Notes under the pieces: generated by a model
Told to the model about the DNA's origin: nothing
Seen by the model: the letters and a program-made list of their open reading frames with translations, nothing else
Databases searched by the model: none
Source of the DNA: Saccharothrix violaceirubra
Lineage (GTDB): Bacteria > Actinomycetota > Actinomycetes > Mycobacteriales > Pseudonocardiaceae
Direction of reading: 5' to 3'
Assembly (NCBI RefSeq): GCF_014203755.1
Contig: NZ_JACHJS010000001.1
Coordinates: forward strand, 5,704,001 to 5,768,000
DNA length: 64,000 nucleotides
Part shown: one piece after another, positions 1 through 64,000 of the stretch
Numbering within the stretch: the stretch's first letter is position 1
Layout of the letters: every line of letters begins with the position of its first letter
Made by a program: the position numbers and the translations under genes

Positions 1-786
1 GCAGTAGTCCAGAATCTCGCCGGGGTACCAGTTGTTGGTGACCTCGTGGTCGTCCCACTGGGCGTAAGCGGGGACCTGCGCGGCGAACTCGCGGACCTTC
101 GGGTCGAGCAGGTTGTACGCGAACTGGCCCCGGTACTCGTCCAGCGTCTCCGCGACCTTGAGCTTCTCCGGCGTCACGACGTTGCGCCAGACCCGCCCGT
201 CGGCCAGCGTCACCTTCTCCTGGAGCGGGCCGTCGGAGTACACGGTGTCGCCGCTGTGCACGAAGAAGTCCGGCCGCCGGGCGGTCATCGCCGCGAACAG
301 CGGCATGCCGCCCAGGTCCGGGTTGCTGCCCCAGCCCTGGCCGGCCACGTCGCCGCCCCACACGAACCGCACGTCGCGGCGCAGCAGCGGCGGCGTGGTG
401 AAGCTGCCGACGACACCTTCACTGCGCGTGCGCCCGTCGAGGTCCTCGGCGACGACCCGGTAGTACGCCCGACGGCCGGGCACCAGGCCACGCAGCCGGA
501 CCTTGCCCGTGCCGCCGGTCTCCGGGGTCAGCAGCGGCCCGCGCACCACCCGCCGGTGGCGGAAGGACGGGTCGGACGAGACCTCGACGAGCATCCGGGA
601 CGGCCGGTCGGCCCGCGTCCACACCAGCGCGCCGTCGGCGGTCACGTCGCCGGACTGCACACCGTGCGTGAGAACGGGCCGGTTCTTGCCGTGCGCCAAG
701 GCGACACCGGCGGGCAGCAGCATCGCGGCCGGGACGATCGCACCGGCGCGCAGCAGCGTCCGCCGGTTCACCACACCTTCGGTCAT
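1..786 (-). CDS. phoD: PhoD-family alkaline phosphatase (C-terminus beyond window)
   Basis: Secreted metallophosphatase/phosphodiesterase that frees phosphate from organic esters. The reading frame is open from the ATG at 786 to the left edge (262 codons), so the catalytic C-terminal part lies outside the window. The N-terminus has a twin-arginine signal (NRRTLLRAG followed by a hydrophobic stretch ending ALA), as expected for Tat-exported PhoD. PhoD hallmarks follow: GVQSGDVT near residue 42, the metal-binding FFVHSGDTVYSDGP segment near 155, and QWDDHEVTNNWYP near 240. It lies 38 nt downstream of DUF4233 on the same strand and could be co-transcribed or separate. Family assignment is firm; substrate is inferred. 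Confidence 0.93.
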   Translation of the reverse strand, partial: MTEGVVNRRTLLRAGAIVPAAMLLPAGVALAHGKNRPVLTHGVQSGDVTADGALVWTRADRPSRMLVEVSSDPSFRHRRVVRGPLLTPETGGTGKVRLRGLVPGRRAYYRVVAEDLDGRTRSEGVVGSFTTPPLLRRDVRFVWGGDVAGQGWGSNPDLGGMPLFAAMTARRPDFFVHSGDTVYSDGPLQEKVTLADGRVWRNVVTPEKLKVAETLDEYRGQFAYNLLDPKVREFAAQVPAYAQWDDHEVTNNWYPGEILDYC

Positions 787-824
787 GGTCGTTTCCTAAC
801 GACCATGACCGACATCGAGGTGAA

Positions 825-1202
825 CTACGCCTGTTGGCCGGGCAACCGGCCCTCGGCCATCCGTCGCGCGACGTCGCGCCGCAGCCACAGCAGGTACACC
901 CAGACCAGGGTGAAGACCACGCCGATGCCGCCGAGCGCGGTGAGCAGCCACCACGACGCGATCATGGCGACGTGCACGACCGCGACCACGCCGACCGCCC
1001 ACGGCCGCTTGAGCAGGCCGCACGTGCCGATCAGCACGACGATCAGCCCGAGCACGAAGTACCCGGTGCCGGTGCCGATCCCGTCGCCGAGCTTGGCGAC
1101 GATCGGCAGCGCCAGCGCCACCACGATCGCTTCGAGGATCAGCGTCCCGGCCATGATGCCCCGGAACGACTTCATCGGGTCCTTGCGCGGAGGGGTGCTC
1201 AC
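825..1202 (-). CDS. DUF4233 small membrane protein
   Basis: 125-residue protein with about four hydrophobic segments (for example GIMAGTLILEAIVVALALP and VVAVVHVAMIASWWLLTALG) and charged ends, matching the DUF4233 family that sits directly after folC in many actinobacteria (Rv2446c position in M. tuberculosis). The GTG start at 1202 overlaps the folC stop in the arrangement GTGA, showing translational coupling in a valS-folC-DUF4233 unit. Function is unknown; membrane location is predicted from hydrophobicity. It ends LPGQQA. Confidence 0.85.
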   Translation of the reverse strand: MSTPPRKDPMKSFRGIMAGTLILEAIVVALALPIVAKLGDGIGTGTGYFVLGLIVVLIGTCGLLKRPWAVGVVAVVHVAMIASWWLLTALGGIGVVFTLVWVYLLWLRRDVARRMAEGRLPGQQA

Positions 1203-2563
1203 GACGGTTCCTTCCCGAACAACGCGCGGGCCTCTCCGGCGGTCACGACCGATCCGGTGACGATCACGCCGCCACCGGACACCACGCCGGTGTCGTCGTC
1301 CTCCTCGGCCAGCCGCACGGCCTCCTCGACGGCGTCGACCAGGTGCGGCACGACCACCATCCGGTCCTCGCCGAAGATCGGCACGGCCAGCGACGCCAGC
1401 GCGTCGGGGTCCATGGACCGCCGCGACGAGTTGGCCGTGAGCACGACCTCGTTCACGACGGGTTCCAGCGCGACCAGGATGCCCTCGGCGTCCTTGTCGG
1501 CCATCACGCCGACGACGGCGACGAGCTTGCGGAAGCCGAACTCCTCGTCCAGCGCCTTGGCCAACGCCGCCGCGCCGTGCGGGTTGTGCGCCGCGTCGAC
1601 CAGCACGGTCGGCGCCGAGCGCACGCGTTCGAGCCGGCCGGGCGAGGCCACGGTCGCGAACGCCTCGCGCACCGCCTCCACGTCGAGCCGCCGGTCCGCG
1701 CCGGCACCGAAGAACGCCTCCACGGCCGCCAGCGCCAACGCCGCGTTCGCCGCCTGGTGGGCACCGTGCAGCGGCAGGAACACGTCCTCGTAGATCCCGC
1801 CGAGCCCCTGGAGGCGCAGCACCTGCCCGCCGATGGCGACGTCCCGGCCGAGCACGCCGAACTCCGCGCCCTGGCGGGCCACGGTCGCGTCCACCTCGGC
1901 GGCCCGGCGCAGCAGCACCCGTTCGACCACCGGGTCCTGCTCGGCGAGCACGGCGACGGCACCGGGCTTGATGATCCCGGCTTTCTCCTCTGCGATGCCC
2001 TCCAGCGTCGGCCCGAGGTAGTCGACGTGGTCCAGGCCGATCGGCGTGATCACGGCGATCCGGCCGTCGGCCACGTTGGTCGCGTCCCACGTGCCGCCCA
2101 GCCCGACCTCGACCACGGCGACGTCGACCGGGGCGTCCGCGAAGGCCGCGTACGCCATGCCGGTCAGCACCTCGAACTTGGACATGGGCACGTCGCCGCG
2201 CGCGTCCACGATGGACACGTACGGTTCGACGTCCCGATACACCTCGACGTAGCGGTCCGGGCTGATCGGCTCGTTGTCCACGTTGATGCGCTCGGTGGCG
2301 AGCTGGAGGTGCGGGCTGGTGTAGCGGCCGGTGCGCAGGCCGATCCGGGTGAACAGCGCGTCGATCATGCGCGAGGTCGACGTCTTGCCGTTCGTGCCGG
2401 TCAGGTGCACGACCGGGTACGAGCGCTGCGGGTCGCCGAGGATCTCGGTCAGCGCGCGCACCCGGTCGAGCGACGGGTCGAGCTTGGTCTCCGGCCAGCG
2501 GGTGTCCAGTTCCGCCTCGACCTGGCGCAGGTCCTCGAGCGCGGCGGGGTCCACGGCGCTCAC
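1199..2563 (-). CDS. folC: Folylpolyglutamate synthase / dihydrofolate synthase
   Basis: Adds glutamate to (dihydro)folate using ATP, which retains folates in the cell. The 454-residue protein shows the Mur-ligase-like P-loop [14 protein letters not shown] near residues 50-63, followed by the SPHL segment ([14 protein letters not shown]) that contacts the folate. The central [10 protein letters not shown] and the C-terminal DAAHNPHG motif of FolC/Mur ligases are also present. The start chosen is GTG at 2563, which overlaps the valS stop by GTGA, while its own stop overlaps DUF4233 in the same way. The three genes thus form a tightly coupled operon, the same order as Rv2448c-Rv2447c-Rv2446c. 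Confidence 0.95.
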
Positions 2564-5190
2564 GACTGCGGCAACGTCTCGAGCCGGGCGTGGATGCGGT
2601 CGATCTCGGCGTCGGCGGCGGCCAGCCGGGCCTTGATCTTCTCCACCACGTCGGCCGGTGCCTTGGCCGTGAACGCCGCGTTGTTCAGCTTGCCCTCGCA
2701 CTGCGCGCGTTCCTTCTCCGCGACGGCGAGGTCCTTGGCCAACCGCTTGCGCTCGGCGACCACGTCGATCGCACCGGACAGGTCGAGTTCGACCTTCACG
2801 GCACCGGCGGGCAGGCCGACCTCCAGCGACACCGAGGCCGCGAACCCGTCCTCGGGCTCGGTCATCCGGGTCAGCGACCGGACGGCGGGCACGTGGTCGA
2901 GCAGGTCGACGCAGCACGCGCCGCGCACCTTGCCCGCGACCTTCTGCGCGGGCTTGAGGCCCTGGTCGGAGCGGAACCGGCGGACCTCGGTGACGAGCTT
3001 CTTCACGCCCTCGATCCGGGTCGCGGCCACCTCGTCGCGCGCGACGCCGGACGGCTTGGGCCAGTCCGCGACCACGAGCGACTCGCCGCCGGTCAGCGTC
3101 GTCCAGAGCGTTTCGGTGACGAACGGCGTCAACGGGTGCAGCAGCCGCAGCACGACGTCGAGCACGTGGCCGAGCACCGACCGGGTGGCGTCGGCGCGGG
3201 CGCCGCCCTCGGCGAGCTGGACCTTGGCCAGTTCGAGGTACCAGTCGCAGAACTCGTCCCACACGAAGTGGTAGAGCCCCTCGGCCAGCTTGGCGAACTG
3301 GAACGCCTCGAACTGACCGTCCACATCGGACACAAGCCGGTCGAGCAGGTCGAGGATCCAGCGGTCCGCGTCGGTCAGCGCGTCGCGGTCGGGCAGCCCG
3401 CCCTCGACGGTGGCGCCGTTGGACAGGGCGAACCTGGTGGCGTTCCACAGCTTCGTGGTGAAGTTGCGCGACCCGGCCGCCCACTCCTCGGCCAGCGCCA
3501 GGTCCGAACCGGGGTTCGCGCCGCGCAGCAGCGTGAAGCGGGTGGCGTCGGCGCCGTAGGCGTCCATCCAGTCGATGGGGTCGATGCCGTTGCCCCGCGA
3601 CTTGGACATCTTCTTGCCGTGTTGGTCGCGGATGAGACCGTGCAGGAAGACGTGGTCGAACGGCTGCTTCCCGTCCAGCGCGTACAGGCCGAACATCATC
3701 ATCCGGACGACCCAGAAGAACAGGATGTCGTAGCCGGTGGACAGCACCGCGGTCGGGTAGAAGCGGGCCAGGTCGTCGGCGGACTCCGGCCAGCCCAGCG
3801 TGGAGAACGGCCACAGGCCAGAGGAGAACCACGTGTCGAGCACGTCCTCGTCCCGCGTCCAGCCCTCGCCGGGCGGCTGCTCATCGGGACCGACGCACCG
3901 GACCTCGCCGTCGGGGCCATACCAGACCGGGATGCGGTGGCCCCACCAGAGCTGGCGCGAGATGCACCAGTCGTTGAGGTTGTCGACCCAGTCGAAGTAG
4001 CGCTTGGCCAGCTCCGGCGGGTGGATGGTCGTGCGGCCGTCGCGCACCGCCTCGCCGGCGGCGCGGGCCAGCGGCTCGACCTTGACCCACCACTGGAGCG
4101 ACAGCCGGGGCTCGATCACGGTGTCGCAGCGCGAGCAGTGGCCCACCGAGTGCGTGTACGGCCGCTTCTCGGCGACGATCCGGCCCTGCTCGCGCAGCGC
4201 GGCCACGACGGCCGGGCGTGCCTCGAACCGGTCGAGGCCCTCGAAGGGGCCCTTGACCGTGATGTTGCCGAGCCCGTCCATGACGGTGAGCGCGGGCAGG
4301 TCGTGGCGGCGGCCGATCTCGAAGTCGTTGGGGTCGTGCGCGGGCGTGACCTTGACCGCGCCGGTGCCGAACTTCGGGTCCACGTGCCCGTCGCCCACGA
4401 TCGGCACGAACCGGCCGGTCAGCGGCACCTCGACGGTGGTGCCGATCAGGTGGCGGTAGCGCTCGTCCTCGGGGTGCACGGCCACGGCCGTGTCGCCGAG
4501 CATGGTCTCGGCGCGCGTGGTGGCCACGACGATCGAGCGGTCGCCCTCGCCGTAGCGGATGGACACGAGTTCGCCGTCGTCGTCGGAGTGGTCGACCTCG
4601 ATGTCCGACAGCGCGGTCCGGCAGCGCGGACACCAGTTGATGATCCGCTCGGCGCGGTAGATCAGGCCGTCGTCGTAGAGCTTCTTGAAGATCGTCTGGA
4701 CGGCCTCGGACAGGCCCTCGTCCATGGTGAAGCGCAGCCGCGACCAGTCCACGCCGTCGCCAAGGCGGCGCATCTGGCCGAGGATCCGGCCGCCGACCTC
4801 CTCACGCCACTGCCACACGCGCTCGACGAACTTCTCGCGGCCCAGGTCGTGCCGGGACTGCCCCTCGCTCGCCAGGGCGCGCTCGACCGCCGTCTGGGTC
4901 GCGATGCCCGCGTGGTCGGTGCCGGGCAGCCACAGCACCTCGTAGCCCTGCATGCGCCGGCGGCGGCTCAGGGCGTCCATGACGCTGTGGTTGAGGGCGT
5001 GGCCCATGTGGAGGCTGCCGTTGACGTTGGGCGGCGGCAGCATGATCGCGAACGGCGGCTTGTCGCTGCCGGGGTCGGCGGTGAAGTAGCCGCGCTCGAC
5101 CCACCGCTCGTACAGGCCGGCCTCTACCTCGGCCGGGTTCCACGCCGACGGGAGTTCGGGACGCTGTGCCGCGGTGGGGGTCTCAGTCAC
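2560..5190 (-). CDS. valS: Valyl-tRNA synthetase
   Basis: Charges tRNA-Val with valine. The 876-residue class I enzyme carries the HIGH-type sequence [17 protein letters not shown] near residue 52 and the KMSKS loop [15 protein letters not shown] near 530. The editing domain lies between them, and there is an anticodon-binding region plus a C-terminal coiled-coil arm ([19 protein letters not shown]), all in the usual ValRS order and length. The ATG at 5190 starts [14 protein letters not shown]. It is the first gene of the valS-folC-DUF4233 unit, so any promoter should lie in the 435-nt gap above it. Confidence 0.97.
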
Positions 5191-5625
5191 GCGGGAAGTC
5201 TACGGAAACACGGGTATCGACTTCGAACCAGATACCTGGTACCGGCACCCGGGAGTACGCCGGATGTGTGACCCGCAACGGTTCCCGCCGGGACGTCGGG
5301 ACGTTCGCCGTGGTGGCGGGGTCACCCGGATCGCCGTCGCCGTCCGGCGCGCTGGGGTCACTCGTTCGGGGGATTCGGCGATCGGTGACCCCGCTCACAA
5401 TTGACGGTGATCACCAGGTCAAGCCGCAGGTTGGACGCGAATCCACGGACTCGACCAACCCCTTGGAGCCCGTGGGCAGCGGATCGCGTCGCGGTGGCGC
5501 CCGGTCGATCGCGGAGACCGCCGGTGCGCTCGCGCGGGGCGTGCCGGCGGCGCCGCGGTACACCCTCCGGAGAACCGGGCACGCGTGGACAACTCCGTGC
5601 CGCCCGGCGGGGTGAGAATGGGCCC
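5191..5625. other. Divergent intergenic region between valS and the fdhF-like gene
   Basis: 435 nt separate two divergently transcribed genes, so promoters for both probably lie here. I see a short inverted repeat GGTATC/GATACC around 5214-5242 and no convincing reading frame with actinobacterial codon bias. A T-box leader for valS was looked for and not found. Confidence 0.5.
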
Positions 5626-7920
5626 ATGGACCGCAACCCGCCCGAGCACGACATCGACGAGACTCGGCTCGACGTCGGCGAGCCCAAGCGCTGGGCCGCG
5701 GGGCTGCCCGGGGTGGCCGTGTCGCTCAAACGCGGTGTCGAGCAGATGGGGGTCGTGCGGACCGCCACGACGTTGCGCCTGCTCAACCAGCGCGAGGGTT
5801 TCGACTGCCCCGGCTGCGCCTGGCCCGAGCCGCAGGGGCACCGCCGGCTCGCCGAGTTCTGCGAGAACGGCGCCAAGGCGGTCGCCGAGGAGGCCACCCG
5901 GCGCCGGGTCGGGCCGGAGTTCTTCGCCGCGCACCCGGTCGCCGAACTGGCGACCAGGCCGGACTACTGGCTCGGGCAACAGGGCCGGCTCACCGATCCG
6001 GTGGTGCTGCGCGAGGGGGCCACGCACTACGAACCGATCTCGTGGGGCGACGCGTTCTCGTTGATCGGTGAGAAGCTGCGCGGGCTGCCCGGTCCGGATC
6101 AGGCGCTCTTCTACACCTCGGGTCGCACCAGCAACGAGGCCGCGTTCCTCTACCAGCTCATGGTGCGGTCGTTCGGCACGAACAACCTGCCCGACTGCTC
6201 CAACATGTGCCACGAGTCGTCCGGCGCCGCGCTGTCGGAGACGACCGGCATCGGCAAGGGCTCGGTGAGCATCGCCGACTTCGACCGCGCGGACCTGATC
6301 GTGGTCGTGGGCCAGAACCCCGGCACCAACCACCCGCGCATGCTGTCCGCGCTGGAGAGCGCCAAGCGCAACGGTGCCCGGGTCGTCGCGGTCAACCCGT
6401 TGCCCGAGGCCGGGTTGCTGCGGTTCAAGAACCCGCAGAACGTGCGTGGCGTGGTCGGCCGCGGCACGGCGTTGGCCGACGACTTCCTCCAGATCCGGCT
6501 CGGCGGCGACCAGGCCCTGTTCGCCGCGGCGGGCAACCTGCTGCTGTCGTGGGACGCGGCCGACGCCGACTTCGTGGCGCACTACACCGACGGGTACGCC
6601 GACTACGTCGAGCAGACCAAGGCGCTCGACTGGGCCGCCGTCGACGAGGCCACCGGCCTGCCGCGCGCCGAGATCGAGCACTTCGCCCGGCTGCTGGCCG
6701 ACTCCGAGCGGACGATCTTCTGCTGGGCCATGGGCCTTACGCAGCACAAGCACGCCGTGCGCGCCATCCGCGAGATCGCGAACGTGGCCCTGCTGCGCGG
6801 CATGATCGGCAAGCCGGGCGCGGGCCTCTGCCCGGTGCGCGGGCATTCCAACGTGCAGGGCGACCGGACGATGGGCATCTGGGAGAAGATGCCGGAGAAG
6901 TTCCTGGCCGCCCTGGAGACCGAGTTCGGCATCACCGTGCCGCGCGAGCACGGGCACGACACCGTCGCGTCGATCCGGGCCATGCGGGACGGCACGGCCA
7001 AGGTGTTCTTCGCGGTGGGCGGCAACTTCGCGTCCGCGTCGCCGGACACGGCCGTCACGGAAGCCGCGCTGCGCTCGTGCGAACTGACCGTGCAGGTCTC
7101 CACGAAGCTCAACCGGTCGCACGTCGTGCACGGCCGCACCGCGCTGATCCTGCCCACGCTGGGCCGCACCGAGGCCGACCTCCAGCACTCCGGCGAGCAG
7201 TTCGTCACGGTCGAGGACTCGATGTCCGTCGTGCACCGGTCGCGGGGCCGGTTGACGCCGGCGAGCGACCGGCTGCTGTCCGAGGTCTCGATCCTGTGCC
7301 GGCTCGCCCGCGAGCTGCTCGGGCCCGACCACCCGGTGCCGTGGGAGGACTTCGAGCGGGACTACGACCTGATCCGCGACCGGATCTCCCGGGTCGTGCC
7401 CGGCTGCGCCGACTACAACGAGCGGGTCCGGCGGCCGGACGGGTTCGTGCTGCCGCACGCGCCGCGCGACGCCCGCGAGTTCACCGGCACACGGTCGGGC
7501 AAGGCGCACTTCTCCGCGCACGAGCTGGAGGTGCTCAAGGTCCCGACCGGTCGACTGCTGTTGCAGACGTTGCGCAGCCACGACCAGTACAACACCACGA
7601 TCTACGGCCTCGACGACCGCTACCGGGGCGTGAAGGACGGTCGCCGCGTGGTGTTCGTCAGCCCGGCCGACCTGGACGAGCTGGACCTGCTGGACGGGCA
7701 CTACGTCGACCTGGTCTCGGAGTGGCCCGACGACCCGACCGGGATCGTGGAGCGCCGGGCCGAGCGGTTCCGGGTGGTGGCCTACCCGACGGCACGCGGG
7801 TGTGCGGCGGCGTACTTCCCGGAGGCGAACCCGTTGGTGCCGTTGGATTCCACGGCGGACGTGTCGGGCACGCCCACGTCGAAGTCGATCGTGGTGCGGC
7901 TGGAGCGGCTGCCGGACTGA
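5626..7920 (+). CDS. FdhF/YdeP-family molybdopterin oxidoreductase
   Basis: 764-residue enzyme of the formate-dehydrogenase alpha-subunit-like YdeP family, expected to bind bis-molybdopterin-guanine-dinucleotide. Visible marks: an N-terminal FDCPGCAWPEPQGH segment near residues 61-75, the YTSGRTSNEAAFLYQ active-site region, NLPDCSNMCHESSG near 190, VVVGQNPGTNHPRM, and a C-terminal domain with HDQYNTTIYGLDDRYRG. It lacks the full N-terminal Cys quartet of classic FDH, as is normal for YdeP proteins, and formate is not proven as substrate. The ATG at 5626 follows the purine-rich GGGGTGAGA. The maturation gene fdhD is found 2 kb downstream on the same strand, which supports a working molybdoenzyme. 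Confidence 0.88.
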   Translation: MDRNPPEHDIDETRLDVGEPKRWAAGLPGVAVSLKRGVEQMGVVRTATTLRLLNQREGFDCPGCAWPEPQGHRRLAEFCENGAKAVAEEATRRRVGPEFFAAHPVAELATRPDYWLGQQGRLTDPVVLREGATHYEPISWGDAFSLIGEKLRGLPGPDQALFYTSGRTSNEAAFLYQLMVRSFGTNNLPDCSNMCHESSGAALSETTGIGKGSVSIADFDRADLIVVVGQNPGTNHPRMLSALESAKRNGARVVAVNPLPEAGLLRFKNPQNVRGVVGRGTALADDFLQIRLGGDQALFAAAGNLLLSWDAADADFVAHYTDGYADYVEQTKALDWAAVDEATGLPRAEIEHFARLLADSERTIFCWAMGLTQHKHAVRAIREIANVALLRGMIGKPGAGLCPVRGHSNVQGDRTMGIWEKMPEKFLAALETEFGITVPREHGHDTVASIRAMRDGTAKVFFAVGGNFASASPDTAVTEAALRSCELTVQVSTKLNRSHVVHGRTALILPTLGRTEADLQHSGEQFVTVEDSMSVVHRSRGRLTPASDRLLSEVSILCRLARELLGPDHPVPWEDFERDYDLIRDRISRVVPGCADYNERVRRPDGFVLPHAPRDAREFTGTRSGKAHFSAHELEVLKVPTGRLLLQTLRSHDQYNTTIYGLDDRYRGVKDGRRVVFVSPADLDELDLLDGHYVDLVSEWPDDPTGIVERRAERFRVVAYPTARGCAAAYFPEANPLVPLDSTADVSGTPTSKSIVVRLERLPD

Positions 7921-7965
7921 GCGGTTCGGGTAACGTCGGGGTGCCGCCGAGGGACAGGACAGTAC

Positions 7966-8454
7966 GTGACCAGGAAAATCGCCGCGCTCTCCTGTCTGCT
8001 CGTGCTCGGTGCGTGCACGTCGACGCCCGAACCCCCGTCGCCGGCGCCGGCCACGTCCGCGACCCGGCCCAACGGGATCGGGTGCGACAAGGCGCCGGCC
8101 GACGTCGTGGGCCCGGCGTTGTCGCTGAACCTGGCCCACACCCGCGAGACGATCGAGGGCACGGCCGTCCTGTGCTCGTACGAGGGCGGCGGCTCGACGA
8201 CGTCGGTGCGGATCGAGACCGCCTCCGGGCCCGAGGCGTTCGCCCGCACCAAGCTCGACTACGAGGACAAGGGCCAGGATCCCGAGCCGGTGGCCGGGAT
8301 CGGCGACGAGGCGTACCGGGCCACGCTCGGCTCGGGCGAGGTCGTGCAGCACACCGTGGTGGGCCGCAAGGGCAAGACCGAGATCCAGGTGACGTCGGCG
8401 GCGAGCGTCGAGTCGGCGAGCAGGCTCCTGGTCCGGCTACTGGAAGGCTTCTAG
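7966..8454 (+). CDS. Secreted lipoprotein, DUF3558-like
   Basis: 162-residue exported lipoprotein. A GTG start at 7966 opens MTRKIAALSCLLVLGAC, a lipoprotein signal with lipobox LVLGAC and the lipidated Cys at residue 17. A Ser/Pro/Thr/Ala spacer follows, then a compact domain with a Cys pair (IGCDKAPAD and VLCSYEGGG) resembling DUF3558 lipoproteins common in Pseudonocardiales. It starts 45 nt after the fdhF-like gene and its last 18 nt overlap the convergent oxidoreductase gene. Function unknown; the family label is from overall architecture only. Confidence 0.75.
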   Translation: MTRKIAALSCLLVLGACTSTPEPPSPAPATSATRPNGIGCDKAPADVVGPALSLNLAHTRETIEGTAVLCSYEGGGSTTSVRIETASGPEAFARTKLDYEDKGQDPEPVAGIGDEAYRATLGSGEVVQHTVVGRKGKTEIQVTSAASVESASRLLVRLLEGF

Positions 8455-9933
8455 GACCGCCATCGCGGCGTTGTGGCCGCCGATCCCGCTCACGCCACCG
8501 CCACGCCGCGCGCCCGAACCGCACACGAACAGGTTCGCCACGTCGGTCTCCACGCCCCAGCGCCCGTCGTCGCCGAACGGCCAGTCCAGGTCGCCGTGGA
8601 AGATGTTGCCGCGTGGCAGACCCAGTTCCGCCTCCAGGTCCGACGGGGTGCGGACCTCGACGCACGGGCGGCCGTCGCGGTCGCGGGCCAGGCAGTCCGC
8701 GACCGGCTCGGCGAGCACGCGGTCGAGCCCGGCGAGGTAGCGGGCGGCCAGGTCCTCGTGGCCGCCGCCCGCGAACAGGGACGCGGGCGTGTGCAGGCCG
8801 AACAGGGTGAGCGTGTGCCACCCCCGCTCGACGAGCCCCGGCGCCAGGATCGACGGGTCGGTCAGCGTGTGGCAGTACATCTCGGCGGGCAGCACCTCGG
8901 GCAGCGCGCCCGACGCGCTCTCCCGGTACGCGGTCTCCAGGCGGCTGTAGGACTCGTCGAGGTGCAAGGTCCCCGCGAACGCCTCACGGGGATCCACGCC
9001 CGACTTCAGCCGGGGCAGGCGTTCCAGGACCATGTTCAGCTTGACCTGGCAGCCTTCCGCCACCGGCCGGGGCGTACGTCCGCGCAACGCGTCCAGCGTG
9101 CCGGGCGCCACGCCCGACAGCACGAACCGCGCGCCGACGCGGCGTCCGCCGAAGCCCACCTCGGCCACCCGACCATCGGCGTCCACAGTGGACACTTCGG
9201 CACCGGTCACGACCTCCGCGCCGGCTTCCCGCGCCACGCGGGCGAGTTCGGCCGTGACCGCACCCATCCCGCCGACCGGGACCCGCCACTCCCCCGTGCC
9301 GTTGCCCACCAGGTGGTAGAGGAAGCACCGGTTCGCCCGCGGGTCGTGCGCCGACGCGTGCGTGCCGATCAGCCCGTCGGTGGCGACGACGCCGCGCACC
9401 ACGTCGTGCGCGAACGTCTCCTCGATCGTCTCGCCGAGCGGCCGGTCCACCAGGCGCTCCCACACCCGCCGGTCCACCCGTGACCGCAATTCCGCCCGGG
9501 TCGGCACGGGTTCCAGCAGCGTCGGCGCCACGACGGCCGCGAACTTCGCCACGTCGTCGTAGAAATCACACCACGCCGAGAACTCCGCGTCCGATCCCGT
9601 CAGCGCGCGGAACGACGCCCGCGTCCGCTCCCCCGGCGTCCGCTCGACCAGCAGGTCGCCTTCCGGCGTGTACGAGGACACCGCACGCGACCGCAGCGCG
9701 ATCCGCAGCCCCAGATCGGCCACGATCCGGTCCGGCAGCAGGCTGACCAGGTACGAGTAGCGGGACAGCCGGGCCGGCACGCCCGCGAACGCGTGCTCGC
9801 CGACCGCCGCGCCGCCGACGTGGCCGAGCTTCTCCAGCACGAGCACCGAATGCCCGGCGCGGGCCAGGTACGCCGCCGCGACGAGCCCGTTGTGCCCGCC
9901 GCCGACCACCACCACGTCGTAGTCGGAGTCCAC
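8437..9933 (-). CDS. FAD-dependent oxidoreductase, phytoene-desaturase-like
   Basis: 498-residue amine-oxidase/phytoene-desaturase superfamily protein. The N-terminal dinucleotide-binding fold is clear: DVVVVGGGHNGLVAAAYLA and VLVLEKLGHVGGAA. The C-terminal FAD motif appears as LFVCGSGARRGGGVSGIGGHNAA. Such proteins are annotated as NAD(P)/FAD-dependent carotenoid-desaturase or pyridine-disulfide-like enzymes; the real substrate cannot be told. The start chosen is GTG at 9933 (MDSDYDVVVVG), just before the fold begins. It is divergent from fdhD with 54 nt between starts, and no carotenoid genes are nearby. Confidence 0.85.
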   Translation of the reverse strand: MDSDYDVVVVGGGHNGLVAAAYLARAGHSVLVLEKLGHVGGAAVGEHAFAGVPARLSRYSYLVSLLPDRIVADLGLRIALRSRAVSSYTPEGDLLVERTPGERTRASFRALTGSDAEFSAWCDFYDDVAKFAAVVAPTLLEPVPTRAELRSRVDRRVWERLVDRPLGETIEETFAHDVVRGVVATDGLIGTHASAHDPRANRCFLYHLVGNGTGEWRVPVGGMGAVTAELARVAREAGAEVVTGAEVSTVDADGRVAEVGFGGRRVGARFVLSGVAPGTLDALRGRTPRPVAEGCQVKLNMVLERLPRLKSGVDPREAFAGTLHLDESYSRLETAYRESASGALPEVLPAEMYCHTLTDPSILAPGLVERGWHTLTLFGLHTPASLFAGGGHEDLAARYLAGLDRVLAEPVADCLARDRDGRPCVEVRTPSDLEAELGLPRGNIFHGDLDWPFGDDGRWGVETDVANLFVCGSGARRGGGVSGIGGHNAAMAVLEAFQ

Positions 9934-9987
9934 CCGCCGAACCCTAGCTAACCTGGGGGAAACGTGGTCGGGAGAGAGGCTGTCGCG

Positions 9988-10812
9988 ATGGGGCGGGTCA
10001 CCGTACGCCGACCGGTCGTCACCTACGCGCGGGGCGCGCGGCGTGACCGGGTCGACGCGCTCGCCGCCGAGGAACCGCTGGAGCTGAGGGTGGCCGGGAA
10101 GGCACTGACCGTCACCATGCGCACCCCCGGCCAGGACGTCGAACTGGCGCACGGGTTCCTGCTCGGCGAAGGAGTCGTCGGCGGCCTCGCCGACATCGCG
10201 ACCGCGCGGTTCTGCGCGGGCACCGGCCCCGACGGGCTCAACACGTACAACGTCCTCGACATCGCCCTCGCGGCCGGAGTCGAACCGCCCGACGTAGGTG
10301 TGGAGCGCAATTTCTACACCACGTCGTCGTGCGGCGTATGCGGCAAGGCGTCGCTGGACGCGGTCCGGCTCAAGACCCGCTTCTCCCCCGCCGCCGACGC
10401 CGCGACCGTGACCGTCGACGTGCTCACCGGGCTGCCGGACGCGTTGCGCGCCAAGCAGAAGGTGTTCGCGTCCACCGGCGGCCTGCACGCGGCCGGGCTG
10501 TTCACCGCCGACGGTCGGGCGCTGGTGGTGCGCGAGGACGTCGGCCGACACAACGCCGTGGACAAGGTGCTCGGCTGGGCGTTGCTCGACGGGCGCGTGC
10601 CGGTGGCCGGCGGCGTGCTCATGGTGTCCGGGCGGGCCTCGTTCGAACTGGTGCAGAAGGCCGCGATGGCGGGCGTCCCGGTGCTGGCGGCGGTGTCCGC
10701 GCCGTCGTCCCTGGCCGTGGAACTGGCCGCGGAGCAGGGGATCACGCTCATCGGGTTCCTGCGCGGCGATTCGTTCAACGTGTACACGGGCGCGCACCGG
10801 GTGGTCGGGTGA
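9988..10812 (+). CDS. fdhD: Formate dehydrogenase accessory sulfurtransferase FdhD
   Basis: 274-residue FdhD, which transfers sulfur from a cysteine desulfurase to the molybdenum cofactor so that formate-dehydrogenase-type enzymes become active. The catalytic CxxC is present in [17 protein letters not shown] (near residues 112-118). Other family marks are [12 protein letters not shown], the [14 protein letters not shown] segment, [15 protein letters not shown], and [12 protein letters not shown]. The ATG at 9988 has GGAGAGAGG upstream. Its stop overlaps the next gene by GTGA. Its likely client is the molybdoenzyme at 5626-7920. Confidence 0.96.
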
Positions 10813-11963
10813 GACCGCTCGACGGGCTGGTGGTCGTCAGCCTCGAACAGGCCGTGGCCGTGCCCTACGCCACCCGCCTGCTCGCCGACCTCGGCGCCCG
10901 CGTGATCAAGGTCGAACGGCCCGACGGCGGCGACTTCGCCCGGCACTTCGACACCGCGTGCGGGTCGACGTCGTCGTACTTCGCGTGGACCAACGTGGGC
11001 AAGGAGTCGATCGCGCTGGACCTCAAGCGGCCCGCCGGCCGCGAGGTGCCGGCCCGACTGGTCGAACGGGCCGACGTGGTGCTGTGCAACCTCTCGCCGG
11101 GCGCGGCCCGTCGACTCGGTGTGGACGCGGAGACGCTGCGCGCGGCCCGCCCGGACCTGGTGGTCGGCGAACTGTCCGGCTACGGCGAGGGCGGCCCGTA
11201 CTCGACGCGCAAGGCGTACGACGCGCTCGTGCAGTCCGAGACCGGCCTGGTGGCCCTGACCGGGCAGGGACCGGTGACCGCGCGGGCGGGCATCTCGGTC
11301 GCGGACATCTCCGCGGGCGTCCAACTGCACGCCGCCGTGCTGGCCGCGCTGCTGCACCGGCAGCGCACGGGCGAGGGCTGCGTGCTGCGGCTGACCCTGT
11401 TCGAGGCGTTGGCCGAGTGGATGCACCAGCCCGCCCTGTACGCCCAAGGCACCGGGACGGCGCCGCCCCGGACCGGCGCGCACCACCCGACCATCGCGCC
11501 TTACGGCCCGTACGAGTGCGGCGACGGTCCCGTGCACCTCGCCGTGCAGAACGACGGCCAGTGGCGTCGGCTGTGCGAGGTGGCGGGCCGGCCCGCGCTG
11601 GCCGACGACCCGAGATTCGCCACCATCGGGCTACGCGTCGAGCACCGGGCCGCGCTCGACGCGGAACTCGACTTCTCGGCGTGGCGGTCGTCCGACCTGC
11701 TCGACGCGCTCGACACCGCCGACGTCCCGGCCGCGTTGACCCGCGACGTCGGCCGGCTCACCGAACACCCGCAGCTCACCGCGCGTGACCGTGTCACATC
11801 CGTGTCCGTCCCCGACGGCTCGGTCACCCTTCTGCGCCCGCCGGTCGACTCCACCGCGTGGGACTGGTCGCCGGCGCCCGTGCCGGACCTCGGCGAGCAC
11901 ACCGACCGGGTGTTGGAATGGCTGGGCTACGACCACGCGCGACGCCGGGCGCTCCAGGGGTGA
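10809..11963 (+). CDS. CaiB/BaiF-family CoA-transferase
   Basis: 384-residue class III CoA-transferase. These move CoA between acyl donors and acceptors through an aspartyl-CoA intermediate. N-terminal [38 protein letters not shown] and the [18 protein letters not shown] segment are typical. The catalytic Asp is expected in the region [15 protein letters not shown] to [11 protein letters not shown], where D is seen in KAYDALVQ. The GTG start overlaps the fdhD stop (GTGA), so the two are translationally coupled. The substrate is unknown; formyl/oxalyl metabolism is tempting given fdhD but only a guess. Confidence 0.9.
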
Positions 11964-12016
11964 AACACGAGCCGTCGTCCCGACGATTGCGGGGAGGGGA
12001 CCGCACGGGAGGGCCG

Positions 12017-12883
12017 ATGATCAGCAGGCGCACGGTGCTCACCACGGTGGGCGCGGGCGGTCTCACGGCGGCGGCGGTGCTGGCCGCCGGGCCGATGCCC
12101 GCCCTCGACGCCCTGTGGTCCGTGCTCGGCGTCGCCGGTCCCGTCCCGACCCCGAAACGCGCCGTGGTCAAGGTGGACCGCGTGTACTCGCGCTACCGGG
12201 GTCGCGAGGTCGACCTCCAGACGATCGTGCCGCCGGGCGTGTCCGCGCGTGGCCTGCCGATGTCGATCCTGCTGCACGGCCTGCACGGCAGCGCCCGCCT
12301 CGCGGCCGTGGCGAACCTGCCGGAGGCCCTGGTCACCGCGACGACCCGGGGCATCGTGCCGCCGTTCGGGTTCGTGTCGGTCGACGGCGGCGACAACTAC
12401 TGGCACGAGAACGTGCCCGGCGACGACCCGATGGCCATGCTGCTCGAAGAGGTGCCGGTGTGGCTGGCCGAACGCGGGTTCGGCCCGGTGTTCGCGTGCA
12501 CCGGCGTGTCCATGGGCGGATTCGGCGCCCTGCTCTACGGGCGGCGCGAGCGGGAACGCCGCGAGAGCCTCGGCGCGATCGCGGCCGTGTCGCCCGGGTT
12601 GATCACGACCTGGGAGGAGATGGCCAAGCGCAAGGCGTTCGCCGACCGCGAGCAGTGGGTCTCGCTGGACCCGTTGCGCAACCTGGACAAGGTCGGCGAC
12701 GCGCCCACCGGGATCTGGATCGGCGACCGGGACAAGTTCATCGAGGGCACGCGCCGGTTCATCGAGGCCGTCAAGCCGGTCGTCGGGTCGATCACGCCCG
12801 GCCGGCACGACGACGCGTTCTACCGGACGATCACCGACGACGTGGTCCGGTTCCTGGGCAAACGGGTCCCGAAGCGGTCATAG
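12017..12883 (+). CDS. Tat-exported alpha/beta-hydrolase (esterase D / antigen-85-like)
   Basis: 288-residue predicted secreted esterase. Starts at ATG 12017 with a twin-arginine signal MISRRTVLTTVGAGGLTAAA and hydrophobic core to about residue 30. The hydrolase fold shows SILLHGLHG (oxyanion region), the nucleophile elbow TGVSMGGFGALL with Ser near 157, IWIGDRDKF (acidic residue region) and GRHDDAFYR carrying the likely catalytic His near 259. It resembles antigen-85/esterase D lipases in order of motifs. It follows the CoA-transferase by 53 nt. The last 6 nt overlap the convergent gene at 12878. Confidence 0.82.
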   Translation: MISRRTVLTTVGAGGLTAAAVLAAGPMPALDALWSVLGVAGPVPTPKRAVVKVDRVYSRYRGREVDLQTIVPPGVSARGLPMSILLHGLHGSARLAAVANLPEALVTATTRGIVPPFGFVSVDGGDNYWHENVPGDDPMAMLLEEVPVWLAERGFGPVFACTGVSMGGFGALLYGRRERERRESLGAIAAVSPGLITTWEEMAKRKAFADREQWVSLDPLRNLDKVGDAPTGIWIGDRDKFIEGTRRFIEAVKPVVGSITPGRHDDAFYRTITDDVVRFLGKRVPKRS

Positions 12884-14668
12884 CGGGTCGAGGTTGCCGG
12901 TCCGCACCAGGTGGGCCAGGAACTCGGCGGCGTTGCGCGCGGCCAACGGCTGGTGCCCGTCGGTCTTGCCCATGCCGTAGTCCGAGATGCCTTTGATGCC
13001 GATCCAGTCGACCTTGTGCTTCGAGCACGCCGCCTGCACGCCCGCCAGCTCCATGTCGCCGCACACCGCGTCCGGTTCCAGGTCGAGCAGGCCGGCGCGG
13101 AACTCCGCCGAGTCCACCAGCACGCCCAACGACAGCGTCAGCCCGAAGTCCGGCCGGGGACCGGACCAGTCCCGGGCCGCGTCACGGCACCGGTCGAGCA
13201 GGCGTTGCGGCGCCACCGCCAGCTCGCCGCGCACGATCGTGCGACCCGGCGCCTCCTTGCGCCAGTTCATCGACCGCACCCGGCTGCTGACCACCAGGTC
13301 GCCGGGCTCCTGGGCGTGCTCGCGCAGGCCGTAGCCGACGCCGACGATCAGCACGTAATCCGGCGCCAACCAGCGGATCAGCGCGTCGGTGGTCAACGTC
13401 GCCGCGCCCTGCGTGTCGATGCCCTGCTCGGTCCAGCCGAGCACCACCCGGGTACGGCCGACCACGCCGAGGTCCAGCGCCGTGTGGTGCTCGGAGCGCA
13501 AGCGGGTCACCTCCCCGGTCGCCACGGCGGTCAGCACGGCGGCGCGTTCGATGTCGTTGGCCACCAGGACCAGCGCGGTCGAGTACGGCCGGGCCACGTC
13601 GTCCACGAACCCCTCCCTCTCCTCGTCGTCCTCACGCTGTCGGGTCCGGACCACCCGCACCACGCGCGCCGCGATCACCAGGCCGAGCAGGGCCATGGCC
13701 AACCCGAGCGCCTTCGACTGGCCGGTCGACGGCGCCACACCGGGAATCCCCAGCACCACGAAATGGCGCAGCAGCCAGAAGACCGCGTCGCCGTACCCGA
13801 CCGGACCACCCGTGCACGCGGTCGCGCACGCCTCCCGTTCGGCAGCGGCCACCATGCCGGCGATCATGGGCAGCAACGAACACGCGGCGGCCAGGAGCAC
13901 GAGGATCCCGTTCGGGCCCGGATCGGCGGCGGGCCTGGGCACCGGTCGGCCGACGTCGTGCACCACCAGCACTTCGCGCCCGGACACCCGGCGGACCGTC
14001 GCGGACCGGCGCACGGCCTCCAGCGCGGCGGTCGTGGTGACCGCGTCGGGACGGCACAGCAGCAGCCGGTCGGGCACGGTCTCGTAGCGGTCGCCGAGGT
14101 GGTCGACCAGCGCGGTCGCGTCACGCAGCAGGGCGCCCACCGTGTCCGGGTCGGCGTGGCACAGCGCGATCGACCAGTGGTCGACGCGCAGCCCGTCGTC
14201 CATGCGCCGGCGGCGGTGGACCGGGCGCGGGCTCACCATGCGGACCAGGTCGGCGCCTTCACGGATCGCCATCAGCACCATGACGCCGGTGGCCCACAGC
14301 ATGGTCACGACCACCAGCAGCAGGACAAGGACGTCAGGGGCACGGACAAGCGCGAGCGCCACCGCCGTCAGCCCGATCGCCAGCGGGGCGGTGAACCAGG
14401 AGACCAACGGCCACAACACGTTCACCACGTGCAGGCACGCGGTGACGACGTCGCGCCGGGTCCGCGCCGATCGCGGCGGACACACCATCAGCACCCGGTC
14501 CGGCGAGTGCCACAGCAGTCGGGCTTCCCGGTCGGCCACCAGCAGCTGCAACGTCAGCGGGCCGCGTCCCTCCAGGCCGCGCGGGCGCAACGCACGCCGG
14601 ACGGCAGGCCCGTGTTCGGCCGACCGCACCGACCGCGTGGTGCGCCGTAACTCGGCCAACGAGGGCAC
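12878..14668 (-). CDS. Membrane protein with C-terminal nucleoside-phosphorylase domain
   Basis: 596 residues with an unusual layout. Residues 1-70 are soluble. About 76-134 hold two or three membrane helices, and about 150-250 form a basic/soluble insert. Two more hydrophobic helices lie near 254-276 and 295-340. From about 362 to the end is a nucleoside-phosphorylase/MTA-SAH-nucleosidase fold (STALVLVANDIERAAVL, IVGVGYGLREHAQEPGDLVV). Catalytic-type residues are kept: GDMELAG (Glu about 540) and KGISDYG (Asp about 563). The GTG start at 14668 lies 2 nt after the stop of the small hydrolase gene upstream, so they form an operon. PNP-like domains act as ATP/NAD-directed effectors in some anti-phage systems; that role here is inference. 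Confidence 0.75.
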   Translation of the reverse strand: MPSLAELRRTTRSVRSAEHGPAVRRALRPRGLEGRGPLTLQLLVADREARLLWHSPDRVLMVCPPRSARTRRDVVTACLHVVNVLWPLVSWFTAPLAIGLTAVALALVRAPDVLVLLLVVVTMLWATGVMVLMAIREGADLVRMVSPRPVHRRRRMDDGLRVDHWSIALCHADPDTVGALLRDATALVDHLGDRYETVPDRLLLCRPDAVTTTAALEAVRRSATVRRVSGREVLVVHDVGRPVPRPAADPGPNGILVLLAAACSLLPMIAGMVAAAEREACATACTGGPVGYGDAVFWLLRHFVVLGIPGVAPSTGQSKALGLAMALLGLVIAARVVRVVRTRQREDDEEREGFVDDVARPYSTALVLVANDIERAAVLTAVATGEVTRLRSEHHTALDLGVVGRTRVVLGWTEQGIDTQGAATLTTDALIRWLAPDYVLIVGVGYGLREHAQEPGDLVVSSRVRSMNWRKEAPGRTIVRGELAVAPQRLLDRCRDAARDWSGPRPDFGLTLSLGVLVDSAEFRAGLLDLEPDAVCGDMELAGVQAACSKHKVDWIGIKGISDYGMGKTDGHQPLAARNAAEFLAHLVRTGNLDPL

Positions 14669-14670
14669 GG

Positions 14671-15258
14671 TCAGCGTGGCGTCAGCGGAGTCCGGTCGTT
14701 GCGCACCCACTTGAGGACGGCGGGCCACGAGCCGTAGCCCGAGCCCACGTTCAGATGACCGCCACCGACGACCACGTCCACCTCGATCCGCACCGCCTCG
14801 GCCAGTGCCTTGCCCTGGGCGAGTGTGCAGTACGGGTCGCCCTCGCCGAGGACCAACCGCGTGGAAACGCCCGCTTGGCGCAACGCGGTCGGATCGAGCC
14901 GGGGGTGCAGGAACCCGGCGATGAGCGGCTCGCCGGCGAAGTCGGGCGCGGGCGGCGCGACCAGCAGCACGCGGTCCACCCGCAGCACCGGATCGACGCC
15001 GGACGCGGCGTGGTGCAGCCACAGCAGCCCGGCCAACGAATGTGCCACAACCACTCGTTCGAGTGACGTGGGCGCGGCGGCGAGGTGCCCGCGCAGCTCG
15101 TCGAGCCAGCGTTGCCGGTCGGGTGCGTCCGGCTCGCTGAACTCCGGCAGGTCGACCAGACCGCCGTGCCTGGCCAGCTCGCCGGCCAACCAGTTCTGCC
15201 AGTGCGTCGGACCGGACCCGTTCAGGCCGTGCAGCACGAGCACGTACGGCAGCGACAA
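14671..15258 (-). CDS. Small serine alpha/beta-hydrolase, RBBP9/YdeN-like
   Basis: 195-residue hydrolase of the RBBP9/YdeN (DUF1749-like) type. N-terminal YVLVLHGLNGSGPTHWQNWL is the family signature. VVVAHSLAGLLWLHHA carries the nucleophile Ser, LVLGEGDPYC gives the Asp region and GGGHLNVGSGYGSWP the catalytic His. I prefer the TTG start at 15258: it gives MSLPYVLVLHG, as in relatives, and GGGGAGGT lies 7 nt upstream. A GTG at 15279 in the same frame is the alternative. Two nt separate its stop from the start of the nucleoside-phosphorylase membrane protein, so the two are probably co-expressed. Confidence 0.8.
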   Translation of the reverse strand: MSLPYVLVLHGLNGSGPTHWQNWLAGELARHGGLVDLPEFSEPDAPDRQRWLDELRGHLAAAPTSLERVVVAHSLAGLLWLHHAASGVDPVLRVDRVLLVAPPAPDFAGEPLIAGFLHPRLDPTALRQAGVSTRLVLGEGDPYCTLAQGKALAEAVRIEVDVVVGGGHLNVGSGYGSWPAVLKWVRNDRTPLTPR

Positions 15259-15328
15259 CCCGTCCACCTCCCCGGACACGCCACCGGCCGCCCCGCGGGT
15301 GCGGGACGGCCGGTGCGCGTGCGAAACC

Positions 15329-16609
15329 TCAGGCCGACTTCTCCCGGCGCTCCCGCCTCGAGGGCTGGCGCGCGACGATCGTCGGGTTCACGTTCTCCTT
15401 GACGGTCTGCTCGGTGATCACGACCTTGGCGACGTCCGTGCGGCTCGGGATGTCGTACATCACCGGCAGCAGGACCTCTTCCATGATCGCCCGCAGGCCG
15501 CGGGCACCGGTGCCGCGCAGGATCGCCTGGTCGGCGACGGCCTCCATGGCGGTCCGGGTGAACTCCAGCTCGACCCCGTCCATCTCGAACAGCTTCTGGT
15601 ACTGCTTGACCAGGGCGTTCTTGGGCTCGGTCAGGATGCGGACGAGCGATTCCTTGTCCAGGTTCGTGACACTGGCCACCATGGGCAGACGACCGATGAA
15701 CTCGGGGATCAGCCCGAACTTGATCAGGTCCTCGGGCATCGACTCGGCGAAGTAGTCCGCCGACTCGACCTCGGCGCGGGTGCGGACCTCGGCGCCGAAG
15801 CCGAGCCCGCGCTTGCCGATCCGGTCCTGGATGATCTTCTCCAGGCCGGCGAACGCGCCCGCCACGATGAACAGCACGTTCGTCGTGTCGATCTGGATGA
15901 ACTCCTGGTGCGGGTGCTTGCGCCCACCCTGCGGCGGCACCGACGCGGTGGTGCCCTCCAGGATCTTCAGCAGCGCCTGCTGGACGCCCTCACCCGACAC
16001 GTCCCGGGTGATCGACGGATTTTCACTCTTCCGGGCGATCTTGTCGACCTCGTCGATGTAGATGATCCCGGTCTCGGCCCGCTTGACGTCGTAGTCGGCG
16101 GCCTGGATGAGCTTGAGCAGTATGTTCTCGACGTCCTCGCCCACGTAGCCCGCCTCGGTCAGCGCCGTGGCGTCCGCGATCGCGAACGGCACGTTCAGCA
16201 TCTTGGCGAGGGTCTGGGCCAGGTAGGTCTTGCCGCAGCCGGTCGGGCCGAGCATGAGGATGTTCGACTTGGCGAGTTCCACGCCGTCGTCGCGCCCCTC
16301 GCGCCCGCGGTCGCCCGCCTGGATGCGCTTGTAGTGGTTGTAGACCGCCACCGAGAGTGTCCGCTTGGCCTCGTTCTGGCCGATCACGTACTGGTCGAGG
16401 AACTCGTGGATCTCCGCGGGCTTGGGCAGCTCGTCGAGCTTGACGTCGCCCGCCTCCGCGAGTTCTTCCTCGATGATCTCGTTGCAGAGGTCGATGCACT
16501 CATCGCAGATGTAGACACCGGGGCCGGCGATGAGTTTTTTCACCTGCTTCTGGCTCTTCCCGCAGAAAGAGCACTTCAGCAGGTCGCCGCCGTCACCGAT
16601 ACGCGCCAT
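15329..16609 (-). CDS. clpX: ATP-dependent Clp protease ATP-binding subunit ClpX
   Basis: 426-residue AAA+ unfoldase that feeds substrates to ClpP1P2. The N-terminal zinc finger is intact ([11 protein letters not shown] with the second pair in [10 protein letters not shown]). Walker A is [12 protein letters not shown] near residue 120, followed by the GYVG pore loop in [11 protein letters not shown], Walker [12 protein letters not shown], the RKH loop in [10 protein letters not shown], and sensor regions near EFIGRLP. The ATG at 16609 gives MARIGDGG. Same strand as clpP1, clpP2 and tig, but separated from clpP2 by a strong hairpin, so it may have its own promoter. Confidence 0.97.
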
Positions 16610-16757
16610 GACCGCTGACCTCTGTTCCCCTCCGGCGCACGTCCTGGTGACATGTGCCTGACTGCTGACGTGGCGGGCGCCCGTGGAGTGCGACCCCGCC
16701 GGTGTTCCCCTCGACGGTACCTGGCCCACAGCCCTGTGTGGGAGGACCAGCGTGCCC

Positions 16758-16805
16758 CCGACACGTCGTGCCCCGCCTGAACCCCAGGTGGGCACGGCGT
16801 GTCGG
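16758..16805 (-). terminator. Hairpin between clpP2 and clpX
   Basis: 16-bp stem with one mismatch: CCGACACGTCGTGCCC at 16758-16773 pairs with GGGCACGGCGTGTCGG at 16790-16805. A smaller CCTG/CAGG stem lies in the loop. It lies just past the clpP2 stop in the direction of transcription. No T-tract, as usual in high-GC actinobacteria. Confidence 0.65.
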
Positions 16806-16819
16806 GCGACACGCCGAGG

Positions 16820-17446
16820 TCACTTCGCCGACAGCTTCCTGTACGGCAGGACGCTGTCGACGATGCCGTAGTCCTTCGCCTCTTCGGCGGTGAGGATCTT
16901 GTCGCGCTCGATGTCGGCCCGGACCTGCTCCGGCGAGCGGGACGTGTGCCGGGCGAGCGTGGTCTCCAGCAGGCGCCGCACCCGCTGGATCTCGTCCGAC
17001 TGGATCTGCAGGTCGGAGACCTGGCCGTACACGCCCTCGGTCGCCGGCTGGTGGATGAGCACCCGCGCGTTGGGCAGCGCGTGCCGCTTGCCGGGCGTGC
17101 CCGCCGCGAGCAGCACGGCCGCGGCCGAGGCGGCCTGGCCCAGGCAGTACGTCTGGATGTCGGGCCGCACGAACTGCATCGTGTCGTAGATGGCCATCAG
17201 CGAGGTGAACGAGCCACCCGGCGAGTTGATGTACATCAGGATGTCGCGGTCCGGGTCCTCGGACTCCAGCACGAGCAGCTGGGCCATGACGTCGTTCGCC
17301 GAGGCGTCGTCGACCTGCACCCCGAGGAAGATGATCCGTTCCTCGAAGAGCTTGTTGTACGGGTTGGTCTCCTTGATGCCCAGGCTCGTGCGCTCGATGA
17401 ACGACGGGAGCACGTACCGGGACTGCGGCGCGTGGAACTGGCTCAC
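16820..17446 (-). CDS. clpP2: ATP-dependent Clp protease proteolytic subunit 2
   Basis: 208-residue serine protease subunit. The catalytic triad is seen as Ser in [13 protein letters not shown], His in [10 protein letters not shown] and Asp in the [14 protein letters not shown] region; the INSPGGSF substrate strand is present. It follows clpP1 by 30 nt on the same strand. In actinobacteria ClpP1 and ClpP2 make a mixed tetradecamer, so the pair is expected to work as one enzyme with ClpX or ClpC. GTG start at 17446 ([15 protein letters not shown]). Confidence 0.96.
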
Positions 17447-17476
17447 TTGGCTTCTCCTGGTGGTGTGCTCGCCCGG

Positions 17477-18085
17477 TCAGTTGGTCGACACTTGACTGGC
17501 CCGCGTGACGACTTTGTCCACGAATCCGTATTCCAGCGCCTCCTGGGCGGTGAACCAGCGGTCGCGGTCCGAGTCGGCGACGATGCGCTCGACCGGCTGA
17601 CCGGTGTGCTGGGCGATCAGCTCGGCCATCTCCTGCTTGGTCCGGGCGAGCATGTCGGCCTGGATCGCGATGTCGGCCGCGGTGCCGCCGACGCCCGCCG
17701 AGGGCTGGTGCATCAGGATGCGGGCGTGCGGGAGGGCGTGCCGCTTGCCGGGCGTGCCGGCGGAGAGCAGGAACTGACCCATCGAGGCCGCGAGACCCAT
17801 GGCGTAGGTCGCCACGTCCGGCTCGATGAGCTGCATCGTGTCGAAGATCGCCATGCCCGCGGTCACCGAGCCGCCGGGGGAGTTGATGTAGAGCGTGATG
17901 TCCTTCTCGGGGTCTTCGGCCGCGAGGAGGAGCAGCTGGGCGGTGATCTGGTTGGCGATGCCCTCTTCGACCTGGGAGCCGAGCACGATGATCCGCTCGC
18001 GGAGCAGACGCTCGTAGACCGAGTCGTTGAGGTTCATCCCCGAACCCGAACGCATCTCGGGCGTCGGGAAGAAGTGCTGCGTCAC
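17477..18085 (-). CDS. clpP1: ATP-dependent Clp protease proteolytic subunit 1
   Basis: 202-residue ClpP with full triad: Ser in LAASMGQFLLSAG, His in ARILMHQPSAG and Asp in DSDRDRWFTAQEALEYG. The IRS-type INSPGGSVTAG segment is present. The GTG start at 18085 gives MTQHFFPTPEMRSGSGMNLND; a shorter start at MNLND is possible, since the N-terminal propeptide of actinobacterial ClpP1 is processed. It is the first of the clpP1-clpP2 pair, downstream of tig. Confidence 0.95.
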   Translation of the reverse strand: MTQHFFPTPEMRSGSGMNLNDSVYERLLRERIIVLGSQVEEGIANQITAQLLLLAAEDPEKDITLYINSPGGSVTAGMAIFDTMQLIEPDVATYAMGLAASMGQFLLSAGTPGKRHALPHARILMHQPSAGVGGTAADIAIQADMLARTKQEMAELIAQHTGQPVERIVADSDRDRWFTAQEALEYGFVDKVVTRASQVSTN

Positions 18086-18142
18086 GTCTGCCTGCCTTCT
18101 TACTTTGCCGAAAAGAGTCTCGTGTCGACGACCTTAACGAAG

Positions 18143-18174
18143 GCGGGCGGCGTCGCCTTCCCGACACCGCCCGC
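18143..18174 (-). terminator. Weak hairpin after tig
   Basis: GCGGGCGG at 18143-18150 pairs with CCGCCCGC at 18167-18174 across a 16-nt loop, a short distance beyond the tig stop. It may end tig transcription or attenuate read-through into clpP1. No T-run. Confidence 0.4.
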
Positions 18175-18188
18175 GTTCGCTCAGGGCT

Positions 18189-19541
18189 TCACTCTTCCGT
18201 CGCCGATTCCTCAGTGGACGACGCCTCGCCGAAAAGCTCGTCGAGGTCGAGCCGGGTGCCTGACTCGTCGGTGACGGTCGCCTGTCGGACAACGGTCGCC
18301 AGCGCCTTGCCGCGGCGCAAGTCGGCGAAGATCGCGCCGAGCTGGCCGGACTGCTGGGCGCGCTTGACGTACTCGTCCGGGCCGATGCCGAAGCGCTGGG
18401 CCTGGTAGATGATCTGGTTGGTCAGCTCCGCGTCGGAGACGGTGACCTTCTCGACGTCCGCGATCTGGTCGAGGACGAGCTGCGTCTTCACGGTCTGCTC
18501 GGCCGTGGTGCGCGTCTCGGCGTCGAACTCCTCGCGGGTCTTGCCCTGCTCCTCGAGCCACGCGGCGAAGCGCGTCTCGTCGTGGTCGAACGCGTGCACG
18601 GCGTCGTGCAGCCGGGCGTCGACCTCGAGCTGGACGACGGCGTCGGGCAGCGGCACCTCGATGCGCTCGAGCAGCGCCTCCAACACCTTGTCCCGGGCCT
18701 CGACGCCCTGCTGCATCTTCTTCACCTGGCCCAGGCGCGTGCGCAGGTCGGCCTCCAGCTCGGCGAGCGTGTCGAACTCACTGGCGAGCTGGGCGAACTC
18801 GTCGTCGAGCTCGGGGAGCTGCCGCTCCTTGACCGAGGTGAGCACGACGCTGACCTCGGCCTCGCGGCCGTCGTGCTCACCGGCGACGAGCGTGGTGGTG
18901 AAGGTCTTGGTCTCGCCCGTGGACGCGCCGATCAGGGCGTCGTCGATGCCCTCGACGAGCTGGCCGGAGCCGATCTCGTAGGACAGGCCGGCGGTCTTGG
19001 CGTCCTCGACCTCCTCGCCGTCCACCGTGGCGGACAGGTCGACGACGACGAAATCACCCTCTTGGGCGGCGCGCTGGACACCGGTCAGCGTGCCGAAGCG
19101 GGCGCGCAGTTCGTCGAGCTGGGTCGCCACGTCCTCGTCGGTCACCGGCTGGTCGGCCACGCCGACGGACAGCTCGTCGAACGCGGGCACGGTGATCTCG
19201 GGGCGGACGTCGACCTCGGCGGTGAACGCGAGCGCGTCGCCGTCGTCGATGCGGGTCACCTCGAACTCGGGGCGGCCCAGGGTGCGCAGCTCGCCGGAGT
19301 TCACCGCCTCCAGGTACTTCGCCGGCACGGCCTCCTGCACGACCTCGTCCAGGACGGGCGCGCGGCCGATGCGGCTCTCCAGCACGCGGGCCGGGGCCTT
19401 GCCGGGGCGGAAGCCGGGGATGCGGACCTGCTTGGCCAGCTTGCGGTACGCGCGGTCGAAGTCCGACTTGAGCTCGTCGAACGGCACCTCGACGTTGATC
19501 CGGACCCGCGTCGGGCTCAGGTGCTCGACGGTGCTCTTCAA
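18189..19541 (-). CDS. tig: Trigger factor (ribosome-associated chaperone)
   Basis: 450-residue peptidyl-prolyl isomerase/chaperone that binds nascent chains at the ribosome exit. The N-terminal ribosome-docking segment is KQVRIPGFRPGKAPARV (GFRxGKxP signature) near residues 37-53. The FKBP domain begins near QEGDFVVVDLSATVDG (about 160). The long helical C-terminal domain runs to an acidic Glu/Ser tail. ATG at 19541. It heads the tig-clpP1-clpP2-clpX stretch, as in mycobacteria, linking folding of new proteins with degradation. Confidence 0.97.
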   Translation of the reverse strand: MKSTVEHLSPTRVRINVEVPFDELKSDFDRAYRKLAKQVRIPGFRPGKAPARVLESRIGRAPVLDEVVQEAVPAKYLEAVNSGELRTLGRPEFEVTRIDDGDALAFTAEVDVRPEITVPAFDELSVGVADQPVTDEDVATQLDELRARFGTLTGVQRAAQEGDFVVVDLSATVDGEEVEDAKTAGLSYEIGSGQLVEGIDDALIGASTGETKTFTTTLVAGEHDGREAEVSVVLTSVKERQLPELDDEFAQLASEFDTLAELEADLRTRLGQVKKMQQGVEARDKVLEALLERIEVPLPDAVVQLEVDARLHDAVHAFDHDETRFAAWLEEQGKTREEFDAETRTTAEQTVKTQLVLDQIADVEKVTVSDAELTNQIIYQAQRFGIGPDEYVKRAQQSGQLGAIFADLRRGKALATVVRQATVTDESGTRLDLDELFGEASSTEESATEE

Positions 19542-20642
19542 CGTGGTCTCCTCGTAACGGGCAGGACGTGCGGAACACCCCGGAGGACGCCTGGCACGTG
19601 CCTGGGCGGGCGTCCGGGATTCCGGACGAGTCTAGGCGGTCGGCACCCGGGTCGGGTCCGGCACCCCGGGGCCGGCGGGCGGGGCGCCGACCGACCGGGT
19701 GGCCGTCGCACGGCCGATCGCCGTCCGTGACGGGCGGTCGGGATTCGTCGCGGCGGAATCCCCGAACGGTCGCGCGGGGTGCGAACCGAAACATTCCGAT
19801 GCATTTCCGTGAGGGTTCCCCCGCGAAAATTCCCCGTTCGGGTGACGCCGATCGTCGGGTACCGAACCGACCGGCGCAGCAGTCGACCCCTGCCCGTGGG
19901 AGGTTGGGATGTCCACACGTCACGTCGGGCGCGGAGTCGTTGGGCACGAAATCGTCGCGCGTCAACGGTGTCGCACCGATTCGGCGGCATTTACACGACC
20001 GTTCGGGCCAACATCGGGAGTCGCCGTTGGGCCTTTCGAGTGACACCACGGTGATGTGACAGTGCGCGATCGTCAGTCACTCACCGGAGTCGCGAAGTGA
20101 GTCGGTAACACGTCCGCCGTAGCAGCGACTTACGTTGCGCGACCAACATCCACCACGGATTAGACAGTAAGAGTGAAACGCGGCCGTTCGGAGCAGCGGT
20201 CGACCGAAAACTTTCACGTGCCGAGAAGACTCCAACCGCCGTAGTCCATTAGTGTGTGTTTCAGGTAGCGTGACGCCCGAACCCGCATCGTCGATCCGGG
20301 AAATAGTCGAAAAGTCGCCAGGCGCTCTGGGGGAAGTGCAGCGGACGCCGTGGCGACGAAGACCGAGGAACGAGCGAGACGATGTCATCGAGCTTCTTTC
20401 ACCGCCGACCAGACAAGGTGCCGATGACCCGATGAGTGCCATTCCGCCGCCGCCGGACACCCACCGCCCGACGACCGCGCACGGCGACCGCCGGACGCGT
20501 CCTCCTTGGCGGACACCACCCAACGAGACCGCACGACGATGTTGACCACCGGACCAAGCGCCTTCACGTCGGCCGGGTAGTCGACGAGGCCGTCCGGGAA
20601 CGGCCACTCGTGGATCACTTTCACGCACCGTTGGGGATTTCC
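19542..20642. other. 1.1-kb gene-poor divergent region, tig to LysR gene
   Basis: The segment lies between divergent genes and its base composition is less GC-rich than the flanks from about 19790 to 20320. Frames present in it lack GC3-rich codon bias and recognisable motifs, so I call no gene. A short inverted repeat GTCACTCAC/GTGAGTCGG is seen near 20075-20107. It should hold promoters for both tig and the LysR regulator; an unannotated small RNA is possible but unsupported. Confidence 0.45.
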
Positions 20643-21548
20643 ATGGAGACACGACAGCTTTTGGCGTTCACCACCGTGGTTCAAACCGGTAGTTTCACCA
20701 AGGCCGCCGCCACACTGAATTGTTCGCAACCCACCATCACCACCCGGATCAAGGCGCTCGAGGAAACTCTGGGCGTACCGTTGTTCCGCCGACTGCCGCG
20801 CGGCATCCAGATGACCTCGGCCGGTGTCGAACTCCTCCCGTTCGCCCGGAACATCATCACCCTGACGGACAAGGCCAGGAAAGCGATCACGATGAACGGC
20901 GAGCCACACGGCAAGCTGGTCATCGGCAGCGCGCAAAGCCTGACCGACTACCGTCTGCTACCGCTGATCGAATACATGTGCTGGCGCTACCCGAGCGTCC
21001 AGATCTCGCTGCACTCGTGGAACACCAGGACCAACCTGACGTCGGTGCGCGACGGCCGGCTCGACTGCACGTTCTTCATCGGCTCCGTCGAACCCCACGA
21101 GGGTCTGGAGACGACCGTGCTGTGCCCGGAGCCGCTGGTCATGGTGGCCGGGCCGACGCACGCGCTGACCAGGCGTTCGGTGATCACCGAGGACGAGCTG
21201 CGCGGCAGCACCCTGATCCGCGCGGAGAACGGCGCGAGCTACTACGAGCAGTTCGAGCAGGCGTTGGGGCTGGGCGAGACGGAGACCAGGGCACCGGTGC
21301 TGGCGCTGGACTCGATCGACGCGGCGAAGCGCGCGGTGGCGTCGGGGCTCGGGATCTCGCTGGTGCCGGAGGTGACCGTGGCGGCGGAGCTGGCGGACGG
21401 CAGGCTGTGCCGGCTGCCGTGGGTGCCGCCGTTCCGGGTGTACACGCAGTTCGCGTGGCGTCAGGACAACGCCACGAACCCGTCCGTGACGGCACTCGTG
21501 TCGGCCGCGGCGCAGGTGGTGAGCGAACAGGTCGCGACGCCGGTGTGA
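20643..21548 (+). CDS. LysR-family transcriptional regulator
   Basis: 301-residue LTTR. The winged helix-turn-helix fills residues 1-60 (METRQLLAFTTVVQTGSFTK, then LNCSQPTITTRIKALEETLG and LFRRLPRGIQMTSAG). A linker helix and a periplasmic-binding-like effector domain follow (LVIGSAQSLTDYRLLPLIEY onward). The start METRQ at 20643 is the standard LTTR beginning. LTTRs usually regulate a divergent neighbour, but here the divergent gene is tig, 1.1 kb away, so the target is unclear. A terminator hairpin and then tRNA genes follow. Confidence 0.92.
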   Translation: METRQLLAFTTVVQTGSFTKAAATLNCSQPTITTRIKALEETLGVPLFRRLPRGIQMTSAGVELLPFARNIITLTDKARKAITMNGEPHGKLVIGSAQSLTDYRLLPLIEYMCWRYPSVQISLHSWNTRTNLTSVRDGRLDCTFFIGSVEPHEGLETTVLCPEPLVMVAGPTHALTRRSVITEDELRGSTLIRAENGASYYEQFEQALGLGETETRAPVLALDSIDAAKRAVASGLGISLVPEVTVAAELADGRLCRLPWVPPFRVYTQFAWRQDNATNPSVTALVSAAAQVVSEQVATPV

Positions 21549-21560
21549 GAGAGGACCAGG

Positions 21561-21580
21561 TGGCCCCGCCGAAGGGGCCA
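21561..21580 (+). terminator. Terminator-like hairpin after the LysR gene
   Basis: TGGCCCC at 21561-21567 and GGGGCCA at 21574-21580 form a perfect 7-bp stem with a 6-nt loop, 13 nt after the LysR stop and just before the convergent tRNA-Pro. Confidence 0.55.
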
Positions 21581-21591
21581 CCCGAAGACCG

Positions 21592-21665
21592 TCGGGGCGA
21601 CAGGATTTGAACCTGCGACCCCCCGCTCCCAAAGCGGGTGCGCTACCAAGCTGCGCCACGCCCCG
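21592..21665 (-). tRNA. tRNA-Pro (TGG anticodon)
   Basis: Complete cloverleaf of 74 nt without encoded CCA. Acceptor CGGGGCG pairs with CGCCCCG, the D stem is GCGC/GCGC, and the anticodon stem CCCGC/GCGGG encloses loop TTTGGGA (anticodon TGG). The T arm is GCAGG-TTCAAAT-CCTGT. Discriminator base A. Confidence 0.96.
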
Positions 21666-21727
21666 GTCTCCACCACCCTACCGCGACCCGCTAAGCTGTT
21701 CCCGTGCCCACCCCAAGGGCGGCACAC

Positions 21728-21798
21728 GCGGGTGTAGCTCAATGGTAGAGCCCCAGCCTTCCAAGCTGGTCATGCGGGTTCGATTCCCGTCACCCGCT
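21728..21798 (+). tRNA. tRNA-Gly (TCC anticodon)
   Basis: 71-nt cloverleaf without CCA. Acceptor GCGGGTG pairs with CACCCGC, and the anticodon stem CCAGC/GCTGG holds loop CTTCCAA (anticodon TCC). The T loop is TTCGATT. A decayed integrase tail and mobile genes start 95 nt downstream, so this tRNA is a likely integration site. Confidence 0.96.
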
Positions 21799-21821
21799 CT
21801 CTCGCTTCCCTTGCAGGTCAA

Positions 21822-21855
21822 CGGGGATGCAACCCCTCTGGGGACCACATCCCCG
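21822..21855 (+). terminator. Nested hairpin after tRNA-Gly
   Basis: CGGGGATG at 21822-21829 pairs with CATCCCCG at 21848-21855, with an inner CCCC/GGGG stem. It could end tRNA-Gly transcription or mark the junction of the integrated element. Confidence 0.5.
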
Positions 21856-21892
21856 CTTCCCTGCCGGAACCCGTCGTGCGATTAACGTGCGA

Positions 21893-22089
21893 TCAGGACT
21901 TCTTACGCTTTCGCACGGCTTTGACGCGCTTGCTCAACCGATCGGCGATCTCCCGATCCGCTCGCTCGTGGCGTGTTGGTAGATCAGCGCGGCCCGCATG
22001 CTCCCGTGCCCCATGCGATGCATCAGCTCCCGCGTACTCGCACCGGCCGCAGCGGCGAGGGGCAGGTTCAGGCGGTCGTAGCATCTGAT
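21893..22089 (-). pseudogene. Tyrosine recombinase (phage-type integrase), C-terminal remnant
   Basis: The minus strand encodes the end of a tyrosine integrase in two frames. One frame gives LPLAAAAGASTRELMHRMGH and then MRAALIYQHATSER, with the HxxGH-like box and catalytic Tyr expected of the family. One base later in another frame it continues DREIADRLSKRVKAV to the stop at 21893. Insertion of a single G at GAGCGG-ATCGGG restores one frame, so a one-base deletion is the simplest cause. Sequence upstream of about 22089 is replaced by an IS30 element, and the rest of the gene is gone. Position beside tRNA-Gly fits an old integrative element. Confidence 0.8.
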
Positions 22090-22129
22090 CTTGATGTTCG
22101 GTGGGGAAGGATTCCCTGTCGTGCGCAGG

Positions 22130-23117
22130 ATGTTGACCTTGGCCGAGCGGGAGGAGATCTGGCCGAGCGGGAGGAGATCTCTCGTGGTCCGGCCGAGTCG
22201 TTGGAGTACAAGGAGATCGCCGTTCTGATCGGGCATGGTCCCTCGGTCGTCTCGCGGGAGGTGGCCCGGCACGGCGGACGTGAGGGGTACCGGGCGGCGG
22301 TGGCCGAACGGGCGGCGGCGGAGTCGCGGGCCCGGCCGAAGGTCCTGGCGGTCGACCGGGACCCCGTGGTACGTGCGCGGATACTCGGGTTGTTGCGGAT
22401 CGGCTGGTCACCGGCCTCGATCGCGGGCCGGTCGGCACGTGATCACGGTCGAGGGCAGGCTGGTCGGGTGAGCCACGAGGCCATCTACCGGTGGGTCTAC
22501 GCCCAGCCGGTCGCGACGCTGCGCCGGGAGTTGGCGCGCTGCGGACCGGGCGCACCCGCAGGAGCGGGCCGCGTCCGGCACCGGCACCGCGCATCCGCGA
22601 GCCCCGCCACCTCGACCGACGCCCCGCCGAGGCGGACGGCAGGGCGGTGCCCGGTCATCGGGAGGGCGACATCGTCGTGGGCAAGGGCGGCAGGAGCGCC
22701 GTGGCCACCCTGGTCGAGCGGACCGGCCGGTTCCTCGTCCTGGTCCCGCCGACCGGGCGCGACTCCTCGACGGTGACCCAGGCGATCATCTCCGCGGTCG
22801 GCCCGCTGCCGGCCTCGATCAAACGCTCCCTGACCTGGGACTGCGGCTCGGAGATGGCCCTGCACAAGGATGTCGCCGCCACCGGGCCGCCGGTGTTCTT
22901 CGCCCACCCGCACTCCCCGTGGGAACGCGGCAGCAACGAGAACCTCAACCGGATCGTCCGCGAGTACCTGCCCAAGGGCGTCGGGATCACCAGCGACCCG
23001 CACTACCCGGCCGCCATCGCCGCCGAGATCAACGACCGACCCCGTAAGATCCACGACTGGCGCAAACCCGGCGAGGTATTCACCGAACTCCTCGAACCGG
23101 ATGCTTCCACCGCCTGA
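22130..23117 (+). pseudogene. IS30-family transposase, frameshifted
   Basis: If the second copy of a 20-bp tandem duplication is ignored, translation from the ATG at 22130 reads MLTLAEREEIS, then IAVLIGHGPSVVSREVARHG: the IS30 helix-turn-helix N-terminus. The duplication at 22141-22180 shifts the frame. A second shift lies near 22540-22560, after TLRRELAR. The C-terminal DDE half stays open from there: VPGHREGDIVVGKGG (Asp), SLTWDCGSEM (Asp) and PWERGSNENLNRIV (Glu). All three catalytic acids survive, but two shifts make an active protein unlikely. It is a different IS30 lineage from the intact copy at 27.8 kb. Confidence 0.8.
22141..22180 (+). repeat. Perfect 20-bp tandem duplication
   Basis: GGCCGAGCGGGAGGAGATCT occurs twice head to tail (22141-22160, 22161-22180). 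Twenty is not a multiple of three, so the duplication inactivates the transposase frame. Confidence 0.97.
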
Positions 23118-23124
23118 ACTCGCC

Positions 23125-23187
23125 GTTGCGGGTAAGACGCTTCGTCGCGTTACCGGCTCTCATCCAGGCCATGTTGTGCGCCCAAGT
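23125..23187. repeat. Imperfect direct repeat, copy 1 (left of Shedu gene)
   Basis: About 60 bp shared with 24633-24691 with a handful of substitutions; the core CGCTTCGTCGCGTTACC is identical. On the minus strand both copies encode nearly the same peptide, HxMAWMRAGNATKRL. This copy is preceded there by DDRGTWA rather than by the Cys-rich segment of copy 2. Confidence 0.85.
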
Positions 23188-23287
23188 CCCACGGTCGTCC
23201 ATCTGGGTGAGATCATCGATGGCGACCTGGAAGCAGTAACGGAAGCAGCTCAGCTGACGACATGATCACAAAGATTCATCTCTGAGC

Positions 23288-23293
23288 TATAAT
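23288..23293 (+). promoter_or_regulatory. Likely -10 box of the Shedu-like gene
   Basis: A perfect TATAAT lies 22 nt before the start codon. The matching -35 region (near 23264-23271) is weak. An AAAGGA ribosome site follows at about 23301. Confidence 0.5.
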
Positions 23294-23315
23294 CGCTTCC
23301 AAAGGACGCACTGCG

Positions 23316-24524
23316 ATGACACGATTCTCCAGCGCATATAGGCTCCTCGGTACTGAGTTCTCCGTTGCCGACGGGGACTTCAGCAACCTTGAGATTCGTC
23401 GCAGTGAAAACGATGACAACTTCCACTTCTTTTTCGACACTAGAGCGAACCGCCTGATTACCGACTTCGTTCTTGATGATCGACCGCGAGTAGCGACCCT
23501 GTGCCAGGTAACGCTCATCAAGAAAGATGGCACGTACTCACCTCGGCTGCGATTCTGGAAGAAGGATAAGTCAAGTCCCCAGAGGAGGGCGCTCGAATAC
23601 ACGGTAACCGAGGACGAAGTTACAAAGATAATCAAGGCGACGGTTGATACCAGCGACGGCCACCAAAACGTGTGGAAGTTGATCCACTTCCTGCAAAGCT
23701 TCACCGAGGTGGACATCCCTGACGATAACTTCCGAGCAGTAACGGAGGACAGCACGCAGCTTGCCGGACTGCTCGAATCGAGCGACAGGCAGACGGTGCT
23801 TGAAGCAGTCCGTATCGCACTGGGCGGAGGTCTGACCGAAGAGGACTTACTAATCGTCAGCAACCGCAAGGCCCAACTTGCTGTATTCAAGAGACTGTTG
23901 AACGACCCTGACTTTTTTGAAGCCGAGCGCGTACGGCGGGAGAAGAGAGGGCCGGAAGCAGTCTGGCAAGACTTCTTCGAGGAAAACACCTGGATATTTG
24001 GGTACGGCCTTAAGCTCGTAGCTTGCGAACCGCTCGACCCGGAGAAACTTGAGCGAATTACCACAGGTGCGAACATCTTCACGGGTGCGGGCAAGCGTGC
24101 GGATGCAGTCATGCGCTCGAAGGGGTACGTCAGCAGTCTGCTGTTCTGCGAGATTAAAACGCATCTAAAGCCGCTGCTGGAAAAGATTCCCTATCGACAG
24201 CCAGACGTATACCAAGTGTCGACAGAGGTCAGTGGTGGAGTATCGCAAGTCCAGAAGACTGCCAGCAAGGCCCTGATGGGCATCTCACAGGTGTTGCACG
24301 ATTTGTACGAAGACGACGGCACACCGACAGGAATCCAGTTCTCAGCGATCCGGCCCCGACAAGCTCTGGTAATCGGCAGCCTTGACGAGTTCAAGACTGG
24401 CGGCGGCGTGAACCCGGAGAAACTGTCGTCGTTTGACCTATTTAGGCACTCTGTTCAGGACGTTGAGATTATCACCTTTGACGAGCTTTACGAACGGGCC
24501 AGCTTCATCGTCCACGACACGTAG
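23316..24524 (+). CDS. Shedu-type (SduA, DUF4263) anti-phage nuclease
   Basis: 402-residue protein. Residues 1-200 are a variable, probably sensing, region. The C-terminal half reads as the DUF4263 nuclease of the single-gene Shedu defence system: VWQDFFEENTWIFGYG near 217-231, then a PD-(D/E)xK arrangement with KRADAVM (Asp263) and LLFCEIKTH (Glu279-x-Lys281). VYQVSTEVSGGVSQVQKT (Gln311) and RPRQALVIG follow. These catalytic residues are all kept. Base composition is clearly lower in GC (sampled lines about 50-58%) and codon use differs from its roughly 70% neighbours, a sign of recent transfer. It sits alone between a broken IS30 and a repeat, beside tRNA-Gly, and ends at a hairpin. DUF4263 membership is from motif reading, not a search. 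Confidence 0.82.
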   Translation: MTRFSSAYRLLGTEFSVADGDFSNLEIRRSENDDNFHFFFDTRANRLITDFVLDDRPRVATLCQVTLIKKDGTYSPRLRFWKKDKSSPQRRALEYTVTEDEVTKIIKATVDTSDGHQNVWKLIHFLQSFTEVDIPDDNFRAVTEDSTQLAGLLESSDRQTVLEAVRIALGGGLTEEDLLIVSNRKAQLAVFKRLLNDPDFFEAERVRREKRGPEAVWQDFFEENTWIFGYGLKLVACEPLDPEKLERITTGANIFTGAGKRADAVMRSKGYVSSLLFCEIKTHLKPLLEKIPYRQPDVYQVSTEVSGGVSQVQKTASKALMGISQVLHDLYEDDGTPTGIQFSAIRPRQALVIGSLDEFKTGGGVNPEKLSSFDLFRHSVQDVEIITFDELYERASFIVHDT

Positions 24525-24555
24525 GACAGGTCATCAGCTGTTACAAAGAGAAAGA

Positions 24556-24581
24556 CCCCGCCCGGACGATACCGAGCGGGG
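24556..24581 (+). terminator. Hairpin after the Shedu-like gene
   Basis: CCCCGC at 24556-24561 and GCGGGG at 24576-24581 form a 6-bp GC stem 31 nt beyond the stop codon. Confidence 0.5.
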
Positions 24582-24602
24582 CGATACTGGCCGATCTGAT
24601 GA

Positions 24603-25079
24603 TCAGTCGTGGTTGAGGGGTTGCCCCCAGCGGTTGCGGATAAGGCGCTTCGTCGCGTTACCAGCTCTCATCCAGGCCATGTGATGCGCCCGGTTCACAA
24701 AGGTACGACTTGGGCGGACAGGTTCACCGCAGCCACAAGCACAGATATTTTCAGGTTCATTTTCGGCCAGCGGCCGGACGTAGTGAAGCTTTTGCAGGAG
24801 CTTCTTAGCGCCACCCTCACGCTACCAATAGACCCGATGCTCTTGGTTGACGAACTTGCGATTGGGGGCGACGGGCGTAGCGCAGCCGCAGGCGCAGACT
24901 TTTTGATTTTGGTTCGCGCTGTCCGGGGCAACCGGGCGGGCCCGTAGGCTGGGGAGCCTGGTCAGCCGGGCGGCCTGCCGGGCGTTGTGAGGGTTGTGGA
25001 AAATTTGTCGAAGGCGTTCTTCTTCTCCCTCGCTGGTAGACCTCTCGACGACCGTCCCTTGTGGATGGTCGCCTTGCTT
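24603..25079 (-). pseudogene. Relic of a small Cys-rich (CxCGCG) protein
   Basis: One minus-strand frame carries two related motifs: VCACGCATPVAPNRKFVNQE (24838-24899) and ICACGCGEPVRPSRTFVNRA (24687-24746). A tail MAWMRAGNATKRLIRNRW follows and ends at the TGA at 24603. An in-frame TAG at 24822-24824 separates the motifs. Upstream the frame stays open to a stop at 25080-25082 and reads plausibly (LRQIFHNPHNARQAARLTRL), but no good start codon is seen. CxCGCG-x-PV motifs resemble zinc-binding segments of phage and plasmid proteins. I treat it as a broken gene; stop-codon read-through is a remote alternative. Confidence 0.6.
24633..24691. repeat. Imperfect direct repeat, copy 2 (right of Shedu gene)
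   Basis: Partner of 23125-23187. This copy forms the 3' end of the Cys-rich relic on the minus strand, so copy 1 is probably a displaced fragment of a homologous gene. Confidence 0.85.
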
Positions 25080-25082
25080 TCA

Positions 25083-25463
25083 CGGATCTTCCGCGCCCTC
25101 CGCGTGCCCCATCGCCGCCGTGATCATGGCGCCCATGCCCCGCACATGGAACCGTGCAAACCCGGCCAGGGTGTTCCCGGTGCGATGGTCGCCCGGACGA
25201 CGGCCCCGGATCGGACTTCGAGACTTTCATCCTTTGTGGACACCCAGACCGCCACCCCCGTCGTCGACCCGGATCCGGGCATCCATGTTGCGCGAACGCA
25301 CAACTTGACGTGAGCACACCACAACCCGCTAGGCTGCGTCGCGTACTCCTGCGAACCGTACGAAGGAGAGGCATTACCCGGTGTGGCGAACGGGAAGGCG
25401 GGTCATGCCGCCAAACGCGGCCCGACTTCCCGTTCGCGTCCGGAGATCGTCCTTTATGTACAG
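25083..25463. other. Gap with a long RNA stem-loop
   Basis: No convincing gene. A strong inverted repeat lies at 25387-25436: CGAACGGGAAG pairs with CTTCCCGTTCG, extended by CGGG/CCCG after one mismatch. A purine-rich AAGGAGAGG precedes it (25361-25369). It could be a terminator for the plus strand, a leader structure or a small RNA. Confidence 0.4.
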
Positions 25464-25586
25464 TCAGCGCCCCACGGACGACACGGCACGCCACAGCGCC
25501 TCACCGAAGCGCACTGCCAGCAGGACCAGCAGCACACCCAGTCCGCAGGTCACCAGGCACCGCACGAGCGACCTCAGCTTCGTCAC
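25464..25586 (-). CDS. Putative 40-residue membrane peptide
   Basis: From a GTG at 25586 the frame reads MTKLRSLVRCLVTCGLGVLL and continues with one hydrophobic helix (VLLVLLAVRFGEALW), ending SSVGR. Basic N-terminus, single membrane span and GC-rich third positions resemble small actinobacterial membrane proteins. The ribosome site is weak (AGGA about 10 nt upstream). It diverges from the acetyltransferase gene. No homolog recognised; it could be chance. Confidence 0.4.
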   Translation of the reverse strand: MTKLRSLVRCLVTCGLGVLLVLLAVRFGEALWRAVSSVGR

Positions 25587-25691
25587 CGCACCAGTGTCCT
25601 GGCCTCGCCTCGGCTGTCGACCCCGATGACCCGTTCGCCGCAGCACGACACCGGATAGCGTGGATATTTCCCGGGGCGTAGGAATACACGC

Positions 25692-26900
25692 ATGTCGTTC
25701 ACCGTGCGCACCCTCACCGAAGACGAACTCCTCCCCCACGCGCGCCTGACGGTCGCCGCCTTCATGCTCGACACCCCCGAGGAACGGATCGGACGGTGGA
25801 CCGGGCTCCACGAGCCGGACCGGACGCATGGCGTGTTCGAGGACGGTGCGCTGCTCGGCGCCGCCGGCGTCCAGACGCGCCACCTCACCCTGCCCGGCAC
25901 CGGACCCCGACCGTTCGCCGCCGTGACGACCGTCGTCGTCGATCCCGGCCACCGGCGTCGCGGCGTGCTGCGGCGGCTCATGACCGAACAGCTCACCGCC
26001 CTGCACGACGGCGGCGAACCCGTCGCGGCGCTCTGGGCCTCCGAAGCCGCCATCTACGGCCGCTTCGGCTACGCCATGGCCTCCGAGGTCGTCCGACTGG
26101 AAATCCCGCAGCGGGCCGCCTTCCGCCCCCGCGTCGACATCGGCACCGACCGGGTGCGCCTTGTCGCACGCGACGAGGCGTTGCCGCTCGTCAAGGACCT
26201 CTACGAACGCGTCCGCCCCACCCGCACCGGCTGGATCAGCCGCAACGACGTGCAGTGGGCCTACTTCCTGTCCGACGACGAGTGGGACCGCCACGGCCAG
26301 AGCGCCTACCGCTACGCCCTGCACCCCGACGGCTACGTGGTCTACCGGCTCAAAGCAGACTGGCAGGACCGGGGACCACGCGGCGAACTCCACGTCCGCG
26401 AGTTCGTCGCCGCGACACCCGAGGCCACGGCCGCGCTCTACCGGCACGTGCTCGACGCCGACCTCATCGGGGAGATCAAGTACTCGGTGGCGGCCACCGA
26501 CGACCCGATCGTGCACCTGCTCGCCGACTCCCGGCTGATCCGCCGCCGCCGGTCCGACTCGCTGTGGGTGCGGATCGTGGACGTCGACCGCGCGCTGGCA
26601 TCGCGGACCTACTCGTCCGACGTGGACCTCGTGCTCGAGGTCGCCGACGACCTCTGCCCGTGGAACACCGACCGTTGGCGCCTGACCGTCCGCGACGGTG
26701 TCGCCGAGGTCACCCGCACGCCGGACGAGGCCGACGTGGTGCTCGACGTGCGGGCACTGGGGTCCGCCTTCCTCGGCGGCCAGCGGCTCACCTCGCTCAC
26801 CGGCGCCCAACTCGTGGCCGAGGTCACGCCCGGCTCGCTGCGTGCCCTGTCATCCGCGTTCCTGGGCGACCACGACCCGCACTGCCACGAGATCTTCTAG
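25692..26900 (+). CDS. Eis-like GNAT N-acetyltransferase
   Basis: 402-residue acetyltransferase with the size and three-part layout of the Eis family (two GNAT folds plus an SCP2-like C-terminal domain). Eis enzymes acetylate amines, including aminoglycosides. The acetyl-CoA-binding loop is VVVDPGHRRRGVLRRLM near residues 85-101. EAAIYGRFGYAMASE follows, as in Eis proteins. The chain ends HEIF with a free C-terminal carboxylate, the feature Eis uses in catalysis. Start MSFTVRTL at 25692. It sits just beyond the tRNA-Gly island, with normal high-GC codon use. The natural substrate cannot be stated. Confidence 0.88.
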   Translation: MSFTVRTLTEDELLPHARLTVAAFMLDTPEERIGRWTGLHEPDRTHGVFEDGALLGAAGVQTRHLTLPGTGPRPFAAVTTVVVDPGHRRRGVLRRLMTEQLTALHDGGEPVAALWASEAAIYGRFGYAMASEVVRLEIPQRAAFRPRVDIGTDRVRLVARDEALPLVKDLYERVRPTRTGWISRNDVQWAYFLSDDEWDRHGQSAYRYALHPDGYVVYRLKADWQDRGPRGELHVREFVAATPEATAALYRHVLDADLIGEIKYSVAATDDPIVHLLADSRLIRRRRSDSLWVRIVDVDRALASRTYSSDVDLVLEVADDLCPWNTDRWRLTVRDGVAEVTRTPDEADVVLDVRALGSAFLGGQRLTSLTGAQLVAEVTPGSLRALSSAFLGDHDPHCHEIF

Positions 26901-26964
26901 GCCGATCGGGAACCGGTCGGACCCGTTTGGGCGTTGACCGGGCATCGAGGACGGGAGGGTCCCC

Positions 26965-27729
26965 ATGGGCACCTTGGTCTGGCTCTTGCTGCTCGTCGTC
27001 GCCGCGGGCGGCCTCTGGTACTTCGCCACGACGCGTGCGGCGGCCCGACGTCGGGAGCTGGAGGACGCGCGGGCCGAGGCACGGCGCTGGGTCGAGCGCC
27101 TCGGCGGCCAGGTGATGAACCTGATCGGCACGGACGAAGCGTCCAAGCAGGCGCTCGCGGACGCGTCGGAACGGTTCACGGCCGCCGGCGGGCAGATGGA
27201 GTCCGCGCGCACGCTCGAGCAGTGCCGGCTGGTGACCCGGACCGCGATGGAGGGCCTGTACTACGTGCGCGCGGCCCGGACCGCGATGGGCCTCGACCCC
27301 GGTCCCGAGCTGCCGGACCTGAGCGGGCAGAGCCGGGCCGGTCGGGTGTCCGAGGACCGGGACGTCACGGTCGAGGGGCGCGGCTACGCGGCGTCCCCGC
27401 GTCCGGGTGCGCGCACGCCGCACTACTACCCCGGCGGCATGGTCGCCGGGCGGCCCGTGCCGCAGGGCTGGTACAGCGAGCCGTGGTGGAAGCCCGCGCT
27501 GGTCGCCGGCGCCTGGGGCGTGGGTACGTTCCTGCTGTTCGACGCCATGTTCTCGGGCATGGCCGGTGTCTCGCCGGACGCGTTGGACGCCGCCTACGCG
27601 GACGGGTTCGCCGACGGTTCGGCCGACGGGGGCGACTTCGGCGGTGACGCGGGCGGGGATGTCGGCGGTGACGTGGGCGGCGACTTCGGCGGGGATTTCG
27701 GGGGCGACTTCGGCGGTTTCGACTTCTGA
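26965..27729 (+). CDS. Membrane protein with Gly/Asp-repeat tail (DUF1542-like)
   Basis: 254 residues. An N-terminal membrane anchor (TLVWLLLLVVAAGGLWYF) is followed by a helical charged segment (about 25-110). A tail segment SEPWWKPALVAGAWGVGTFL then AMFSGMAGVS is probably a second membrane span. The last 40 residues are a low-complexity run of GGD/FGGD units. I recognise the DUF1542-type layout but no activity. GGGAGGG lies upstream of the ATG. The gene is followed by the left arm of a palindrome now interrupted by an IS30 element. Confidence 0.75.
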   Translation: MGTLVWLLLLVVAAGGLWYFATTRAAARRRELEDARAEARRWVERLGGQVMNLIGTDEASKQALADASERFTAAGGQMESARTLEQCRLVTRTAMEGLYYVRAARTAMGLDPGPELPDLSGQSRAGRVSEDRDVTVEGRGYAASPRPGARTPHYYPGGMVAGRPVPQGWYSEPWWKPALVAGAWGVGTFLLFDAMFSGMAGVSPDALDAAYADGFADGSADGGDFGGDAGGDVGGDVGGDFGGDFGGDFGGFDF

Positions 27730-27737
27730 CGGCTCGC

Positions 27738-27757
27738 GTGCCGAAGGCCCGGACCCC
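27738..27757. terminator. Left arm of a palindrome split by IS30
   Basis: GTGCCGAAGGCCCGGACCCC is the exact reverse complement of 29063-29082. With the two arms side by side they form a 20-bp-arm hairpin between two convergent genes, the expected site of a bidirectional terminator. The bases that follow (C-AGCTT-GGG) look like the hairpin tip. Confidence 0.65.
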
Positions 27758-27766
27758 CAGCTTGGG

Positions 27767-29053
27767 TTCTAGGAGTCGTTGCATCACTCCAGTTCAGGGG
27801 ATGCGATGGACTTTCAGATCCGGGCGGTGCGGAAGCCTCAGGGGCCTCGGAAGTTGGCTGCGGAGCGGGCCGAATACTTGCGGCTCGTGCAGCGGGGAAT
27901 GACCAACAAGCAGGCGTGCGGGCTCGTCGGGGTCAACCCGAAGACCGGCAGGCGCTGGCGTAACGGGCGTAACGCGTCTGGCAAGAACAAGGCGGCGTCA
28001 CCGATCCAGTCGGTGGCGTCGCCTTCCGCACCGTCCCGCTATCCATGCGAGGACGACCGAATCCACATCGCCGACCGGCTGCGTGAGAGGGCCACGATCC
28101 GACAGATCGCTGCCGAGCCGGGCCGGAGCCCGTCCACGGTCAGCCGGGAGATCCGTCGTAACCGTCACCCCGGCAACGGTCAGTACCGGCCACATGCCGC
28201 GCAGGCCCGCGCCGACGCCCGGCGTCCCCGCCCGAAAGAGCGCAAGTTGGCGGCCAACGCCGAGCTGCACCGGGCTGTGCGGGACCATCTGGGTCGCAGG
28301 CTCAGCCCCGAGCAGATCGCCGCCGTGCTGCGACGGGACTTTCCCGACCGGCCGGAGATGCACGTGACCCACGAGACGATCTACCAGGCCCTCTACGTGC
28401 AAGGACGTGGCGAGCTGCGTCGCGAGCTGGCTCGGGCGCTGCGCACCGGCCGCACCGTGCGCAAACCCCGTCGCCGCCCCGGACAACGACAGCCGCGGTT
28501 CATCAACCCGATGATCATGATCAGTGGGCGTCCCGCCGAGGCCGAGGACCGGGCGGTGCCCGGCCACTGGGAAGGCGACCTGATCATCGGCAAGGACAAC
28601 GCCTCCGCGATCGGCACCCTGGTCGAACGCGCCACCCGCTACGTGATGCTCGTTCATCTGCCTCACGGCCGCTCCGCCGAAGCCGTCCACGACGCTCTGA
28701 TCGATACCCTCCAGGCCCTGCCCGCCCACCTCACCCGATCTCTGACCTGGGACCAAGGCGCCGAGATGGCCAACCACGCCGCGTTCAGCCTGGCCACCGA
28801 CATCCCCGTCTACTTCTGCGACCCCGCCAGCCCCTGGCAACGCGGCTCCAACGAGAACACAAACGGTCTGTTGCGCCAGTACTTTCCCAAGGGCAGCGAC
28901 CTATCGGGGCACACACCGGAGGACCTGGTCGCGGTCGCGGCCGAACTCAACGGCCGTCCACGCAAAACGCTCGGCTGGGACACCCCAGCCGAGCGCTTGG
29001 CTAAGCTCCTGGCCGAAGCCAGTTGATCACTTGTGTTGCTACGACCCCTGGAA
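27767..29053 (+). mobile_element. Intact IS30-family insertion sequence
   Basis: Terminal inverted repeats: TTCTAGGAGTCGTTGCATCA at 27767-27786 and, on the other strand, TTCCAGGGGTCGTAGCAACA ending at 29053. They match at 17 of 21 positions when the next base is included. Nine bases lie between each repeat and the perfect 20-bp arms outside. The exact ends are uncertain because the outer arms may belong to the target or to the element. Confidence 0.8.
27806..29026 (+). CDS. IS30-family transposase
   Basis: 406-residue DDE transposase, apparently full length. N-terminal helix-turn-helix pairs are visible (RGMTNKQACGLVGVNPKTGR and then ATIRQIAAEPGRSPSTVSRE). The catalytic core carries VPGHWEGDLIIGKDN (first Asp), SLTWDQGAEM (second Asp) and PWQRGSNENTNGLL (Glu). 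The ATG at 27806 has AGGGG 6-7 nt upstream; a TTG at 27779 inside the terminal repeat is less likely. It lies between the terminal repeats with 7 nt from stop to right repeat, typical of the family. No internal stops, so it may be mobile. Confidence 0.94.
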   Translation: MDFQIRAVRKPQGPRKLAAERAEYLRLVQRGMTNKQACGLVGVNPKTGRRWRNGRNASGKNKAASPIQSVASPSAPSRYPCEDDRIHIADRLRERATIRQIAAEPGRSPSTVSREIRRNRHPGNGQYRPHAAQARADARRPRPKERKLAANAELHRAVRDHLGRRLSPEQIAAVLRRDFPDRPEMHVTHETIYQALYVQGRGELRRELARALRTGRTVRKPRRRPGQRQPRFINPMIMISGRPAEAEDRAVPGHWEGDLIIGKDNASAIGTLVERATRYVMLVHLPHGRSAEAVHDALIDTLQALPAHLTRSLTWDQGAEMANHAAFSLATDIPVYFCDPASPWQRGSNENTNGLLRQYFPKGSDLSGHTPEDLVAVAAELNGRPRKTLGWDTPAERLAKLLAEAS

Positions 29054-29062
29054 TCCGCCCCA

Positions 29063-29082
29063 GGGGTCCGGGCCTTCGGCAC
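29063..29082. terminator. Right arm of the palindrome split by IS30
   Basis: GGGGTCCGGGCCTTCGGCAC, exact reverse complement of 27738-27757. It lies 3' of the immunity gene on the minus strand. Confidence 0.65.
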
Positions 29083-29140
29083 GGGGTGTCCGAGTGCGTG
29101 TTTCAGGGTGCCTGAATGCGTATCTCAGGGTGCCTGGGTG
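29083..29140 (-). repeat. Dispersed intergenic repeat, degenerate site
   Basis: On the minus strand two diverged units (GATACGCATTCAGGCACC and AACACGCACTCGGACACC) match the repeat at 35.1 and 45.3 kb. The block runs into the last codons and stop of the immunity gene. Confidence 0.6.
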
Positions 29141-29940
29141 GAGGACTCGCGGGCGCGGCGGGCTAGGGCGTCGGACAGGGCGCAGCGGACCTCGTCGTTC
29201 GCGACGGACGCGAGGTAGTCGGCGTAGCGCAGGCTCACCGGGCCGGTGCCGCGGGCGACGATCGCGACCAGCCGCAGGAGCACGGACGGGGACGTGTCCA
29301 CGCGCATCAGGTCACCGCCCAGGGCGACGGCGAGGCGTTCGTCGTACGGTGTCACGGCGGCGGCGAGGTCGGCCGACTGGGCGGCCAGGTCGAACGACGG
29401 GCGCGGGCCCTCGGTCAGGGTGTGGATGCCCTGCCGGACGGCGGACGCGACGTCGTCCGCCACGAAAGGCAGCACGCGGGCGTCCAGCGCGTGGGCCAAC
29501 CGCCAGTCGAAGTACTCGGTGTCGCTCACGCGCAACAACGCCCGCAGCGCGGTCAGCCGCGCCGGTTCGGTGCCTTTCGCGACGGCGAAGTCCTCGGATG
29601 CCCCGACGGCGTGCGCGAGGTGCGCGAACGTCTCGTCGACCGAGTACTTGCGGTCGATCAGCTCGTCCCGCCACACGACCTCCCCCGGCGACGCGGCGGC
29701 GTCCACCACGGCCTGGTAGCCGGCGGGCTCGCCCCACGTCGTCAGCGCGCAGCACGCCAGGAAGCGGTCGTACGCCGACGCCTCGGGGGCGGCGAGCAGG
29801 TCGGTCAGCGGTGCGACCCGAGCCACGTAGCGTCCGTCGTCGAACGCCGCGTTGATCACCTCGTCCGGGTCGTCGACCGACTGCCCGTCGAAGTCCGTGT
29901 ACAGCAACTCCCGCACGGAGTCCCCCCAGGGATCAGACAT
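29125..29940 (-). CDS. Putative immunity protein of the adjacent toxin
   Basis: 271 residues, mostly helical, no signal peptide or membrane span. It starts at ATG 29940, overlapping the toxin stop by 8 nt (ATGTCTGA), the tight coupling usual for toxin-immunity pairs. The sequence is related to the gene at 33272-33937: both begin with a LL(Y/F)xDxDG segment followed by a P-D-x-VI motif and share LA(C/V)xALxTWGEP. The HEAT-like helical look suits an immunity protein. Function is inferred from position and the paralog; the fold family is not identified. Confidence 0.65.
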   Translation of the reverse strand: MSDPWGDSVRELLYTDFDGQSVDDPDEVINAAFDDGRYVARVAPLTDLLAAPEASAYDRFLACCALTTWGEPAGYQAVVDAAASPGEVVWRDELIDRKYSVDETFAHLAHAVGASEDFAVAKGTEPARLTALRALLRVSDTEYFDWRLAHALDARVLPFVADDVASAVRQGIHTLTEGPRPSFDLAAQSADLAAAVTPYDERLAVALGGDLMRVDTSPSVLLRLVAIVARGTGPVSLRYADYLASVANDEVRCALSDALARRARESSTQAP

Positions 29941-31612
29941 CGTAAGGACCGTGGACGTACTCGGCCGGCACCACGCCCTTGATCAACCACTCGCCGTCGC
30001 GGCGTGAGTTGAGGATGCCCTGGACGCGGCCCGTGAACGAGTCGAGCTTGCCCTTGGACAGGCCGAGTCCTTCCGCGAACGCGCGCACCTGGTCGGGCGT
30101 GGCGTCGTTCGGCAGGGTGATCTCGACCGGGCGACCGGCGATGCGGTCCACCTCGCCCTGCAACGACGCCTCGACCTTGGCCGGGGGCAGGATCTCCACG
30201 CCCTTCAGCTTGCCGGAGTCGATGTCGGCCTGGAGCCGCTCGTGGTCGAGGTGGATCTCCTTGTTGCCGTACAGCTTGGCGTCGGCACCTTGGACGCTGA
30301 ACGACGTGTAAGGGCTGTTCTCCTTGGCCACCTTGTTCTTGCCGCCCAACACGTGCTGCCACGGCTTGGTGTCGCCCTTGGGGTTGGCGGGCACGAGGTT
30401 GCCGTGCTCGTCGAGGTGCGACTTGCGCAGGCCCTTGGGGCTGATGGGGTTCGGGAAGTCGTCGTCCCGCCGGATGATCTTGGGGCCGGAGCCGCCGCTC
30501 GACACGGGAGTGGTGGGCGGCGTGGTGGCGCCTGACGGGGTGGTGGTGCCGCTGTGCACGGTGGGAGGTGGGGTGACCGGCGTTCCGGACGGGGTGGTCG
30601 TGCCGGATGGAGTGGTCGTGCCGGACCCGTGCACTACGGGCGGTGTGGACACCGGCGACCCCGACGGGACGGTCGCACCGGACGGCGTGGTCGTGCCGGT
30701 GCCGTGCACGGTCGGCGGTGTGGACACTGGCGCACCGCCGGTGGGTGCGGCGGACGGCGTGGTGGTCGTGCCGCCGTGCGGCGTGACCGGAGTCGTCGAC
30801 GGCGTGCGCACGGGGGCCGGCGGGGCGTGCGGCGTGGCGGACGAGGGGCGGCGCAGGTTCCGCACGCCCTGCTTGATCAGGTTCCACAGCTCGTCCAGGC
30901 GGCCGAGCAGCGGGCGCAGCTTCGCGATCGAGCGCAGCAGCAGCGTGATCTTGTCCGCGATCTTCGCGACCCACGACGAGATGATCGCCACGACCGACGC
31001 GACCACGTGCGGCGTCGCGAACCCGAGCGTGACCGCCTCCTCGGCCAGCCACTGCGGGATGCGTGCGACCAACGTGGCCACGCACGCGGCGATCAGGTCC
31101 CGCACCAGTCCGCGCACCATGCCGACCAACGCGCCGCTGGTCTGCACGATCGTCCCGACGATACCGGAGCACCGGGCGGCACCCGCCAGGTGCTCGGCCT
31201 GCGCGGACGCGGAGGCCCGGTACGCGTCCGCGGTCGACCCCGTCCAGCCCGCCGTGCCATTGGCGACCTCGGTGACGAAGTCCTGGCGGGCCCGGTCGAC
31301 GGCCTGTGCCACGTTGCGCCACGTGCCCGCGTACGCCGCGATCTGGTCGGCGTCGCCCGCCAGCCAGTTCAACGCGTCCCGTAGCGGTGCGACGTGCTCG
31401 ATGATCCACGAGATCGCGTACTGGACCAGCGTGCCCAACGGGTCCAGCGCGGCCGACAGCGTCTCCAGCCCGTAGGCCGCGCCGCCGATGGCCTGCTCGA
31501 CCCACGTGCCGCCGTTGAGCGCGCGGTCGAGGTCGACGGCGGCCTCGACGATCCCGATGCCGGTGTAGTCGGTGGTGGAGTCCTGCCGGGCGACGACGAG
31601 CGGGTTGCTCAT
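29933..31612 (-). CDS. Type VII-linked polymorphic toxin, ART-like C-terminus
   Basis: 559 residues in three parts. Residues 1-250 are helical with a WXG-like turn (AGWTGSTADAYRASASAQAE), the type of N-terminus exported by ESX/type VII systems. About 270-375 is a Thr/Ser/Pro/Gly linker with repeats such as VHGSGTTTPSG. From about 376 a compact polar domain follows, with WQHVLGG, SPYTSFS (433-439) and a C-terminal EWLIKGVVPAEYV segment. The S-T-S-like motif and the ending resemble ADP-ribosyltransferase toxins; that is a tentative reading. ATG at 31612 overlaps the EspC-like gene stop (ATGA). No ESX core genes lie in this window. Confidence 0.7.
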   Translation of the reverse strand: MSNPLVVARQDSTTDYTGIGIVEAAVDLDRALNGGTWVEQAIGGAAYGLETLSAALDPLGTLVQYAISWIIEHVAPLRDALNWLAGDADQIAAYAGTWRNVAQAVDRARQDFVTEVANGTAGWTGSTADAYRASASAQAEHLAGAARCSGIVGTIVQTSGALVGMVRGLVRDLIAACVATLVARIPQWLAEEAVTLGFATPHVVASVVAIISSWVAKIADKITLLLRSIAKLRPLLGRLDELWNLIKQGVRNLRRPSSATPHAPPAPVRTPSTTPVTPHGGTTTTPSAAPTGGAPVSTPPTVHGTGTTTPSGATVPSGSPVSTPPVVHGSGTTTPSGTTTPSGTPVTPPPTVHSGTTTPSGATTPPTTPVSSGGSGPKIIRRDDDFPNPISPKGLRKSHLDEHGNLVPANPKGDTKPWQHVLGGKNKVAKENSPYTSFSVQGADAKLYGNKEIHLDHERLQADIDSGKLKGVEILPPAKVEASLQGEVDRIAGRPVEITLPNDATPDQVRAFAEGLGLSKGKLDSFTGRVQGILNSRRDGEWLIKGVVPAEYVHGPYDV

Positions 31613-31917
31613 TCGGCACCGCCGCGGAAGACGGCCCGGTTGGCCTGCTCGACGCCTTCGTAGTCGGTCGCGGTGACGCGGACGCCGGTGACCGTGGCGT
31701 CGACCGCGTTCGCGCACTCGGCGATGGACGACACTCCCGCCGACCCGATCAAGGTCATCATCGGCGGCAGCATCATGCAGATCTTCCCGTACGCCGCACC
31801 GGACAGGCCCACCTGACCGGCGGCGTCCAGCGCCTGGTCGAGCGTGTCCTTGATGCCGCGCAGGCGGTCGGCGTGACCTCGTAATTCCTCGACGAGGACC
31901 TCGTACCCCTCGCTCAT
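31609..31917 (-). CDS. EspC/WXG100-like type VII secretion partner
   Basis: 102-residue helical protein (MSEGYEVLVEELRGHADRLR onward) of the ESX-associated, EspC-like class, with a central Gly-rich turn near GLSGAAYGKI in place of a strict WXG and no signal peptide. Such small helical-hairpin proteins are co-exported with, or serve as partners for, LXG/PPE-like toxins. ATG at 31917; its stop overlaps the toxin start by ATGA, and it follows the YbaB-like gene by 13 nt, so all are one transcription unit. Confidence 0.75.
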   Translation of the reverse strand: MSEGYEVLVEELRGHADRLRGIKDTLDQALDAAGQVGLSGAAYGKICMMLPPMMTLIGSAGVSSIAECANAVDATVTGVRVTATDYEGVEQANRAVFRGGAE

Positions 31918-31930
31918 GGCACCTACCCCC

Positions 31931-32422
31931 TCACTCGGTGACCGACGGGCCGTCCCAGTCCTCGTCGTCGGGCGCGGTCCTCCGGGACGGCGGCGGCGCC
32001 GACGGGCGGACCTGGTCGGCCCACGGCGGCACGTCCGCCTTCGGTTCCGGAAAACGGCGCTCGTACGACGAGACCAGGGCCTGCGCGGTTCCCGGCTCGA
32101 CGATGCCGGCCTCGGCCACCGCTTCGGCCACCGCGCCGGAGATCCGCGACTGGGCGCGGCGCATCGTGGCCATGATCGACGCGGCCAGCGAGGCGCCGCC
32201 CACCTCGCGGGACTTGTCGGAGATCTCCAACTCGCGCAACGCGCCCGTGGCGTCCACGGTCAGCCGGACGAGCCCGTCGCGCGACACCTCGCGGATCGTC
32301 ACGTCCGCGACCCGGCGGTTGAGGTCCTGGTACCGCTCGGCCTTCTTCGCCACGCCTTCGGCCCAGCGTGCGATCTCCTGCTCAGTGCGCACCTCGTCGG
32401 TGCCGAACACCGGATCGGTCAC
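31931..32422 (-). CDS. YbaB/EbfC-family DNA-binding-like protein
   Basis: 163 residues. The core (about 10-115) has the YbaB/EbfC alpha-beta-alpha pattern: a long first helix (EQEIARWAEGVAKKAERYQD), a strand region RLTVDATGALRELEIS, and a second long helix from SLAASIMATMRRAQSRI. An acidic Pro-rich tail follows. Short YbaB-like proteins often sit directly before WXG100/EspC-like genes in actinobacteria, as here. GTG start at 32422. DNA binding is a family property, not shown here. Confidence 0.75.
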   Translation of the reverse strand: MTDPVFGTDEVRTEQEIARWAEGVAKKAERYQDLNRRVADVTIREVSRDGLVRLTVDATGALRELEISDKSREVGGASLAASIMATMRRAQSRISGAVAEAVAEAGIVEPGTAQALVSSYERRFPEPKADVPPWADQVRPSAPPPSRRTAPDDEDWDGPSVTE

Positions 32423-32475
32423 GTGCCAACGCCCCCTATCGTCTTCACGAGCAGTCGTTCGACGGGCGCGTTCCG

Positions 32476-33279
32476 TTAGCCCGATTGGCAGGACGGGCAC
32501 CAGAAGAGGTTGCGCCCGGCGAGTTCGGCGGTGGCCACGGGTGTCGAGCACACCAGGCACGGCAGGCCCGCACGCCGGTACACGTAGACCTCGCCGCCGT
32601 GCCGGTCCTGCCGGGGCGCGCGGCCGGTGACCTCGGGCAGGTGCTCGGGCCGGACCGTGTCGATGCGGCCGACGCGCACGCCCGCGCGCATGAGCACGAC
32701 CAGGTCCTGCCACAGCGCGTCCCACTGCTTCGAGGTGATCTTCCGGCCCTCGGTGGTCGGCGGAACGCCGTGGCGGAACAGGACTTCGGCCCGATATACG
32801 TTCCCGACGCCGGCGAGCACTTTCTGGTCCATCAGCAGCACGGCGATCGACTGGCGGGACTTCGCGATCCGCGCGTACGCCTCGGCGGGCTTGGCGTCGC
32901 GGCGCAGCGGATCCGGGCCGAGTCGGGACTTGAGGGCGCGCACCTCGTCGGCGGTGAGGACCTCGCACGCGGTCGGGCCGCGCAGGTCCGTCCAGTGCGT
33001 GGGGCCGACGAGCCGCATGCGCACCTGGCCGACGGGGTCGGTGGTCGGCAATTCGTGTTCGGCGAACGTGCCGTAGAGGCCGAGGTGGACGTGCACGGTC
33101 GCGTCCGGGCCGTAGACGTGGAACAGGTGCTTGCCGTGGGCTTCGGCGCGGACGAGCACGCGACCGTCGACCAAGTCGGCGGCGAACCGCTCCTGCGGGC
33201 TGGCCACGCGCACGACCGAGCCCGCGTACCGGCGCTGGTGCAGCCGCGCGAGGCGGTGCAGGGTGTGGCCTTCAGGCAC
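32476..33279 (-). CDS. nei2: Fpg/Nei-family DNA glycosylase (Nei2-like)
   Basis: 267-residue base-excision-repair glycosylase/AP lyase for oxidised bases. Begins MPEGHT, giving the catalytic N-terminal Pro and Glu characteristic of endonuclease VIII types. GKHLFHVY carries the family Lys, VHVHLGLYG is the conserved strand, and the H2TH region includes VLAGVGNVYRAEVLFRHGV. The C-terminal zinc finger is complete: CLVC and CPSC spaced as in Fpg. GTG start overlaps the upstream stop by 8 nt (GTGCCTGA). Its position next to rpiB matches mycobacterial nei2 (Rv2464c). Confidence 0.94.
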   Translation of the reverse strand: MPEGHTLHRLARLHQRRYAGSVVRVASPQERFAADLVDGRVLVRAEAHGKHLFHVYGPDATVHVHLGLYGTFAEHELPTTDPVGQVRMRLVGPTHWTDLRGPTACEVLTADEVRALKSRLGPDPLRRDAKPAEAYARIAKSRQSIAVLLMDQKVLAGVGNVYRAEVLFRHGVPPTTEGRKITSKQWDALWQDLVVLMRAGVRVGRIDTVRPEHLPEVTGRAPRQDRHGGEVYVYRRAGLPCLVCSTPVATAELAGRNLFWCPSCQSG

Positions 33280-33937
33280 GGAACGGCACCACCGGGGACA
33301 GGTGCGTGCGCACGATCATGCGCCGGTCGGTGGCCAGCAGGCGCTCGGCGAGGTCCACGGCGCGTTCGCGGTCGTAACCGGCCAGAACGGTGATCAGGTC
33401 GGCGAGCTGGAGTTCGACGTCGAAGTCGGTGCGCTCGACGCCGATCGCCGCGCCGACCGCGTCCGCCAGCGCGTCGGCGACCAGCGGGTCGTCCGCCGCG
33501 TACCGCAGCTGCCAGCCGAAGTACAGGTCGCCGGCCCGGGCGAGCAGCGCGCGGACGGCGTCGAGCCGGTGGTTCTCCCCACCCGCGACGACCGCGAACG
33601 TGCGGCCCTCGGCCACGGCACCGGCGATCGTGGGGAACGTGGTGTCCCGGCCTTCGACGTCCTTGAACATGCCGAACCACTCGGTGTCCCGGCCCTCGCG
33701 TGCGACCCGCTCCACGATCGGGTACGCCTCGGGTTCGCCCCACGTGGCGAGCGCCACCACCGCGAGGTAGCGGTGGTAGCGCTCGGTGGACTCGGCGAGC
33801 ACCCGCTTGAGCGCGGGGACCCGTTCGAGGTAGCGCGGCTCGGTCGCCGCGCCGTCGATGACCGTGTCCGGCTCGGTCGAGTACTCGCCGTCGACGTCGC
33901 GGAACAGCAGGTCGCGGATCGTCAGGTCCGGGGTCAT
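33272..33937 (-). CDS. Orphan immunity-like protein, paralog of 29125-29940
   Basis: 221 residues, all helical by appearance. IRDLLFRDVDGEYSTEPDTV and VALATWGEPEAYPIVERVAR match segments of the immunity protein downstream of the toxin, in the same order. It is wedged between rpiB and nei2, sharing 1 nt with the rpiB stop and 8 nt with the nei2 start, and no toxin is attached. It could be a relic or spare immunity gene that protects against a related toxin, or a housekeeping protein from which the immunity gene derived. Function not known. Confidence 0.65.
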   Translation of the reverse strand: MTPDLTIRDLLFRDVDGEYSTEPDTVIDGAATEPRYLERVPALKRVLAESTERYHRYLAVVALATWGEPEAYPIVERVAREGRDTEWFGMFKDVEGRDTTFPTIAGAVAEGRTFAVVAGGENHRLDAVRALLARAGDLYFGWQLRYAADDPLVADALADAVGAAIGVERTDFDVELQLADLITVLAGYDRERAVDLAERLLATDRRMIVRTHLSPVVPFRA

Positions 33938-34422
33938 CAGGGCAGCTTCGGCGCCTCGCCGCTGCTCTCGTACGCGGTGAGCAGGCCGATGCGACGGGCG
34001 TGGCGCGGCTCGGTCGAGAACGGGGTGGCCAGGAACGCCTCGACGATCGCCGTGGCCTCCTCGGTGCTGTGCATCCGGGCACCGAGACCGATCAGCTGGG
34101 CGTTGTTGTGCTCGCGGGCCAGGCGGGCGATCTCGACGCTGTACGCGAGCGCGGCACGGGCGCCCGGCACCTTGTTCGCGGCGATCTGCTCGCCGTTGCC
34201 GGAACCGCCGATCACCACGCCGAGGCTGCCCTCGTCGGCGACCACCCGGCGGGCGGCCTCGATGCAGAACGGCGGGTAGTCGTCCTCGGCGTCGTAGACC
34301 GCCGGGCCGACGTCGACCACGTCGTGTCCGGAGGCGGCCAGGTGGTCGGCGAGGTGGGCCTTCAACTCGAAGCCCGCATGGTCGGATGCCAGGTAAACAC
34401 GCACGTCGGGGGAGTCTGCCAT
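33937..34422 (-). CDS. rpiB: Ribose-5-phosphate isomerase B
   Basis: 161-residue RpiB, interconverting ribose-5-P and ribulose-5-P in the pentose phosphate pathway. Family marks: VYLASDHAGFELKAHLADHL near residue 8, DDYPPF, the anion-binding GGSGNGEQIAANKV (actinobacterial form without the Cys found in E. coli RpiB), and EHNNAQLIGLGARM. Start MADSPDVRV at 34422. First gene of a minus-strand run that continues through nei2 to the toxin-immunity cassette. Confidence 0.95.
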   Translation of the reverse strand: MADSPDVRVYLASDHAGFELKAHLADHLAASGHDVVDVGPAVYDAEDDYPPFCIEAARRVVADEGSLGVVIGGSGNGEQIAANKVPGARAALAYSVEIARLAREHNNAQLIGLGARMHSTEEATAIVEAFLATPFSTEPRHARRIGLLTAYESSGEAPKLP

Positions 34423-34432
34423 CCTTGGTCCG

Positions 34433-35140
34433 GTGTTCGGACAAGAGGGTTCCCTGGTGCGGTTGGAGTGGGGCGGCGAGGGCGTCGCCGCGCTGGGCGG
34501 GCTGTGTGCCGTCCTCGTGGTCGTGGACGTGTTGTCGTTCAGCACGTCGGTGGACATCGCGGTCGGGCGGGGTGCGTCCGTGCGGCCGGTGCGGTGGGCG
34601 GATCGGGAGCAGGCCGCGTCGTACCCCTCCTGGTCCTTGCGGCCGTCCTCGCTGGTCGACCTGCCCCGCGGCACCGAACTCGATCTCGCCTCGCCCAACG
34701 GGGCGACGTTGTCGGCTTTGGCGGCGGGGACCGGGTCGCACGTACTCGTGGGGTGCCTGCGCAACGCGGGGGCGGTGGCGCGGGCGGCACGGACGTTGGC
34801 GGCCGGCGGGCCGATCGGGGTGATCGCGGCGGGCGAGCGGTGGGGGGTGGACGTCAACAGTCCGGGTACGGCGTACCTCGGGCCGTTGCGGCCGGCGGTG
34901 GAGGACCAGTTGGGGGCCGGGGCCGTGGTGGCCGGGTTGCTGGGGTACGGGTCGGCTTCGGTGGAGGCGGCTTTGGCCGCGGATCTCTATTCGCGGTCTT
35001 CGGTGGTGGATGTGTTGCATGGGTGTGTGTCGGGGCGTGAGTTGATCACGGCTGGGCATGCGGGGGATGTGGAGTTGGCTGCCGCGGTGGACGTGAGTGC
35101 CGCTGTTCCCCGCCTGGTGGACGGGCTCCTCCGCTCCTGA
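34433..35140 (+). CDS. 2-phosphosulfolactate phosphatase family (ComB-like)
   Basis: 235-residue ComB-type phosphatase; in archaea ComB makes sulfolactate for coenzyme M, while in bacteria the substrate is usually unknown. Marks seen: VVVDVLSFSTSVDIAVGRGA near residue 29, LASPNGATLSALAAGTG, LVGCLRNAGAVARA and IGVIAAGERWG. GTG start at 34433, divergent from rpiB with only 10 nt between starts, so the two promoters must overlap the coding ends. A dispersed repeat follows 4 nt after its stop. Confidence 0.88.
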   Translation: MFGQEGSLVRLEWGGEGVAALGGLCAVLVVVDVLSFSTSVDIAVGRGASVRPVRWADREQAASYPSWSLRPSSLVDLPRGTELDLASPNGATLSALAAGTGSHVLVGCLRNAGAVARAARTLAAGGPIGVIAAGERWGVDVNSPGTAYLGPLRPAVEDQLGAGAVVAGLLGYGSASVEAALAADLYSRSSVVDVLHGCVSGRELITAGHAGDVELAAAVDVSAAVPRLVDGLLRS

Positions 35141-35144
35141 GTTT

Positions 35145-35188
35145 CGCGAGTTATGCGTTCAGACACCGTGAGTTGTGCGTTGGGGCAC
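35145..35188 (+). repeat. Dispersed intergenic repeat, two direct units
   Basis: Two head-to-tail units: GAGTTATGCGTTCAGACACC at 35148-35167 and GTGAGTTGTGCGTTGGGGCA at 35168-35187. Same family as 45304-45399 and 29083-29140. It begins 4 nt after the ComB-like stop. Confidence 0.75.
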
Positions 35189-35219
35189 TGCCGTCGGGTG
35201 AGCGGGTCCGGGGTTCGGG

Positions 35220-36575
35220 TCAGAGTTGGATCGACTTGAGTTCGGTGAACTCGGTCAGGCCGTGGTGGCCGAACTCCCGGCCGTTGCCGGACTGGCGGTA
35301 GCCGCCGAAGGGGGCTGCCGTGTTGAACGCGGCGCCGTTGATGTCGACCTGGCCGGTGCGCAGGCGTTTTGCCACGGTCACCGCGTGGTCGACGTCGGCC
35401 GAGAACACCGCGCCTGCCAAGCCGTACACGGTCGAGTTGGCGATGCGGACGGCGTCGTCCTCGTCGGTGTACGGCATCACGGACAGGACTGGGCCGAAGA
35501 TCTCCTCCTGGGCGATCGTCATGTCGGCTCGCACGTCGGCGAACACGGTCGGGGTGACGTAGTGGCCGCGTTCACGTGGTGCCTCCGGGCCGCCGAGGGC
35601 CAGGCGGGCGCCTTCGGCGACGCCCTTGCGGATGTACGAGGTCACCCGGTCGCGTTGTGCCGCCGACACCAGTGGGCCGAGGCGGGTCGTGGGCAGGGTC
35701 GGGTCGTCGGGGCGGTGGCGGGCGGCTGCCGCCACGGCGATCCCGACCGCTTCGTCGTGTTTCGACGCGGGGACGAGGAGCCTGGTCAGTGCGCTGCACG
35801 CCTGGCCGTTGTTCAGGAATGCGCCTGCCACGCCGAATTTCACCGCGCGCGTCAGGTCCGCGTCGGCCAGGACGATGTTCGCGGACTTGCCGCCCAGTTC
35901 CAGGGTCACCCGCTTGACGGTCTCGGCGGCGAGGGCCGACACCCTGCGTCCTGCTCGCGTCGATCCGGTGAACGACACCATGTCCACCAACGGGTGGGAT
36001 GCCAGTGCTTCGCCTACGACCGGTCCTGTGCCGTGGATGATCTCGACCACGCCCGAAGGCACGCCGGCCGCCGACAGGACCTCGCCCAGCAACACCGCTG
36101 TCAGCGGTGCGAGTTCGCTGGGTTTGAGCACGACCACGGCGCCGGCGGCGAGGGCGGGTGCGATCTTGGCCACCATCTGCTGCAACGGGAAGTTCCACGG
36201 CGTGATGGCGGCCACCACGCCGACGGGTTCCCGTAGTACCAGGGAGTTGCGGACCTTTTCCGCGGCGAAGAAGTCCGCCGACGCCGCCGCGACGACATCG
36301 CGCACGATGGCCACCGGGTTGGGCACCTGGACCTTGGCGGCGAACGTCGCGGGCGTGCCCATCTCCGCCGTCATCGTCGTGGCGAACGCGTCCGCGCGGC
36401 CGGTGATCAGGTCGGCCACGCGTCCGAGCACGGCGAGCCGTTCCTCGACGGGAGTGGTCGACCACGTCGGGAACGCCGTCGCCGCACGGGTCACGGCCGC
36501 GTCCACCAAGCCGGGCGTCCCGGCCGGCACGGTGCCGATCACCTCTTCGGTGGCCGGGTTGACGACCTCGATCAT
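35220..36575 (-). CDS. NAD(P)-dependent aldehyde dehydrogenase
   Basis: 451-residue ALDH that oxidises an aldehyde to the acid. Typical motifs appear in order: ITPWNFPLQQMVAKIAPALA with VVLKPSELAPLTA for cofactor binding, the general-base Glu in TLELGGKSANIVLADAD, and the nucleophile in LNNGQACSALTRL. EEIFGPVLSV and NTAAPFGGYRQSGNGREFG close the fold. The ATG at 36575 has GGGAG upstream; an upstream in-frame extension would run through an operator-like dyad, so the short start is chosen. Substrate unknown. Single gene, probably controlled through that dyad. Confidence 0.94.
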   Translation of the reverse strand: MIEVVNPATEEVIGTVPAGTPGLVDAAVTRAATAFPTWSTTPVEERLAVLGRVADLITGRADAFATTMTAEMGTPATFAAKVQVPNPVAIVRDVVAAASADFFAAEKVRNSLVLREPVGVVAAITPWNFPLQQMVAKIAPALAAGAVVVLKPSELAPLTAVLLGEVLSAAGVPSGVVEIIHGTGPVVGEALASHPLVDMVSFTGSTRAGRRVSALAAETVKRVTLELGGKSANIVLADADLTRAVKFGVAGAFLNNGQACSALTRLLVPASKHDEAVGIAVAAAARHRPDDPTLPTTRLGPLVSAAQRDRVTSYIRKGVAEGARLALGGPEAPRERGHYVTPTVFADVRADMTIAQEEIFGPVLSVMPYTDEDDAVRIANSTVYGLAGAVFSADVDHAVTVAKRLRTGQVDINGAAFNTAAPFGGYRQSGNGREFGHHGLTEFTELKSIQL

Positions 36576-36592
36576 GACCACTCCCGCCGACG

Positions 36593-36637
36593 GTTTGTGA
36601 CACCTGATGGGCAATTCCTATCAGAAGTGTCACAAAC
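36593..36637 (-). promoter_or_regulatory. Operator-like dyad before the aldehyde dehydrogenase gene
   Basis: A perfect 11-bp inverted repeat GTTTGTGACAC (36593-36603) / GTGTCACAAAC (36627-36637). An inner repeat CTGAT/ATCAG lies at 36604-36608 and 36620-36624. It ends 18 nt before the start codon, a position suiting repression by a dimeric regulator. No regulator gene is adjacent. Confidence 0.65.
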
Positions 36638-36729
36638 GTGCCGAGTACCGGCAACGGTCAAGATTCACCGTTCACGCACGGCGGCGGCAGGGCCGCGACC
36701 GCCGCCGTGCGGTCGGACGGAGCCGGCGC

Positions 36730-37344
36730 TCAGTCGAAGTGGAGGTCACCCGTCCGGGTGCGCTTCAGCTCGAAGAACTCCGGGAACGACGCCAACGCGC
36801 GGGCGCCGTCGAACACCTTCACCGCGTCCTCGCCGCGGGGAATCCGGGTCAGGACCGGTCCGAAGAACGCCACGCCCTCGATGTGGATGGTGGGCGTGCC
36901 GACGTCCTCGCCGACCGGGTCCATGCCGCGGTGGTGACTGGCCTTCAGGTCCTCGTCGTACTCCGTGCCGTCGGCCGCGGCGGCCAGTTCGGCCGGGAGT
37001 CCCACTTCCTCCAGCGCCAGCTTGATGACCTCGGCGTAGTTCTTGTTGCCCTCGTTGTGGATGCGCGTGCCGAGCGCGGTGTAGAAGTCGCGCAGCACCT
37101 CGTTGCCGTGGTGCTTCTCGGCGGCGATCGCCACCCGCACCGGCTTCCACGCGTTCTCCAGGCCCTTGCGGTACTCCGGGTTCAGATCGCGGCCCGCGTT
37201 CAGCACCGCGAGGCTCATCACGCGGAACTTCAGGTCGAGATCGCGGTGCTTCTCGACCTCCAGAATCCACCGGGAGGTGATCCAGGCGAACGGGCAGATC
37301 GGGTCGAAGTAGAAGTCGACCTTCGTCGCGGCCTCTGCCGACAT
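36730..37344 (-). CDS. DsbA-family, Rv2466c-like mycothiol-dependent reductase (monothiol variant)
   Basis: 204-residue thioredoxin-fold protein matching the mycobacterial mycothiol-dependent nitroreductase Rv2466c along its length: [60 protein letters not shown] and [10 protein letters not shown]. The active site reads DPICPFAW where the mycobacterial protein has a CPWC pair, so the second (resolving) Cys is missing and Trp is Phe. It could still act as a one-Cys, mycothiol-linked enzyme. ATG at 37344. It is divergent from pepN, as in M. tuberculosis. Confidence 0.9.
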
Positions 37345-37566
37345 GGTGCGTTTCTCCTCATGAGCCGTCGTTCGTCGGTGGTCCGCCGAACCGGCGTCCC
37401 GTCGTGCACAACCCGCCGAACCCGCTGTGTCTTCCCCCCGACGGGGTCCACCAATCCCCGTTCCACGTGATTGGATGCGACTGTCGTGTTCACCGACACG
37501 ACACCTTCCCCGTTCCTACGACGTCGGCGCCGGTTCCGCTCCGGTCGTCGGCAGACGAGGTGACCA

Positions 37567-40128
37567 GTGGCGGCACCCAACCTCACCCGTGACCAGGCGC
37601 AGCAGCGTGCGCAGCTGCTGGAAGTCGACTCCTACCGGATCGAGCTCGACCTGACCGACGGTGGCGGCAAGCCCGGTTCGGAGACGTTCCGCTCCACCAC
37701 CACCGTGGTGTTCCGGAGCCGGACCCCGGGTGCCTCGACGTGGATCGACCTCGTCGCGGCGACCGTGCACCGGGCCGTGCTCAACGGCGTCGAACTGGAC
37801 GTGTCGGGGTACCGCGAGGAGGACGGGATCGCGCTGGCCGACCTCGCGGAGGTCAACGAACTGACCGTCGAGGCCGACTGCCGGTACATGAACACCGGCG
37901 AGGGCCTGCACCGGTTCGTCGACCCGGTCGACGGCGGCGTCTACCTGTACTCGCAGTTCGAGACCGCCGACGCCAAGCGCATGTTCACGTGCTTCGACCA
38001 GCCCGACCTCAAGTCCGTGTACGACATCGCGGTCACGGCGCCGCACGACTGGAAGGTCGTCTCCAACGCGGCGATCACCTCGACCGGCGACGGCGTGGGC
38101 GGGGCGGACCGCCACGTGTTCGCCACCACCAAGCCGATGTCCACCTATCTGGTGGCGCTGGTCGCCGGCCCCTACGCGGAGTGGCGGGACGAGTTCGTCG
38201 ACGGCGACGTCACGATCCCGCTGGGCATCTACTGCCGCGCGTCGCTGGCCGAGCACATGGACCACGAGCGGCTGTTCACCGAGACCAAGCAGGGTTTCGG
38301 CTTCTACCACAAGGCTTTCGGCGTCACCTACCCGTTCGGCAAGTACGACCAGTGCTTCGTGCCGGAGTTCAACGCGGGCGCCATGGAGAACGCGGGCTGC
38401 GTCACCTTCCTGGAGGACTACGTCTTCCGCAGCCGCGTCACGCGCTACCTGTACGAGCGACGCGCCGAGACCGTGCTGCACGAGATGGCGCACATGTGGT
38501 TCGGCGACCTGGTCACCATGCGCTGGTGGGACGACCTGTGGCTGAACGAGTCGTTCGCCACGTGGGCGTCCGTGCTCGCGCAGGCCGAGGCGACCGAGTA
38601 CCGCCAGGCGTGGACCACGTTCGCCAAGATCGAGAAGTCCTGGGCGTACCGCCAGGACCAGCTCCCCTCCACGCACCCGGTGGCCGCTGACATCGTCGAC
38701 CTCCAGGCCGTCGAGGTGAACTTCGACGGCATCACGTACGCCAAGGGCGCCAGCGTCCTCAAGCAGCTCGTCGCCTACGTGGGCCTGGACAACTTCCTCG
38801 CGGGCCTGCGGGTCTACTTCGCCAAGCACGCCTGGGGCAACGCCACGCTGGCCGACCTGTTGGGCGCGCTGGAGGAGGCGTCCGGCCGCGACCTGTCGTG
38901 GTGGAGCGCCCAGTGGCTGGAGACCACCGGCCTGAACCTGTTGCGCCCCAAGTACTCCGTGGACGCCGACGGGAAGTTCACCGAGTTCGCCGTGCTCCAG
39001 GGCGGTGCCCGGCCGGGCGCGGGCGAGCTGCGCACGCACCGGCTCGCGATCGGCGTGTACGACGCCGACGAGAGCGGCAAGCTGGTGCGCACGCACCGCG
39101 TCGAACTCGACGTGTCCGGCGAGCGCACCGAGGTGCCCGAGCTGGTCGGCGTGGCGCGCGGCAAGATCGTGCTGGTCAACGACGACGACCTCACGTACTG
39201 CACGATGCGACTGGACCCGGACTCGCTGGCCGCGCTGGTCGACCACATCTCCGACATCGCCGAGCCGCTGCCGCGCACGCTGTGCTGGTCGGCCGCGTGG
39301 GAGATGACCCGCGAGGCCGAGCTGAAGGCGCGCGACTTCGTGAACCTGGTGCTGGGCGGCCTGCACTCGGAGACCGAGGTCGGTGTCGTGCAGCGGCTGC
39401 TGCTCCAGGCGCAGACCGCGCTGTCCTCCTACGCCGACGCGTCGTGGCGTGACGAGGGCTGGCGCCGGTTCACCGCGAAGACCCTGGAGCTGGCCCGGGT
39501 CGCCGAGCACGGCTCGGACCACCAGCTCGCGTTCGTCAACGCGCTCGCCGGTTCCGTGCTGGACGACGAGGCCGTCGGCGTGCTGAAGGGCTGGCTGTCG
39601 GGCACCGACGTGCTGCCGGGGCTGGACGTGGACACCGACCTGCGCTGGCGGCTGCTGCACGCCCTGGTCGCGCACGGTGCGGCGGACCTGCCCGAGATCG
39701 CGGCCGAGGAGGAGCGCGACCCGACGGCCACCGGTCGGCGGCGGGCCGAGTCGGCGCGGGCGCTGCGGCCGACCGTGGCGGCCAAGGAAGAGGCGTGGGA
39801 CCGGGCGGTCAACGACGACGAGCTGCCCAACGCGGTGAGCGAGGCCGTCGTCGGCGGCATCCAGCACCCGTCGCAGAAGGCGCTGCTCCAGCCGTTCGTG
39901 GCGCGGTACTTCGCCGACGTCGCCGAGGTCTGGGAGCGCCGGTCCAGCGAGCGGGCCCAGTCCGTGGTGGTCGGCCTGTTCCCGTCGTGGTCGATCTCGC
40001 GGGAGACCGTGGGCGCGGCCGACGCGTGGCTCGCCGAGGAGCGCCCGCCGGCCCTGCGCCGCCTGGTGTCCGAGGGACGGGCGGGAATCGTGCGCGCGTT
40101 GGCGGCCCAGGAGTTCGACCGTTCCTGA
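37567..40128 (+). CDS. pepN: Aminopeptidase N (M1 family)
   Basis: 853-residue zinc metallopeptidase that removes N-terminal residues from peptides. The exopeptidase motif NAGAMENAGCVTF lies near residue 272. The zinc site HEMAHMWFGDLVTMRWWDDL (HExxH with the downstream Glu in WLNESFATW) begins near 305. The helical C-terminal domain is complete. The GTG start at 37567 gives MAAPNLTRDQAQQRAQLLEV. A strong hairpin follows the stop. Length and order match actinobacterial PepN; cytosolic, with no signal peptide. Confidence 0.96.
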   Translation: MAAPNLTRDQAQQRAQLLEVDSYRIELDLTDGGGKPGSETFRSTTTVVFRSRTPGASTWIDLVAATVHRAVLNGVELDVSGYREEDGIALADLAEVNELTVEADCRYMNTGEGLHRFVDPVDGGVYLYSQFETADAKRMFTCFDQPDLKSVYDIAVTAPHDWKVVSNAAITSTGDGVGGADRHVFATTKPMSTYLVALVAGPYAEWRDEFVDGDVTIPLGIYCRASLAEHMDHERLFTETKQGFGFYHKAFGVTYPFGKYDQCFVPEFNAGAMENAGCVTFLEDYVFRSRVTRYLYERRAETVLHEMAHMWFGDLVTMRWWDDLWLNESFATWASVLAQAEATEYRQAWTTFAKIEKSWAYRQDQLPSTHPVAADIVDLQAVEVNFDGITYAKGASVLKQLVAYVGLDNFLAGLRVYFAKHAWGNATLADLLGALEEASGRDLSWWSAQWLETTGLNLLRPKYSVDADGKFTEFAVLQGGARPGAGELRTHRLAIGVYDADESGKLVRTHRVELDVSGERTEVPELVGVARGKIVLVNDDDLTYCTMRLDPDSLAALVDHISDIAEPLPRTLCWSAAWEMTREAELKARDFVNLVLGGLHSETEVGVVQRLLLQAQTALSSYADASWRDEGWRRFTAKTLELARVAEHGSDHQLAFVNALAGSVLDDEAVGVLKGWLSGTDVLPGLDVDTDLRWRLLHALVAHGAADLPEIAAEEERDPTATGRRRAESARALRPTVAAKEEAWDRAVNDDELPNAVSEAVVGGIQHPSQKALLQPFVARYFADVAEVWERRSSERAQSVVVGLFPSWSISRETVGAADAWLAEERPPALRRLVSEGRAGIVRALAAQEFDRS

Positions 40129-40137
40129 CCCCGGTAC

Positions 40138-40174
40138 GACGAGAAGCCCCGGAGATTCTCCGGGGCTTCTCGTC
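40138..40174. terminator. Bidirectional terminator, pepN / DUF5130
   Basis: A 17-bp perfect stem (GACGAGAAGCCCCGGAG at 40138-40154 with its complement at 40158-40174) and a 3-nt loop, lying between convergent genes. Confidence 0.85.
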
Positions 40175-40182
40175 TTGGCGTG

Positions 40183-40662
40183 TCAGGACTTGGGTGCGTG
40201 GCCCGCCTGGTCGGTGAGCATGCGCAGGGCGCCGACGAGGCCGCCCACGAGGTCGCCCTCCTTGAAGGAGGCCACCATGCTCATCACGGCGAGCTTCGCG
40301 CCGCGGTCGGGCAGCCGGCGGTGCGACTCCTCGCCGGTGACGATCTCGACCGCGCGTTCGCCGGGCGACACCGCGATGACGACGGCGTGTGCGGGACGCG
40401 CCGTGGCGGCGTGCAGCTCCTTGGCCTTGGCGCGACTGTCCGGGCCGAGAGCGCCCAGGTAGACGCTGAAGTCCAGGCCGGTCGTGCGCCCGGCCACGGT
40501 CAGCACCTCGTCCAGGGTCGCGAGCTGCACGGCCGTGAACGGCAGGCTCGGCGCGGACGGCGTGTACATGCGTGCGGCGGACACGCGACCGCTGTTGGTC
40601 ACGACCTCGCCGACGCCCAGCGTCGCCGGGTCGACCGGCTTGACGAGTTCACCACTTGCCAC
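40183..40662 (-). CDS. DUF5130 / TPM-like domain protein
   Basis: 159 residues. GVGEVVTNSGRVSAARMY opens a domain with LDFSVYLGALGPDSRAKA and AVVIAVSPGERAVEIVTGEE, resembling the TPM/DUF5130 fold of actinobacterial proteins located next to pepN (Rv2468c position). No signal peptide or membrane span. GTG start at 40662 lies 14 nt inside the upstream membrane protein gene, so translation is coupled. Function unknown. Confidence 0.75.
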   Translation of the reverse strand: MASGELVKPVDPATLGVGEVVTNSGRVSAARMYTPSAPSLPFTAVQLATLDEVLTVAGRTTGLDFSVYLGALGPDSRAKAKELHAATARPAHAVVIAVSPGERAVEIVTGEESHRRLPDRGAKLAVMSMVASFKEGDLVGGLVGALRMLTDQAGHAPKS

Positions 40663-40900
40663 TTGCGCCTCCCTTGGCCGTCGCGCCCGTCGCGGTCGCG
40701 GACTCGGGGATCGCGGCGTGGCGGTCGGCACCGAGACCCGCGGGGTTGGCGCTCCACCACACGGGCGCGTAGCCCCAGTCCTGGCCCGGGCGGTACCGCG
40801 TGATGCGGGTGGCCTTCTGCCTCAGCGTCAGTAGCGTGATCACGCCGTAGATGGCCAGCGGGATCAGCGCGAAGACGAGCACGGTCTCCACGATGGTCAC
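40649..40900 (-). CDS. Small membrane protein with one N-terminal span
   Basis: 83 residues: MTIVETVLVFALIPLAIYGV is a membrane helix, followed by a basic stretch (LRQKATRITRYRPGQDWGY) and a Ala/Gly-rich tail. Small proteins with the YRPGQDWxYAPVWW segment are common beside DUF5130 genes in actinobacteria. GTG start at 40900; overlaps DUF5130 by 14 nt, so the two probably act together at the membrane. Activity unknown. Confidence 0.75.
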   Translation of the reverse strand: MTIVETVLVFALIPLAIYGVITLLTLRQKATRITRYRPGQDWGYAPVWWSANPAGLGADRHAAIPESATATGATAKGGASGKW

Positions 40901-41306
40901 GGCGGTACGGTAACCGATCGGCCGCGGCGGGTCCGGGCGAGGGTGCGGACCGGGGGCCTTTCCGCACTGATGAGGGCCGCTCGCGTCCGAGCCGGTCGCC
41001 GGGACCGATCCGTCCGTGAAAATCCGACCCCTCGGGACGCCGGGCCGGACGGGTGGCCGGGACCTGCGCATTCAGTGCGTGTCATGAGCGCTACACGCGG
41101 TGTCAATATCCACCGAACGCGCGGGGACATTGCACCGTAAGAAGCCGCGTATTACGCCGAACGGACTGCGACCGGACGGAGTCGAATGGCGGCCGATTTG
41201 GCGTCTTGCCCTCCGGCCAGTCGGCTTCTAACTTTTCACCTGTACGGGTCTTGCGCGCCCAACAATGGATAGCAATTCCCACCGATCGAGCCTCGGAGGA
41301 CACGGC
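40901..41306. other. Divergent intergenic region
   Basis: 406 nt between the minus-strand membrane protein and a small plus-strand gene. Composition is mixed and no frame looks coding. Promoters for both sides are expected; the stretch 41230-41280 before the small gene is relatively AT-rich (CTTCTAACTTTTCACC and AACAATGGATAGCAATTCC). Confidence 0.4.
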
Positions 41307-41498
41307 ATGTGCACCCACCACCGCGACCAGGCCGGTTCGGTCACCCGTTTGTCGCATTCCACCGATTCGGTCCGCATCACTGCGGTCTCGCCGCGGGCGA
41401 CCGCGGACGAGTCGGTGCGCATCACGCTGCACGACGACTCCGTGCGGATCACCGCGCACGGCTGGAACCCGGCGGTGCACGCCGGGTTCGGGAGGTGA
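41307..41498 (+). CDS. Small protein with three SVRIT repeats
   Basis: 63 residues from the ATG at 41307, preceded by CGGAGGACACGGC, a strong Shine-Dalgarno at good spacing that decides this start over an ATG 42 nt upstream. The sequence opens MCTHHRDQAG and holds three copies of SVRIT: STDSVRITAVS, ADESVRITLHD and DDSVRITAHG. It ends GWNPAVHAGFGR. No signal peptide or membrane span, and no family recognised. It is convergent with the HNH gene, 4 nt apart. Good ribosome site and internal repeat argue for a real gene; function open. Confidence 0.55.
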   Translation: MCTHHRDQAGSVTRLSHSTDSVRITAVSPRATADESVRITLHDDSVRITAHGWNPAVHAGFGR

Positions 41499-41502
41499 CG
41501 CG

Positions 41503-42156
41503 TCAGGCCGCGGGCTCGCCCAGGTAGGGCAGCCACTGCGGATCGGCCTCGGCGACGCCCGCGAGCAGGCGCCAGTGCGGGCCGCGCGGCGCACTCGGCA
41601 CGACGCGCAGTCGCCACCCGAGTTCGGACAGCAGCCGGTCCGCCTTGCGGTGGTTGCACCTCGCGCAGCACGCGACGCAGTTCGTCCACGTGTGCGGGCC
41701 GCCGCGACTGCGCGGGATCACGTGGTCGATCGTCTCGGCCCGCCCGCCGCAGTACGCGCAGCGGTACCGGTCCCGGTGCATGAGCCCGGCCCGGGTCAGC
41801 GGGACCCGCCCGCGGTAGGGCACGCGGACGTAGTTGCTCAGGCGGATCACCGACGGCACCAGCACCTGGGACGTCGACGAATGGACCACGGCGCCGTCCG
41901 GGTCGCCGTGCACCACCTCCGCCTTGCCGCACACGACAAGGACGACCGCGCGACGCAGGGGCAACGCGGTCAGCGGTTCGAAGGTGGCGTTGAGCAGCAG
42001 GACCTTGCGTCTACCCCAGGGCAGGACCAGCGCCTGACCGGGCCCACCCCCGTCGACCACAGCGTGCACACCGTGCTGTTTTTGGCCGGACGGGACCATC
42101 GGCGCGAGCCCGGCGTTCGCCAGGGCGCCGATCGGGGTGGGTTGTCGGTCTGGCAC
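41503..42156 (-). CDS. HNH endonuclease-family protein
   Basis: 217 residues. The conserved core begins at KVLLLNATFEPLTALPLRRA, typical of actinobacterial HNH proteins beside pepN/glbO (Rv2469c position). The HNH site is RCAYCGGRAETIDHVIPRSR with the later CCARCNHRKADRLL, giving two CxxC zinc pairs, the His of IDHV and the distal Asn/His of CNHRK. About 45 extra residues precede the core. GTG start at 42156; a shorter start near residue 50 is possible. Whether it cuts DNA is unknown; it is conserved as a chromosomal gene, not in a mobile context. Confidence 0.85.
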   Translation of the reverse strand: MPDRQPTPIGALANAGLAPMVPSGQKQHGVHAVVDGGGPGQALVLPWGRRKVLLLNATFEPLTALPLRRAVVLVVCGKAEVVHGDPDGAVVHSSTSQVLVPSVIRLSNYVRVPYRGRVPLTRAGLMHRDRYRCAYCGGRAETIDHVIPRSRGGPHTWTNCVACCARCNHRKADRLLSELGWRLRVVPSAPRGPHWRLLAGVAEADPQWLPYLGEPAA

Positions 42157-42305
42157 GCGACCACCTCCGCCGGTTCAGCCCTAGCAGACCACAAGTCACC
42201 TCCAAAATCACCTGTGATATGCGACGTGTCATGGTGTTGACGCGGAAAACTCGGTGAACAACCGCCTATCGGACATCGTTTTCATGTGGCGCTACGCTCG
42301 GGCGG

Positions 42306-44408
42306 GTGACCCAGGCTTACCGCGCGGCACTCCCCGCGACCACCACCTACCCCGCCGCCCAACGCCTCGACCTGGTCGAACAGCTCCACGACCACCGGGT
42401 CGCCGACCCCTACCGGTGGCTGGAGGACCCCGCCGACGAGCGCACCCGAACGTGGTCCGAACAGCAGGACGCGCTCGCCCGGACGTGGCTCGACGTGCTC
42501 CCCGGCCGTGACGCGCTGGAGCGGCGACTGGCCGAACTGACGGGCACCGGATCGGTCGGCACACCCGTCTGGCGGGCCGACCGCGCGTTCTACACCCGAC
42601 GCGGACCGGACGAGGACTTCCCGGTGCTGTACGTGCGCGAGGCCGACGGCACCGAACGCGTCCTGCTCGACCCGACCGCCCTCGACGAGACCGGGAAGAC
42701 CACCCTCGACCGGTGGACGCCCTCGCGCGAAGGTCGGCTGCTGGCCTACCAGGTGTCGGTCGGCGGCGACGAGCACTCGCTGCTGCACGTGCTCGACGTG
42801 GACACCGGCGAGATCGTCGAAGGCCCGATCGACCGGTGCCGCTACTCGCCCGTGGCGTGGCTGCCCGGCGGCGAGGAGTTCTTCTACGTCCGGCGCGTCG
42901 ACCCGGAGCTGGTGCCCGAGGACGAGCGCCAGTTCCACCGCCGGGTGTGGCGGCACCGCGTCGGCACCGATCCCGCGACCGACGTGAACGTGCACGGGGA
43001 CGGCCTCGACCACACCTACTACTACGGCGTCACGCTCTCCCCCGACGGCCGGTGGCTGCTGGTCAACGGCGCGCCCGGCACCGTCCGCCGGGACTCGGTG
43101 TGGATCGCGGACCTGGCCGGCGACGGCGTGCTGCGACCGGTCGTCACCTCCGACGCGGGCGTGCAGTGCTCGGCGTTCGTCGGCCACGACGGTCGGCTGT
43201 ACCTGCGCACCAGCCTGGACGCGCCCCGGTTCCGGCTGTGCGTGGCCGATCCCGCCCGGCCCACCGAGTGGGCCGAACTCGTGCCCGAGGCGCCGGACTC
43301 CGTGCTCGACGGCGCGTTGCTGCTGGAAGACCGGCTCGTGGTCCTGCGCACCGAGCACGCGGTGTCGCGCGTCGACCTGCACGCGCACGACGGCACGCAC
43401 CTGGCCGCCGTGCCGCTGCCGGGTACCGGCTCGATCCACGGACTGGTCACCGTCGACCCGCTGACGTCCCATGACCGCGACACGCTCTGGTTCGGGTGGT
43501 CGGACTTCGTCACGCCGCTGTCGGTGTACCGGTACTCGCGGTCGACCGGCGAGACCGTGCTCGACCGGGCCGCGCCGGGCGCGGTCGCGTTGCCCTCGGT
43601 CACCACGCGGCAGGTGGCGTACGAGTCCGCGGACGGGACCGTGGTGCGGATGTTCGTCGTCGCCGGCGCCGAGGGGCCCGACCTGCCCCGGCCGGCGCTG
43701 CTGACCGGGTACGGCGGCTTCGCGGTCGGCCGCGGGCCCGGGTACAGCGCGTCGACGCTGGCCTGGGTCGAGGCCGGCGGCGTGTGGGTACACGCGTCGT
43801 TGCGCGGCGGCGACGAGGAAGGCGAGGAGTGGCACCGGGCCGGGATGCGCGACCGCAAGCAGAACGTGTTCGACGACTTCCACGCCGCGGCCGAACGCCT
43901 GATCGCGGACGGGTGGACCACACCCGAGCAGTTGGCGATCAGCGGCGGGTCCAACGGCGGGCTGCTCGTCGGTGCCGCGTTGACGCAACGTCCGGAGCTG
44001 TACGCGGCGGTCGTGTGCTCGGCGCCGTTGCTGGACATGGTGCGGTACGAGAACTTCCTGCTCGGACGGCTGTGGGCCGAGGAGTACGGGAGCGCGGCCG
44101 TGCCGGAGGAACTGGGCTGGCTTTTGTCGTACTCCCCGTACCACCGGGTGCGTGAAGGCGTTGAGTACCCTTCGGTCCTGTTCACGGTCTTCGAGTCGGA
44201 CAGCCGCGTGGACCCCAACCACGCCCGGAAGATGTGCGCCGCGCTGCAACACGCGACGGCGAGCGACTCGACGAAGCACCCCGTGCTGCTGCGCCGCGAG
44301 ACCGAGGTCGGTCACGGCGGGCGGTCGGTCAAGAGGGCGGTGCGCCTGGCCGTGGACCAGTTGACGTTCCTGGCCTGGGCGACCGGCCTGGAGATCGCGA
44401 GGAGTTGA
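42306..44408 (+). CDS. Prolyl oligopeptidase-family serine peptidase (S9)
   Basis: 700-residue S9A peptidase. An N-terminal segment (VADPYRWLEDPADERTRTWS) and a beta-propeller (about 60-410) are followed by an alpha/beta-hydrolase domain. GYGGFAVGRGPGYSASTLAW and the elbow ISGGSNGGLLVGAAL (nucleophile Ser) are there, then LFTVFESDSRVDPNHARKM with the Asp and TEVGHGGRSVKRAV with the His. Full triad and length match prolyl endopeptidase/oligopeptidase B relatives. No signal peptide, so cytosolic. It precedes mscS by 4 nt, so they are probably co-transcribed. Confidence 0.93.
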   Translation: MTQAYRAALPATTTYPAAQRLDLVEQLHDHRVADPYRWLEDPADERTRTWSEQQDALARTWLDVLPGRDALERRLAELTGTGSVGTPVWRADRAFYTRRGPDEDFPVLYVREADGTERVLLDPTALDETGKTTLDRWTPSREGRLLAYQVSVGGDEHSLLHVLDVDTGEIVEGPIDRCRYSPVAWLPGGEEFFYVRRVDPELVPEDERQFHRRVWRHRVGTDPATDVNVHGDGLDHTYYYGVTLSPDGRWLLVNGAPGTVRRDSVWIADLAGDGVLRPVVTSDAGVQCSAFVGHDGRLYLRTSLDAPRFRLCVADPARPTEWAELVPEAPDSVLDGALLLEDRLVVLRTEHAVSRVDLHAHDGTHLAAVPLPGTGSIHGLVTVDPLTSHDRDTLWFGWSDFVTPLSVYRYSRSTGETVLDRAAPGAVALPSVTTRQVAYESADGTVVRMFVVAGAEGPDLPRPALLTGYGGFAVGRGPGYSASTLAWVEAGGVWVHASLRGGDEEGEEWHRAGMRDRKQNVFDDFHAAAERLIADGWTTPEQLAISGGSNGGLLVGAALTQRPELYAAVVCSAPLLDMVRYENFLLGRLWAEEYGSAAVPEELGWLLSYSPYHRVREGVEYPSVLFTVFESDSRVDPNHARKMCAALQHATASDSTKHPVLLRRETEVGHGGRSVKRAVRLAVDQLTFLAWATGLEIARS

Positions 44409-44412
44409 TCTG

Positions 44413-45297
44413 GTGGACGTGAAGTCGACGCTCGCCGTCGAGTGGTGGGTGGCGAACGGGCCGAAGATCGCGGGCGGACTGCTGAGGATCATCCTCATCA
44501 TCGTCATCGCGGTCGTCGTCCGATTCCTGCTGCGACGGCTGATCGACCGACTGACCAAGGGCTCGGAGAAGGGCAAGAAGCCCTCGCTGCTCAAGCCGTT
44601 GCGCGAACGGGCGCCGCAGGCGCTGGGCGCACTGGTGTCCGAGCGGCGCGAGCAGCGGGCCAGGACCATCGGCTCGGTGCTCAAGTCCGTGGTCACGTTC
44701 ATCGTCTACGGCGTCGCGTTCGTCCAGGTGCTGGCCGAACTGGGGATGAACGTGACGCCGATCATCACGTCGGCGGGCATCCTGGGCGTCGCGCTCGGCT
44801 TCGGCGCCCAGAACCTGGTCAAGGACTTCCTGTCCGGCATGTTCATGATGCTGGAGGACCAGTACGGGGTCGGCGACGTCGTCGACCTCGGCCCGGCGAC
44901 GGGCACCGTGGAGGCCGTCGGGCTGCGGATCACCACGATCCGCGACGGCAACGGCACGGTCTGGTACGTGCGCAACGGCGAGATCCTGCGCGTGGGCAAC
45001 TCGTCGCAGGGCTTCGCCGTGGCCGTGGTCGACCTGCCGCTGGCGTACGGGGCGAACCTGGCCGAGGCGTCGTCGGTGCTGACCGAGACCGTCGGCACGG
45101 CGGTGGCCGAGGAGGCGCTGGCCGAGGACGTGATCGACAAGCCGCAGGTGCTCGGCGTGGAGAAGGTGACGCCCGAGGGGATCACCATGCGCGTGACCGT
45201 GAAGGTGCGTCCGGGCCGGCAGTGGGCCGTGCAGCGCGCCCTGCGTGCCAAGCTCATGCCCGCCCTGGAGGAGAACGGCATCAGCCTCAAGTCCTGA
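44413..45297 (+). CDS. MscS-family mechanosensitive channel
   Basis: 294-residue inner-membrane channel that opens under membrane tension to release solutes. About three membrane spans: GLLRIILIIVIAVVVRFLLR (20-40), VVTFIVYGVAFVQVLAELG, and the pore helix in VTPIITSAGILGVALGFGAQ followed by NLVKDFLSGMFMMLEDQYGV. The MscS beta-domain (VGDVVDLGPATGTVEAVGLR) and a C-terminal alpha/beta part complete it. GTG start at 44413. A cluster of dispersed repeats follows 6 nt after the stop. Confidence 0.93.
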   Translation: MDVKSTLAVEWWVANGPKIAGGLLRIILIIVIAVVVRFLLRRLIDRLTKGSEKGKKPSLLKPLRERAPQALGALVSERREQRARTIGSVLKSVVTFIVYGVAFVQVLAELGMNVTPIITSAGILGVALGFGAQNLVKDFLSGMFMMLEDQYGVGDVVDLGPATGTVEAVGLRITTIRDGNGTVWYVRNGEILRVGNSSQGFAVAVVDLPLAYGANLAEASSVLTETVGTAVAEEALAEDVIDKPQVLGVEKVTPEGITMRVTVKVRPGRQWAVQRALRAKLMPALEENGISLKS

Positions 45298-45303
45298 CGA
45301 TCA

Positions 45304-45399
45304 CGCGAGTTATGCGTTCGGACACCGCGAGTTGTGCGTTCGGGCACGACTCACGGTGTCCGAGTGCATATTTCGCGGTGTCCGAACGCATAACTCGCG
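45304..45399. repeat. Dispersed intergenic repeat, four units in two orientations
   Basis: Two direct units (45304-45326, GAGTTATGCGTTCGGACACC; 45327-45348, GAGTTGTGCGTTCGGGCACG) are followed by two inverted units (45355-45376 and 45377-45399). The first and last are perfect inverted copies, so the block can fold into a long cruciform and may serve as an mscS terminator. Confidence 0.85.
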
Positions 45400-45453
45400 G
45401 AGTCCCGGGGGGTGGGGCGAGAGGGTGCGGGGGTCGAGGGGGAGGATGGTGGG

Positions 45454-45837
45454 GTGACCAGTCCGGAGAACTTCTACGAAGCCGTGGGCGGATACGAGAC
45501 GTTCCACAGGATCGTCGCCCGCTTCTACGAAGAGGTCGCCGACGACGCGATCCTCCGGCCGCTGTACCCGGAGGAGGACCTCGGCCCGGCCGAGGAGCGG
45601 TTCCGGCTGTTCCTCATGCAGTACTGGGGCGGCCCGCACACGTACTCCGAGCAGCGCGGACACCCCCGCCTGCGGATGCGGCACGCGCCCTTCGTCATCG
45701 GCCCGGTCGAGCGGGACGCCTGGCTGCGCTGCATGCGCGTCGCCGTCGACTCCGTCGACCTCACACCCGAACACCGCGACCAGCTGTGGGCGTACCTGGA
45801 GATGGCCGCGCACAGCCTGATGAACGCCTGGGCATGA
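45454..45837 (+). CDS. glbO: Truncated hemoglobin, group II (trHbO)
   Basis: 127-residue 2-on-2 globin. RFYEEVADD carries Tyr B10 and [10 protein letters not shown] carries the distal Tyr near CD1. [20 protein letters not shown] with HAPF supplies the proximal His F8, and DAWLRCM has Trp G8, all group II marks. GTG start at 45454 with GGGGGAGG upstream. It lies directly before the GH13 glucosidase, the same pairing as M. tuberculosis Rv2470-Rv2471. Role in oxygen or NO handling is known for the family. Confidence 0.95.
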
Positions 45838-45868
45838 TCGACAGATCACGGCCGGCACCCCCCGGCGG

Positions 45869-47482
45869 ATGGCAGGATGGCTTCCCGTGCGACGTTCCTC
45901 CGACATCGGTCCCGGGATCGGCGACGAGTCCGCCTGGTGGCGTGACGCCGTCTTCTACCAGGTCTACGTAAGGTCCTTCGCCGACGCGAGCGGCGACGGC
46001 GTCGGCGACCTCGACGGCATCCGCTCCCGGCTCGGCTACCTCGAACTGCTCGGGGTCGACGCGTTGTGGCTCACCCCGTTCTACCGCTCGCCCATGGCCG
46101 ACCACGGCTACGACGTCGCCGACCCGCGCGACGTCGACCCGCTGTTCGGCGACCTGGCCGCGTTCGACCGGCTGGTCGCCGACGCCCACGAGCACAACAT
46201 CAAGATCACCGTCGACCTGGTCCCCAACCACAGCAGCGACCGGCACGCGTGGTTCCAGGCCGCCCTGCGCGCCGCGCCCGGCAGCCCCGAACGCGCCCGC
46301 TACCACTTCCGCGACGGCCTGGGCCACGACGGTTCGCGTCCGCCCAACAACTGGCCGAGCGTGTTCGGCGGCCCGGCGTGGACACGGGTCCCGGACGGCC
46401 AGTGGTACCTGCACCTGTTCGCGCCCGAACAGCCCGACCTGGACTGGGACAACCCCGAGGTGCCCGCGGACCTGATCCGCACCCTGCGGTTCTGGTTGGA
46501 CCGGGGCGTCGACGGGTTCCGCGTGGACGTGGCGCACGGCATGGCCAAGCCGCGCGACCTGCCCGACCTGGACCCGCGCGCGGAAATCGGTTCGCAGGTA
46601 CGGCACGACAACACCCTCGACCCCAGGTTCGACGACGACGGTGTGCACGACGTGCACCGGCTGATCCGCAAGGTCGTCGACGAGTACCCGAGCCGGGTGA
46701 CCATCGGCGAGATCTGGGTGAAGGAGGACGAGCGCTTCTCCCGCTACCTGCGTCCCGACGAGCTGCACCTGGGCTTCAACTTCCGGATGGTCGAGGCGCC
46801 GTTCGACGCCGACGCCGTGCGCTCGGCGATCGAGCACTCGCTGGCCGCCGTGGCGTCCCAGAGCGCGCCCGCGACGTGGACGCTGTCCAACCACGACGTG
46901 GTCCGGCACGTGACCCGGTACGGCGGCGGTGAGTTGGGCGTGCGAAGGGCACGCGCGATGGCCCTGGTGCAGTTGGCGTTGCCGGGCGTGGTGTTCCTCT
47001 ACAACGGCGAGGAACTCGGCCTGCCCAACGTCGAGCTGCCCGACTGGGCCCTCCAGGACCCGATCTGGGTGCGGTCCGGCCACACCGAGCGCGGCCGTGA
47101 CGGCTGCCGCGTCCCGTTCCCGTGGGAGGGCTCCGCGCCGCCGTTCGGGTTCTCCGAGCACCCGGGGACGTGGCTGCCCCAGCCCAACGAGTGGGTGGCG
47201 CTGACCGCCGAGTCGCAGCTCGAGGACCCCGGCTCGATGCTCTCGCTGCACCGGCACGCCCTGGAGCTGCGCAAGACCCACCCGGCGATCTCCGGCGACG
47301 AACTGGAGTGGTACGGCGCACCGCCGGGCTGCTTCGCGTTCCGCCGCAAGGGCGGCGGCCTGATCTGCGCGCTGAACACGTCCGGCGGCCCGGTGCCGTT
47401 GCCGCCCGGCGAGGTCCTGCTCTCCAGCGGGCCGATGGACGGCGACCGGCTGCCACCGGACACGGCGGTCTGGCTGGTCTGA
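45869..47482 (+). CDS. aglA: GH13 alpha-glucosidase / alpha-amylase-family hydrolase
   Basis: 537-residue GH13 enzyme. WWRDAVFYQVYVRSFADASG begins the barrel and VDLVPNHSSDRHAWF is region I. The nucleophile Asp is in VDGFRVDVAHGMA, the acid/base Glu in VTIGEIWVKED and the third Asp in TLSNHDVVRHVTRYGGG. Sequence style matches oligo-1,6-glucosidase/trehalose-related types; the exact linkage is not decidable. Start ATG 45869; a GTG at 45887 is an alternative close to the conserved region. Ends at a strong terminator shared with the convergent gene. Confidence 0.92.
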   Translation: MAGWLPVRRSSDIGPGIGDESAWWRDAVFYQVYVRSFADASGDGVGDLDGIRSRLGYLELLGVDALWLTPFYRSPMADHGYDVADPRDVDPLFGDLAAFDRLVADAHEHNIKITVDLVPNHSSDRHAWFQAALRAAPGSPERARYHFRDGLGHDGSRPPNNWPSVFGGPAWTRVPDGQWYLHLFAPEQPDLDWDNPEVPADLIRTLRFWLDRGVDGFRVDVAHGMAKPRDLPDLDPRAEIGSQVRHDNTLDPRFDDDGVHDVHRLIRKVVDEYPSRVTIGEIWVKEDERFSRYLRPDELHLGFNFRMVEAPFDADAVRSAIEHSLAAVASQSAPATWTLSNHDVVRHVTRYGGGELGVRRARAMALVQLALPGVVFLYNGEELGLPNVELPDWALQDPIWVRSGHTERGRDGCRVPFPWEGSAPPFGFSEHPGTWLPQPNEWVALTAESQLEDPGSMLSLHRHALELRKTHPAISGDELEWYGAPPGCFAFRRKGGGLICALNTSGGPVPLPPGEVLLSSGPMDGDRLPPDTAVWLV

Positions 47483-47488
47483 CCCGAC

Positions 47489-47516
47489 GAGGGCGGCACC
47501 TTCCGGTGCCGCCCTC
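47489..47516. terminator. Bidirectional terminator
   Basis: GAGGGCGGCACC at 47489-47500 pairs perfectly with GGTGCCGCCCTC at 47505-47516 over a TTCC loop, between convergent stops. Confidence 0.85.
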
Positions 47517-47522
47517 CGTCCG

Positions 47523-48149
47523 TCAGACCAGCAGTGGCAGCATCGAGTGGCGGCGGCGGACCACGGCGCCGTAGCGGGCGTCGATCCGCAGCCACGAGTC
47601 GGTCGCGGTGACACGCACGTCGTCGCCCGCCAGGAAACCCATGCCGGACAACGCGAACAGGCAGCGCAACGGCACCTTCACGTCCAGGCCCGAGCCGCTG
47701 ACCGTGAGCACGGTCTGGTCCAGCAGCGACGCGGGCGGGGTGCCGTGGGGGCCGGTGTTCTCCCGGGCCACGGCCACGCCCTGTTCGGCCAGCTCGGCGA
47801 CGACGTCGCCGGGCAGCCGGTCGACCGGCAGCCAGCCCTGCGTCGGCGGCAGCGCCGAGCGCCACAGCAGGTCGCGGGCCGGGCCCGGGTCGACCTTCTC
47901 GCTGCGCACCACGGCCAGGCCGGTGAGCAGGTCCGAGCCGGACACGGTCACGTCGCCCGGCTCGACGCGGCCGGCGACCGTGCGGGTCGCCAGCGTGTCG
48001 AACGGGGTCGCGACCCAGGCGTCGAGCAGGCCACCCGACTCCCTGTTGCGCAGCCGCACCACAGCGCCGGCCTCCAGGCGCACCGCGCGCGCGACGAACG
48101 CGCCCAGGTCGTCCCGTTCGGCGGGATCGGCCAGAACCAGTTCAGGCAC
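47523..48149 (-). CDS. Conserved hypothetical protein (Rv2474c position)
   Basis: 208 residues. No signal peptide or membrane span; beta-rich, with LEAGAVVRLRNRESGGLLDA and LRIDARYGAVVRRRHSMLPL near the ends. The start chosen is GTG at 48149 because GGAGG lies 6 nt upstream; this overlaps the thioesterase stop by 8 nt (GTGCCTGA). Its place behind the thioesterase matches the mycobacterial order, and the two are co-expressed. I recognise no domain. Confidence 0.7.
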   Translation of the reverse strand: MPELVLADPAERDDLGAFVARAVRLEAGAVVRLRNRESGGLLDAWVATPFDTLATRTVAGRVEPGDVTVSGSDLLTGLAVVRSEKVDPGPARDLLWRSALPPTQGWLPVDRLPGDVVAELAEQGVAVARENTGPHGTPPASLLDQTVLTVSGSGLDVKVPLRCLFALSGMGFLAGDDVRVTATDSWLRIDARYGAVVRRRHSMLPLLV

Positions 48150-48573
48150 CGTTACCTCCGGCACGCCAACCCGCGAGGAAGTCGCGCTCGGCATCGAGAA
48201 GACGGCGCGGTCGCCCGGCCGTCAGGTTGTAGGGCACCATCAGCGTCTCCGCGGTCGCCACCACCGGGCTGCCCTCGCGCCGCCCGTTGCGCACCGTGTA
48301 CACCAGTGTGAACGAAGCCGACTTCAGCTCGCGCACGGACATCTCGACGACGATCTCGTCACCGGTGAACACCAGCGGGCTGAGGTAGTCCACGACCAGC
48401 CTCGCCACCACGACGCCGTGCGCCATGTCCGCGACCCCGTGCCGGGCGGCCTCGGTGAACAGCAGGTCGACCCGTGCCTCCTCCAGCAGGGTGACCGTGT
48501 TCGCGTGGTTGACGTGACCGAACGCGTCCATGTCCGACCAACGCGGACGCACCTCCGTGACGAACACACCCAC
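48142..48573 (-). CDS. Acyl-CoA thioesterase (hot-dog fold, 4HBT)
   Basis: 143-residue hot-dog thioesterase that hydrolyses acyl-CoA. The catalytic signature is RPRWSDMDAFGHVNHANTVT, with the Asp of the 4HBT family, followed by the long central helix (LLEEARVDLLFTEAARHG) and VVVARLVVDYLSPLVFTGDE. I chose the GTG at 48573 (MGVFVTEVRP), with GGAGG about 10 nt upstream, over a GTG at 48609 that would add a Gly/Ser-type leader. Same place as Rv2475c, next to gdh's neighbourhood. Chain-length preference unknown. Confidence 0.87.
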   Translation of the reverse strand: MGVFVTEVRPRWSDMDAFGHVNHANTVTLLEEARVDLLFTEAARHGVADMAHGVVVARLVVDYLSPLVFTGDEIVVEMSVRELKSASFTLVYTVRNGRREGSPVVATAETLMVPYNLTAGRPRRLLDAERDFLAGWRAGGNGA

Positions 48574-48636
48574 CTTGTCAGCGCCTCCTGCGGTCGATTC
48601 CGGTGGCACCGACCCTATCCGCGTGCTAACGGCCGG

Positions 48637-49785
48637 TTAAGTCGGCCCACTTCGGGCGTTGAGCCGGGCGGCCTGGCGGGTCAGGTGGTCACGCTCGGCG
48701 AGCGTGGGCGCACGACCCGCCGCCTCGGCGTACAGCCGGGCCGCCTTCGTGCCGTCGCCGTCGCGTTCGTGCAGGTAGGCGGCCACGGCCGGGTACCGGG
48801 GCAACGCCGGGTCGAGGTCCGCCAGCGCGGCGAGACCCGCCCGCGGCCCGTCGGCCTCGCCGACGGCGACCACGCGGTTGAGCCGCACGACCGGGCTGTC
48901 GGTCAGGCGCACGAGTTCGTCGTACCACTCCACGATCTGCACCCAGTCGGTCTCCTCGGCCCGGGGCGCGTCGGCGTGCAGGGCCGCGACGGCGGCCTGC
49001 GCCTGGAACTCGCCCAGCCGGTCACGGGCCAGCGCCGCCTGGAGGATCACGACGCCCTCGGCGATCATGACGGTGTCCCACCGGCCGCGGTCCTGGTCGG
49101 CCAGGGTGACCAGGCTGCCGTCGGACGCCGTGCGGGCGTCGCGCCGGGCGTGGTGCAGCAGCATGAGGGCGAGCAGCCCGGCCACCTCAGGGTGGTCGAC
49201 GACCGCCGCGAGCTGCCGGGTCAGCCGGATCGCCTCGGCGGCCAGGTCGACGTCGCCCGAGTACCCCTCGTTGAAGACCAGGTAGAGCACGCGCAGCACG
49301 GTGGCGACATCGGCGGGCCGGTCGAAGCGCACACCCGAGACCGTGCGCTTGGCCCGGCTGATGCGCTGCGCCATGGTCGCCTCGGGCACCAGGTACGCCC
49401 GCGCGATCTGCCGGGTGGTCAGCCCGCCGACGGCCCGCAACGTGAGCGCGACCGCCGACGACGGCGTCAACGACGGGTGGGCGCACAGGAAGTAGAGCCG
49501 CAACGTGTCGTCCACGTCGGGCACGGGTCCGGGTTCCTCGTCCACGAGGTCCTCGCGCCGACGCCGGGCGACGTCCGCCCGCGTGGCGTCGAGGAACCGG
49601 CGCCACGCCACCGTGACCAGCCAGCCCTTCGGGTCGCGCGGCGGGTCGGCCGGCCAGACCCGCAGCGCCTCGACCAACGCGTCCTGCACGGCGTCCTCGG
49701 CCGCCGCGAAGTCGGCTCCGCGGCGGACGAGGACGGCCAGGACCTGCGGGGTGAGGACGCGGACCAGCGCCTCGTCCACGCTCAC
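48637..49785 (-). CDS. ECF sigma factor with C-terminal TPR-like extension (ECF42 type)
   Basis: 382-residue alternative sigma factor. Region 2 (QVLAVLVRRGADFAAAEDAV with DALVEALRVWP) and region 4 (GGLTTRQIARAYLVPEATMA then QRISRAKRTV) are followed by a long helical C-terminal domain with the DUF6596-like segment VLYLVFNEGYSGDVDLAAEA. No anti-sigma factor is nearby. The GTG start at 49785 overlaps the DGPF-gene stop by GTGA. ECF42 sigma factors are typically paired with DGPF/YCII proteins and are controlled through their own C-terminal extension, which fits this pair. Confidence 0.9.
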   Translation of the reverse strand: MSVDEALVRVLTPQVLAVLVRRGADFAAAEDAVQDALVEALRVWPADPPRDPKGWLVTVAWRRFLDATRADVARRRREDLVDEEPGPVPDVDDTLRLYFLCAHPSLTPSSAVALTLRAVGGLTTRQIARAYLVPEATMAQRISRAKRTVSGVRFDRPADVATVLRVLYLVFNEGYSGDVDLAAEAIRLTRQLAAVVDHPEVAGLLALMLLHHARRDARTASDGSLVTLADQDRGRWDTVMIAEGVVILQAALARDRLGEFQAQAAVAALHADAPRAEETDWVQIVEWYDELVRLTDSPVVRLNRVVAVGEADGPRAGLAALADLDPALPRYPAVAAYLHERDGDGTKAARLYAEAAGRAPTLAERDHLTRQAARLNARSGPT

Positions 49786-50189
49786 TCCGTGATCGTGGGC
49801 GGCACGCCGTAGAACGGGCGCAGCTCCAGCCACTCGTGGATGGGCTTGCCGCCCGCGCCCGGCGCGGCCGACAGCTCGCCGGCCAGTTCGATCGCGCGGT
49901 CACGGGTGTCCACGTCGATCACCATCCAGCCCGCGATGAGGTCCTTGGTCTCGGCGAACGGCCCGTCGGTGACCGGCGGGCGGCCCTCGCCGTCGTACCG
50001 GACGAACAGGCCCTCGGGCGCGAGCGCCTGGCTGTCGACGTACTCGCCGGTCTCCCGCAGGCGGTCGGCGAAGTCCTCCATGTAGCGGATGTGGGCCGAG
50101 ATCTCCTCGGGCGTCCACTGGTCCATGGGCACGCAGTTGACGGCTTCCGGCGCACCCCGGTAGTGCTTGAGCAGCAGGTACTTGGCCAT
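49782..50189 (-). CDS. DGPF/YCII-domain protein
   Basis: 135-residue YCII-like protein (MAKYLLLKHYRGAPEAVNCV onward) containing the signature DGPFAETKDLIAGWMVIDVD near residue 77. Such proteins are the usual partners or targets of ECF42 sigma factors, and this one is translationally coupled to one. Enzymatic role unknown. ATG at 50189. Confidence 0.9.
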   Translation of the reverse strand: MAKYLLLKHYRGAPEAVNCVPMDQWTPEEISAHIRYMEDFADRLRETGEYVDSQALAPEGLFVRYDGEGRPPVTDGPFAETKDLIAGWMVIDVDTRDRAIELAGELSAAPGAGGKPIHEWLELRPFYGVPPTITE

Positions 50190-50290
50190 CGTCGGTCTCC
50201 TCGGTGCTCGGTGCGGCCGGTGCCCCGGTCGCTCTCACCACGGGGACGGAGCCGGTGACCGGTTCTCGACATCCCGGCCGGAAAAAGTTT

Positions 50291-50328
50291 CCGGCGGGTC
50301 GGGGACGGCGTCGTCCCCGACCCGCCGG
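50291..50328 (-). terminator. Intrinsic terminator of the glutamate dehydrogenase gene
   Basis: A 17-bp perfect stem (CCGGCGGGTCGGGGACG with its complement, 4-nt loop) lies 3 nt after the stop codon. On the minus strand it is followed by AAACTTTTTC, giving a real T-run, rare in this genome. Confidence 0.92.
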
Positions 50329-50331
50329 GGT

Positions 50332-53300
50332 TCAGCGGATCATGCTGCGGACCTGCCGGGCGGCCACCGAGAGGGTGGCCAGGTCGAGCTTGTTCGCCCG
50401 GTTGATCTCGGCCAGCGCGGCACGGGCGCGGGCCAGGCGGGAGGCGTTGGTCTGCTCCCAGTGCGCGATCTTCACGGCGGGCGGGTCGCCCGGGTCGCTC
50501 GACCGCAGCACGTCGATCGTGATCGACCGCAGCGACGAGTAGAAGTCGTCGCGCAGCGCCAGCCGGGCCAGGGCGTGCCAGCGGTTGCCCCGTTCCAGGC
50601 CCGACACCGAGCTGAGCATCCGGTCGATGTCGAGGTGCTCGGACAGCGCGAAGTACAGCTCGGCGGTCTCCTCGTGCGTGCGCTCCAGGCCGGTACCGTC
50701 GCGTTCGGCCAGCTCCGCGACCTCGGTCACGTCGAGCAGGCCGTAGGTGAACAGCAGTGCGCCGATGCGTTCGGCCAGGTCGGCGGGCACGCCGAACGAC
50801 GTCAGCCGCCCGATGTGCGCGTCGACCGACTCCCGCTCGCGGCCCTGGAGCATCTCCCGGGTCCGGGGCAGGAGGGTCTCGATCGCCGTGGCGAACCGGC
50901 TGATCGTGGCGCCGACCGCGAGCGGCTGCGGACGGTTGGTCAGCAGCCACCGCGACACGCGGTCGAGCAGGCGCCTGGTCTCCAGCACCATGTCGTCCTG
51001 CACGTGGGTGGGGATCTTCGTGTCCAGCTCGCGGATGCGCCGCCACAGCGCGGGCAGCTCGAAGATCGTCGTCACGACGGCGTACGCACGCACCGCGTCG
51101 GTCGCCGAGGCGCTGATCTCCTCGGCCAACCGGAACGCGTACGACACTCCGCCGCCGTCCACGACCTCGTTGACCAGCACCGTCGTGATGATCTCGCGGG
51201 ACAGCGGGTGCCCGGCGACCGCGTCGGCGAACCGGGCGCGCAGCTCGCTGGGGAAGTACTCGGGCAGCTTGCGCGCGATCACGTCGATCGTGGGCAGGTC
51301 GCTGGCCAGCACCTCCTCCTTGAGCGCGAGCTTGACGTGCGCGAGCAGCGTGGCCAGCTCCGGCGAGGTGAGGCCGGCGTCGTTCTTCTCCAGCACCTTG
51401 AACTCGGCGGCGCTGGGCAACGCCTCCAGCTTGCGGTCGAGCACGCCGCGCTGTTCCAGGTCGGCGACCAGGCGGGCGTGCACCGACAGCATCGGCGCCG
51501 CGTGCGCGCGGGACACCCCGAGCACGAAGTTCTGCGAGTAGTTGTCGTCGAGGACCAGCTCGCCGACCTCGTCGGTCATCTGCCCGAGCAGCTCGTCGCG
51601 CTGCCCCCGGTCGAGCCGGCCGTCGCGGACCAGCTCGTCGAGCAGGATCTTGATGTTGACCTCGTGGTCGGAGCAGTCGACACCGGCCGAGTTGTCCAGC
51701 GCGTCGGTGTTGACCTTGCCGCCGGCGCGGGCGAACTCGATCCGGCCGCGCTGGGTCAGGCCCAGGTTGCCGCCCTCGCCGACCACCTTCACGCGCAGGT
51801 CGGCACCGTTCACGCGGATCGCGTCGTTGGCCTTGTCGCCGACCTCGGCGTGGGTCTCGACACCGGCCTTGACGTAGGTGCCGATGCCGCCGTTCCACAG
51901 CAGGTCGACGGGCGCGAGCAGCACCGCGCGCATCAGCTCCGACGGCGACAGCTTCACCACGTCGTCGGGCAGGCCGAGCACGGCCCGCACCTGCGGGCTG
52001 ACCGGGATCGACTTGGCCGAACGCGGCCACACGCCGCCGCCCTCGGAGATCAGGGCGCGGTCGTAGTCGTCCCACGACGAACGCGGCAGCTCGAACAGTC
52101 GCTTGCGCTCGGCGTAGCCGCTCGCCGCGTCCGGCGCCGGGTCGATGAAGACGTGCCGGTGGTCGAACGCGGCCACGAGCCGGATGTGCCGGGACAGCAG
52201 CATGCCGTTGCCGAACACGTCGCCGGACATGTCGCCGACGCCGACGACCGTGAACTCCTGGCTCTGCGTGTCCACGCCCAGTTCGCGGAAGTGCCGCTTC
52301 ACGCTCTCCCACGCGCCCTTGGCCGTGATGCCCATGGCCTTGTGGTCGTAGCCGACCGAACCGCCGGAGGCGAACGCGTCGCCGAGCCAGAACCCGTACG
52401 ACTTCGACACCTCGTTGGCGATGTCCGAGAACGACGCGGTGCCCTTGTCGGCCGCGACCACCAGGTACGAGTCGTCGCCGTCGTGCCGCACGACCTGCGG
52501 CGCCGGGACGACCGCGCCCGAGTTGAGGTTGTCGGTCAGGTCGAGCAGGCCGGAGATGAACTGGCGGTAGCAGGCGATGCCCTCGGCCAGGAACGCCTCG
52601 CGGTCCAGGGTCGGGTCACCGGTCGGCGCCGGCGGGCGCTTGACGACGAAGCCGCCCTTCGCGCCGACCGGCACGATCACCGCGTTCTTCACCGCCTGCG
52701 CCTTGACCAGGCCCAGGACCTCGGTGCGGAAGTCCTCGCGCCGGTCGGACCAGCGCAGGCCACCGCGGGCGACCGGACCGAACCGCAGGTGCACGCCCTC
52801 CAGCCGCGGCGAGTACACGAAGATCTCGAACCGGGGCCGGGGCTGCGGCAGGTCGGGGATCTCGCGAGGGTTGAGCTTGACCGCCAGGTACGGGCGCGGG
52901 GCGCCGTGCTCGTCGCGCACGAAGTAGTTGGTGCGCAACGTGGCCTGCACGAGCGTGAGCAGGCTGCGCAGGATGCGGTCGGCGTCGAGGCTGGTGACGT
53001 CGTCGATCAACCCGGTGATCGACTCGACCAGCGCGTCCACCCGGGCCGGCCTGCTCGTGTCGACGTCGGCCGGGTCGAACCGGGCCTCGAACAGGCGGAC
53101 CAGGGCCTGCGCGACCTCGGTGTGCCCGAGGACGGCGTCCTCGATGTAGTCCTGGCTGTACGGCGTGCGGGCCTGGCGCAGGTACTTGGCGTACGCCCGC
53201 AGCATGCCCGCCTGCTGCCAGGTCAGGCCCGCGCGCAGCACCAGCGTGTTGAACCCGTCGATCTCGGCCTCGCCGCGCCACGCCGCCGCGAACGCGTCCT

Positions 53301-55278
53301 GGAAGCGGGTGCGCACGGATTCGAGGTCGTCGGTCGACAACCGGTCCAGCGTGGCCTGGTCGATGCGCAGGCCGAAGTCGTAGACCCAGCACTCCGCGCC
53401 GTCCTCGCGGGTCAGCTCGTACGGCCGCTCGTCCACGACTACGACGCCCATGCGTTGCAGCATCGGCAGCACGTCCGACAGCGTGATCCGGGCGCCGACC
53501 AGGAACAGCTTGAACCGCCGCTCCCCCGGCTCGGCCTCGCGCGGCACGTAGAACTGCATGTCGAGGTCGCCGACGGCCAACGCCTCGATGCGGCGGTAGT
53601 CCGCGAGACCCTCGGCGGCGGTGAAGTCCTCCTTGTACGCCTCCGGGAACGCGGCGGCGAAGCGCAGGCCCTGCTCGGACGAGGACTCGCCGCCGAGCAC
53701 GGGCGCACCGGCGTGCTCGCCGAGGACCGCCTCGACCATGCGGTCGTCCCAGCTGCGCACGGCCTCGGCCAGGAGGTTCTGGATGGCCGCGGTGTCCGGC
53801 TCGGCGACGCGCGTGGGGTCGGTGTGCACGGTGAAGTGCACGCGGGCCAGCGACGACTCGCCGATGCGCGCGCTGTACTCCAGGCTCGTGCCGCCCAGCT
53901 CGGCCAGCAGGATCTCCTGCATGGCCAGGCGCGAGGTCGTCGTGTAGCGGTCGCGCGGCAGGTAGACCAGGCACGAGAAGAACCGGCCGTAGGGGTCGCG
54001 GCGCAGGAACAGCCGCAACCGGCGGCGTTCGGCCAGCGCGATCACGCCGGTGACCGTGGCGTAGAGCGTGTCCGCGTCGACGGAGAACAGTTCCGTGCGC
54101 GGGTAGTTCTGGATCACTTCGAGCATCCGCTGGCCGGAGTAGGCGTGCAGCGGGAAGCCGGCGCGGTGGATGACCTCGCGCACCCGACGGGCGATGACCG
54201 GGATGTCCAGCACGTCCTCGTGCAGGGCGGAGGTGGAGAACACGCCGAGGAAGCGGTGCTCGCCGGTGACCGCGCCCTGCCCGTCGAACGTCTTCACGCC
54301 GACGTAGAAGGGGTAGACCGTGCGGTGCACGCTCGACTGCGCGCTGGCCTGGGTGAGGACGAGCAGGTCGGACGACAGGGCCTGGGCGCCCGCGTCGGGA
54401 CCGGCGGTCAGGCTGCGCGCGGCGAGGCTGTCCTGGCGCAGCACGCCGAGGCCGCTGGCGAGGACGGCGCGCAGAGCGGGCTCGCCGTCGGTGGCCGGGT
54501 CGTCGCGGACCAGTTCGTAGCGGCGGTAGCCGAGGAACGTGAAGTGGTCGTCGGCCAGCCACTCCAGCAGGCGGGCACCGTCCTCGACCTCGTCGCTCGG
54601 GGCGGGGGCCGCGCGCAGGTCGCGGGCCAGGTCGACGGCCGTGCCGATCATGCGGGAGGTGTCCTCGACGACCTCGCGGACGTCGTTGAGCACCGTGTGC
54701 AGGCGGGTCTCCAGCTCACGCGCGCGGTCGGCGTCGGTGATCAGGTCGACCTCGACGTACATCCACGACTCGGCCAGGGCGTCGCCCGGGTCGGCGGGAT
54801 CGGCGTCGGCGAGGACCTCCTGGAGGGCACCGGTGACCGGGTCGCGGCGGACCACGACGATCGGGTGCACGACGCGCTGCACCTGGACCCCGCCGCGGGT
54901 CAGCTCGGAGGCGACCGAGTCGACCAGGTAGGGCATGTCGTCGGTGACGACCTGGACGACGGTCGCCGGACAGGTCCAGCCGTCGTGCGCGCGTGTGGGG
55001 TTGAGGATGCGCACCACGGGGCGTCCGGGCACCCGCGTCTCGGCGAGCTGGTGGTTCGAGCGCACCGCGCCGACCAGGTCCACCGGGTCGTCGTCGTTGA
55101 CTTCCTCGGCGGGGACGTGGCGGTAGTAGAGGCGAATCAGGTCGGCCAGCTCGGGGGCATTGGCCGTGGCCTGCTCGATCAATTCGTCTCGTGCTTGTTC
55201 GGGACTGGCCGGTCTGGCCGCGCCCGCATCGGTGCGGGAGGCGGTCTCGGATCGGTTCGGGACTCCAGTCGAGGTCAT
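50332..55278 (-). CDS. gdh: NAD-specific glutamate dehydrogenase, 180-kDa class
   Basis: 1648-residue enzyme converting glutamate to 2-oxoglutarate plus ammonium, of the large L_180 class (the M. tuberculosis Rv2476c type). The long N-terminal regulatory part holds ACT-like segments. The catalytic part includes [20 protein letters not shown], the Lys region [15 protein letters not shown] near residue 866, and the Rossmann-fold [15 protein letters not shown]. A C-terminal helical domain follows. ATG at 55278 gives [12 protein letters not shown]. It ends at a strong intrinsic terminator. The 205 nt upstream separate it from the giant TPR gene on the same strand, so it likely has its own promoter. 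Confidence 0.96.
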   Translation of the reverse strand: [1648 protein letters not shown]

Positions 55279-55483
55279 GTTCAGGCGACTCCACACTATC
55301 CGGTACCTCTGTGTACCGGGTCCGCGCACCACTTAACCAGACTCGCCGCCGGCCGCCGGCGCAACCCGCGCTCTGGATCGAAAAACTTTCGTCAAGCCGC
55401 GAATTCCGCATCCCGGCGGACATTTTCCCGAGGCTTCCCGCCGTCACCGGCGGGAAACCTCGGTTAATTCCGGAATCGCGTTC

Positions 55484-58400
55484 TCACGTTTCAGGCAAAG
55501 TCCAGGTGTCGACCCGGGGTCGCACCGCGGCGACCGGCTGGATGGGCGCCGTCGTCTCGGCGTCGGACGGGGGTGGGACGGCCGACTCGGGCACCGGTGC
55601 GGTGATCGGCCCGGTCGTCTCGGCCTCCGTTCCGGTGAGCGCCGCCGCCTCGTCCTCCCGCCGCCCGGTCTCGTAGGCGACCAGGGCCTCGGCGAGCAGT
55701 TCGGCCAGGCTCAGGTCGCTCTTGGGCCGCCGGGCGGCCCGTGCCGCGCTGGGCGACATGGTCGGGGAGGGGGGCAGTTCGACCACCCGGCCCCCGACGA
55801 CGACGGAGGTGACTAAAGGCTCGGCGTCCCCGCCCTCGGAGTCGCCTGGCTCCGGACTTCCGGACACGGGGTTCCCCGGCTCGGAGCCGACCGGATCAGG
55901 ACTTCCCGGGACGAAGCCCTCCGGCCCGGGTCCGGCAGGCTCGGGACCGCCCGGGGCGAAGTCTCCCGACTCACGTCCGGCGGGCACAGGACCTGCCGAC
56001 GCGGGACCTCCCGACTCGGAACCGGCAGGCTCAGGGCTTCCCGACCCGAAGCTCGCCGGGTCGGGACCGACCGGAACAGGACCTCCCGACGTGAAGTCCC
56101 CCAGCCGGAGACCGGCCGGTTCGGTACTCGTCGGCTCCGGGTTCGTCGGCTCCGGATTGGTCGGCCCTGGATTGGTCAGCTCTGGGGTCGTCGGCTCCGG
56201 GCGGCCCGGCGCGGCGTACCCCGGCTCGCGATCAGCCGGCCCGGGACTGCCCGGGGTGGGATCCGTCGGCCGGGGCTCGGTGCTCGGCACGCCGGGACCG
56301 CCCAGGGCGGTGCGCCCCGGCTCGGCGTCGACGGGCACCGGACCGGTGGATTCACGGCCGTCCGCCTGTTCGAACTCGCCCGACGACGGTCCGCCGGGCT
56401 CGACCTCCGGCCACCGCGCGACGGCTCCGGCGTCGACCTCCACCCCGGTCCGCGCACGCGTGGCCGGGTCCGCCGACCCCACCGGCAACCCGAAGGGCGA
56501 GCCCTCCGGCGGCTCCGGCGCGACGGGCGGTTCAGGCACCCGGGCCGTGGGGATGACCGGCCCCTTGACGAACGCGGCCCCCAGCCCGACCGGCACGGAA
56601 TCGTCATCCGAAGGCTCGACCATCCGAGCGGACCGGAACAGGTCGATCCCACCGGGGCCGAAATCATCCACAGTGGACTGATCGGTCCGACTCGGACGCC
56701 GGGGAAGCTCCGCACCGGTTTCGACCTGGTCCGTGTTCACCGCTCCGGCGCCCGTCACGGCGGACCTGTCGAACCGGACCGTACCCGGGTCGGGAACGGG
56801 CGAACCGGAGTGCCCGAAGTCGACACCCCCCAGGTCCGAGAAGGTCGCAGCGCCGAAGCCTGGCGGCTCGTGGGTGGCCGGCCCCTGCCCGGTCGACGGA
56901 GCCCAGGCCGGTCCGGGATCGACCCGTGGCGCTTCCGTCGGCGAGAAGCCGGCCGGGCCGGTGTCGGCGGGCCGGACGTCGAACCGGGAGGCGGTCGAGA
57001 ACGGGTCGACGGGATCGGTACTCGGCACACCGCGCCCGGTCGGATGAGCCTGAGCGCGATGGGCCCCGACCTGACCGGTGTCGGGCGTCGCGACCGCCGG
57101 GCCGTACTCCGGGAAACCGGCCGGCGGCCCCTCGACCGAGTGGGTGGCCACCGAAGCGGCCTCGGCCGGGTGGGTGCCGACCTGACCGGGCACCACGAGG
57201 TCGGGCACGGCAACGGTGGGCGCGGCGGGGCCGGGCAGTGCGGGGGTGGACCCCGCGTGGCCGGGCACGACAGGGCTGGGCGCCACGGGGAAGGGCGCTA
57301 CGGAGTCGGGTACGGCGGGGGCGGGTACCGCTGGGGTGGACACCTCGAAGTCGGGCGCGGCAGGGGTGGGCACCGCGGTATCTGTCGCGGGGACAGCGGG
57401 CGCGGTGTAAGCGGTCGGGTGCACGTCGGCCCCGGCCGGTGTGGCGGTATCCGGCGGGTGCGGAGTCCAGGGGTCGGCAGTGCCGACGCGGGCCGGTTCC
57501 CCGGCGGCATCGGGCGCGGTCGATTCCCCGCCCTGGGTCGGGGGGTCGGAGTCGGGGGCCCGACGGCGACCGCCCTGGCGGGTGGGTGCCAGGAGACCGG
57601 CGGCCTTGAGGGATTCCAGGACGCCGCTGTTGCCCTCGGTCGACCGGTCCGCCGCGGCGAGTTCCTCGGCGGCTTCGCGGGCGGCTCGGCGACGGCCGCT
57701 GCGGACGGCGCCCGCCGCCGCGATCAGACCGGACGCGGGCACGCGGAGGTCGAGGCTCGACGAACCCGCCGACCCCCGCAGGCCCGACTCCCGCTCACCG
57801 GCGGCGGTGCTGTCGGATGCGGTCGACGCGTGGAGTCCGGACCGCTCCCCGGTCGACGGAGTCGTCGGGTCGGACGTGATTCGGTCGGGCCCGGCCGGCC
57901 GCGGTCGGGCGGGGTCCGCCGCGAATGCCGGAGACGGGGCCTCGCGCCAGGACACGTCCATTTCCGAGGAGTGCGCACCCAAAGCAGGGGTGCTCCGACC
58001 TGAAGTGGCTGGCTCGGCCTGCACCGGGACGGGCCACGTGGTCGAAGCGAATTCCGGGTCGGGAGGTGGGAGCGCCTCGGAATTCGCGGTTCCGGTGTCC
58101 GCGTGTCGGGTTCGACGATTTCGCGGTTCGGTGTTCGTTGAGCGGACGTCGGAAGAGAACGCGAAATGCGGACGCGAGGGTTCTTCCCCGTCTTCCGGCT
58201 CCGGGGCCCGGCGACGGCCGCCTTGACGGGCCGCCGGTGCCTCCGGGTCCGGAGTCGCCCGGGGGAAGTCCGGGGTGGGTGCGACCGGTGCCTCCGCACT
58301 CGGGGAAGTGGAGGCGGTGGGAGATGGCGAATGAACGGGAACGTGCGTCGCCGGGTCCGCGGATGCGGGCGAAGCGGGCAGGACCGGGGCGTGCGTCGAC

Positions 58401-60709
58401 GGCCCGACGGGCTCAGCAGACGACGTGGGCTCGACGGACGGTGGCGTTGCCGCATGGGCGGACGACGCGGCCGAGGCATTCGTGACCGGACCGCCGGACT
58501 CCCCCGACCGGACGGCCGACGCCTCGGGAAGGACGGCGGCGCTCGGCGACGGGTCGACGAGATCGACCGGGGTATGCGGAAGTACCGCCGCGCGGGCAGT
58601 CGGCGGCCCGGAGGCGTGCGCCGACAGGTCGACGGAATCGGTCCGGGTACGCGGGGGTGCCGCTGCCCGGTCGGTCGGCATCGCCGGAGGCGCGGAGACC
58701 CGCATCGCCGCAGCGGCGGGCTCCGACGAGCCGTGCGGAGTCGCCGCCGCCCAGGCGGTCGAAGGTGCCGGGGCCTGTGCCGACGGGCCGATGGGCTCGG
58801 CCGCGGTGTACGGAGTCGCCGCCGTCCAGGCGGGCTGTGCTGTCGGAGACGCGGCAGCGCCCGTCGCCGGACCGGCGGACTCGGTCGGGACGCCCGGAGG
58901 CGCTACTGCCCATGCAGGCAGCACCGCCGGAGGCGGCGAGCCGGACGGCGACGTGCCGACCGACTCACGCGAAGCATCCGAGGGCGCCGCTGCCGGAGGC
59001 GTGGAGCCGGATGCCGACGCACCGGCGGACTCGAACGGGCCGTCCACAGGCGCCGTCGGCCGGGCGGGCGGGGGCGGGGAGGCGGGTTCGGGCGTGCCGA
59101 CCGACTCCTCCGAGGTGTGCGGGGGCGCTACCGCCCAGGTGGGCATCGCCGTCGAAGGTACGGAGGCGGGTGCCGGCGTGCCGAAGGGCTCCGCCGGAGT
59201 GCCGGTCTGGGTGGCGGGGAGTGCTGCCGCCTGGTCGGCGGGGGTGGATGGGGGCGAGGTGGGCGTCGGCGTGCCGGCGGGGTGGCCGGGCGTCGGCGTG
59301 GCGGCCTCGGGGGTGCCGGCTTCGGCGGCCGGGTCCGGCGGGGTCGGTGCGGGGTCGGTGCCGAACGGGCTCACCAGACGCCAGCGGTCTGCGGCGTGGG
59401 CTCGGGCCGCGGAGATGCCTTCCACCGTCATGTCTTCGGCGGCTCGGCGGGTGCGCTTGACCCGCAGTCCTTCACCCCGGTGAACCTGCACCGGGCGCCA
59501 CTGGCGCAGTTGCTGCTTGATCTCGGGCGTCAGGGTCGGCGGGTCCTGGCTCGCGGTGCCCGTCGTGGCGCCGCCCGCGGTGGCGGTGCCTCCGGTGGGG
59601 GCGGCGAGCAGGGCGGCCAACTGGTCGTGCAGGCCCACGGGTTGGCGGCGAACACCGGAGAACTCGGCGGCCAGGCGGGCGCGGACCGCGTACACGGCTC
59701 GGGCGCGGCGGCGTTCCGCCGCGTGCGCCGAGCGCAGGTCGGCCAACGCCTCGGTCAGGTCGCCGGACACCTCGTGCACGTGGGCCAGGGCCAGCAGGGT
59801 CTCGGCGAGCAGGGTGTCGAGCTGGTGGCGTTCGGCGCACGCCACCACGTCGCGCAGCATCTCGCGGGCCTGGTCGACGCGGCCCGCCGGCAGGTGCACC
59901 CGGGTCGCCAGGGCCAGTCCCAACCAGCCCGAGGTCGACGCGGACGGCGCGCGCACCGGCAGTTCCAGCAGCGGGGTGCCCACCTCGGACGCCTCGGCCG
60001 GGCGGTCCGCGTCCAGCAGGGCGCAGACCAGCTCCAACGTCAGCCGGCCACGCACCTGGCCGTTGTCGGACGACGGGTCGGCCAGTCCCGCCAACAGTTC
60101 CAGTCCCTCGCGGCACGTCGCCACGGCCGCGTCCAGGTCGCCCCAGCGGCGGTGCTGGGCGGCGGTCGCGGCGCGGAGTTCCCCGCGCTGGAGGACGACC
60201 GCGTCGGGTTCGGTGCCGCGGTCGGCGGCATGAAGGCGGTCGGCCTCGGTCAACGCGGCCGTCAGGACCGCGCCGCGGCCGATGGTCACCAGGCACTCGC
60301 TGGCCTGCACCAGCGCCGCCGCCCGGATGCCCTCGGGTACGTCGGCCGCCTCCAGGACCGGCCGCACGGCCGCGAACCCGGTCAGCGGCGCGCCGACCGT
60401 CCGGGCGCACTCGGCCAGTTCGACCCGCAGCCGCCAGGCGGTCTCGTGCTCGCCTTCGGCCTCGGCCGCCTTGAGCGCGTCCATCGCCCGGTCTGCGATG
60501 CGCACGCCGCGGCCGGTCCGGTTGCCCGCGAAGACCACGAGGGCCTCCGCGCGCAACCGGTCCACCTCGTCACGACGGGCGGACGCGAGCGCCACCGCGC
60601 GCTCGCCCAGCACCAGAGCGAGTTCCGGTGCCTGCCAACGCAGTCGCCAGGCGGGCACGACCAGCGTGCTCACCTCGACGTCCGCCTGTGCCTCGCTCCG
60701 CGCCGCCAC
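55484..60709 (-). CDS. Giant TPR protein with a very long disordered Pro/Thr/Ala/Gly region
   Basis: 1741 residues in one frame. Residues 1 to about 370 are helical repeats of TPR type (LVLGERAVALASARRDEVDR, then DLTEALADLRSAHAAERRRA). From about 390 to 1640 the chain is almost entirely low-complexity Pro/Ala/Thr/Ser/Gly, rich in PxEP and TxAP units (for example NPEPTNPEPTSTEP). RQGGRRRAP occurs twice, with GRRRAAREA between. The final 100 residues look ordered again (VTSVVVGGRVVELPPSPTMS, then SLAELLAEALVAYE). No signal peptide or membrane span. GTG start at 60709, 12 nt after ettA. Function unknown; scaffold is a guess. Continuous strand-consistent codon bias supports a real protein. Confidence 0.75.
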   Translation of the reverse strand: MAARSEAQADVEVSTLVVPAWRLRWQAPELALVLGERAVALASARRDEVDRLRAEALVVFAGNRTGRGVRIADRAMDALKAAEAEGEHETAWRLRVELAECARTVGAPLTGFAAVRPVLEAADVPEGIRAAALVQASECLVTIGRGAVLTAALTEADRLHAADRGTEPDAVVLQRGELRAATAAQHRRWGDLDAAVATCREGLELLAGLADPSSDNGQVRGRLTLELVCALLDADRPAEASEVGTPLLELPVRAPSASTSGWLGLALATRVHLPAGRVDQAREMLRDVVACAERHQLDTLLAETLLALAHVHEVSGDLTEALADLRSAHAAERRRARAVYAVRARLAAEFSGVRRQPVGLHDQLAALLAAPTGGTATAGGATTGTASQDPPTLTPEIKQQLRQWRPVQVHRGEGLRVKRTRRAAEDMTVEGISAARAHAADRWRLVSPFGTDPAPTPPDPAAEAGTPEAATPTPGHPAGTPTPTSPPSTPADQAAALPATQTGTPAEPFGTPAPASVPSTAMPTWAVAPPHTSEESVGTPEPASPPPPARPTAPVDGPFESAGASASGSTPPAAAPSDASRESVGTSPSGSPPPAVLPAWAVAPPGVPTESAGPATGAAASPTAQPAWTAATPYTAAEPIGPSAQAPAPSTAWAAATPHGSSEPAAAAMRVSAPPAMPTDRAAAPPRTRTDSVDLSAHASGPPTARAAVLPHTPVDLVDPSPSAAVLPEASAVRSGESGGPVTNASAASSAHAATPPSVEPTSSAEPVGPSTHAPVLPASPASADPATHVPVHSPSPTASTSPSAEAPVAPTPDFPRATPDPEAPAARQGGRRRAPEPEDGEEPSRPHFAFSSDVRSTNTEPRNRRTRHADTGTANSEALPPPDPEFASTTWPVPVQAEPATSGRSTPALGAHSSEMDVSWREAPSPAFAADPARPRPAGPDRITSDPTTPSTGERSGLHASTASDSTAAGERESGLRGSAGSSSLDLRVPASGLIAAAGAVRSGRRRAAREAAEELAAADRSTEGNSGVLESLKAAGLLAPTRQGGRRRAPDSDPPTQGGESTAPDAAGEPARVGTADPWTPHPPDTATPAGADVHPTAYTAPAVPATDTAVPTPAAPDFEVSTPAVPAPAVPDSVAPFPVAPSPVVPGHAGSTPALPGPAAPTVAVPDLVVPGQVGTHPAEAASVATHSVEGPPAGFPEYGPAVATPDTGQVGAHRAQAHPTGRGVPSTDPVDPFSTASRFDVRPADTGPAGFSPTEAPRVDPGPAWAPSTGQGPATHEPPGFGAATFSDLGGVDFGHSGSPVPDPGTVRFDRSAVTGAGAVNTDQVETGAELPRRPSRTDQSTVDDFGPGGIDLFRSARMVEPSDDDSVPVGLGAAFVKGPVIPTARVPEPPVAPEPPEGSPFGLPVGSADPATRARTGVEVDAGAVARWPEVEPGGPSSGEFEQADGRESTGPVPVDAEPGRTALGGPGVPSTEPRPTDPTPGSPGPADREPGYAAPGRPEPTTPELTNPGPTNPEPTNPEPTSTEPAGLRLGDFTSGGPVPVGPDPASFGSGSPEPAGSESGGPASAGPVPAGRESGDFAPGGPEPAGPGPEGFVPGSPDPVGSEPGNPVSGSPEPGDSEGGDAEPLVTSVVVGGRVVELPPSPTMSPSAARAARRPKSDLSLAELLAEALVAYETGRREDEAAALTGTEAETTGPITAPVPESAVPPPSDAETTAPIQPVAAVRPRVDTWTLPET

Positions 60710-60721
60710 GCCGCCGCCCGG

Positions 60722-62398
60722 TCAGTCCCGCGTCAACTTGCGATAGGTGACGCGGTGCGGCCGGGCCGCGTCGGCGCCCAGGCGCTCGACCTTGTTCTTC
60801 TCGTAGCCCTCGAAGTTGCCCTCGAACCAGTACCACTGGGACGGGTTCTCCTCGGTGCCCTCCCACGCCAGGATGTGGGTGGCCACGCGGTCGAGGAACC
60901 ACCGGTCGTGGGAGATCACCACGGCGCAGCCGGGGAACTGCTCCAGGGCGTTCTCCAACGAGCCCAGCGTCTCCACGTCGAGGTCGTTGGTCGGCTCGTC
61001 CAGCAGGATCAGGTTGCCACCCTGCTTGAGGGTCAGCGCCAGGTTGAGCCGGTTGCGCTCGCCGCCGGAGAGCACGCCCGCCGGCTTCTGCTGGTCGGGG
61101 CCCTTGAAGCCGAACGCGCTCACGTACGCCCGCGACGGCATCTCGACGTTGCCGACGTGGATGTAGTCGAGGCCGCCGGAGACGACCTCCCACACGTTCT
61201 TCTTCGGGTCGATGCCCGCGCGGTTCTGGTCGACGTAGGACAGCTTGACCGTCTCGCCGATCTTCACCGTGCCGGCGTCGGGCTGCTCCAGCCCGACGAT
61301 GGTCTTGAACAGCGTGGTCTTGCCGACGCCGTTGGGACCGATCACGCCGACGATGCCGTTGCGCGGCAGGCTGAACGACAGCCCGTCGATCAGCACGCGC
61401 TCGCCGAAGCCCTTCTTGAGGTTCTCCGACTCGACCACGACGCTGCCCAGACGCGGGCCCGGCGGGATCTGGATCTCCTCGAAGTCGAGCTTGCGGGTCT
61501 TCTCGGCTTCGGCCGCCATCTCCTCGTAGCGGTCGAGACGCGCCTTGGACTTCGCCTGACGGGCCTTGGCACCGGACCGGACCCAGTCCAGCTCGTCCTT
61601 GAGCCGCTTCTGGAGCTTCTGGTCCTTCTTGCCCTGGACCGCGAGCCGCTCGGCCTTCTTCTCCAGGTAGGTGGAGTAGTTGCCCTCGTACGGATGGGCG
61701 CGTCCCCGGTCGAGTTCGAGGATCCACTCGGCGAGGTTGTCCAGGAAGTACCGGTCGTGGGTCACGGCGAGCACGGCGCCGGCGTACTGGGCGAGGTGCT
61801 GTTCGAGCCACAGGACGCTCTCCGCGTCCAGGTGGTTGGTCGGCTCGTCGAGCAGCAGGAGGTCCGGCTTGCTCAGCAGCAGCTTGCACAGTGCGACCCG
61901 GCGGCGTTCGCCACCGGAGAGGTTCTTCACCTCGGCGTCCGGCGGCGGGCAGCGGAGGGCGTCCATCGCCTGCTCGAGCTGGGAGTCGAGGTCCCACGCG
62001 TTCGCGTGGTCCAGCTCCTCCTGGAGCTGCCCCATCTCCTCCATCAGCTCGTCGGAGTAGTCGACGGCCATCTTCTCGGCGATCTCGTTGAAGCGGTCCA
62101 GCTTCACCTTGATCTCGCCGAGCCCCTCCTGGACGTTGCCCAGGACGGTCTTCTCCTCGTTGAGCGGAGGCTCCTGCTGGAGGATGCCGACCGTGTGACC
62201 GGGCGACAGGTACGCCTCACCGTTGCCCGGCGTGTCCAGGCCGGCCATGATCTTCAGCACGCTCGACTTGCCGGCGCCGTTGGGACCGACAACGCCGATC
62301 TTCGCACCGGGGAGGAACATGATGGTGACGTCATCGAGGATGACCTTGTCCCCGTGCGCCTTGCGCACCTTCTTCATGGTGTAGATGAACTCGGCCAT
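60722..62398 (-). CDS. ettA: Energy-dependent translational throttle protein EttA (ABC-F)
   Basis: 558-residue ABC-F ATPase that binds the ribosomal E-site and gates the first elongation steps by ATP/ADP level. Two ABC domains: Walker A GPNGAGKSS near 39 and GPNGVGKTT near 355, signature motifs NLSGGERRRVALCK and VLSGGERNRLNLAL, and Walker B LLLLDEPTNHLDAES and LILLDEPTNDLDVET. The arm and P-site tRNA-interaction linker (about 240-320, rich in Lys) lie between. No membrane segments, as expected for ABC-F. ATG at 62398. The giant TPR gene follows 12 nt downstream and is likely co-transcribed. Confidence 0.95.
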   Translation of the reverse strand: MAEFIYTMKKVRKAHGDKVILDDVTIMFLPGAKIGVVGPNGAGKSSVLKIMAGLDTPGNGEAYLSPGHTVGILQQEPPLNEEKTVLGNVQEGLGEIKVKLDRFNEIAEKMAVDYSDELMEEMGQLQEELDHANAWDLDSQLEQAMDALRCPPPDAEVKNLSGGERRRVALCKLLLSKPDLLLLDEPTNHLDAESVLWLEQHLAQYAGAVLAVTHDRYFLDNLAEWILELDRGRAHPYEGNYSTYLEKKAERLAVQGKKDQKLQKRLKDELDWVRSGAKARQAKSKARLDRYEEMAAEAEKTRKLDFEEIQIPPGPRLGSVVVESENLKKGFGERVLIDGLSFSLPRNGIVGVIGPNGVGKTTLFKTIVGLEQPDAGTVKIGETVKLSYVDQNRAGIDPKKNVWEVVSGGLDYIHVGNVEMPSRAYVSAFGFKGPDQQKPAGVLSGGERNRLNLALTLKQGGNLILLDEPTNDLDVETLGSLENALEQFPGCAVVISHDRWFLDRVATHILAWEGTEENPSQWYWFEGNFEGYEKNKVERLGADAARPHRVTYRKLTRD

Positions 62399-62739
62399 GC
62401 CCGCGATCGTAGAGCGGTGCCGATCGGGTCAGAACCTCGGTCGTCGGCTGGCGTCCCGCGAGCGCCGCGTCGTTGACGCGATCGAGTGACGCTCGCTTTC
62501 CCGGCCGCGTCGCCCGGTGTCCCGGTGCGGTGCCGTGACCAGGTTCGTCCCGGTCGACGCGCACGTTCGCGGCGCTGTGAACCCCTCACCCGTCCGTGGC
62601 TCCCGACGGCGCCGGACCACGACCTCCCTCCCTCATGCCTCGTGATGTGCTGCCGACGACTGCGCTGTCGACCCGCGCCGCATTCTGCGCGACGGACCGA
62701 CTCGTGAACCCTTTTCCGGTACGGGATGCCCCGATCGGC
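62399..62739. other. Intergenic region between ssb and ettA
   Basis: 341 nt between two minus-strand genes. No convincing gene, tRNA or long hairpin is seen. It probably holds the ettA promoter and the 3' end of the ssb transcript. Confidence 0.5.
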
Positions 62740-63222
62740 TCAGAACGGAACTTCGGCGTCCGCCTCCGGTGGTGACGCCCGGTCGACGGCCGCCGCCGAT
62801 GCCGGGTCCGAACGCGGGACGTCCGCCTCCGTCCGGGGCAGGTCGGCTCCGGAGCGGTGCCGCTGCGCACGCACCTCGGCCGTGCACCAGGTCAGGTCGG
62901 GCCCGACCGAGTGCGCGTCGATGTCGACGAACTGCCGCGCGATCCCGTCGAGGTCGCGGTCGGCGATCCTGAGCACGCCGGTCACCACCACGGGATCGCC
63001 CTTGTTGAGGGACATGTGGACGTTGTCGGCGAGTTTGCGCCAACAGGTGACGTTGAGGAAGAGCTGCCGACCGTCTTCCCACACCTCGGTCTCCCGGTTG
63101 TACCGACGCTCCCGCGAGTACATCCGGAAGGAGGCGCGACTGAGCCCGGTGTCGGCCGTCGTGTGAGTGACCACGCTGGACACCTTGCCGACCAGTGTGA
63201 CCCTCGTTTCGTTGTACGCCAT
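62740..63222 (-). CDS. Single-stranded DNA-binding protein, second-type (SsbB-like)
   Basis: 160 residues. The OB fold fills residues 1-110: NETRVTLVGKVSSVVTHTTA, FRMYSRERRYNRETEVWEDG and FLNVTCWRKLADNVHMSLNK with GDPVVVTG. An acidic linker leads to the tip EADAEVPF, which keeps the acidic-Pro-Phe end used to recruit partners. The position next to ettA matches mycobacterial SsbB (Rv2478c), the paralog of the replicative SSB located elsewhere. ATG at 63222. It is divergent from the TetR gene, with the TetR palindromes between. Confidence 0.9.
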   Translation of the reverse strand: MAYNETRVTLVGKVSSVVTHTTADTGLSRASFRMYSRERRYNRETEVWEDGRQLFLNVTCWRKLADNVHMSLNKGDPVVVTGVLRIADRDLDGIARQFVDIDAHSVGPDLTWCTAEVRAQRHRSGADLPRTEADVPRSDPASAAAVDRASPPEADAEVPF

Positions 63223-63305
63223 GGGACAGAGCATCGCCGTCCCGTGACCCGGGTTCCAGTGACCCCTTCGAAACTGTGGACAACTCGACCCCCTGTGGAC
63301 AACGA

Positions 63306-63347
63306 ATGAGTGAGCCCTCACTCATTGACTGAGTGAGGGCTCACTCA
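63306..63347. promoter_or_regulatory. Double palindromic operator for the TetR regulator
   Basis: Two perfect palindromes, ATGAGTGAGCCCTCACTCAT at 63306-63325 and TGAGTGAGGGCTCACTCA at 63330-63347, are centred 23 bp apart, about two helical turns. They lie 12 nt before the tetR start codon and probably bind TetR dimers for autorepression; ssb transcription from the other strand could be affected too. Confidence 0.85.
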
Positions 63348-63359
63348 TACGCTTTCCCC

Positions 63360-63974
63360 ATGCCCGAGGAGACCGTCAAACGCCGCAGAGCACCCGCGAT
63401 GAGCACCGAAGACCGTCGTCAGGCGATCATCGACGCCACCGTCCCGCTCCTGTTCGAGCACGGCGCCAAAGTCACCACCAGCCAGATCGCCCGGGCGTCC
63501 GGCATCGCGGAAGGCACGGTCTTCCGGGCGTTCAAGGACAAGCAGGAACTGATCAAGGCGTGCGTCCGGGCCGCCCTGGGCGTCGAGGACGAACTCGGCA
63601 GGCTGCGCCAGGCCCGACTCGTCCCGACCCTCCATGCCCGCCTGGCCCTGGGCATCGCCGCGGTCGCCGACTACCTCGACCGCATGTGGCGGCTCATGGG
63701 CGCCCTCGGCGAATCCGGCTACGACGCCGGCGCCGACCGCAGGCACGACGACGGCCCGCCGAAGGAGATGCTCCGGATCTCCGCCCACCTGGCCGCCCTG
63801 TTCGAACCGGACGCCGACGCGCTGCGCGTCGACCCGGAACTCGCCGCCCGGCTGCTGCTCGGGCTGGTGTTCACCAACCGCATGCGGGGCGCGGGCTTCG
63901 GCGACACCGCCGCCGACGGCGACGGCCTGGTCGACGTGTTCCTGCACGGTGTACTGAGGGGAGCAGAGCGATGA
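63360..63974 (+). CDS. TetR-family transcriptional regulator
   Basis: 204-residue repressor. The N-terminal helix-turn-helix is DRRQAIIDATVPLLFEHGAK with TSQIARASGIAEGTVFRAFK (about 17-62). The C-terminal ligand domain is all helical. ATG at 63360, directly behind two palindromes. Its stop overlaps the next start by ATGA, so it is co-transcribed with, and likely controls, the gene running off the right edge. The arrangement is typical of a TetR-drug-exporter pair, which cannot be checked here. Confidence 0.93.
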   Translation: MPEETVKRRRAPAMSTEDRRQAIIDATVPLLFEHGAKVTTSQIARASGIAEGTVFRAFKDKQELIKACVRAALGVEDELGRLRQARLVPTLHARLALGIAAVADYLDRMWRLMGALGESGYDAGADRRHDDGPPKEMLRISAHLAALFEPDADALRVDPELAARLLLGLVFTNRMRGAGFGDTAADGDGLVDVFLHGVLRGAER

Positions 63975-64000
63975 CCGACCTGATGATCGAGGCGCACGGC
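63971..64000 (+). CDS. Start of next gene (partial, 10 codons)
   Basis: ATG at 63971 overlaps the TetR stop (ATGA); a GGGGAGCAGAG ribosome site lies upstream. Only MTDLMIEAHG is visible. An ABC-transporter ATPase of the DrrA type often begins this way behind TetR genes, but ten residues cannot decide. Confidence 0.6.
   Translation, partial: MTDLMIEAHG

Follow-up and report, generated by a model that had tools for sequence, protein, structure and literature searches.

A 64,000-nt stretch of DNA from the soil actinobacterium Saccharothrix violaceirubra, referred to here as the window, carries beside a tRNA-Gly gene a compact set of broken mobile parts and, among them, one open gene of low GC content. 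We asked what this gene encodes and how it came to lie there (Table 1). The locus is probably the wreck of an actinomycete integrative and conjugative element (AICE) that had inserted itself at the tRNA-Gly gene and that still holds one working-looking gene, sduA. We stop at probable, as it is by position that sduA is assigned to the AICE, the integrase tail being the sole AICE gene left in the window.

Table 1. Features of the tRNA-Gly locus, numbered from the first base of the window
Feature	Position	Strand	Basis or remark
LysR-type regulator gene (name presumed), left chromosomal flank	20643..21548	+	ORF
tRNA-Gly (tcc), integration target	21728..21799	+	ARAGORN
Tyrosine-type integrase C-terminal tail, frameshifted	21869..22060	-	DNA match to L058 86%, to L055 79%
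IS30-family insertion sequence, reading frame broken	22061..23124	+	NF033563, imperfect ends
D1 direct repeat, left copy (end of small ORF)	23122..23183		62 nt, 90% identical to right copy
TATAAT, candidate -10 box	23288..23293	+	10/12 consensus positions including -35; not above shuffles
sduA, Shedu nuclease, 402 aa	23316..24524	+	N-terminal region ~1-170; PD-(D/E)xK nuclease ~172-402
Terminator-like hairpin 3' of sduA, T-run on minus strand	24555..24582	-	Consensus scan
Remains of small ORF, two C-x-C-G-C motifs, stop codon between	24606..24896	-	Open 98-aa relative in L082
D1 direct repeat, right copy	24630..24691		62 nt, 90% identical to left copy; relatives in G004 and G017
Native tRNA-Gly trailer as in empty sites, chromosome resumes	25024..25066	+	Side by side with L062, L074, L076 and others
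Acetyltransferase-like (GNAT) gene (name presumed), right chromosomal flank	25692..26900	+	ORF

sduA encodes a full-length Shedu nuclease

The preliminary description of this DNA had singled out an intact gene of lower GC content with the pattern of a Shedu nuclease, and both points stand. The frame is open across 402 codons at 54.3% GC, against 70.9% for the window, a value as low being reached in only 0.3% of 1206-bp windows. The SduA_C/DUF4263 domain is present (PF14082, 93.9 bits for a cut-off of 27), and 13 SduA models of PADLOC matched at E ≤ 1, the best of them at 1e-156. In the predicted structure, a model of moderate confidence (pLDDT 70.7) in which Asp263 lies in a segment under pLDDT 50, the C-terminal half aligns to solved SduA nucleases and has the PD-(D/E)xK fold. 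The Shedu assignment therefore withstood the two tests that had been set for it, a DUF4263 search and a fold prediction. Asp263, Glu279-x-Lys281 and Gln311 lie where they had been reported and are invariant in all 121 sequences considered (the window protein and 120 listed of 2105 homologues), and E279-x-K281 is aligned with the E-x-K of 8ti8. We take Asp, Glu-x-Lys and Gln to be the Shedu active-site motif. As judged from its sequence, the protein is a full-length SduA that keeps the active-site residues, and sduA is a further member of the known Shedu, not a new system.

The first 200 residues had been thought unusual, with the hint that the phage trigger could be new. The N-terminal region is conserved and distinct to an SduA subgroup, and no fold was recognised in it. 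Because these residues fall within a described SduA subgroup, nothing points to a new phage trigger; the diversity of Shedu N-termini is, moreover, already published.

The neighbours of sduA are probably the remains of an integrated element

The tRNA-Gly gene reported beside the island was found again by ARAGORN. To its left lies a gene that we take to encode a LysR-type regulator; among the 24 other genomes of the genus Saccharothrix whose tRNA-Gly locus was compared, 23 have a relative of it left of the same tRNA pair. On the other side, a gene presumably encoding a GNAT-type acetyltransferase has a counterpart to the right of the site in 21 of the 24 genomes, and two of the three genomes in which it was not found have stretches cut by a contig end. 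The right border of the island, earlier drawn at 25082, lies further left: the native trailer is back at about 25024, and matches were also found at 25022-25110. Together with the integrase tail and the IS30 on the left side, this sets the extent of the remnant at 21800 to about 25020. That the right border hides an att copy was considered and rejected, as the best att-core match in 23001-25700 scored 18.0, where shuffled sequences gave a mean of 18.0 and a maximum of 26; att repeats on both sides of the remnant were not found in the window.

Next to its tRNA target, the integrase is represented in the window only by a frameshifted C-terminal tail, the shift being seen when the frames are compared with the C-termini of three relatives. 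On the minus strand, below 22060, the frame is 100% identical over 27-34 residues to the integrases of six relatives (L055-L059 and L063), all of them beside the same tRNA, which bears out the earlier reading of an integrase tail. The DNA homology to these integrases ends at 22060-22061, exactly where the IS30 starts. The latter has the transposase and the terminal inverted repeats of its family, and it is dead, as had been said: the transposase is read in one frame (NF033563, 164.3 bits for a cut-off of 80) and the helix-turn-helix in a different one (PF13936, 4e-5, under cut-off), the 25-bp ends (22061-22085 and 23100-23124) are imperfect, with 84% complementarity, and a 20-bp tandem duplication lies at 22140-22179. 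Another copy, 79% identical, is found elsewhere in the genome. The remnant should not move by itself, given that its integrase is a frameshifted tail with the IS30 at the break, that replication and transfer genes are absent and that the second att copy is missing.

The small ORF at the right D1 repeat was considered as a partner gene of the Shedu and rejected, since the window holds only a broken version of it. The open relative of this ORF in L082 gave no Pfam match at 0.01 and only PHROG matches of 0.015 or worse, and a protein search returned no candidate sharing enough words.

The tRNA-Gly site is a hotspot in Saccharothrix

The tRNA pair is present in all 24 other genomes. Relatives of an integrase, RepSA and an FtsK-type Tra occur together at the site in 12 of them, five have fragments or accessory genes alone, and seven have no tested gene; the comparison for empty sites that had been proposed thus yielded seven genomes without any of the tested AICE genes at this place. 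In 12 of the 24, a second copy of the 3' part of the tRNA, comprising at least its last 42 bases, is found 3.9-11.2 kb downstream, and it accompanies the three genes in ten of the 12 genomes that have them, the other two being at contig ends. The site is a hotspot in the genus.

One of these elements, at locus L069 in genome G010, is a pSAM2-type AICE, with Pfam matches to Phage_integrase (2e-18), RepSA (7.5e-103), FtsK_SpoIIIE (9.4e-10), NUDIX and HD; a regulator-NUDIX-HD cluster of this kind is described for some AICEs (PMC3218068). It carries its own Shedu near the far att copy, 55-56% identical to that of the window and in opposite orientation. As the RepSA and Tra of L069 found no match in the window at 1e-8, we speak of an AICE remnant and not of an AICE. 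No match anywhere in the window was found either for two genes that neighbour the site in 15 and 16 of the 24 relatives. We gave up using orf221 of L069 to mark one edge of the cargo slot, as its translation resembles a conserved stretch read out of frame.

Arrival of sduA at the site

The course of events that we favour has three steps. An AICE would have integrated at the tRNA-Gly gene, a deletion next to the IS30 may then have removed its core, and the cargo end with sduA would have survived under selection. A different history is a real possibility, though we lean against it: sduA would have arrived independently of the AICE, in a unit of some 1.5 kb linked to the small D1 gene and brought in by homologous recombination or by insertion sequences, and the integrase tail would be an unrelated older scar. 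D1 repeats of 62 bp and 90% identity do flank sduA, a D1-type ORF lies beside another gene in G004, and the DNA common to the window and G017 (81%, 23199-24681) runs nearly from D1 to D1, which fits such a unit and hence a separate arrival; in G017, moreover, the Shedu is not beside the tRNA-Gly but about 44 kb from it on the same contig. On the other hand, a scan of stretches at 15 tRNA-Gly loci found no D1-type ORFs and so gives no sign of a mobile D1 unit. The left D1 copy, moreover, is no more than a fragment, and in G010 an intact AICE has a Shedu at the corresponding position.

The relatives of this Shedu were sought in a family sample of 297 genomes, at 1e-20. Matches were found in 16 genomes, seven of them near full length (the own genome included) and nine only from residue 133-174 on. 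Among the seven, G010 alone has its Shedu among L069-type AICE genes, and we therefore rejected the idea that the subgroup is generally AICE-borne. In neighbourhood scans that covered stretches of 11-20 kb, a distant Tra match was found about 6.6 kb from the Shedu at L107 (G266), while 14 further loci (L002-L013, L016 and L017) gave just two weak matches, to an integrase at L002 and to NUDIX at L009. In the tree, the Shedu of the window groups with P0001 (97% identical) and that of G017, with support of 100/99, and the G010 protein stands elsewhere on a long branch, its placement unsure. These separate places make two Shedu arrivals in the genus likely, if not proven.

Function of sduA and its maintenance

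By analogy with studied Shedu systems (PMC12904381, PMC12137116), SduA would form an oligomer in which the N-terminal region holds the PD-(D/E)xK nuclease inactive until a cue of infection, and the activated nuclease would then nick or cut phage DNA. For the E. coli SduA the cue is free DNA ends: they are bound by the N-terminal region, after which the nuclease nicks the DNA (PMC12904381). It is conceivable, but in our opinion unlikely, that the protein acts chiefly on behalf of its carrier element, against rival plasmids or conjugative elements instead of phages. A Shedu of this subgroup does lie in the G010 AICE, and AICEs carry NUDIX genes, among them Pif of pSAM2, which gives conjugal immunity (PMC3218068); however, Shedu proteins sharing the nuclease core act on phages (PMC12137116, PMC12904381).

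The preliminary description had also inferred selection for immunity and an intact TATAAT promoter, and each of these holds in part. Against G017, the nearest relative compared, a Nei-Gojobori script gave a dN/dS of 0.062 (0.11 for the N half and 0.03 for the C half) at a dS of 1.07, which is near saturation. This ratio spans the whole divergence and not the time since the element died; it is in line with selection, but it is not specific to the period after that death. The TATAAT is present, and L079, the 88%-identical relative, has TATAAC at the corresponding position, but in score the promoter does not exceed chance, with a poor -35 box and one promoter-like site found where shuffles gave 0.7 +/- 0.8. 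Terminator-like sites were also no more numerous than by chance (2, for 1.3 +/- 1.4 in shuffles). That sduA is itself a relic, open by the chance of a recent arrival and silent or inactive, would agree with this promoter score and with its neighbours in the remnant being broken, but it is improbable in view of the full-length frame, the active-site residues kept and the low dN/dS against G017.

The att end of related elements as a possible place for defence genes

From the 109 ORFs predicted in relatives' elements, we picked 19 near the att end, at least one for each of 12 elements, most but not all with low GC3. PADLOC matched SoFic in L057 (3.7e-22), SduA in L069 (6e-148), PDC-S73 in L073 (2.1e-139) and, weakly, PDC-S50 in L061 (9e-4), and the other 15 had no match at 0.01; for att-end genes scanned in part, this amounts to a match in four of the 12 elements (one weak) and none in eight. 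A Pfam search with ten of these ORFs gave Fic, Pentapeptide_3, nSTAND3 and Mrr_cat above cut-off and SLFN_AlbA_2 and NACHT below it, five of the ten matching nothing. We suggest that these elements may have a defence slot at their att end. A literature search on AICEs and anti-phage defence in actinomycetes brought nothing to note besides a survey of diDNase loci, in whose neighbourhoods AICE genes and defence genes, Shedu included, are marked, not necessarily within one element (PMC11706625).

One may speculate further, with little confidence, that this actinobacterial SduA subgroup uses its strand-rich N-terminal region as a sensor that differs from the DNA-end clamp of the E. coli SduA and responds to another phage cue, and that single defence genes, often of low GC content, are swapped at the att end of the Saccharothrix tRNA-Gly AICEs, this Shedu having outlived its element. 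If the locus is indeed the wreck of an AICE, it offers a clean case of a defence gene in such a wreck; with full, decayed and empty versions of the site in one genus, the order of events should become traceable with more strains. The tRNA-Gly site also becomes worth searching for single-gene defence systems, and the Shedu subgroup gains one more sequence.

Comparison with known systems

The element at L069 resembles the locus in having the same tRNA-Gly, an integrase and a Shedu near the att end. The window differs from this AICE in keeping only the integrase tail and the cargo end, without the second att copy, and in this tail it comes nearer to L055-L059 and L063 than to L069. At the protein level, residues 1-143 of the window protein are unmatched by sequence in the Bacillus cereus SduA (PDB 8ti8, 8ti9), and the N-terminal part of the Escherichia coli SduA (PDB 8ps4, 8ps5) is unmatched in the window protein. 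In Streptomyces, Shedu proteins that have PF18860 and a length of about 685 aa cover 97-98% of it at about 60% identity, with about 300 extra residues in front in all four checked. The PADLOC model PDLC00391 SduA aligns residues 11-401 with model positions 14-401 of 402. Finally, a protein of Saccharothrix sp. ALI-22-I, named by NCBI a Shedu immune nuclease family protein, is 88% identical over 100% of the length; it lies at a different genomic place, and only ordinary sequence divergence was seen between the two proteins.

Structure of the remnant and its surroundings

The end of the small ORF carrying two C-x-C-G-C motifs, itself broken, is present twice, with one copy on each side of the Shedu gene sduA. 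An open relative is found in another genome (locus L082), where its neighbour is a 339-aa gene that gave no match in a Pfam search. At its right edge, the remnant has an additional deletion: two chromosomal genes, one located close to this tRNA-Gly in 15 and the other in 16 of the 24 other genomes of the genus, are unmatched anywhere in the window. A second IS30-like ORF lies 3 kb to the right of the remnant, and both its HTH and rve domains exceed the cut-off. Finally, ARAGORN predicts a tRNA-Ala longer than is usual for this tRNA, and the call is possibly false.

Coordinates of the features discussed
Feature	Location	Size	Remark
C-x-C-G-C ORF	window 23122-23183 and 24606-24896		broken
Open relative	L082:1488-1784	98 aa	
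Right edge	window 25110-25691		
IS30-like transposase ORF	window 27779-29026	415 aa	full-length
tRNA-Ala	window 12157-12244	88 nt	anticodon cgc
Second Shedu gene	L080:9126-10523 (G000:C1 ~4572125-4573522, minus strand)	465 aa	source genome

Related genes elsewhere

The source genome encodes a further Shedu protein, adjoined by a phage-integrase gene. It is a fusion of two nuclease domains, an XhoI restriction-endonuclease domain (PF04555, 1.5e-33) being followed by SduA_C (3.2e-16).

We also looked at the cargo carried at the att-repeat end of other elements at the same tRNA-Gly (loci L057, L059, L061, L068 and L073). Their products there comprise Fic and pentapeptide-repeat proteins, one of each, together with PDC-S73, an Mrr-nSTAND3 protein; for SLFN_AlbA_2 and NACHT the matches were weak.
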